32,418 nt of DNA from Desulfurococcales archaeon (GCA_027002875.1 JALWZC010000101.1:1-32418), one strand, 5' to 3'. Shown: positions 1 to 32,418, counted from the stretch's first letter. Numbers and translations: made by a program. Notes: a model not told the origin generated them from the letters alone.

Positions 1-903
1 ATACTGGATAAACTAATAGGTCTTAACGCGATCTATGCTAAGATTATTGCAGACAACACGTTAGCCATGCTCAAAGAGTTGAACGGTTCAACTATAAAGG
101 TATTAGTGGGCGAGAATAAGACCAGCAATAATTACTACTGGAACGGTACTGTAAGGGGTTATTCGTGGAAGCTTAACCTAGAGATTAAAGTAAACGGTAA
201 AGACATCTACTATGTGGGAAAACCATATGTTCCCCCGTGGTTCAAGGATTTATTGACTTATCCTAAAGGCTATATCGTTGCATTATCACTTCCAACAAGC
301 TTCTCGATCGAATATCTCCCCGGATCCCCGGCTAGAATAACTATTACGGATTCCATTAGCTTTATCGCGAAAGCGCTTCAACGTCATAGAAGTGATTTCA
401 ATAATATTCACTGGCGTTATAATAGCCGGGATGTAATAAGTATAATGTCCTCCTTAATCGGCAGGAAGCTTAACGGGACAAGTGTAAGGATAACCTATGC
501 ATACGGGCTCAGGGATGACAGGGTTATACCAATTATAATGGCTAGTTTCGGAAACGTAACGAGGGGATATTCACTGTTGATAACATGTGATGACAACAAG
601 TACTATCTAACCGAATGGTCGCCTATTAATGGTACGAAGGCAAGTATTGGAAGCCTTAAGGATCGCATCGTAGATGAATCCGGAAATATTCTCACCGGGA
701 ATAACACGGTAGACAAAGCGATAGGTAAGAACGTAAACGAGTCAACTACTACGGAACATAGTAATTCATCAAACAACCAAACTAACCACAGCCTAGGAGA
801 CAGTCAGGACAGGTCAATGATCACCTACCTAGTAGCAATTATTACTATTGCAGTCCTCATATCAATTCTCTACATTATCGGCAGGCATAGCAGGAATCAA
901 TAA
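1..903 (+). CDS. Membrane-anchored surface protein of unknown function, 5' end outside window
   Basis: The frame is open from base 1, before the first in-window ATG at 67, so the N-terminus is missing. The visible part is about 300 residues with many N-x-S/T sequons. Near the end comes an Asn/Ser/Thr-rich linker (about 725-810), then one hydrophobic helix (about 818-882) and a short basic tail, the usual layout of a secreted archaeal protein held by a C-terminal anchor. The segment reading IPII, then Y-x-L, C-x-D and YY (about 530-610) recurs in the protein at 3111-4262, so the two are probably paralogues. No enzyme motif was recognised. Its stop lies 12 bases from the stop of the convergent gene at 916. 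Function unknown; an envelope role is inferred from topology. Confidence 0.7.
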   Translation: MLDKLIGLNAIYAKIIADNTLAMLKELNGSTIKVLVGENKTSNNYYWNGTVRGYSWKLNLEIKVNGKDIYYVGKPYVPPWFKDLLTYPKGYIVALSLPTSFSIEYLPGSPARITITDSISFIAKALQRHRSDFNNIHWRYNSRDVISIMSSLIGRKLNGTSVRITYAYGLRDDRVIPIIMASFGNVTRGYSLLITCDDNKYYLTEWSPINGTKASIGSLKDRIVDESGNILTGNNTVDKAIGKNVNESTTTEHSNSSNNQTNHSLGDSQDRSMITYLVAIITIAVLISILYIIGRHSRNQ

Positions 904-915
904 AACAGGTATATT

Positions 916-1242
916 TTATTCTCTTCCACCATTATCCCGTAAACCTAGGATTTTCTTGAAGAAATCCGTTATTCCAATTAGTTTTAACCCACTGTTTCGT
1001 AACATTATTTCTTCAAATACAGCCTCCTCCATTTCATCAAGCACCATGAGGCGGTGGCGAATATATAGTATTTCCTCGAGATCGAGCCGGCCGCTGCGGA
1101 GAATATACTCCAATTCAGCTTCATCCCTAGCCCCATACTTTTCCAGGAGCTTCTGCTTCTCCTCCTTAATAATCTCCAGCATCTCGCCTACAGTAATACT
1201 AATCCCTCCAAGATCAATAACAATATCAGATGCTTCAGACAA
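916..1242 (-). CDS. Short charged helical protein, unknown function
   Basis: A 108-residue protein, rich in Glu, Lys and Leu and predicted mostly helical, with no membrane segment and no known motif. The middle (about residues 15-85) has spaced Leu/Ile among charged residues, compatible with a coiled coil or helical bundle, as in many small archaeal hypotheticals. It starts with TTG, and GGTG lies 8 bases upstream, the spacing used by several genes here. It follows the phosphorylase gene on the same strand after a 166-base gap, so co-transcription is possible but not shown. The + strand is also open over part of this interval (848-1270), but its Ser/Arg-rich translation looks like an antisense shadow. 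Confidence 0.6.
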   Translation of the reverse strand: MSEASDIVIDLGGISITVGEMLEIIKEEKQKLLEKYGARDEAELEYILRSGRLDLEEILYIRHRLMVLDEMEEAVFEEIMLRNSGLKLIGITDFFKKILGLRDNGGRE

Positions 1243-1408
1243 GGCCCAGACACCAAGCTACCAATATTAAATCAATCTACTCGATAAGATCATTCACTAC
1301 TTTAGTGGTTTTAAGGAGGAGAAAAAAGTATAGTTGGTGAATAAGTCTAATTATATACCCGGCTATATCACCGAGTATTACCTGGTTAAAAATAGTAGTG
1401 TAGGGAGG

Positions 1409-2935
1409 CTAGTCTCCGGATAAATAGTATTTCTTCAGGGTATTCTCGATATTAACCCTGCCGGGAAACGTGTTTGCAGCGTTAACAGCTACTTCCCAAT
1501 ACTTATCCGGCTGGTCATAATACATTTTAATAATTTGCAGTAGTTTCTCTTCAAACTCCCTATACTCCTTCTCATCGATCTCCTTAGCCCTCGGATCATT
1601 ATAGATATTTATAAAGTCCCGGATATCGCTGCCGAACAACCAGCTGTTAACGCCGTCTTCAACAACTTCAAGAACTCCCCCATCCCTGCTTGACAGTATT
1701 GGTACACCATTAGACCCGGCTTTCATATAGCTAGTACCACAAGCCTCCCAGCCGCTGAAGGGTGTGAATAGGAACACGTCTCCACTCCTAAGTATGATCT
1801 TGGCCTTCTCGACATCGTAATCGTGTATGAATACTACATTGTTTAATCGTAGGTGTAATCGGCGGAACCAACGGGCATAGTTTAACCCATCACTATCGCT
1901 TGGATGAGGCTTACCACCGAGAACATAGTAGGCTTCAACCTCCGGGTGCTCCTCGATAAACCTAGCGATAAAGTAGGGCCTCTTATACCTTGCAAGCCTA
2001 CGGACCCAGACGATCACCGGTCTATTACTTAGGCTGGTCTCACCCTTATACGCTTTTACAAGTTCCTCGAGCCTCCCACGATTACTGCTTCTAACCTCCC
2101 TAAGTAATCCTGCATAGATCCTCTCACCACTACGATACTTCTCATAGAGCCTCTCATCCATCCACCTCTTTAAACAGATCCCATTCGTTATAGCATTGAT
2201 CTTCCCGGCGTGCCGGGGGAAAACCTTCCCAATAACATCCCTCTGCTTCTGGGAGACCACGATAGCCTTGTCAAGCCTCTCTAACGCGTATTCCGTTAAG
2301 ACAACGTAGTCTCCTAGGAAGCTGCCGAACTCCCGTGCAATATAGTCTCCGGGGAATCCGGGATGACCCCACGGGCCCGGAGTATGTATTATTAATCTAA
2401 ACCTCTTCTTATCATCAATAGTTAAGAGTGTTAGAGCAGTATGAGCTTCCTCGAGATCAATAATACTAACCTTATCTAGCCCAACCCTATTCTTAAGATA
2501 ATACGCTGAAGCCTTAGCTAGGAAAGCGTAGCGTAGAAACTGGTGCTCAACGTTCTCCTCAATATACACTCGATCAGTTAGGCTCCTAGCCCACATAGGG
2601 CATACTGCTTCAAACAAGACTGCACGAGCAGTCTTATACTCATAGACCCAAGGCTGTACAACAATCCTCTCTCCCCGTAGAATAATTGTGAACGGCTCGT
2701 CAGGCCTAAGCCTCCGGAGCCCCCTAACATCCTGCTTCTCAGGGCCTGGTATAGGTTCTTCCCCCTCAAACTTATAAGAAACATAACCACCTCGATAGTA
2801 GAGGGTTAGGATAAGGTATTCAAGACCCATATCACCAGCTCCATAAAGCTTATCGCCCTCCAATACACCGAGACCACCAGCATAAGTTTTGAGATAATCA
2901 AGAGCGATCTCCGGAGTAATACTTACAACAACCAC
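1409..2935 (-). CDS. Alpha-glucan (maltodextrin) phosphorylase-like, GT35 family, compact form
   Basis: Likely releases glucose 1-phosphate from alpha-1,4-glucans with pyridoxal phosphate as cofactor. Near the N-terminus YAGGLGVLEGD matches the phosphorylase GGLG-x-L-x-GD signature. ARYKRP followed by GKPHPSD fits the YKR and GKAHPAD substrate-site motifs. EACGTSYMKAGSNG matches the EASGTSxMKxxxNG block, with its lysine (codon at 1723-1721) as the expected PLP Schiff-base residue. At about 508 residues it is much shorter than the roughly 800-residue enzymes of bacteria and Thermococcales. An upstream in-frame GTG at 2944 overlaps the Shine-Dalgarno sequence GAGGGGTG, so the GTG at 2935, 6 bases after it, is the better start. 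The family is clear; the exact substrate is not. Confidence 0.82.
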   Translation of the reverse strand: MVVVSITPEIALDYLKTYAGGLGVLEGDKLYGAGDMGLEYLILTLYYRGGYVSYKFEGEEPIPGPEKQDVRGLRRLRPDEPFTIILRGERIVVQPWVYEYKTARAVLFEAVCPMWARSLTDRVYIEENVEHQFLRYAFLAKASAYYLKNRVGLDKVSIIDLEEAHTALTLLTIDDKKRFRLIIHTPGPWGHPGFPGDYIAREFGSFLGDYVVLTEYALERLDKAIVVSQKQRDVIGKVFPRHAGKINAITNGICLKRWMDERLYEKYRSGERIYAGLLREVRSSNRGRLEELVKAYKGETSLSNRPVIVWVRRLARYKRPYFIARFIEEHPEVEAYYVLGGKPHPSDSDGLNYARWFRRLHLRLNNVVFIHDYDVEKAKIILRSGDVFLFTPFSGWEACGTSYMKAGSNGVPILSSRDGGVLEVVEDGVNSWLFGSDIRDFINIYNDPRAKEIDEKEYREFEEKLLQIIKMYYDQPDKYWEVAVNAANTFPGRVNIENTLKKYYLSGD

Positions 2936-2941
2936 TATAAA

Positions 2942-2950
2942 CACCCCTCT
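2942..2950 (-). promoter_or_regulatory. Shine-Dalgarno element that decides the phosphorylase start
   Basis: AGAGGGGTG on the minus strand matches the archaeal anti-Shine-Dalgarno complement (GGAGGTGATC-like). It overlaps the GTG at 2944 and lies 6 bases before the GTG at 2935, which favours the downstream start. Confidence 0.45.
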
Positions 2951-3076
2951 TAATCAAGAATAATTCCTTAATCCAGCATGTTAATATAGACTAAATTACA
3001 CGGCCTCGTTAATAACGACTACTTTAAACAACCAATTAAATAACCATACTATCCGGAAAACATTTAGGAGGTGGTA

Positions 3077-3084
3077 AGGTTTTT
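3077..3084 (+). promoter_or_regulatory. Probable TATA box for the surface-protein gene at 3111
   Basis: AAGGTTTTTAG is TATA-like and sits about 27-30 bases before the ATG at 3111. A stop codon at 3105 blocks any longer frame. The only strong Shine-Dalgarno-like sequence, AGGAGGTGG (3066-3074), is too far away (36 bases). Together this suggests a leaderless transcript starting at or next to the ATG. The spacing is seen in the sequence; leaderless initiation is inferred. Confidence 0.35.
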
Positions 3085-3110
3085 AGCGAGAAAACTTTTT
3101 GAATTAGAAT

Positions 3111-4262
3111 ATGTGGGTGGAATTGAGGCTTCAATTAAACCTTAGTAAAACAGAGAAGATTATTGCTGTAATACTCTTGGCTATAATAGCTATTGGTTCA
3201 TGGCTTGACTACCAGTATTTTATTGAATTAAAGAAGAACCTTTTAGAAACCGAATCATATGAGGCATGCTATACCTACGAGGAACTACTACATTATAAAG
3301 TTATGATCAAGCATTGGATGAAGGATTTCTTAAGCCAAACTTATCCTTCCCTATACAAATACCTAAGCAAGAGCAAATACCTAATACTAACACCCCTATG
3401 GGCAATCGCGCACGTTTCTAAAAACCTTACAGTAATAATAAAGATCGAATACCCCGTGGAAGACTCCCCCTCGAGATACATGATCTACGTTAAAAGTAAT
3501 AGTAGCAGGTTATTAAACGAATTATTCGGCAAAAACTTCACAGTAATAATGAACTACATGAATAAACTAAACAAAACACTAACCAAAATCATTAATGAAT
3601 CTCATGGAATAATAAGGGTTGGAACACATAGCGAGCCCAGTATAGACGTAATGAACGGGACATACATAAGGACGTACATAGGAGGATACCATATATTATC
3701 CATAAAAATAAACGAAAAACCCCTCCTAGGCTACCTGGAAAACTATGTACCCCACGAAGAAACATGTAGTTTCAAGCACCGGTTTTCCTGGGAAAGAGTA
3801 CCTAAGGGGTTTCCAATACTGTTAAATAGGTACAAGTTACTAGACTATGAATTATTCTTTACAGCACACGTATTCATTGATCCATTCAAAAATACCACGC
3901 ATTGGTCCCTACTCTTACGCGACAACCTATCCCAGCTAATCTACGCGTTGAAAAACATTAATAAAACACTTATTGAACACTGTACGTGCCCAGATACAAA
4001 TTACACAGTGAAACTGTTCAAGCAACTAGTATTTAAGACTGCGAATAAAAGCATACAGAACTACAATATAACAATGGGATACGCTGTATACAACAACACG
4101 ATCATACCAATAATATATGTTACAGACGAAGTAACAGGCCCCCATTACGAGTTAGTAGTCAACTGCTGCGATGGAGCATATTATTTCCAGAGAATAAAGA
4201 ATTACTGGGCATACAGCGATATAGTAAAAGGCAGGATATCCATTAATAATACTAATAGCTGA
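3111..4262 (+). CDS. Membrane-anchored surface protein, probable paralogue of the gene at 1-903
   Basis: A 383-residue protein with one N-terminal hydrophobic helix (about residues 15-37) after a short basic start, which could be a signal anchor or an uncleaved signal peptide. The rest is hydrophilic, with many N-x-S/T sequons and several Cys, and no second membrane helix. Residues about 325-365 read IPII, then Y-x-L-x-x-x-C-x-D, then YY, matching in order and spacing the end of the protein at 1-903, so I read them as diverged paralogues. This copy is anchored at its N-terminus, the other at its C-terminus. No catalytic motif was seen. The ATG lacks a nearby Shine-Dalgarno sequence and is probably read from a leaderless transcript. 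Confidence 0.7.
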   Translation: MWVELRLQLNLSKTEKIIAVILLAIIAIGSWLDYQYFIELKKNLLETESYEACYTYEELLHYKVMIKHWMKDFLSQTYPSLYKYLSKSKYLILTPLWAIAHVSKNLTVIIKIEYPVEDSPSRYMIYVKSNSSRLLNELFGKNFTVIMNYMNKLNKTLTKIINESHGIIRVGTHSEPSIDVMNGTYIRTYIGGYHILSIKINEKPLLGYLENYVPHEETCSFKHRFSWERVPKGFPILLNRYKLLDYELFFTAHVFIDPFKNTTHWSLLLRDNLSQLIYALKNINKTLIEHCTCPDTNYTVKLFKQLVFKTANKSIQNYNITMGYAVYNNTIIPIIYVTDEVTGPHYELVVNCCDGAYYFQRIKNYWAYSDIVKGRISINNTNS

Positions 4263-4301
4263 GGAGGGAAATGGGAAGAATAAGAAGTATATATTGAAAA
4301 A

Positions 4302-4847
4302 CTAGAGGATACCCCTACTCCTAAGCAGTTCTATGAACTTCTTCATCCAGAAGGGTATATCCGGTGGGAGGCGGGCAGTTACAAGGTTTCCATCAACAAC
4401 AGCTGGTTCATCAACCCATTCAGCACCAGCAGCAATTAAATCATCCCTTATACTCGGAGTACTCGTAACCCTGCGGCCTTTAAGGATTGATGGGTTTCTG
4501 AGGCTTGCACTAATCAATAACTGTGGGCCATGACAGATCGCGGCTACGGGCTTGTTATTATCCATAAACCACTGCACGATATCAACGATCTCGGGGAAAA
4601 CCCTAGCTCTCTCAGGCCCCTTACCACCGGGAAGTACTAGTACATCGTAATCCCTAGGCTCGACCTGGTTTGGCTGGAGATCTACTTTAACCTTATAACC
4701 ATGCTTCCCAGTAAGCTCGAAACCGTATTTTGGATGACTAACAATGTGTACCTCGAAATCTAGTTCTTGAAGCCTATAATGCGGATACAACAACTCGATA
4801 TCCTCGAATAATGGACCAGTAATAATCAAGGCACGCCTACCAGTCAA
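4302..4847 (-). CDS. DJ-1/PfpI family protein (intracellular protease/glyoxalase-like)
   Basis: About 181 residues with the DJ-1/PfpI fold. The N-terminal strand RALIITG leads to a FEDIE segment whose first Glu (about residue 15) is the conserved acid. The block VLVLPGGKGPE follows, and AAICHGPQ is the nucleophile elbow with Cys at about residue 105 and the adjacent His. Archaeal members have been described as proteases, glyoxalase III or deglycases; sequence alone does not choose. An ATG at 4892 gives a 15-residue extension absent from the family, whereas the TTG at 4847 lies 10 bases after GGGGTG (4858-4863), so I chose it. The gene stands alone, divergent from the aminopeptidase at 4952. 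Confidence 0.85.
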   Translation of the reverse strand: MTGRRALIITGPLFEDIELLYPHYRLQELDFEVHIVSHPKYGFELTGKHGYKVKVDLQPNQVEPRDYDVLVLPGGKGPERARVFPEIVDIVQWFMDNNKPVAAICHGPQLLISASLRNPSILKGRRVTSTPSIRDDLIAAGAEWVDEPAVVDGNLVTARLPPDIPFWMKKFIELLRSRGIL

Positions 4848-4857
4848 CCCAGCCCAG

Positions 4858-4863
4858 CACCCC
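4858..4863 (-). promoter_or_regulatory. Shine-Dalgarno element that places the PfpI start at 4847
   Basis: GGGGTG on the minus strand, 10 bases before TTG 4847. The aminopeptidase at 4952 shows the same GGTG-to-TTG distance. The element falls inside the frame that begins at ATG 4892, which argues against that longer start. Confidence 0.4.
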
Positions 4864-4951
4864 TTTAGTCCTGCTCTTCTAATATTAAACATGATTATAA
4901 CCCGTGGAATATAATTAATACCATAGACTATGCTAGGGGTGTGTTAATGGG

Positions 4952-6592
4952 TTGCATATAGTGGGGGAGCTTTATGAGAGGTTTAAGGGATTGATTCATC
5001 CAAGCCTAGCATGGGATCTATTATCATTGATAACAAGGCATCACAGAATACAGGGCTCCAGAGGCTTATGGAGTAGTGTCCGAGAACTTGGAGAAGTACT
5101 TGAAAACGCTGGGCTACCGGTAAAGATTAACCGTGTAGAACCGGGGGCTGGAAAGGGTTTTATCAAGGCACCTATTTCATGGGATCCCGTTGAAGGATTC
5201 CTAGAGTTAAAGATTAATGGTAAAACCCTTACAAGGCTAGACCTCCAAGACCACCCAACACTACTATCAGCACACACCGGGAGCGGGGAAGGATGTGGCG
5301 AAGTAAGGGTTTGCGGGGAGAAACCATGTAGTGGAGAAGCAGTACTAGTAACCGGGTACTTATACCACCACTACAAGCACAGCGATGCAAGACTACTAGT
5401 ATACTATGCGAGAAACAGGGATCCAAACCATGTACCATACACTGGCCTATTCCTAGAGCCGGGGGAAATTATAGGGGATAAGGTGGTAATGAACATACCC
5501 TACAAGCTAGCCGTAGAGATTATATCTAGGAAGATACAGTCTCCAAGGACAAGGATCGAGGCTTGCTGGAGGAGTAGGGTTGAGATACACAATGAGGGGC
5601 TGCCGATACTAACGACATGCTACGGGAAGGATCCAAGAATACTATACATTAGCCATATCTGTCATCCAAAACCCGGAGCACACGATAATGCTAGTGGTTC
5701 AGTGGTTAACGCGTTAATAGCATTAACAGCGTCGCAGTTGAATAGTGAGGGGTTCTGTCATGCATGGATACCCGAATACACTGGAACAGTATTCCTAGAC
5801 AAGATAATCCCGGAAACAATCGAGGCAGTGATAAACCTAGACATGGTCGGCTCGAAACAAGAAGTAACAGGATCTGTACTAGCCCTAGTAAACCCTCCCA
5901 GACTATACAGCTACAAGATAACACCCTTATTATGGATCGGTCTGAGGAAAACATTTAACAAGAAGAAAACCTTCACCGGATACACTGCTCCAACCATAAA
6001 ATACACGCCTGCACCCTACGGGATGGGTAGTGACCACGACGTATTCCTATCGTGGGGGGTAGAAGCGGTGATGCTCAACGAGTGGCCAAGCAGATATTAC
6101 CATACGGATGGAGACAGACCCGAGACGATAAGCCCTGAAAACCTAGCAGATACAGCTCTTGCATCACTTATATCCGGAGAACTATACTACAAGCTTGATG
6201 GGAACAAGAAAGAACACGTAGCAAAACTCTACACGGAACACATGAAAACATACTACAGCCTAGAAGCCTTAAACAAAGGCTACCCGTTAACCAGGCTTAC
6301 GAGGAACCTATTGAAAAAACCAGTTATAAGGGAGAAACCCTCCGAGCCCATCCTAGAATCCCCAATAGTTTCAAGGAGAATATACGAGCTGTTAGGCCCC
6401 GAGAAATACATGGAGATTAGGAAGATTAATTCATCAATAGACCTCCTAGGACTCTATATGCCTCTAGCAGTAAAACTAGGAATAGATAAACCAATTGACA
6501 GGTTTGATGCTGAGAAACTAGTAGGCTATCGGAGAAGGGAGAGGAAGCTATTATTATCGGCTTGGGAGGAGATCAGCGGCTTGATCCACTGA
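4952..6592 (+). CDS. DUF4910/M28-like zinc aminopeptidase
   Basis: A 546-residue cytosolic protein with no signal peptide. The metal-site pattern is M28-like: HICHP (His235, His238), then HDNASGS (His244, Asp245), then NLDMVG (Asp297), GSDHDVF, and YYHTDGD (His384). The PEYTGT segment carries a candidate catalytic Glu. The layout fits DUF4910-domain proteins: an N-terminal region of about 200 residues, a co-catalytic zinc peptidase domain, and a helical C-terminal part (about 400-546). Aminopeptidase activity is inferred from the family and the substrate is unknown. It starts with TTG 10 bases after AGGGGTG (4935-4941); a TAG in frame at 4934 excludes longer forms. Its last 20 bases overlap the end of the convergent UPF0282 gene. 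Confidence 0.8.
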   Translation: MHIVGELYERFKGLIHPSLAWDLLSLITRHHRIQGSRGLWSSVRELGEVLENAGLPVKINRVEPGAGKGFIKAPISWDPVEGFLELKINGKTLTRLDLQDHPTLLSAHTGSGEGCGEVRVCGEKPCSGEAVLVTGYLYHHYKHSDARLLVYYARNRDPNHVPYTGLFLEPGEIIGDKVVMNIPYKLAVEIISRKIQSPRTRIEACWRSRVEIHNEGLPILTTCYGKDPRILYISHICHPKPGAHDNASGSVVNALIALTASQLNSEGFCHAWIPEYTGTVFLDKIIPETIEAVINLDMVGSKQEVTGSVLALVNPPRLYSYKITPLLWIGLRKTFNKKKTFTGYTAPTIKYTPAPYGMGSDHDVFLSWGVEAVMLNEWPSRYYHTDGDRPETISPENLADTALASLISGELYYKLDGNKKEHVAKLYTEHMKTYYSLEALNKGYPLTRLTRNLLKKPVIREKPSEPILESPIVSRRIYELLGPEKYMEIRKINSSIDLLGLYMPLAVKLGIDKPIDRFDAEKLVGYRRRERKLLLSAWEEISGLIH

Positions 6593-7724
6593 CAGTGTCA
6601 GCTACATTATCAAGCCCTTTAAGCCATGCATAAGTAGTAACTAAAACACCCTTCTTTGAAGCATAATCAAGTACTTCCCCGGCAAACATCCTCCACTTAG
6701 GACTCCGGAGCAAGTGGTGATCGTAGACTATTAATAATGGCTGAGAGTCAATTATTAACTTAATATTCTCAATAGCACGGTTTAGATTAATTCTATTCAT
6801 CATGTAGGGGAACAAGTATACTGGGGGTCCATCCATAAAGACTATGTCCGGCTTATTATCAATAATCATGTATGCGTAGTCCTCGATTATAGGGCCCATT
6901 AGGTCGCTGCTGATAAATAATTTATAGTTTCTCGCCTCCAGCCATAACGATGCAACCCAGCCGGTACGATCATATTCTACGCCGTGGAATAAGGGCTCGG
7001 TAAATCTTAAGCGAATACTGCCGATCAAGAGCTCCTTTTCGTCTGCGAAGAAAATACTGGTACCATCCCCGAGCCTTAACGGCTCCCTAATCCATGCTCC
7101 ATTACTCCAGGTTTCTTTCAGGGATTCAAACCATTTACGCCCCTTCATCAACAACTCCCTTCTGCGAGGAGCGTAGTCGCCGTAATTTCTTCTATGAGCA
7201 TATTCTAGTTCTTCAACTGGATCAGGGAAATCATTGATTAAAGGCTCAGTAAGGTGTTCTTCAAGGCTTGAACCGGCTAGTCTCAGCAATTCGGATAAGA
7301 AAACCCTGCTCCTACCCCACTGGCTCTTATTAATGTACTTATTAGGATCTTTTATGTAGAGGGTTTTACCCCTGTATATGTATGGGTTGCCGAGGCCTCT
7401 ATCGCTCGGATAAAGGAAGTGGTCGTGGTGGTAGTGTGTTATAACCACATATTCTGCTTCTCGGAGCAGTCCAGCGATCTCGTGTATGGCTTTAACTCTA
7501 AGCTCTCTCTTTACAATGCTGGGAAGGGGGAAGCCGGGCTGTAGAGCTGCTGCGCCGGGATCAATAAAGACTTCTCCATGGCTGGTTCTTACTAGTAGGG
7601 AGTAGCTTTTAACACCCATACTATCACTCCAGACCGGGTATACTCCTAGTTCCTCCAACAGCCGGCGTGCATCCTCAACAGTGATCAAAACTACATCGTC
7701 ACCGGAAACCTTTTTCATCCACAT
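6573..7724 (-). CDS. UPF0282 metallo-beta-lactamase-fold hydrolase
   Basis: A 383-residue protein with the signature THYHHDH (His97, His99, Asp101, His102), the first metal-binding group of metallo-beta-lactamase-fold enzymes. FIDPGAAALQPGFPLP precedes it; later come LFHGVEYDRTGW, SSDLMGP, MDGPPVY and YDHHLLR, which supply further His and Asp ligands and are typical of the archaeal UPF0282 family. The reaction is not established; a hydrolase acting on a phosphoester or nucleic-acid-like substrate is only a family-level guess. The ATG at 7724 has no clear Shine-Dalgarno sequence. The TTG at 7688 lies 11 bases after GGTG and is a good alternative, 12 residues shorter. It is divergent from pheT, with a 10-base palindrome between them. 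Confidence 0.8.
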   Translation of the reverse strand: MWMKKVSGDDVVLITVEDARRLLEELGVYPVWSDSMGVKSYSLLVRTSHGEVFIDPGAAALQPGFPLPSIVKRELRVKAIHEIAGLLREAEYVVITHYHHDHFLYPSDRGLGNPYIYRGKTLYIKDPNKYINKSQWGRSRVFLSELLRLAGSSLEEHLTEPLINDFPDPVEELEYAHRRNYGDYAPRRRELLMKGRKWFESLKETWSNGAWIREPLRLGDGTSIFFADEKELLIGSIRLRFTEPLFHGVEYDRTGWVASLWLEARNYKLFISSDLMGPIIEDYAYMIIDNKPDIVFMDGPPVYLFPYMMNRINLNRAIENIKLIIDSQPLLIVYDHHLLRSPKWRMFAGEVLDYASKKGVLVTTYAWLKGLDNVADTVSGSSR

Positions 7725-7737
7725 AGAGTCTTCAATT

Positions 7738-7747
7738 ATACATGTAT
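7738..7747. repeat. Palindrome ATACATGTAT between UPF0282 gene and pheT
   Basis: A perfect 10-base palindrome in the 77-92 base divergent spacer. The identical sequence occurs at 12026-12035, and an 8-of-10 match at 18870-18879 before pheS; both of those also lie in divergent spacers. It could be an operator or chance in AT-rich DNA, since a 9-of-10 match also occurs inside a gene near 23907. Confidence 0.3.
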
Positions 7748-7816
7748 GTGTTAAAATGTAATGATTGTTAGTCTATAATTCGGTCGCTTAATACTTGGTA
7801 TGTGGTGTTGATTATT

Positions 7817-9490
7817 TTGCCGGTGATTAGGGTTGTAAAATATGATCTGGAAAGGATCGTTGGGAGGATATTGTCGCGGGAAGAGATACTCGAGTACCTG
7901 CCGCGTGTAAAGTGTGAAGTAGAATACATAGATGATGACGGAACGATCGAGTATGAAGCAACACACGACCGTCCAGACCTCTATAGTGCTGAAGGCCTCG
8001 GCAGAGCGTTGAGGGCTCTCATGGGATTAGAAGTTCACCGCTACAAGTTTATCGATGAGGGGATTAAAGCTTATAGTCGTGGAGTTCCTGGGAGGCCCTA
8101 CGTAGCATTCGCGATCGTTAGGGACCTAGAGCTAGATGATGAAGCCGTTAAACAGATAATGCAGCTACAGGAGAAGCTGGCGACGACCTATGGTAGGAGG
8201 AGGAGGAAGGCTAGTATCGGCGTATACGATCTAGATACTGTAAAACCGCCCATCTACTACGAGCTAGCCGATCCGATTAAGACTAGGTTTACACCATTAG
8301 AAGAAGCCAAGGAGATGAGTCTGCAGGAAATACTGGTTGAGACTGAGAAGGGGAGGCTGTACCGGCACTTGTTGAAGGGGTGGAATAAATACCCGGTATT
8401 GAGGGATCGTGATGGGAGGATACTGTCAATGCCTCCGATTATTAATAGCGAGGATACAAAAGTTACTACTTCTACTAGAAACGTCCTCATAGATTCTACC
8501 GGGACGGATCCGAAGACTGTAGTAGACATGGTAACTATAATGGCTACGAGCATCGCTGAGAGGAGCGGGTCGGGGAGGATAGTATATGTGGATACGTATT
8601 ACCCGGATAAGACGGTTTTGAGGGCTCCTAGGGATAAAGGAGTTGAACTAGTTGTTCGTACTAGTGATGTAGAGGATCTGCTTGGAGTGCCTATTGGGAC
8701 TGATAAACTATTGGAACTACTGGCCCGTATGGGTTATAGGGTGGAGAAAATAAGCGAGGAAGAAGTCAAAGCCGAGGCTCCACCATACCGGATAGACGTA
8801 TTAAACTATACCGATATAGCTGAAGACGCAGCTATGGCTCTAGGATACGAGTTGATCGGTAGGAATGCTTTAAACCTACCACCTGCAACCCATCCCGGCA
8901 GAATACACCCCATAGAATTCCTATCAAGAACGATGAGGAAAATACTAGTAGGCTACGGCTTCCTCGAAGTAGCAAACTACATGATGAGCAACCCGAAGGA
9001 GCAGCTAGAACTACTCGAACAGGGAGAGCTTGAACTAGTGAAAGTCTCAAACCCTAAAATGGAGAAATACACTGTTCTAAGGAGATGGCTAGCGCCAGGA
9101 CTATTAAGCGTATACCTTGAGAACCACGAGAATAAGCCTGAAATGAAGATATTCGAGATTGGGGACGTAGTAGTCCCGAGTAAAGAATCCGAGACGGGAG
9201 CAGTATCGGAGAGGAGGCTTGGACTACTAATAAGCCACCAGAAAACAACCCTCACCGACGGCATCGCCTACTTAACAGTAATCTTTGAAAGACTAGGATT
9301 AAAACCAAGCTATCATAAGGGAGAAGTTAAGGGATTCCTACCGCAAAGAACGGCAATAGTAGAAGTTAACGGCGAAGAAGTAGGGTTCGTGGGAGAAGTA
9401 CACCCAAAGATACTCTACGAGAAAGGCGTGGAAAACCCCGTAGTGATAGCAGAGATAAGCCTGGATAAAATATTAAGAATGATATCGTAG
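7817..9490 (+). CDS. pheT: Phenylalanyl-tRNA synthetase beta subunit
   Basis: The beta chain of the (alpha-beta)2 enzyme that charges tRNA-Phe. About 557 residues, the normal length for the shorter archaeal/eukaryotic type, with no N-terminal EMAP/OB-like tRNA-binding extension. It has an N-terminal B1-like start and a B3/4 region (about 90-260) with TYGRRRRKASIGVYD and PPIINSEDTKVT, the latter typical of the editing domain. A B5 domain follows (about 275-345, ending DIAEDAAMALGYELI), then a C-terminal catalytic-like domain (about 360-557) ending in GFVGEVHPKIL. A longer frame begins at GTG 7802. TTG 7817, giving MPVIRVV, lies 9 bases after GGTG and fits the family N-terminus. The alpha subunit is encoded at 17245-18819 on the other strand. 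Confidence 0.95.
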   Translation: MPVIRVVKYDLERIVGRILSREEILEYLPRVKCEVEYIDDDGTIEYEATHDRPDLYSAEGLGRALRALMGLEVHRYKFIDEGIKAYSRGVPGRPYVAFAIVRDLELDDEAVKQIMQLQEKLATTYGRRRRKASIGVYDLDTVKPPIYYELADPIKTRFTPLEEAKEMSLQEILVETEKGRLYRHLLKGWNKYPVLRDRDGRILSMPPIINSEDTKVTTSTRNVLIDSTGTDPKTVVDMVTIMATSIAERSGSGRIVYVDTYYPDKTVLRAPRDKGVELVVRTSDVEDLLGVPIGTDKLLELLARMGYRVEKISEEEVKAEAPPYRIDVLNYTDIAEDAAMALGYELIGRNALNLPPATHPGRIHPIEFLSRTMRKILVGYGFLEVANYMMSNPKEQLELLEQGELELVKVSNPKMEKYTVLRRWLAPGLLSVYLENHENKPEMKIFEIGDVVVPSKESETGAVSERRLGLLISHQKTTLTDGIAYLTVIFERLGLKPSYHKGEVKGFLPQRTAIVEVNGEEVGFVGEVHPKILYEKGVENPVVIAEISLDKILRMIS

Positions 9491-9511
9491 ATTAATTTTT
9501 GTGAGGATGAG

Positions 9512-9597
9512 GCTTAGAAGGGATGACCGAAACCCCCCGGTTCCCATGAAAAACGGGCCGGGAGGGTGAAGGGATGAATAAACGGGCCTTGCTGAGC
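9512..9597 (+). ncRNA. Candidate structured RNA in GC-rich island downstream of pheT
   Basis: The spacer between two convergent genes holds a GC-rich island that folds as nested stems. The outer stem pairs 9512-9521 with 9587-9597: ten pairs, one bulged G at 9591 and one G-U pair. A short CCG/CGG helix joins 9527-9529 to 9583-9585. The apical hairpin pairs 9533-9545 with 9555-9566: eleven G-C pairs with a bulged A and a bulged TT, closed by a nine-base loop. The G-U pair would be A-C on the other strand, so the + strand is favoured. AAGGGATGA occurs twice (9518-9526, 9569-9577), and CTGA at 9592 recalls C/D box elements, but the boxes are imperfect and the class is unknown. It could instead be a 3'-UTR element of pheT. 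Confidence 0.45.
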
Positions 9598-9606
9598 ATT
9601 CCCTCC

Positions 9607-10782
9607 TTACTCAACCCTATAAGCCGCGATATATAGCAGGGGGGCCATGATCGTAGTTGTCAACGCTACTGTTAAAGCCGTTGTGAATAAGGTCTCCGTT
9701 ATTATACCTGCATCGAGGCCTATTTTCAATAATGCTGTTTCCAGGGATCCCCTGCCGCTCATCGCTAAGCCTACCGCGATACTCCTCCACTTATCCCCGG
9801 TCTCCCTATAAGCTATCGGGGCAGTCCCGAGAAACTTGCCTAGTATCGCTAGCGATAGGAGTACTATGTAGAGTAGCGGATCAATAGCCCCCGGCTTATA
9901 TGCTACACCGATATATGTGAAGAATAATGGTACGAATAAAACGTCGAGAACAACCGCGAAGTCCCCGATGAACTCCGTTATAGCGATCCTTGTTCTTAGG
10001 AATGGGTCGTGGAACTCTCTCCCACGACTAATAATAATGCCTGCTAAATATGCTCCTATAAGCTCACTCAACCCAACTAGTCTAGCTATGAGGGATAGGG
10101 TTAACGCTAATATTACGGATATGGATGCAAACCAGAAGTAGTCCGTACTCATAGACCTATAAATCCTAGTATACCGGCTGACCATTAAGCTACTGACAGC
10201 GAAGGCTAGGAAGAGGAATACTCCTGTTTCAAGGCCGATCAGGAATAAACGGTATAGGTTAACACCGCTCCCAGTCAAGCCCGAAAGTAAACCTATAACA
10301 TAGACAGCCATGACGTCATCGGTAAAACTAGCGCCGATAAGCAAAGACCGGGTACGCGGATCACCTTTCTTAGAAACAATAGCTGCAACGGTCTCAGTAG
10401 CAGTATTAGATAGTGCCGCGGAGATAAAGAGGGATTCGAGCATACCGTAGCCGAGGAGGATCATCACGGCGTAGATAAGGGTGAAGGTTACGAGTACTCC
10501 CAAGCCCCCCATAACGATGATCGCGAAGCCGTGCCTTCTGAGCTCTCGGAAATCAGTCGTTAGACCAGTATAGAACATTAATAGGAGTAATCCTAGATAA
10601 GCAACGCCGCGGAGCTCCTGGGTAGGGTAGACTAGGCTTAAGAGGTAGGGTCCTAGAATAATTCCTGCTAAAACGTGGCCGGGTATTGGGTGTAGGTTTG
10701 CCTTTCTAAAGGGGAATTCGAGGAGTTTAGCTAGTACTAGCAGTAGTACTAGGCTTGCAAGCAGGGAGCCAGCTGGATCCAA
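9607..10782 (-). CDS. Cation:proton antiporter, CPA2 (Kef/NapA-like) family
   Basis: A 391-residue integral membrane protein with about 11-13 hydrophobic helices, probably exchanging Na+ or K+ for H+. Family marks are PIPGHVLAGIILGP in the second helix, SNTATE (125-130) in the unwound fourth helix, and FTDDVMAVYV with the ion-binding Asp pair (155-156). GLSELIGAYLAGIIISR and a late MSGRGSLETALL segment follow. The protein ends after the membrane domain, with no TrkA-N/RCK regulatory domain. It starts with TTG; GGAGTGATCT (10789-10798), a near-perfect Shine-Dalgarno, overlaps the TGA stop of the upstream gene, so translation is probably coupled to that propeller-like protein. The transported ion cannot be told from sequence. 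Confidence 0.85.
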   Translation of the reverse strand: MDPAGSLLASLVLLLVLAKLLEFPFRKANLHPIPGHVLAGIILGPYLLSLVYPTQELRGVAYLGLLLLMFYTGLTTDFRELRRHGFAIIVMGGLGVLVTFTLIYAVMILLGYGMLESLFISAALSNTATETVAAIVSKKGDPRTRSLLIGASFTDDVMAVYVIGLLSGLTGSGVNLYRLFLIGLETGVFLFLAFAVSSLMVSRYTRIYRSMSTDYFWFASISVILALTLSLIARLVGLSELIGAYLAGIIISRGREFHDPFLRTRIAITEFIGDFAVVLDVLFVPLFFTYIGVAYKPGAIDPLLYIVLLSLAILGKFLGTAPIAYRETGDKWRSIAVGLAMSGRGSLETALLKIGLDAGIITETLFTTALTVALTTTIMAPLLYIAAYRVE

Positions 10783-10788
10783 TCCATC

Positions 10789-10798
10789 AGATCACTCC
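10789..10798 (-). promoter_or_regulatory. Strong Shine-Dalgarno overlapping the upstream stop codon
   Basis: GGAGTGATCT on the minus strand differs from the ideal GGAGGTGATC-type element mainly by one missing G. It includes the TGA stop (10792-10794) of the 374-residue gene and lies 6 bases before TTG 10782, an arrangement typical of translational coupling. Confidence 0.5.
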
Positions 10799-11916
10799 AT
10801 CGCGTAAGCGGCTACTACGCGTCCATCAGTTAACACTATATGGCTACGCCTAGCCATTATAGGCTTTGCGTTTGGACCGAAGGTTTCCTCGTGTTTCAAA
10901 ATGTCTTCATTGATGGAGTACAGCCTAGTCTCACCCCTACCCTCCCTCTCAACATACATTGCTACTAGATTAGTTGATACGACGGCGTATTTTAGATCCC
11001 TTACTAGGTGGCTAGCCCATTTAACCCTGCCCTTCAAGTCGTAGTTTATGATCAGAGAGTTACCCATTATCGATGATAGAACCGTCGTACTATACTCGTC
11101 GATGCCGAATAAGCCCCTGGTGAAGGGTGGGCGTATAAACGTGTAGTCTATACTGTAATCGATCGTGTTGTAAACCTTGATTTCATGCCTATCCATTAAA
11201 GCAATAATCCTAGGCTCATAGCCCTCCATACCCTGCACTGGTAGGGGGATTGGGTTGAATGGTGGTAGTACTGGTAGTCCTTCATCGTTAATCATTTCTT
11301 CTCCATCATTATTATATCCGCGCGTCATGAAGATATCATCTTGTTTACCCATTATAAAAACCATTTCAGGAGAAGCGACAGCGTAGCCTCCGAAGCCGGT
11401 ATAGTAGTCTATAACCGTACCCGTCGATCCATCGAATAGTATCGTAGCCGTCCCCTCCTCCGTGAAGCCGGCACTAGTAACGGCTATAATGTTATCAGAT
11501 GCTACTAGGTCGAAATGATAGATCCTCCCAAGCCCGATCTTCTCCAGCAGGTCCCCGCTACCGCTATACGTTTGTACTTCGAGGCTATAGTTCGGGTTAA
11601 CGACTGCTACAACACATATATCCTTACGGCAAATCATTTTTACGTTTAATCCACGAATAATCTTGTTCCAAACACGCCTCTTCAAACCCTTATAGCAGAA
11701 TATCGTGTGGAACTCCCTCTTATGCTCAACCATGCCCCGGAGCTCCGGTTCACCAAGGGATCTAATACTGGTCTTACCGCTTAAGAAATCGATCGTGAGG
11801 CTCCTCATCTCATCCCTACAGTACAGTTTAAACACGATCCATTCATCGCGGAAACCAACGCCTTCAAGCCTACAACTCTCAGGTAAACCACGAGTCCAAA
11901 TATGCCGGATAGGCAA
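10792..11916 (-). CDS. Beta-propeller-like protein of unknown function
   Basis: A 374-residue protein with no signal peptide or membrane helix. It is rich in beta strands, and short hydrophobic strands such as NIIAVTSA, MVFIMG, RIIALMD, SLIINYD and HIVLTDG recur roughly every 40-50 residues and end in polar turns. This suggests a beta-propeller with degenerate PQQ/WD-like blades, although no canonical blade motif is present. NNDGEEMINDEG near residue 210 is an acidic loop. It starts with TTG after GGGGTG; an in-frame stop further upstream excludes a much longer form. It probably shares a transcript with the antiporter 9 bases downstream, so a regulatory or partner role there is a guess from context. 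It is divergent from another propeller-like gene at 12108. Confidence 0.65.
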   Translation of the reverse strand: MPIRHIWTRGLPESCRLEGVGFRDEWIVFKLYCRDEMRSLTIDFLSGKTSIRSLGEPELRGMVEHKREFHTIFCYKGLKRRVWNKIIRGLNVKMICRKDICVVAVVNPNYSLEVQTYSGSGDLLEKIGLGRIYHFDLVASDNIIAVTSAGFTEEGTATILFDGSTGTVIDYYTGFGGYAVASPEMVFIMGKQDDIFMTRGYNNDGEEMINDEGLPVLPPFNPIPLPVQGMEGYEPRIIALMDRHEIKVYNTIDYSIDYTFIRPPFTRGLFGIDEYSTTVLSSIMGNSLIINYDLKGRVKWASHLVRDLKYAVVSTNLVAMYVEREGRGETRLYSINEDILKHEETFGPNAKPIMARRSHIVLTDGRVVAAYAME

Positions 11917-12025
11917 ATCTAGCCGTACACCCCGATAAACCGAGTAGTGGTATCAACCGATTCCTTTTCCATGAATTAATCAATATGGGACAATACATAA
12001 TATTTACTTCCTTATAGAGAAATAA

Positions 12026-12035
12026 ATACATGTAT
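12026..12035. repeat. Palindrome ATACATGTAT in divergent spacer
   Basis: A second perfect copy of the 10-base palindrome found at 7738-7747, here in the 191-base spacer between the two divergent propeller-like genes. The rest of the spacer (11917-12107) is AT-rich. TTATTATTTACC (12069-12078) and GGATTTAAGG (12084-12093) are possible TATA elements for the + strand gene. Confidence 0.3.
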
Positions 12036-12107
12036 ATTAGCATGGACAGCGTCGAATAATTTGTATCTTATTATTTACCGGAAGGATTTAAGGGGTTGAA
12101 GTAGGGA

Positions 12108-14072
12108 TTGACGAGTAGGGATCAGGGTTCGGAGAAGATACATATTCTACCAATGATTATCGAGGAGATACAGATCAGTGAGAACCCGGTGTCCTACGCT
12201 ATACCGGTCTACGTGTATAGGTCGGGTGATGAAATATTCTATCCGGGAGTAATCTTCGATAGAGCCTTCGTATACGTTGGCGCTCACCGGACTGAAAGCG
12301 TTACTGTTAAAAGGATCGGAGGGACGGATTTCATATTTCTAAATGAGATGAGGCTAGTCCCAATTAGAGGCGTGATATACGGGATCGTAACTAACGGTCG
12401 ACACATAGCTTTAGCGGCAAAACTCCGGGAGGGAGGACATGCGTTCACTATACTAGAGGAGAAACAATCGATCCTTGAACTCATGGGTTTCAAGGTTGGA
12501 ATGTTTTCGAAGAAGGAATGTACGCTGAGCAGGATCGATATAGGGTTAGCCGGTGAAAAGATATACGCTATTGCGAGGGCGAAAACCAGTAGTGGAGAAC
12601 AATGCCCAGACCTCTTAATCTACGAGAAGAGCCCTGGTAAATACGTCTATAAACAATATGATAGACTAATACCCACCGGCTGGAACGGTGAATGGTATAC
12701 ATATACTAGATTCACGGATAAAAGCATAGAATTCCACATAATAGACTACCGCGGCAAGGAGAAGAAGTACAAGGTTAATAGAACCGACATACATGAATCC
12801 TACCTCATACCAGGCTCTATAATCTCCGTAGACGGCGAATCAATCATAATGAACAACTCCTACGAAATCATAAACTATAACTTATCACGTAGACAGATAA
12901 AATGGCGGAAAACCTATGAAAACCTAGTATACACTCCAAGGAATATGTCCGCGCTAAACCAGCAGATCGTGGCTTATACTGGTAAGACCGCATGGATAAT
13001 TGATAAGGAAACCGGGAACATAGTCAAGGAGCTTTCCTTCGAGGAAGATATTACTGCTGCAATACTAGACCAGGACAGACTCTTCATAGCGACTGGTAAC
13101 ACGTTATACTACTACGAGTTAGATGGTAACGAGTTAAAGAGTCTTGGAAAATACCTGGTTCCCGGGACGATTAATTCCCTGAATAACCTAGAAAAGGCAT
13201 TACTGATCAGTTATGTCTCGCCGGGTAAGATATCCAAGCTTATCTATGCAGACTATAGTGAACCGATTAGGCTAAGTATACCGGTATTCAAGCTTATGAG
13301 CGGGTCTAAAGCCGAGTACGAGTTCCGTGAAGCAACCCCTACTATCAGGGTTTTAAAACAGATCGGTCCCCAGATAATAGTTGTTAGGAGCGGTAGTAAG
13401 ATGATCATTGCTGATAAGGGGAGCAAGCCGGGGATTTACCGCGGAGTATTACAGTTCGAGATCCATGGATACCTGCCGATATATGACGAGGTAACGGTGA
13501 TCGTTGAGAAGCTGGAAACTGTTTTTCGGAAGGTAAAGATTCAGCCTAGAATAGTTCCAAGCCCCATGGGTCCATATATACCAGTAGTGCTTGAACCAAT
13601 AGTTGAGCTGGACGAGGTATACCTCGTAATACATACTCAAAACCATGATTTATATGGTGCATCACACGTACTAGACAACGTCGAGAAGAAAGAGACAGTT
13701 GTACCCGTATATGTTTTATGGGCTAAAGCAGGCATACATAACGCTGAGTTATTCATTAATGTCTGGAACCGTAGAAACCTGTTTAGGGAGCGGTTTACCT
13801 CGAAGATAATAGCTGATTACGATATACCAACCTTCTACTTCCGCGTAACAATGGATACTGCACGCATATGGTCCCCGTTCAACGTGGAAGCGGCAAGGAT
13901 AACTTTTGAAGCACCCGGAGCGGAGTTTACGATAATACATGATCTCCGCCGTGGATGGAACGAGCTGGATACCCATGGAGTAATACCTACTAGGGTTAGG
14001 ATAACGTTGAGGAGCGGTATAACCTATGTAGTGGAGAGGGGTGCAAGCTGGATCCAGTTGACGAAGTCTTAA
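12108..14072 (+). CDS. Large propeller-like protein with C-terminal beta-sandwich, unknown function
   Basis: A 654-residue protein without an N-terminal signal peptide; an in-frame TAG at 12102 excludes a longer start. Residues about 40-400 are beta-rich with quinoprotein-propeller-like repeats, including a strand pattern like IAYTGKTAWIIDKETGNIV (near 290) and LFIATGNTLYYYELDG (near 335). Residues about 430-650 look like one or two beta-sandwich domains, as in proteins that end in a membrane anchor. The TTG start lies 9-10 bases after AGGGGTTG. Directly after its stop, the -1 frame stays open and encodes a hydrophobic helix (see 14045-14200), so the true product may carry a C-terminal anchor. 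No enzyme motif was recognised. Function unknown. Confidence 0.7.
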   Translation: MTSRDQGSEKIHILPMIIEEIQISENPVSYAIPVYVYRSGDEIFYPGVIFDRAFVYVGAHRTESVTVKRIGGTDFIFLNEMRLVPIRGVIYGIVTNGRHIALAAKLREGGHAFTILEEKQSILELMGFKVGMFSKKECTLSRIDIGLAGEKIYAIARAKTSSGEQCPDLLIYEKSPGKYVYKQYDRLIPTGWNGEWYTYTRFTDKSIEFHIIDYRGKEKKYKVNRTDIHESYLIPGSIISVDGESIIMNNSYEIINYNLSRRQIKWRKTYENLVYTPRNMSALNQQIVAYTGKTAWIIDKETGNIVKELSFEEDITAAILDQDRLFIATGNTLYYYELDGNELKSLGKYLVPGTINSLNNLEKALLISYVSPGKISKLIYADYSEPIRLSIPVFKLMSGSKAEYEFREATPTIRVLKQIGPQIIVVRSGSKMIIADKGSKPGIYRGVLQFEIHGYLPIYDEVTVIVEKLETVFRKVKIQPRIVPSPMGPYIPVVLEPIVELDEVYLVIHTQNHDLYGASHVLDNVEKKETVVPVYVLWAKAGIHNAELFINVWNRRNLFRERFTSKIIADYDIPTFYFRVTMDTARIWSPFNVEAARITFEAPGAEFTIIHDLRRGWNELDTHGVIPTRVRITLRSGITYVVERGASWIQLTKS

Positions 14073-14200
14073 AGCTCAGCTTAGTATTCGCGCTGCTAGC
14101 ATTATTCTTCGAGGTACTCGCTATAATATACGAGAAGAAGGCTAAAGATAGGAGCGGATCAGGACGTAGAGCTCATCGATCAACTCCTCAACCCTCTTAA
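14045..14200 (+). other. -1-frame open reading segment encoding a membrane helix after the 654-residue gene
   Basis: In the frame one base back from the preceding gene, the sequence is open from after the stop at 13997 to TAA at 14198. The last 47 codons encode VDEVLKLSLVFALLALFFEV, then AIIYEKKAKD and a basic tail: a clear transmembrane helix with positive charge after it. The open stretch contains no ATG, GTG or TTG. Only a CTG at 14048 lies near the Shine-Dalgarno-like GAGGGGTG (14036-14043), and it is very close (4 bases). The options are a frameshift that gives the 654-residue protein a membrane anchor, a one-base indel between related strains or in the sequence, or a small membrane protein with a non-standard start. 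It overlaps the 3' end of the minus-strand coiled-coil gene. Confidence 0.4.
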
Positions 14201-14282
14201 CCCTCTCCTCCAACAAGTTAATCCTCTCCTCGAGCTCCCTAACCTTCTCAGCCTGGTCTAGATTATCCTGCCCAGACTCCAA
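14142..14282 (-). CDS. 46-residue coiled-coil protein
   Basis: A short minus-strand gene right after the radical SAM gene. It starts with TTG at 14282, 8 bases after GGTG in GGTGGAAAAGGC, and ends at TAG 14142-14144. From about residue 14 it shows a near-perfect heptad pattern with Val14, Leu17, Ile21, Leu24, Val28, Val31, Ile35, Leu38 and Ile42 at a/d positions, separated by Glu, Arg and Lys. Chance antisense sequence rarely keeps such a 3-4 spacing for four heptads. It would form a dimeric or trimeric coiled coil, perhaps an oligomerisation or adaptor peptide. It is the last gene of the pheS/HARP/NSUN/radical SAM run, 17 bases after the radical SAM stop. The function is unknown. Confidence 0.6.
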   Translation of the reverse strand: MESGQDNLDQAEKVRELEERINLLEERVKRVEELIDELYVLIRSYL

Positions 14283-14299
14283 GCCTTTTCCACCATTTT

Positions 14300-15274
14300 C
14301 TACGCGTTGAAGTAATCTATTGTTACGCGGGGTTTAAAGTAAATCATCCCGCTCCAAGTCTTCTTCTCCAATATTCCTGCTTCAACCATCCTCTCAGCAT
14401 TAACGAGGCCTTCAACCCCATAAACAGCCTCGATCTCCCTCGTCGATAACGGCTTCCGTAGAAGGTGATTATATATTGCTTCATCACTATTATCAGCTAC
14501 AGCAACCCCCTCCAAGCTCTCACCCCTACAAACTCTAACCTTAAAGCCCTCATTGCTAAATATATCAACTACTTTATCGATCAACCTTCCCCTAACGGGT
14601 TTAATTGATTCATCCCTACCGGGCCTGTTAACCGGTTTAACAATTATTTTATCGATCCTGGATGATTTAAGGTAGGGTATGATTTCCTCGATCAATTCTG
14701 GGCTAGCATTTGAACTCGTCCCGGTTCTTAATAGGTTTAACTCGAAGCTTATCTTAAACCTATACTTGGGCGGTATGCTTCTAAGGATCACTGATAGCTT
14801 CGATAAAGTATAGTTTTTCAATGGTTCATTAATAATGCTCCTAAGCTCCGGCCCAGCATCCACCGGGACTAGTATTTCATCACTAACAAGGAGGGTTTGA
14901 CGAGCCCAATCCATCGATAATAAGTAACCAGTAGTCCTCAGCACGATCCTAGTCCTACAATTCTTCTCCTCCATGAAGTCCTTAACGGCTCTGAGTAAAA
15001 CCGGCGTGTAATGGTTTAAGAGTGGATCACCCATACCCCAGAAATAGACTGTTTCAAACAGACACCCATTTTTTGAAATGTATTCTTCTAGTTCTGTGAT
15101 TAGTTTTTTAGGGTTTACTAGTGGTTTAGGCTCGCTTGTTTGGATTATTGTTCTACCCATCGGGCAGTAGATGCAGTTATAGAAGCACTTCTTAGGGGGG
15201 AGCAATGGATCTATCCCGAGGCTCCTACCATAACACCGACTCGGATGTAAACCGTAGACTACCCGGATATTCAT
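14300..15274 (-). CDS. Radical SAM protein (COG0731-like)
   Basis: A 324-residue protein. The N-terminus HPSRCYGRSLG followed by KKCFYNCIYC has the CxxxCxxC cluster (Cys30, Cys34, Cys37) that binds the [4Fe-4S] centre and S-adenosylmethionine. YFWGMGDPLL is the GGE-like SAM-binding segment. The P-SRR-GRSLG start resembles the family grouped with wyosine-type tRNA enzymes in COG0731, but the TYW1-specific features are not evident, so the reaction is not assigned. The C-terminal 70 residues look like a winged-helix domain (LSTREIEAVYGVEGLVNAE). Its ATG overlaps the TGA of the upstream RNA methyltransferase (ATGA, 15271-15274), so the two are coupled. A tRNA-modification role is inferred from these neighbours. 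Confidence 0.8.
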   Translation of the reverse strand: MNIRVVYGLHPSRCYGRSLGIDPLLPPKKCFYNCIYCPMGRTIIQTSEPKPLVNPKKLITELEEYISKNGCLFETVYFWGMGDPLLNHYTPVLLRAVKDFMEEKNCRTRIVLRTTGYLLSMDWARQTLLVSDEILVPVDAGPELRSIINEPLKNYTLSKLSVILRSIPPKYRFKISFELNLLRTGTSSNASPELIEEIIPYLKSSRIDKIIVKPVNRPGRDESIKPVRGRLIDKVVDIFSNEGFKVRVCRGESLEGVAVADNSDEAIYNHLLRKPLSTREIEAVYGVEGLVNAERMVEAGILEKKTWSGMIYFKPRVTIDYFNA

Positions 15275-16509
15275 GCTTTACCAGCCACTCTGCTCTTGAG
15301 TACTGCTATATAGAATCCCTGGCTATTACTCCTATGGGGGTATACGCGATAAGTGTAATCACCGCCGGGGACTCCTCTATATGCTTTATCTAGCTTAATA
15401 CCTGGCTCCATGGGTTCGAGTAAACCCTCATCCACGAGCTTTGAAACCACTAGTTCACCCTCCAACGGATGTATGCTGCACGTAGCATACACTATGTGCT
15501 CGGCGTGTCGGGCAGTGTTTCTTAGAAGCATTAATTGTTTCCCATGGTAGTATTCCAGCTTGCTCTTCCTACCAGCAGAGATCTTAACCGCTGGATCCCC
15601 GTACACGGCTCCAAGCCCGCTACACGGTGCATCTATTAATGCATAGTTGAAAACCCTAGAATAGCCCAGCAAGGTACTATCCCCATTAACAAGGATCGTC
15701 TTAGAGGGATCAACTCCTAGGAGGCCTAAGAGCCTCCGAGCGGCTTCAATCCTCTTAGCCGAATAATCTACTCCAAAACTTATTATTTCGGGGTTCAACA
15801 TGTGGATTAAGCTAAGCTTCATGCCCGGCGCGCTGCAAGCGTCTAGTAGTTTCCCCTTAATCCTGCCGAAGGCTTCAACTACTAATGCGCTAGAATAGTC
15901 CTGTGGGACTACATGCCCGACCCGGTAGCATTTGAGCCTCGATATAGGAGTCCATTTAGGGTGTTCAACATAGACCATGTATTCTAGATCTGTATCCCTA
16001 TACACTACCCCTTCGGAATCAAGGCATTCTAACGCGTCTTCAATAGTTGTTTTCAGAGTATTTATTCTCAGCCATCTCTTCCTTGTATTAAGGCTTCTAA
16101 GCATTTTCTCCAATTCGGATTCGTCCATATGGTTTAGGAGGTCTTTTACGAGGTATTCCGGGTAGCTGTAGAGTAGGCTTATCCTCTTAGTTCTCGACAA
16201 GTTCCTGACTTCATCCCTGATCAACCTAAGGGCTCTCTTATAGCTGAAGCCTATGCTTGCGAAATAAGCAGCTATTCCGCCTGGTTGTTTACCGTAGCCA
16301 TTCTTCGCTGATAGCCAGCGTAGCGTGTAGTAGTAGTTTATGAAGTAGTATCCGAGCTTGTATAGTAGTGGTGCTAGCCACCCCCTTAACCCGTACCTTC
16401 GGGTTATTATCTTGTAGGCTTTATCATAGCTTATACTAGTATGTTTGATCAGGTTTAGGATCATTGCGAGGTAGAAGCGGGTTGTATCTGGGGGTGGAAC
16501 GGTCTCCAA
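15271..16509 (-). CDS. NSUN/RsmB-family RNA cytosine-5 methyltransferase
   Basis: Transfers a methyl group from S-adenosylmethionine to C5 of cytosine in RNA, most likely tRNA in archaea. In the 412 residues the SAM motif LLDACSAPGMK (221-231) is followed by GVDYS and NGDST, then motif IV DAPCSGLG with Cys296 (the release cysteine) and motif VI YATCSIHPLEGE with Cys344 (the nucleophile). Both catalytic cysteines are intact. The N-terminal 140 residues are helical, like the RNA-binding extension of RsmB/NSUN proteins; no PUA domain is evident. The TTG start lies 2 bases after the HARP stop, preceded by GGAAGGATCT. The target nucleotide cannot be predicted; other archaeal members modify tRNA positions 48-49 or 72. 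Confidence 0.88.
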   Translation of the reverse strand: METVPPPDTTRFYLAMILNLIKHTSISYDKAYKIITRRYGLRGWLAPLLYKLGYYFINYYYTLRWLSAKNGYGKQPGGIAAYFASIGFSYKRALRLIRDEVRNLSRTKRISLLYSYPEYLVKDLLNHMDESELEKMLRSLNTRKRWLRINTLKTTIEDALECLDSEGVVYRDTDLEYMVYVEHPKWTPISRLKCYRVGHVVPQDYSSALVVEAFGRIKGKLLDACSAPGMKLSLIHMLNPEIISFGVDYSAKRIEAARRLLGLLGVDPSKTILVNGDSTLLGYSRVFNYALIDAPCSGLGAVYGDPAVKISAGRKSKLEYYHGKQLMLLRNTARHAEHIVYATCSIHPLEGELVVSKLVDEGLLEPMEPGIKLDKAYRGVPGGDYTYRVYPHRSNSQGFYIAVLKSRVAGKA

Positions 16510-16511
16510 AA

Positions 16512-17171
16512 TTAGATCCTTCCAGTCCTGCTTCTGAGTAGTAGTGTCAGCTTGTTCACGAACCTGGGGGGCTCGATGTATTTAACTCCGAGCTGGTCGC
16601 AGAGCTTCATGACTCCATAATCATTCGTTACTAATTCTGCTTTCAACTCGTGTGCTAGTACTACTAGGTCGAAGTCTACACGGGTATCGATCACTCCTTT
16701 ACGAGTAGCTTCCCGGTACTTCTGCCTAAGCTCATGGATTTCCTCAGCTATAATGCTCTGCATCTCGTCTCGATCGTGTTTCTCCCCGCTACTATAAGTC
16801 CTCCTAGCAGCTCTACGGAGGGATTCCTCTGCAACCCGTAACCCCTTAGTTATACGCATAAGCATATCGCTTATCCAATCACTCATAACGATCGCTGGTA
16901 TACGGGTAGTGTAGAGGTCTGGGCTCCTAATAGTTATAGCTCCCATTAACATATCTATAGCATCCCTGCCAACACCATTCCTCTCGAGGAAAGCCTTTAA
17001 CTCAAGCGCGGTGCTGGGGGTCGTGTAGAATTCCGCGCTGAGTATTATATGGCTCCTGATCAATAGTCTAGCATACTCCCTAACAACACCATCTAGAGTC
17101 TCAACTTTAAAGACCCCTCTGAGCCTTGGATCGGTTACCCCGCTGGTATCGATTACAAATATTAGCGCCAA
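16512..17171 (-). CDS. HARP: protein-only RNase P homologue (UPF0278, formerly RNA ligase partner)
   Basis: A 219-residue PIN-like nuclease of the family once called RNA ligase partner protein and now known as homologues of Aquifex RNase P, which remove the 5' leader from precursor tRNA without an RNA subunit. FVIDTSG puts the first metal-binding Asp at residue 8. Asp162, Asp166, Asp168 and Asp184 lie in DTRVDFD and VTNDYG; from memory, their spacing equals that of the Asp138/142/144/160 set in the Aquifex enzyme. The middle (about 100-155) is a charged helical hairpin, expected for the oligomer-forming protrusion. It starts with TTG. It lies 73 bases after pheS and 2 bases before the NSUN gene, a tRNA-themed operon. 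Confidence 0.85.
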   Translation of the reverse strand: MALIFVIDTSGVTDPRLRGVFKVETLDGVVREYARLLIRSHIILSAEFYTTPSTALELKAFLERNGVGRDAIDMLMGAITIRSPDLYTTRIPAIVMSDWISDMLMRITKGLRVAEESLRRAARRTYSSGEKHDRDEMQSIIAEEIHELRQKYREATRKGVIDTRVDFDLVVLAHELKAELVTNDYGVMKLCDQLGVKYIEPPRFVNKLTLLLRSRTGRI

Positions 17172-17244
17172 CTCTCATCAACCCATATATTCTTCTAAGC
17201 CACTGCCCCAGTAATTCCCCTGCTCCCGGGTGTAGTATAGTTTT

Positions 17245-18819
17245 CTAATCTGGTGCTGGTAGTACTTCTACATCCCTACTACTAGTATATCTTGTAAAAT
17301 ATGGTAGTCTCGGAACCGGTAGTTTCTTCAGGAAGTCTATGTCTCTGCTGAACAAATCCCTTATATCATCCAGTCCAAGCACGGCCATAGCGAGCCTATC
17401 AATACCAATACCCCACGCTATAGCTTTAACACCCGGTGCTCCAAGGATCTCCATTACCTCCCGCCTAAACACTCCGCCCGGGTAGACCTCGATCCATCCG
17501 AGATCGGGGTGTTTAATGAAGCCTTCAACGCTGGGCTCTGTAAAGGGGAAGTAGGCTGGTTTAAACCATACCTTGTTAATGCCTAGAGCCGCTGAGAACT
17601 CCTTGAAGAAGGCTAGGAGGTCTTTGAATGACACGTTTCTACCGACAATTATACCGTCTAGCTGGTAGAACTCCATTGAATGCTTTGCGTCAAGGGTTTC
17701 CGGCCTGAATACACGGTCTAGTGTGAAAACCCTATACTCCCCCTCGCCCATCTCGGCGATCTTCCTTACAGAGACTGCTGTTGTCTGTGTTCTCAATACT
17801 GGTCTAAGAGCTCTAAGCGGGTCCCACTTGTAACCCCACCCCCTACCATGGACTCTCCTAGCTCTTTCGAGGAACTCCTCGGGAACCCTGCCACGGTAGT
17901 TTGTTTCTATGAAGAAAGTATCATGTATTTCCCGTGCCGGGTGGTCTTGGGCTTGGAATAATGCGTCGAAGTTCCAGAATTCCAGCTCTACATGGGGCCC
18001 CTTAGCCTCTATGAAACCCATTGATACCAGTATATCCCTCACTAGGTCTAGGAACTCCATGTAAGCGTTTAGCCTAGCACCCTCCGGTCTCGGCGGTGGT
18101 ATCGATAAATCAAACTCCTTGATCAAGTACTCGTCGAGTCTCGGCGCATGACTGGGCCTCACAATCGTCAATACTTCCCTAGTAGTAATAAGCCCCTTGC
18201 GATACAGCTCTTGTAGTTTCTCAGTAGCCGTAACAAGTATCTTCTTACGCCTCTCAACCTTTACGAGTTTACGCCTTTTGGAAATACTGAGTAGATTACC
18301 CTTCTCCCCGGCTTCGAGGTTTTCCGCCACTCTCTTGAGGAAGCCCCTAATCCATCCTGCTTCCTCCATAGCATTTATACACTTCGAATCGTCCCCCACC
18401 ACAACGATCCCGTCTCTAACCCTTAGACAGCCGTGCCTCAGCAAGTGTTGGAGCCCAATCCTAACCTTCCCTGGTTCATCGCCTGTTTCAAGCGCTACAC
18501 ACTCGATGAACTCCTTCACTGGTTTCTCAACGCATCGATACATTACGCTATAAACCCTCTCCTCAGGCAAACCCTTCACGAGTACTTCATGCCCCTCATT
18601 CGTCAGGATCGGTATTTCCTCCACAATCCTCCTAATCTTAACCAAACCCTTAGCTTCCAGCTCAGCTAGATCCCTCATTAAGTCCTCCGGCCTAATCCCT
18701 AGCGAAGCACTGATCTCTCCAATGCTTATCTCCCCAGCTTCTACCAGTACATTTATAATCTTATACTGTTTCTCCGGTAGATACACGGGTTCACTGCTCA
18801 AATCGTTGGACGCCTCCAT
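17245..18819 (-). CDS. pheS: Phenylalanyl-tRNA synthetase alpha subunit
   Basis: The catalytic class II subunit that attaches Phe to tRNA-Phe. The 524 residues begin with a winged-helix region (about 15-80) and more helical DNA/RNA-binding-like segments, as in archaeal and eukaryotic alpha chains. The core from about 245 includes QDHPAREIHDTFF (291-303), motif 2 with FRPE (371-374), HSMEFYQLDG (380-389) and motif 3 GIGIDRLAM (470-478). The length is normal. ATG 18819 is used here; GGAGGCG just inside the frame lies 9 bases before TTG 18801, which could be the real start. Its promoter shares the spacer with the AAA ATPase gene. It is the first gene of a minus-strand run continuing with HARP, NSUN and radical SAM. 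The beta subunit is at 7817-9490. Confidence 0.95.
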   Translation of the reverse strand: MEASNDLSSEPVYLPEKQYKIINVLVEAGEISIGEISASLGIRPEDLMRDLAELEAKGLVKIRRIVEEIPILTNEGHEVLVKGLPEERVYSVMYRCVEKPVKEFIECVALETGDEPGKVRIGLQHLLRHGCLRVRDGIVVVGDDSKCINAMEEAGWIRGFLKRVAENLEAGEKGNLLSISKRRKLVKVERRKKILVTATEKLQELYRKGLITTREVLTIVRPSHAPRLDEYLIKEFDLSIPPPRPEGARLNAYMEFLDLVRDILVSMGFIEAKGPHVELEFWNFDALFQAQDHPAREIHDTFFIETNYRGRVPEEFLERARRVHGRGWGYKWDPLRALRPVLRTQTTAVSVRKIAEMGEGEYRVFTLDRVFRPETLDAKHSMEFYQLDGIIVGRNVSFKDLLAFFKEFSAALGINKVWFKPAYFPFTEPSVEGFIKHPDLGWIEVYPGGVFRREVMEILGAPGVKAIAWGIGIDRLAMAVLGLDDIRDLFSRDIDFLKKLPVPRLPYFTRYTSSRDVEVLPAPD

Positions 18820-18869
18820 TATTAATTGGTGAGTTTACTACGCGGCTACTGTATAATATTTTTGACATT

Positions 18870-18879
18870 GTACATGTGT
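18870..18879. repeat. GTACATGTGT, imperfect copy of the ATACATGTAT palindrome
   Basis: It matches 8 of 10 bases of the palindrome at 7738-7747 and 12026-12035, and lies upstream of pheS. A separate perfect palindrome, GGAACGTTCC (18896-18905), is also in this 200-base spacer. No binding protein is known for either. Confidence 0.25.
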
Positions 18880-18968
18880 AATAAGGTTTTACCGTGGAAC
18901 GTTCCGCTTCAATAAGTGTTTGGATTGTTTTAATAAAGACGAATATTTGTTCCTTCCATGGTTTGCAA

Positions 18969-18985
18969 CCGGTTTAAATAACCGG
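18969..18985 (+). promoter_or_regulatory. TATA box inside an inverted repeat, promoter of the AAA/VWA operon
   Basis: CCGGTT-TAAAT-AACCGG is a perfect 6-base inverted repeat whose 5-base centre makes up the TATA-like TTTAAATA (18973-18980). Transcription would start about 25 bases downstream, near 19000-19005, just before the Shine-Dalgarno GGGGTGAT (19003-19010) of TTG 19020. A dimeric repressor bound here would block TBP; that is inference. Confidence 0.45.
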
Positions 18986-19019
18986 GTTTACTATATTTGA
19001 GCGGGGTGATTGTCCGGGA

Positions 19020-20192
19020 TTGGTCTATGAGTGGGCTCCACGCCTCTCTCCGAGTAGAGTTGTTGATTTAGTAATCGATGTTTACACGGAGCAGTATTCT
19101 CCACGCAGTATTTCTCGTTATAGACCCGAGGAGAGAATTGTTTTAATGCTTTGGGGGCCTCCGGGTGTTGGTAAGACTGATTCGGTAAAGAAGGCTTCAA
19201 AGACTATCGCCTCAATACTCGGTAGGGAGCTTGTCGAATGCAGTCAGATAACGCCTAAACTATTCGAGAAAATAATAGGTGATCCGTCTAAATACTTCGT
19301 ATTCTGCGATATCAAGCTCGAGAGATACGAGTACTCAGACCTAATAGGCCTTCCAAATTTCCGGGAAACAGGTGAGGGGATTCATTATACTGACTGGTAT
19401 CCTCCGAAATGGGTTGCAGTACTAGGATTGCCCGGTGTAGCGGGTATATTATTCTTTGATGAGCTGACTAATGCCGCGCCCGATGCCGTTAAGTGCGCTA
19501 TGGAGGCTATATATGAGAAGAAGCTCGGAGACATAGTGTTCAGCGATTACGTGATGATCATTGGGGCCGGGAACCCGCCGGAGCACAGTAGTGTTGCGAG
19601 AAACCTGCCAGAGCCATTAATGACTAGGCTAGCCCATCTATGGGTAGAGGTACCCGTTGAGGAGTGGATCAGGTGGGCTAGGGAGAATGATGTATCCCGT
19701 GAAGTGATCGAGTATATTAGTGAAAACCCCGGAAAACTCTACATACCATGGCTGAACGCCGTTCCCCGAACATGGAGTATTCTAGGTAAAGCATTGAGAT
19801 CCGAGAGGCTCAGTAAATGGAAGGAGACTCTTTCACAAGCACTCGTAGGTATAAACCCCTATGAGGAGAAGACGCTTAAGGAAGAAGTTTCAGAGGTTAT
19901 CGAGGCCGTAGACAGGTTATCATTAATGTTTTCAAGGGCTAGGAGCCTTAAAGCTAGGATCGAGGTTTTATGGAAGATCATAAAGATCGTTGTTGAGGAG
20001 ATGTCCCTAGAATACATGGAAGCCGCAATATCGAGGATATCCAGGATGCTTACCGAGACAGAGCAGTTATTTGACCTATTATACACCCTATACAGTGAGA
20101 GCTGTCTAGGAGGCGATGATGAGAAGTGCAGCTTACTACTAAGGTTTTCCGAGAAGATAATTAATGCAAACATCACGATCAAGGAATGGTGA
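19020..20192 (+). CDS. MoxR-type AAA+ ATPase
   Basis: A 390-residue cytosolic ATPase. Walker A is GPPGVGKT (46-53), Walker B is ILFFDEL with Asp about 147, a sensor-1-like Asn lies in IIGAGNPP, and an arginine-finger region follows in PEPLMTRLAHLWVEVP. The order and spacing fit the MoxR branch of AAA+ proteins, which remodel or load metal into partner proteins carrying a von Willebrand A domain. A C-terminal helical part (about 275-390) follows. It starts with TTG, 9-11 bases after GGGGTGAT. The next gene, a DUF2201 metallopeptidase/VWA protein, begins about 10 bases after its stop with its Shine-Dalgarno inside this stop codon, so the two are almost certainly coupled partners. Confidence 0.85.
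   Translation: MVYEWAPRLSPSRVVDLVIDVYTEQYSPRSISRYRPEERIVLMLWGPPGVGKTDSVKKASKTIASILGRELVECSQITPKLFEKIIGDPSKYFVFCDIKLERYEYSDLIGLPNFRETGEGIHYTDWYPPKWVAVLGLPGVAGILFFDELTNAAPDAVKCAMEAIYEKKLGDIVFSDYVMIIGAGNPPEHSSVARNLPEPLMTRLAHLWVEVPVEEWIRWARENDVSREVIEYISENPGKLYIPWLNAVPRTWSILGKALRSERLSKWKETLSQALVGINPYEEKTLKEEVSEVIEAVDRLSLMFSRARSLKARIEVLWKIIKIVVEEMSLEYMEAAISRISRMLTETEQLFDLLYTLYSESCLGGDDEKCSLLLRFSEKIINANITIKEW
20188..20191 (+). promoter_or_regulatory. Shine-Dalgarno GGTG over the AAA ATPase stop, sets the DUF2201 start
   Basis: GGTGA overlaps the TGA stop at 20190-20192 and lies 11 bases before TTG 20203. The earlier in-frame ATG at 20164 has no such element and would overlap the ATPase gene by 29 bases. 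Confidence 0.4.
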
Positions 20193-20202
20193 AACAGTAG
20201 AA

Positions 20203-21465
20203 TTGAAGCCTCAAACACAGTACTCCATAGATATAGCTTACTATTATCCTTCAAGGGTTAAGGGGAGGCTTTACAGGAAAATAGGGAAGACTATAAACCA
20301 TATCGTCAACAAGCTCCTACCCTACCCCAACATTAAGCTTGTCCTAAGAAACGTTTACTTCGAGGTTCGCGAAGTTAATAGCGCGTTTACGGATGGTAGT
20401 AGCATAGTGTTAAACCCTAGGATAGTTCTAGGATATGATCTAACAAGTTTATCCGAAATAATGATCCATGAATTCCTCCACATAGTTCTAGGCCACCCTA
20501 TAAGGGCTAGGAGGTATACTAGTAGAATACTCTACAATTTCGCGGCCGACATAATGGTTGACTCGATCGCTTCAAAGTATATTTATGGTAGGATGGTTCA
20601 CCACTTAAAAGTGCTTGAGAAGCTACTAATAGAAGCCCTCAAGAAAGAGGGGATGGATGAAAAAGCGGATATGATCAGGGATTTGATCGAGGACGTTGCT
20701 AGCGATCCTTCCGTTTGGAGTACTGAGAAAATATATGATTACCTCTTAAAGATCTTCGACGAGAAGGGGTTATTGGAGAAAATAGCAAGGATGATCGAGA
20801 AGATGATGGCTAAAGCTTTCCCCGAAATACATCCATGGGTAAAGGGTAGGCCCCACATGTATGGAGATATGTATGGTTTATTCACATTGATGCTGAAGTA
20901 TAGGGTTCTAGAGACGATCATTAATAGGTCCGGGGGTCCGGACTGGGTATCTATTCTAAGGAAACTACTCGTGGTTAAGAAGGGCAGGGGCCCGTATACA
21001 TCATGGAAGAGGCCTAACAAGAAACTACTCGTTCACGGAGCTTACTATCCGGTTAAAACAGGTATTATGCTGAACAGGCTCGTATTAGCCGTTGATGTTA
21101 GTGGTAGTATTAGGGATGAGGATTATAGGAAGATAGCATACGAGGCTGCAAGACTAATTAATAGTATAGGGGTCTACGAGCTATATATTATCCAGTTCGA
21201 CGCGGACATCGTACACGTATCCAGACACGTACAACCTGGTCTGTGGGATATTGTGAAAGCTATGGAGGTTAGGCACGGTATTGGGGGTACGAGGTTCGTA
21301 CCGGTATTTGACTATGTTGAGAAAGAGATCGGGGAGGTCGACGCGATAATATTCTTCACCGATGGAGAGGGAGAATACCCTCCCTACACGCCTGGGCATA
21401 GGACTGTATGGGTACTTATAAATAATAATGTGAATCCCCCCTTTGGTGAAGTAGTCTATGCCTAA
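20203..21465 (+). CDS. DUF2201 protein: zincin-like metallopeptidase fused to VWA domain
   Basis: About 420 residues from TTG 20203. The N-terminal domain has HEFLHIVLGH (first His about residue 89), an HExxHxxxGH-type zinc site as in the DUF2201 putative metallopeptidase domain (COG3864). A helical middle (about 120-270) follows. The C-terminal VWA-like domain has a complete metal-ion-dependent adhesion site: AVDVSGS (Asp about 298), the Thr of GGTRF, and FTDG (about 386). In this family a MoxR ATPase acts with the VWA protein, as here. Whether the peptidase site is active is unknown. The stop overlaps the ATG of the next gene by 8 bases. A longer start at ATG 20164 is possible. Confidence 0.85.
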   Translation: MKPQTQYSIDIAYYYPSRVKGRLYRKIGKTINHIVNKLLPYPNIKLVLRNVYFEVREVNSAFTDGSSIVLNPRIVLGYDLTSLSEIMIHEFLHIVLGHPIRARRYTSRILYNFAADIMVDSIASKYIYGRMVHHLKVLEKLLIEALKKEGMDEKADMIRDLIEDVASDPSVWSTEKIYDYLLKIFDEKGLLEKIARMIEKMMAKAFPEIHPWVKGRPHMYGDMYGLFTLMLKYRVLETIINRSGGPDWVSILRKLLVVKKGRGPYTSWKRPNKKLLVHGAYYPVKTGIMLNRLVLAVDVSGSIRDEDYRKIAYEAARLINSIGVYELYIIQFDADIVHVSRHVQPGLWDIVKAMEVRHGIGGTRFVPVFDYVEKEIGEVDAIIFFTDGEGEYPPYTPGHRTVWVLINNNVNPPFGEVVYA

Positions 21466-22351
21466 CGTGAATATTTCATGGGTAAAATTCATTATAGGCA
21501 GGGAAGGTCTCCGCGCGATATACGTACTAGAACCGTTAGGGAGCGAAAACTCTGAATGGGATGATGAAGAAAGGGTGGAGAAGCCATATATAGGATTAAT
21601 CGAGAATAATAGCCTCGTAGCGTACAGCCCGGTACCGGAAAAGTATAGGATTCTACTATACTCTGAAGGATTCAGGAGGATTGCCCGAGACTACATTGAT
21701 GGAAAAACTAGCTATATGGGTGTATTAAAGTATTTCAAGATCGATATCGAGGAGTTGAAGCGTTCATCAAGGATAAAATATCCCGAGAAGGATGAAGAAT
21801 TCATCGTACTCGATAACGCTTTACTCATGGTATTAGACGATGAAATGATCGCCGTCTTGGGCGGCGAGAAAACATTATACCTTAGAGCATCTAAAAGTGA
21901 GAAATACCTCGAATACATACCGGGAATACCTCCAAAGAAACCCGTCGAGGATGAAATCAGGACTAGCTACGAGCTCGTAGGCGTAATTAATAGTTACCCT
22001 AGGCCCAAGGTCGAGTATAAGGAGTTAATTGAGAAAACGGATACTATAAGCATAATCGAGTCCTATCCCATGGAATACTTACTATTATATACAGCGTTCA
22101 AAGACGGCGATACAGGCTATGTTAAGAAGACGATAAGCAGGCTGGGAAGCCCAGTACCGTACAGTGAGACGCTAACAACTACAGAGATCGAAGTACTAAA
22201 GAAGCTGATAAATAAGATGAAGGAGTACAATATAGGCGACTGGAAAACACTACAAGTAGCAACAGCAATCTCCATACTCTTCGACAGAGACCTAGATGAA
22301 GTCTACAACTACCTACTAGGCAAATATGTGAGGAAGGTAGAAGAATTTTAG
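21458..22351 (+). CDS. Third protein of the MoxR/DUF2201 operon, unknown function
   Basis: A 297-residue, acidic, soluble-looking protein with no signal peptide or membrane helix and no recognised motif. The first 160 residues alternate beta strands and helices; residues about 190-297 are helical, ending in a run of amphipathic helices. ATG 21458 lies 9 bases after GGTG and overlaps the DUF2201 gene by 8 bases, so it is read from the same message in near-fixed proportion. The context suggests it is the substrate, adaptor or third component of the AAA/VWA machine. That is inference from gene order only. Confidence 0.7.
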   Translation: MPNVNISWVKFIIGREGLRAIYVLEPLGSENSEWDDEERVEKPYIGLIENNSLVAYSPVPEKYRILLYSEGFRRIARDYIDGKTSYMGVLKYFKIDIEELKRSSRIKYPEKDEEFIVLDNALLMVLDDEMIAVLGGEKTLYLRASKSEKYLEYIPGIPPKKPVEDEIRTSYELVGVINSYPRPKVEYKELIEKTDTISIIESYPMEYLLLYTAFKDGDTGYVKKTISRLGSPVPYSETLTTTEIEVLKKLINKMKEYNIGDWKTLQVATAISILFDRDLDEVYNYLLGKYVRKVEEF

Positions 22352-22404
22352 ACATTTTTCAAAATTAATAAACGTGTTCATTATTTCAAATGTATTTCAG
22401 TGTT

Positions 22405-22421
22405 TTATAACTACGTTATAA
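22405..22421. promoter_or_regulatory. Inverted repeat upstream of the giant surface-protein gene
   Basis: TTATAAC-TAC-GTTATAA is a perfect 7-base inverted repeat with a 3-base centre, about 50 bases upstream of the presumed TATA box. It may be an operator for the 6.6-kb gene. The surrounding AT-rich DNA makes chance occurrence possible. Confidence 0.3.
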
Positions 22422-22468
22422 TAACCGATTACTTTCTTATAATGCAATTAAGTGTTCCAAAGTTAAGG

Positions 22469-22480
22469 TTAAATATAAGA
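22469..22480 (+). promoter_or_regulatory. Probable TATA box for the giant surface protein
   Basis: TTAAATATAAGA lies about 40-50 bases before the GTG at 22518. Transcription would start near 22497-22503, leaving a short leader that includes AAAGGTGGG as Shine-Dalgarno. It is assigned by position and base composition only. Confidence 0.35.
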
Positions 22481-22517
22481 TTTTTTAACACTATTTGGAT
22501 GGGAAAAAGGTGGGTCG

Positions 22518-25500
22518 GTGAGTACGTTGTCCCATATAAGGATACTCTCAATCATAATACTCGTAATGATGCTCTTAGCATATACTCCAACCATACCCCT
22601 CAGCTCGGCATCATTCAAGAGATCAAATTTAATGCCGATGCAAGAATACCCTATAGCAGTCGTAGGTAGCGATAATGCAGACGATATAGATAATGTCCTT
22701 GTAAACTATGGAGGCTATAGTAGTAGCGAAGTAGTACATTTCAATAAGTGGAGCGACCTATACGCAAACCTCTCAAACGGGGGCTTATTCAGGCTAGTCA
22801 TAATAAACGATTGGGGAGAAGACCCGGGCAGCGGGGACAAAGTCGTATCACTACTGAAAGCGCTTGACCTAAGAGATATACCACTACTCATACTAGATAC
22901 CGGGTACATTGATAACGGTGGAGGAGAAATACTAAAAGATTATGCCTCCGACGTAGCATCAGCAGGATATCCAGCCCCATCCGACTACACGCAAAACTAC
23001 CCATCGCCTAGCAGCGTACTAATAGATATTATAAATAATAGCCACCCAATATTCGATGGAATACCAGACCCCTACCAGGTTGCAACGAGCGATTCAAGCT
23101 ACTGTGACTACGCCCTCTACCACTCCTTCCAGGGACCAAGCGTTACACAGCTTGCATGGTTAAATGACACCTCCAATAATGAAGCCGGTATCGGTATAGC
23201 CGAATGGGTAGCACCCGGTGGCGAGCACTGGATATTCCATAGCTCCGGCGGTGTTAGTTACTGGATGAAGTATACTACTAGCGGAAGTGATGGACAGTAT
23301 AGTAGCGATCACAGGAACCTGTTATTAAACATAGTATCATATCTGATACAAACAGGGAACCCGCATCAACCACCAAAAGGCATACTAAAAGGACACGTAT
23401 ACGACAGTGAGACAAACGAGGCTATTCCGGATGCAGAGATATGTGCTGGCTCGGTATGTAACATGACTGATTCGACTGGCTACTATGAATTACACCTAGA
23501 ACAAGGGAACTATACGGTAAGCGTTAAGAAGCCCTCATACAAACCCTACACCTTCAACATAACTATAACAGGCGGAGAAACAACAATACGCGACATATAC
23601 TTGGAGAAAGTACCACATGCAGAAATAGTTGTTGCCGTAATAGGGGACTATCCAGACTATGAAGGTAAGGGAGAAGACTTACCATTATTCCTATCCTACT
23701 ACTACACGACACTATACTATCCAACACTGCAGGAATTCCTCGATCACAGGGACGATTATAACTGGTCAGTAATTGTTCTGAACTGGTTCGGGTATTCCGA
23801 CACAGCACCGACCATCGATGTATTCATAGACTTCCTTAAATGGGCTGACATGTATAATATACCGCTAGTGATCCTAGACACGTGGTATCTCGGATACCCG
23901 GCCGGATACTACATGTATACGCATAGAAGCGATATATCCTCTGCCGGATTCGCTGCGCCTAGTGATAGGTATGAAGGCTATACTTCGACGAGTAGCATAA
24001 CAGTGAATATATCGGCCACAAGCCACCCAATCTTCGTGAACCTCACAAGCGACTACTACAGGATCAGCGATTACACCGATTCATACTATGCATACTACAC
24101 ATCCTTCACAAGCAATGTATCAATACTAGCAAACATATCCATTAATGGAGAAGATAAAGGAATAGCAATTGCGGAGTGGAAAGCCAAGCAGAACGAGTCA
24201 TGGATCTTCATAAGCTATGCAACGAATATAAAGCACCACTACAATATAAGCGGTAGCTACGGCTTCTTCACCTCGGAGGCTAAACAAGTACTATTAAACG
24301 CTATACTCTACGCGGCATCGACTCATAAACCGCCAGTATATGTTAGGATTCATGGATACGTTAAAGAGCCGGACGGTACACCCATAGAGAACGCCATGAT
24401 CGAGGTTTCAAATGGGCCCGTAAACTATACGGATGCAAACGGCTACTACGTCGTTAAAGTAATAGCAGACTACGACTATAACCTAACCTATTCAAAGATC
24501 GGATACTATATGAATAGGACATCGATCCATGTAGGATACAGCAATGTAGAGATCAATGTAACACTAGTACCCAAGCCGCCGTCAATAGTGATCGTTGGAG
24601 ACCATGATACCGGTAGTGGTAAGAAAGACTTAAACCTAACACTAAGCCCGTGGTGGAATATACAGGAGGTAAGAGACTATAAGGAGCTGTGGGACGTAGT
24701 AAGGTATGAAGGCAATATCCTACTGGTAATATTCAACAAGTGGAGTGAAGGCTACTCAACGCCTCCGAGTAGCGATATAGTATATACGCTTCAGCTACTG
24801 GATGAAAACAATATATCCGCAATATTTCTAGCCGGCTACGGCGGCGGATACTACGGAGTATACCCACTATACAATGCTGCAACCGATGTAGAAGCCGCAG
24901 GCTACCCCGCACCCGACAACTACGACTACTGGTACTCGGTTAAGGGAGACAAGGTATGGTATAACGAGACTAATCCAGACCTAGTATTCTTCAAGAACAT
25001 AGCCCCTGACACCGATAATGCTTTCCACATACATAGAGACCTAGCAGGCTACGCCCCCTACCGCGGATTCAACTTCACCGATGAAACAGTAAAGGTTTAC
25101 GCCTGGTTTACCGACAAGGATCACAACCAGGTCTGGATGGGCCTAGTAAACTGGAATACTAGTGATGGAGACAAGTGGGTATTCCTAATCGGTGCTTCAA
25201 CTGATTACGTAAGGTATACAGAGGCGGGGGACGAGAACCAGTACAATCTCAAGATGCTAGTCCTACTAAACAATACGATCAACTACATCCTAGGACTAAC
25301 CCCGCCAACACTAACCGGTAAACTAGTTGGACAAGTAACGGATAAGGAAGGAAACCCGGTGCCTAATGCTAAGGTTGAAATAGTAGAGCTAGGCCTGGTC
25401 AACTATACCGACTCGAATGGAAACTACGTATTCAGCAATGTCTTCGCTGGAACTTATACATTGAAAGTATCAAAGTTCGGATACTACGATAACGTATCAT

Positions 25501-28500
25501 TCGTATCGATAGGATACGGGGTTACAGTCCACAACGTCGTGTTAAAGGAGGCACCCCCATCGGCAATAATAGTGGGTAAGGATGCGGACGATATAGTAAA
25601 CGCTATAAAGAACAACTATCCAGGTATGCCAGTCTACTGGGCCAAAGACTACGCCGAGATGCTGAGCCTAGTATGTAGCTACCCAAACAAGGTTGGAGTA
25701 GTAGTCATAGATGACTGGGGCGTCGAGCCTAGCAGTAGTGAAGTATTAAGGACTTTCAAGATACTAGACGCTTATAACATACCACTAGTACTCCTAGACA
25801 GCTATGGAAGCTACTATTACCATGGAGCATACTACCTCTACGAGTATAAGGACGAGGTTAAAGCCGCTGGATACCCCGCAGTAATAACTAGGACTACTTA
25901 TTGGGACTACAACATATCGATAAGCATGAATGCATCGACTCACCCAGTATTCAACGGTATAACACCCGACTTCGACAACGCCTTCTACGTCGGAGCGGAT
26001 ACTGGTGAATACACGGACTACGCAGCCTTAGAATTCGACCCTGACAGCGGAGTAGTAGTACTTGGAGACTTGTTAAGGGATGGTTCAAGGGTTGGCGGAG
26101 CAGTATTCGAGTGGAGTAGTCATGGAGGAGAGAAATGGATAATACTCTCATCAGCGGCCAGCTATTACTGGATGAAGTATAATCAGCCGGGAGGAGATAA
26201 CCAGTACTCGGCTAAGATGCTGAAACTACTCGTAAACTCCATCATCTACGCTAACTCCACTAGGGAGCCGACGCCAACACATGTAGTAATTAATATAACA
26301 GTGTTCGACAGCGTAACCCTAAACCCACTCGAGAACGCTGAGATAAAGGTTAACGAGACAGGGACCACTTACTACACAGGCGCGGATGGAAGAGTTGTAT
26401 TAGACCTCCCAATAATTTGTACAAACTACCACATAACCATTAGGAAGCCCGGATACGTTGCTAGGCAAATAGTTGTCGAAGGCTATATTAACAGGTCGAT
26501 CACGATCCTGCTCAATCAGTACGGAAACTCAACCATTACTGGAACAGTATATGATGCGGTCAGCGGCGAACCAATACCCGGAGCAATAGTAGAAGTACCC
26601 GGCGTAAACTCGACAATAACCGGGCCTAACGGTGAGTACTCGCTAAAGATACCCGCTGGTAGGTGGAACCTAACTATAAGAGCGCCTAAACACTTGGAGA
26701 AGACTATAGAGGTAGCCGCCCCGGCGAATCAGACAGTAACAATCAACGTATACCTTGAGAGGATGCCTGCCGCGATAGCAGTAGTAGGCGACATACAATA
26801 TAGCAGCGGCGAAAACGACTTAACAGACTTCCTAAAGAGTAAGGGGTTCAACGTTATAAGGTTCAAGACATGGCTAGACTTATACGTGAATCTTTCATGG
26901 TACAATATTAGCCTAGTAATACTCGACAACTGGGGATCAGAGCCGTCCGCCGAGAACGTTACAGCGTTCCTAAGACTACTCGACGAGAACAATATACCAT
27001 TAATAATACTCGACACATGGGACGGCTACTACAATGTCGGAGGATACTATCTCTACGAATACAAGGACGAGGTAGCAGCGGCCGGCTACCCAGCACCTGC
27101 TGAGAGAATACAGCACTACCCATCAGCGTCAAATGTTTTCGTAGAAGCACTATATCCGGAGCACCCGTTATTCAACGATATAAGCTACGACTTCAACAAC
27201 TCATTCTACATCGCTGCTAGGAGGGGAAGCTACGAATACGTAGACTACGCCGCTTACACCTTCAGACCGATGAAGAACCTATCCATACTAGCAGCACTAA
27301 TCGATACTGGAAACAACATTAACATGACTGCCGTAGCAGTATGGATCGCTCCAGGCGGTGAGAGATGGATATTCGTAAGCTACGGTTCATCGTACTGGGT
27401 AGGATACAACCATACAGGGTATGATAACGACTTCACCGATGCCGCTAAGCAGCTACTACTAAACGCGATAAACTACGCGTTAACGACTCGCGGAGTACTC
27501 AATGGAACACTAGAAATAACAGTGAAGGACGAGCTAAGCGGTGAACCAATTAGTGGCGCGGCCATAACTATTAAAGAGCTGGGAGTAACGACAGCTACAG
27601 ATAGCGGAGGCAATGCGCTACTAAACCTATACCCCGGTATTTGGACTATACTGGTAAACAAGTCGGGCTACTTCAATGCTTCAAGAATAATAGTAGTAGT
27701 AGAGGGATTAACCAGCCATGTAACAATACTCCTAGCACCCACTGCTAGCCTAGAAATCCACGTCGTTGATGAAAAGACGGGGGCGCCAGTTAAGGACGCG
27801 GTAGTATCAATAGAGGGCATCGGGAACTACACCACGGGTAGCGATGGCAGGGTCGTAGTAGGCCTAGTACCAGCCGGTACACTGAATATAACTATTAAAC
27901 ACCCATTATACTACACGACGATATTCCTAGTAAGCATTGAACCACACAAGCTAAACAATATAACGCTAAGGATCAAGAAGCTACCACCAATAGTAATCAT
28001 ACTCGGAGATAGCGAAGACCATGACCTCGAGAAATACGTTAAGAGCCTGGGATACTACGTCGAAGTATACGATAACCTATCAGCTATAATTGACAGGATA
28101 AACACCGGCGTACCTGTTAGAGTGGTAATCCTCAACTATATTAATGATATACCGGATCAGACCGTATTCGATAACTTCATACAACTAGTTGACGAGAAGA
28201 ACATTTCACTAATAATACTAGACTCTTATGCATACTACACGGCAACCGGTGGATACATATTCTACCATTACCGGAACGACTTATTATCGATGGGATACGC
28301 CGCTCCATCAACGAGGGAGATAGGCTATAAGGGAATCTATGGAGATAACAGCGTTGCAAAGTACAGGCTTGTAACTCCGATATACAACTTCACCTATGAC
28401 CTGAACTATAAGGAGGCGCCACTAGTAGCGAGCGATGCAGGCTATGCAAACTATGCATATTACGAGTTCCCATCCAGCGTATTAATAGATGAAGTAGCAA

Positions 28501-29099
28501 AGCTAATCGTGAATGGCGAGGATCTAGGGACGATTGTAGCAGTGTGGTATGCTCCAGGCGGTGAGAAATGGATCTTTATGGGTGCGTGGTCGACTTACTG
28601 GAACCGCTACGTAACAGGGAACGGCGACGGCCCCTTCAGTGTTAAAGCTAAGGACTTACTAGCTAGGGCAATATTCTATGCAGGCATACACAAGCCGAGA
28701 ATAGACGTGTTGAACGTAACGATAGTAGGTATGGGTAAAATACTCAGTACGGGCACCGAGTTCAGAATATCAGGTTACGCCTACATTAGATCGGGTAATG
28801 AGAGGATACCATTAGCAAACTCGACGATCGCAGTATATGCTCTCAGTAAACCAGTACTACTCGGAACACTGCCTACAGACGAAAACGGCTTCTTCAACGG
28901 GACAATCACCGTACCAGCAATATCAAAAGGAGAGCTACACAGTATAGGTATAGGCGACCCAGCTAACCAGTATGAACCAACAATAGTAACACCACAAGGC
29001 TACAAGGTATGGGTACTGCCGGCGCCGGAGCCGCCGATCACCCCGATCGTATTACTAGCCATAATACTACTATTCATACTGTTAAAGAAGAGGAAGTAA
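22518..29099 (+). CDS. Giant modular secreted protein: six Rossmann-like modules alternating with carboxypeptidase-regulatory-like domains
   Basis: 2193 residues. A signal peptide (about 1-32, hydrophobic core RILSIIILVMMLLAY) and a C-terminal helix with KKRK tail (2172-2193) place about 2100 residues outside the cell. Six modules of about 230 residues begin near 44, 367, 690, 1014, 1418 and 1825. Each runs VVGD-like strand, [ND]xW, NIPLxILDT, GYPAP, DYAxY, APGGExWIF, SYW, and a final LLNAINYA helix. This suggests a Rossmann/flavodoxin-like (GATase1/ThuA-like) fold without an evident catalytic Cys. Seven beta domains of carboxypeptidase-regulatory type (GTVYD-x-x-x-G-x-PIPGA, T-x-x-x-GxY) start near 288, 605, 931, 1255, 1338, 1659 and 1742. 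A beta-sandwich (2063-2165) precedes the anchor. It is rich in Tyr and N-glycosylation sequons. GTG 22518 or TTG 22527 starts it. The role, perhaps adhesion or glycan binding, is unknown. Confidence 0.8.
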   Translation: MSTLSHIRILSIIILVMMLLAYTPTIPLSSASFKRSNLMPMQEYPIAVVGSDNADDIDNVLVNYGGYSSSEVVHFNKWSDLYANLSNGGLFRLVIINDWGEDPGSGDKVVSLLKALDLRDIPLLILDTGYIDNGGGEILKDYASDVASAGYPAPSDYTQNYPSPSSVLIDIINNSHPIFDGIPDPYQVATSDSSYCDYALYHSFQGPSVTQLAWLNDTSNNEAGIGIAEWVAPGGEHWIFHSSGGVSYWMKYTTSGSDGQYSSDHRNLLLNIVSYLIQTGNPHQPPKGILKGHVYDSETNEAIPDAEICAGSVCNMTDSTGYYELHLEQGNYTVSVKKPSYKPYTFNITITGGETTIRDIYLEKVPHAEIVVAVIGDYPDYEGKGEDLPLFLSYYYTTLYYPTLQEFLDHRDDYNWSVIVLNWFGYSDTAPTIDVFIDFLKWADMYNIPLVILDTWYLGYPAGYYMYTHRSDISSAGFAAPSDRYEGYTSTSSITVNISATSHPIFVNLTSDYYRISDYTDSYYAYYTSFTSNVSILANISINGEDKGIAIAEWKAKQNESWIFISYATNIKHHYNISGSYGFFTSEAKQVLLNAILYAASTHKPPVYVRIHGYVKEPDGTPIENAMIEVSNGPVNYTDANGYYVVKVIADYDYNLTYSKIGYYMNRTSIHVGYSNVEINVTLVPKPPSIVIVGDHDTGSGKKDLNLTLSPWWNIQEVRDYKELWDVVRYEGNILLVIFNKWSEGYSTPPSSDIVYTLQLLDENNISAIFLAGYGGGYYGVYPLYNAATDVEAAGYPAPDNYDYWYSVKGDKVWYNETNPDLVFFKNIAPDTDNAFHIHRDLAGYAPYRGFNFTDETVKVYAWFTDKDHNQVWMGLVNWNTSDGDKWVFLIGASTDYVRYTEAGDENQYNLKMLVLLNNTINYILGLTPPTLTGKLVGQVTDKEGNPVPNAKVEIVELGLVNYTDSNGNYVFSNVFAGTYTLKVSKFGYYDNVSFVSIGYGVTVHNVVLKEAPPSAIIVGKDADDIVNAIKNNYPGMPVYWAKDYAEMLSLVCSYPNKVGVVVIDDWGVEPSSSEVLRTFKILDAYNIPLVLLDSYGSYYYHGAYYLYEYKDEVKAAGYPAVITRTTYWDYNISISMNASTHPVFNGITPDFDNAFYVGADTGEYTDYAALEFDPDSGVVVLGDLLRDGSRVGGAVFEWSSHGGEKWIILSSAASYYWMKYNQPGGDNQYSAKMLKLLVNSIIYANSTREPTPTHVVINITVFDSVTLNPLENAEIKVNETGTTYYTGADGRVVLDLPIICTNYHITIRKPGYVARQIVVEGYINRSITILLNQYGNSTITGTVYDAVSGEPIPGAIVEVPGVNSTITGPNGEYSLKIPAGRWNLTIRAPKHLEKTIEVAAPANQTVTINVYLERMPAAIAVVGDIQYSSGENDLTDFLKSKGFNVIRFKTWLDLYVNLSWYNISLVILDNWGSEPSAENVTAFLRLLDENNIPLIILDTWDGYYNVGGYYLYEYKDEVAAAGYPAPAERIQHYPSASNVFVEALYPEHPLFNDISYDFNNSFYIAARRGSYEYVDYAAYTFRPMKNLSILAALIDTGNNINMTAVAVWIAPGGERWIFVSYGSSYWVGYNHTGYDNDFTDAAKQLLLNAINYALTTRGVLNGTLEITVKDELSGEPISGAAITIKELGVTTATDSGGNALLNLYPGIWTILVNKSGYFNASRIIVVVEGLTSHVTILLAPTASLEIHVVDEKTGAPVKDAVVSIEGIGNYTTGSDGRVVVGLVPAGTLNITIKHPLYYTTIFLVSIEPHKLNNITLRIKKLPPIVIILGDSEDHDLEKYVKSLGYYVEVYDNLSAIIDRINTGVPVRVVILNYINDIPDQTVFDNFIQLVDEKNISLIILDSYAYYTATGGYIFYHYRNDLLSMGYAAPSTREIGYKGIYGDNSVAKYRLVTPIYNFTYDLNYKEAPLVASDAGYANYAYYEFPSSVLIDEVAKLIVNGEDLGTIVAVWYAPGGEKWIFMGAWSTYWNRYVTGNGDGPFSVKAKDLLARAIFYAGIHKPRIDVLNVTIVGMGKILSTGTEFRISGYAYIRSGNERIPLANSTIAVYALSKPVLLGTLPTDENGFFNGTITVPAISKGELHSIGIGDPANQYEPTIVTPQGYKVWVLPAPEPPITPIVLLAIILLFILLKKRK

Positions 29100-29131
29100 T
29101 AATAATATACGTGTTAAATCCCAGGCTTTTT

Positions 29132-31201
29132 TCACCTACTGATCTCTTCTATATACCTCGTTATAGCTTCAAGCCCAGTTTTTATCGACGATAGTAGTTC
29201 TTGTATCAGTTTAATAGTTACCCTAAACCTCGGGGATTCTTCTTCGTTATACTTATTTCCTAGTTCATCACTATACTCCGCTATTTCCCCAAGAATCCTT
29301 ATTAACCCGTTAACCCTTCTCTCCTCGCTTATACTCTTCAATAACTCCAGTGTTTTCTCAGCTATGCTGTATTCTCTCCACCTACCCGCTTCCACTAGGA
29401 ATTGCATCGAGTCTTTTATTACTTGTATCACCGTATTTATCACGTAGTCGTTTATGATCGGTGTTGACTGGGTGAGATTATATGCTGAAACAAGGCTTTT
29501 CAATGCTTTAGAGTCGTAGTATCCCTTAATACCTTCTTTTACAAGGTAGTAGTCTATGCTCTTCTTCTTATCGTATTGTTTAGCCATGTTCTTAAGTAAT
29601 TGGTGGTAGTAATTTATCGCTGATTCGAAGAATTCGATGCTGCCCGTAATATTGCCGTTTAGTACTTCGTGGAATCCCCGGAACTTCATGCTTCTAGCCC
29701 TGTTTAACAGTGATCTAAGGGTGTAGCCTCTCAGCTCATAATACTCGGCTGATTCGCCGTACTCCCTACTAGCCTCCAATAACTTATTGCTGGAAACGTA
29801 TAAGCCTGCACGGGCTTCGTGGAGCAGGCTTCGTGCAACGTTTCGAAGATGTGGGCTTAGTATTTCCTCGGCTTTAACACTAGCTTCCTCGAGGATCCTT
29901 ACTGCTTCCTCGACGTTTTTATCAGCTACTAAGAGGCACTCTGCCCGGCTGATCAGTGATTTAACCCTTAAAGCCTCTGCTTTCCCACGGTACTCGCCTC
30001 CCAGTGAATCATACTTGTGGGCTGCGGCTAGCCATGACTTATAAGCTGTGCAGGGCTTATTCCTCCTAACCTCTATCTCGGCCATATACTCGTGTCTCAA
30101 TGCTTCAGCTATTTCCGCCTCTCTGATTAATCCCGCTGATTTATAGTAGCCTATTAACTCGTCGAGCCTAGCAATTGCTTCTTCGAACCTGTTTTTCTGG
30201 GCTAGGCTTCGGGCTAGGCTTAACAAGTATTTTGCATTAGCACGGTGAGCCTCCCTAGCCATGTTCGGAGACTCCCGGGCAACGCTGACAGCCCAGTGGT
30301 AGCATAGTTTAGCAGCTTCGAAGTCCAGGTTCTGGTAAAAATAATCTCCCAGCGTCTCATAGAAGTAGAATTGGAAGTATTGTCGGTACTCATGCATGCT
30401 TTTCGGGATGTTCCCGATCCTCTCGAGAGATCTGATCACTTCTAACCCGAGGGCTTCATATGCTAGGCTCTCCAACAATTTCCCGGACTTGATATTCTCT
30501 TGAGCCTGCTTCTTCGCCTTGATCACTAGGTCGAATAAAGCCCTACCCGGTGCGCGGGCTTCAACCCTTAAACCATGCGATAAAACCCTATTAATTACTT
30601 CATCTGCTAGATCATGGTCTAAACCAATCATCCCTGTAACTTCTTCCAGTAAGTCTTCAAGCCTCCTAATCGGTGTAACAGCCATGATCTTCCCGAAGAA
30701 AGAGGATAGCCCGTTTACAACTACTTCTCTACTGGGTGGATAATACCTGCCTTCAGCATTGTCTACTAGGCCTATTAAGCCTAGTAGTTCAAGCATCCTC
30801 TCAACGAGTTTTTCATGGGTGCTCTTAACCCTATGAATACCTCCGTAGAAAGCCCTATTCTTAATGAGCTCAGCTATCTCGCCAGCATTTAGGCCCGGCT
30901 TCTCGTTTACAATCCTAATAATAGGCTCGACGACGTGGAAGAAAGCCTTTAATCCACGATTAGTAACCGTGTAGAGGTTCTTACCGCCCTTATAGAATTT
31001 CTTCAAAACACCCCGATTAACAAGCTTCTCAACGAGGCTTGGATTAATAGATTTAAACACCACTGGCCTAACAAGGTCTCTAATAGTTGAAGCCCTTAAC
31101 TCTTTAACAATAAGTTCCAGGTTATTGAGGAGTATTTCAAGCTCAATATTGTTCAGGGAGAAGTAAACAATCCAATCAACACGTTTACCATGAACACTCA
31201 A
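29132..31201 (-). CDS. Winged-helix plus TPR-like repeat protein
   Basis: About 689 residues. The N-terminal 150 residues hold two winged-helix-like units (near 20-85 with IRDLVRPVVFKSINPSLVEKL and a LYTVTNRG wing; near 90-150 with LNAGEIAELI and GLIGLVDN), typical of archaeal transcription regulators. Residues about 270-600 are helix pairs of TPR type, e.g. YETLGDYFYQNLDFEAAKLC and LARSLAQKNRFEEAIARLDE, expected for protein-protein contacts. There is no membrane segment. A signal-responsive DNA-binding regulator is the best guess. A longer frame starts at GTG 31213, but TTG 31201 lies 9 bases after AGGGTG. It converges on the giant surface gene with only 32 bases between stops. A palindromic GTTTAAAC (31254-31261) upstream may be its TATA element. 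Confidence 0.7.
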   Translation of the reverse strand: MSVHGKRVDWIVYFSLNNIELEILLNNLELIVKELRASTIRDLVRPVVFKSINPSLVEKLVNRGVLKKFYKGGKNLYTVTNRGLKAFFHVVEPIIRIVNEKPGLNAGEIAELIKNRAFYGGIHRVKSTHEKLVERMLELLGLIGLVDNAEGRYYPPSREVVVNGLSSFFGKIMAVTPIRRLEDLLEEVTGMIGLDHDLADEVINRVLSHGLRVEARAPGRALFDLVIKAKKQAQENIKSGKLLESLAYEALGLEVIRSLERIGNIPKSMHEYRQYFQFYFYETLGDYFYQNLDFEAAKLCYHWAVSVARESPNMAREAHRANAKYLLSLARSLAQKNRFEEAIARLDELIGYYKSAGLIREAEIAEALRHEYMAEIEVRRNKPCTAYKSWLAAAHKYDSLGGEYRGKAEALRVKSLISRAECLLVADKNVEEAVRILEEASVKAEEILSPHLRNVARSLLHEARAGLYVSSNKLLEASREYGESAEYYELRGYTLRSLLNRARSMKFRGFHEVLNGNITGSIEFFESAINYYHQLLKNMAKQYDKKKSIDYYLVKEGIKGYYDSKALKSLVSAYNLTQSTPIINDYVINTVIQVIKDSMQFLVEAGRWREYSIAEKTLELLKSISEERRVNGLIRILGEIAEYSDELGNKYNEEESPRFRVTIKLIQELLSSIKTGLEAITRYIEEISR

Positions 31202-31323
31202 AACCAATAACACCCTTTAACGCTTACTATACCAGATACTCTATGCACACCATGTTTAAACTAATACTAAACGGGAATCAAAAACCCAGCCCCTCATAGC
31301 ATAGTCCTAGTTTAGTGGGAAAG

Positions 31324-31331
31324 GCTTTTAT
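31324..31331 (+). promoter_or_regulatory. Probable TATA box giving a leaderless trpB2 transcript
   Basis: GCTTTTATT centres about 25 bases before ATG 31353, the distance expected between an archaeal TATA box and the transcription start. No Shine-Dalgarno precedes that ATG; GAGGTGATG lies just inside the frame (31357-31365). Confidence 0.4.
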
Positions 31332-31352
31332 TCCACGACTCTCCCACAATAT

Positions 31353-32418
31353 ATGCGAGGTGATGCAGTTGCAGCGCCAATGGAGTTAGGCCTGATCCGG
31401 ACTCCTCAACTAGCCGAATACATTCCATCATCCTGGTATAACATAGTACCAGACCTTCCAGAACCCCTTCCTCCAATGAAGCTCCCCAACGGCGAGATTG
31501 TTAAGCCGGAAATGCTGGAGCCTATATTCACCAAGGCTGTGATCGAGCAGGAGTTCAGCAGGGATAGGTATATTGAGATACCAGGCGAGCTGAGGCTCCT
31601 CTACGCAGAGCTCGGCCGGCCGACTCCGCTGTTAAGGGCTAGGAACCTCGAAGAATACCTCGAGACGCCGGCGAGGATCTATTATAAGTATGAAGGAGTA
31701 ACACCTACTGGTAGCCATAAGATCAACACGGCACTAGCACAAGCCTACTATGCTAGGATGGAGGGGGTTAAGAGACTGGTAACCGAGACTGGTGCTGGGC
31801 AGTGGGGTTCCGCGTTAAGCCTCGCTGGATCACTGGTGGGCTTGAAGGTTAGAGTGTACATGGTTAGGATAAGCTACCTGCAAAAACCTTATCGTAGAAT
31901 AGTAATGCAGCTCTACGGAGCCGAAGTATACCCGAGCCCGAGCAATATGACGGAAACCGGTAGGAAGCTATTAGCGGAGAACCCGGACCACCCGGGAAGC
32001 CTGGGGATCGCTATTAGTGAAGCAGTAGAAGATGCTGTGAAACACGAGGATACGAAGTATAGTCTAGGATCAGTATTAAACCATGTACTACTACACCAGA
32101 CGATTATCGGGTTGGAGGCTAAGAGGCAGCTAGCAGAGATCAACGAGTACCCGGACATAGTGATCGGATGCGTAGGCGGTGGAAGCAACTATGCAGGGCT
32201 AAGCTACCCCTTCATACACGACCGGTTAAAGGGCAGAAGCGATACGGAATTCATAGCGGTTGAACCAGTAGCTGCTCCATCAATGACTCGTGGAGAATAC
32301 CGCTACGACTATGGAGATACAGCCGGGCTAACACCACTACTAAAAATGCACACACTCGGACACACATATATCCCACCCCCAATACACGCTGGTGGATTAA
32401 GATACCACGGAGTAGCAC
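31353..32418 (+). CDS. trpB2: Tryptophan synthase beta chain 2 (TrpB2 type), 3' end outside window
   Basis: A PLP enzyme that joins indole and serine to make tryptophan; TrpB2 forms can act without a tight TrpA partner. The 355 visible residues include the TrpB2-specific start [22 protein letters not shown], the Schiff-base lysine in [11 protein letters not shown] (Lys about 123), ETGAGQWG, and the phosphate-binding GGGSNYAG. Typical proteins have about 420-450 residues, so about 80 are missing past the window. ATG 31353 (leaderless) is preferred; ATG 31380, giving MELGLIRTP, lies about 15 bases after the Shine-Dalgarno-like GAGGTGAT and is possible. No other trp gene is visible, so it may stand apart from a trp operon. 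Confidence 0.92.

Follow-up and report, generated by a model that had tools for sequence, protein, structure and literature searches.

The giant archaeal protein analysed here is a six-fold array, without a protease, of a module found elsewhere as an accessory domain of large surface S8 proteases in Desulfurococcales and their relatives, a role that is newly recognized here. The modules make up a real and conserved domain family that was undescribed so far, and the protein carrying them belongs to a known kind, modular archaeal surface proteins, but arranges them in a new way. Its gene is located in the window, i.e. the whole stretch of 32,418 nucleotides from a Desulfurococcales archaeon that was analysed. 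With little better than even confidence, we lean towards a function as a non-catalytic and multivalent cell-surface binding protein, whose ligand would most likely be a glycan or a glycosylated S-layer.

The giant protein (P0001) is encoded by an intact ORF (22518-29099, + strand) that starts with GTG. From its N terminus, it consists of a signal peptide, then six homologous modules of 237-245 aa (about 240 aa) interspersed with seven carboxypeptidase-regulatory-like (CPR) domains and, towards the C terminus, a beta domain and a tail that is successively proline-rich, transmembrane and basic (Table 1). The original prediction of a single protein of 2193 residues with six repeated modules is borne out by the intact ORF and by leave-one-out HMM scores of 125.6-228.7 bits, far above those of 1200 shuffled sequences (maximum 11.0 bits). 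The prediction that linkers carry one or two CPR domains agrees with the seven CarboxypepD_reg stretches found by Pfam (PF13620/PF13715, E 9e-73), linkers 1-3 having one each and linkers 4 and 5 two each. The proposed number of seven beta domains is correct for the CPRs but leaves out an eighth, unlike them, of about 100 residues, that precedes the anchor. Likewise, the motifs initially quoted are consensus forms but are not strict, IPLxILD and GYPAP being each found in 3/6 modules. By hydropathy, the N-terminal signal and a stretch at residues ~2169-2192 are the only hydrophobic segments. The extracellular chain with a C-terminal anchor that was initially proposed is supported. The protein is acidic and harbors 54 N-glycosylation sequons.

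Table 1. Features of the giant protein and of its locus (coordinates in the window)
Feature	Coordinates	Strand	Evidence
N-terminal Sec-type signal peptide, residues 1-~32	22518..22613	+	Hydrophobic windows at residues 1-30, no lipobox Cys; end approximate
Module 1, residues 44-285	22647..23372	+	Leave-one-out HMM 176 bits; 50% identity to G002 module 1
CPR domain 1, residues 286-369	23373..23624	+	CarboxypepD_reg PF13620
Module 2, residues 370-606	23625..24335	+	Leave-one-out HMM 139 bits; 59% identity to G002 module 2
CPR domain 2, residues 607-687	24336..24578	+	PF13620
Module 3, residues 688-932, on average the most divergent	24579..25313	+	Leave-one-out HMM 126 bits; 49% identity to G002 module 3
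CPR domain 3, residues 933-1013	25314..25556	+	PF13620/PF13715
Module 4, residues 1014-1255	25557..26282	+	Leave-one-out HMM 198 bits; 56% identity to G002 module 4
CPR domains 4 and 5, residues 1256-1416	26283..26765	+	PF13620, best stretch 1339-1414
Module 5, residues 1417-1660, query for structure prediction	26766..27497	+	Leave-one-out HMM 229 bits; AlphaFold2 pLDDT 93.7, pTM 0.93
CPR domains 6 and 7, residues 1661-1823	27498..27986	+	PF13620, Fn3_arc
Module 6, residues 1824-2060	27987..28697	+	Leave-one-out HMM 137 bits
Juxtamembrane beta domain, residues ~2061-2160	28698..28997	+	Common to giant proteins on contigs C57, C82 and C109; 35-44% identity to their tail regions (own-genome protein search)
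C-terminal tail LPAPEPPITPIVLLAIILLFILLKKRK, candidate archaeosortase signal or membrane anchor	29016..29096	+	Near-identical on four giant proteins; archaeosortase in genome
Segment missing from congener G001, which keeps both flanking genes with 14 bp between the aligned blocks	22351..29136		blastn of window against G001 C267

All module pairs (15/15) are detected by blastp at fixed search space (E 1e-3 to 1e-41), the weakest true pair reaching 30.0 bits versus 27.3 bits for the best of 1200 shuffled sequences. A recent amplification of the repeats or an assembly artefact was rejected since the modules are just 21-43% identical within the protein and match one-to-one those of an ortholog. 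In a profile scan of the giant protein, neither Pfam nor NCBIfam had a model covering the modules, which belong to no curated family. When the 22 modules of the family were scanned singly against Pfam, only scattered weak matches were obtained (Ank_4, DUF4960), which were rejected as module identity (DUF4960 was found in one module only, at 0.0065). A PDB profile search with the module returned only chance-level matches to Rossmann or response-regulator proteins. Furthermore, the profile search for a described adhesin or S-layer family, which would have contradicted the initial interpretation, found none: no S-layer family (SlaA/SlaB, Kustd1514) is above its cut-off in the giant protein, and NF052345 (100.6 bits for a cut-off of 1400) matches CPR segments only.

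The structure of module 5 was predicted by AlphaFold2 from a 22-row alignment of homologs from public archaeal genomes. The model (mean pLDDT 93.7, pTM 0.93) displays a core in which strands and helices alternate, then additional strands and one last helix. Foldseek searches against solved structures retrieved class I glutamine amidotransferase-like (GATase1-like) proteins, with E values from 8e-7 to 9e-4 and a probability of about 1.0 for many of them. These include STM3548, STM1381, the OST48/Wbp1 oligosaccharyltransferase subunit, PabA-type glutaminases, the N-terminal domain of IFT52 and Agd3 (6nwz, E 4e-4, the match not being tied to residues 141-364). The likeness is at the fold level only (TM about 0.5, 10% identity). 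A viral origin was also considered but not retained; in BFVD, A0A5C1K4Z4, whose function is unnamed, was matched at E 1e-6, the remaining matches being GATases or receivers. The model and the matches to solved structures support a Rossmann-like core with a GATase1-like fold, as initially proposed, and the absence of such a core, which would have invalidated the proposal, was not observed. By contrast, the suggested kinship with DUF4350 or ThuA did not hold at the sequence level: even at E up to 1, neither Pfam profile matched any of the 22 modules, and among solved structures the folds closest to the module are those of STM3548/STM1381, OST48/Wbp1, IFT52 and GATases. The DDOST, IFT52 and GldG models, which correspond to GIFT domains, were not among the matches of the 22 modules either.

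The module is not confined to a stalk protein but is an accessory domain common to large S8 surface proteases of the same archaeal order, which had not been foreseen. Two further proteins of the same genome, both such proteases, carry it, on contigs C128 (complete) and C87 (cut by the contig end). The protein on C128, P0002 (1683 aa), combines CPR domains, modules and Ig-like domains with a subtilisin-like S8 protease; the subtilase catalytic domain PF00082, which P0001 lacks, is present, and Tk-subtilisin is the closest to this S8 domain among solved structures. P0002 carries one A module, i.e. of the type found in the giant protein, and one diverged B module, and its C-terminal part consists of a coiled coil followed by a hydrophobic segment. 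The module was found in 10/61 relatives and in 6/398 genomes of the phylum, these six all belonging to the order of the window, and in 0/2 complete genomes of genus g15 from the same family. The named loci belong to metagenome-assembled genomes of Desulfurococcales, Acidilobaceae and Sulfolobales. Nearly all other loci encode the same kind of S8 protease, those truncated by contig ends being only partly assignable; one genome (G010) encodes one short and weakly matching protein that has no Pfam match. Like the giant protein, these proteases (P0002 and orthologs from G001, G006, G026, G047, G051 and others) have a signal peptide, a C-terminal membrane segment and modules located between CPR domains, with 25-33% identity to the window modules. 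However, the proteases combine an S8 catalytic domain with just two modules, one A and one diverged B, and with a coiled coil that precedes the anchor, whereas the giant protein has six A-type modules and neither protease domain nor coiled coil. In the module tree, B modules constitute a separate clade, and the modules of giant proteins are intermixed with the A modules of proteases. The latter two therefore share a common origin, in whichever direction the transfer took place.

Such an architecture might also correspond to a structural component of the S-layer or of a stalk, the chain of beads being a spacer or lattice element engaged in protein-protein contacts and having no glycan ligand. 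We consider this rather unlikely, despite the giant length of the protein, its CPR and beta domains, its C-terminal anchor and a tail common to three other giant secreted proteins. The plan of the related proteases is also similar to that of STABLE, a subtilisin-family protease bound to the S-layer stalk in Staphylothermus (PMC5744192). STABLE and tetrabrachion of Staphylothermus marinus likewise associate a subtilisin-family protease of a Desulfurococcales surface layer with a coiled-coil stalk, but this analogy concerns the related proteases only, no homology to the giant protein being shown. Against a structural role, the distribution is patchy, most relatives and one congener lacking the protein, which does not resemble a major S-layer protein in this respect, and no SlaA/SlaB or other S-layer profile exceeds its cut-off. 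Moreover, in a two-bead AlphaFold2 model the domains are confident but the overall pTM is low (0.65), and therefore no rigid rod is indicated.

The gene of the giant protein was gained, lost or moved. This follows from two observations: the congener G001 has a clean empty site with the flanking genes kept (blastn, Table 1), and in G002, which belongs to another genus, the downstream neighbor of the window gene adjoins pheS and the ortholog is therefore at a different locus. Foreign DNA was rejected on the basis of composition, GC and GC3 matching those of the neighboring genes. The G002 ortholog (contig JALVIT010000086) carries at least four modules, the contig ending after the fourth. Its modules match those of the window by position (identities in Table 1) versus 21-42% for other pairings, and the tree also pairs them with their positional counterparts. 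Hence, the array is old and predates the split of the genera, its modules being separately maintained and kept distinct. Alternatively, the protein could mediate adhesion to, or contact with, other cells or mineral or organic surfaces, or could be a phage-facing decoy, its presence or absence within the genus resulting from selection by viruses or partners. The empty site, the different locus in G002 and a giant, modular and anchored plan typical of adhesins are consistent with this explanation, which we nevertheless consider improbable: no adhesin profile was matched, and the modules are kept one-to-one between genera and not rapidly shuffled.

The modules themselves probably are not amidotransferase enzymes. 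In class I amidotransferases, the Cys nucleophile sits after strand 4 and acts with His and Glu. At this position, assigned by strand order and not by coordinate superposition, the residue is D, A, G, Q or C across the 22 modules (it reads DDDADDDDQDGADACDGGDDDD). No D, E, H, S, T or C is invariant in the full module alignment, the columns that are invariant or nearly so being P60, L82, P111, F136, Y161, W201 and N233. A conserved Cys-His-Glu triad is therefore lacking in the 22 modules, which makes class I amidotransferase chemistry very unlikely and agrees with the earlier remark that no nucleophile is obvious. Some other enzymatic activity is possible, but a non-canonical active site, with for instance the Asp, Ser or Thr after strand 4 as nucleophile, is highly doubtful, since this elbow position, although D in most giant-protein modules (5/6 in the window protein) and followed by T or S in many, varies within a family devoid of any invariant catalytic-type residue, and this even though GATase1-like folds are mostly enzymatic.

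We thus favour modules that bind rather than cut. In the ten giant-protein modules, no stretch is more aromatic than the segment that follows strand 4, with 32% of F, W or Y versus 15% elsewhere, and many aromatic columns are near-invariant. Module 1 is an exception (1/15 positions), the enrichment is weaker in protease modules, and several of the invariant aromatics may belong to the core. The best precedent is the N-terminal GATase1-like domain of Agd3 (residues 141-364), which lacks the Cys-His-Glu triad, displays conserved surface aromatics and binds the polysaccharide galactosaminogalactan (PMC7229062). For GIFT domains, which have the same fold, sugar binding was proposed (PMC7226087). 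These precedents, together with the aromatic stretch, led us to propose a multivalent binder of glycan or S-layer. Like the module, CBM87 of Agd3 (Aspergillus fumigatus, PDB 6NWZ) is a triad-less alpha/beta/alpha domain with conserved aromatics and is part of a larger secreted protein, but it has no detectable sequence similarity to the module, is attached in single copy to a deacetylase and is fungal or bacterial. GIFT domains (GldG, IFT52, OST48/Wbp1), some of which were proposed to be sugar binders, are also non-catalytic and match at the fold level, but not at the Pfam level, nor do they form tandem repeats at the cell surface. Class I glutamine amidotransferases (PabA, GuaA, CTP synthase) and STM3548/STM1381 share the core fold and the strand order, whereas the modules lack the triad, are extracellular and have extra C-terminal strands.

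According to this proposal, the signal peptide would export the giant protein and the C-terminal tail would hold it at the cell surface through a membrane helix, possibly processed by an archaeosortase. The six modules, GATase1-like but devoid of the amidotransferase triad, whether by loss or from the start, would be strung on CPR beta domains forming a rod, each presenting an aromatic-rich site at the end of its central sheet. We infer that, acting jointly, the modules would bind with avidity a repetitive ligand of the surface, which would most likely be a glycan or a heavily glycosylated S-layer. In S8 surface proteases, the module would dock or position the protease in the glycan or S-layer coat, the giant protein being a docking unit without protease. 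More tentatively, the module might represent a new GATase1-like family binding carbohydrates or S-layer, which one hyperthermophilic archaeal order invented or recruited as the docking part of surface proteases and then tandemly expanded into a protease-free, six-bead, lectin-like protein sorted by a PEP-type archaeosortase tail. To our knowledge, enzyme folds are rare as binding beads in repeat proteins, beta-sandwiches being usual. The family has a clear host range and is tied to surface proteases of Desulfurococcales; it provides a testable case of a dead amidotransferase fold used as an archaeal surface-binding module, as CBM87 is in fungi.

As far as we know, the anchoring of giant surface proteins has been little studied in crenarchaea. 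The tail of the giant protein associates a proline-rich motif, a hydrophobic helix and a basic end, which is the plan of exosortase and archaeosortase signals. The predicted anchor is thus C-terminal but has the appearance of an archaeosortase-type tail rather than only that of a plain transmembrane helix. The genome encodes an archaeosortase (PF09721, 56.5 bits; TIGR04178, 34.5 bits for a cut-off of 23) that has the CSG motif and the downstream Arg and His. Two hallmarks of archaeosortase substrates, a recurring C-terminal tail plan and an archaeosortase in the same genome, are found, and the tail is a candidate PEP-type signal that would be processed at the motif, pointing to such tails in a crenarchaeal lineage. 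An archaeosortase above the Pfam cut-off was detected in 5/6 tail-bearing genomes versus 9/35 tail-less ones, kinship being ignored in this comparison; the tail-bearing genome in which it was not detected (G012) is 83% complete. Outside this genome, G001 and G010 also encode proteins with a nearly identical tail.

The congener G001 lacks a 6.8-kb segment (window 22351-29136) that comprises the entire giant gene; its site in the congener is empty and clean. Among eight genomes, the third gene of the operon located upstream of the giant gene was detected in the congener only. The giant gene is flanked on either side by a 13-nt near-direct repeat, TAATAWACGTGTT (window 22366-22378 and 29103-29115). 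This repeat was noticed post hoc, with a chance expectation of 0.02 in the window, and none was seen at the empty site of the congener.

The C-terminal tail of the giant protein is also carried by three further giant secreted proteins, for which Pfam searches gave mostly no match, except for Ig-like or carboxypeptidase-regulatory-like pieces. The archaeosortase encoded by L068, a locus of genome G000, is a candidate processor of such PAPEPP tails. Its gene adjoins one encoding a MoxR-type AAA ATPase.

Coordinates of the loci related to the giant gene and its tail
Feature	Location	Remarks
Empty site	L087 (G001:C267) 3238-3252	same two flanking genes, 14 bp apart
Overlapping operon: MoxR-like ATPase, VWA-type metallopeptidase-like protein, 297-aa protein	window 19020-22351	directly upstream of giant gene
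Giant secreted protein, 1997 aa	L007 821-6814	same C-terminal tail
Giant secreted protein, 1297 aa	L008 1922-5815	same C-terminal tail
Giant secreted protein, 1099 aa	L009 1889-5188	same C-terminal tail
Archaeosortase, 547 aa	L068 (G000:C4) 1432-3075	PF09721/TIGR04178

A different protein, encoded by L034 (G010:C98) and cut by the contig end, carries a PVPEPL tail and matches the GATase1-like module weakly; a Pfam search of it gave no domain. The best viral fold match of the module in BFVD is A0A5C1K4Z4, a 565-aa protein (E 1e-6, TM 0.57).
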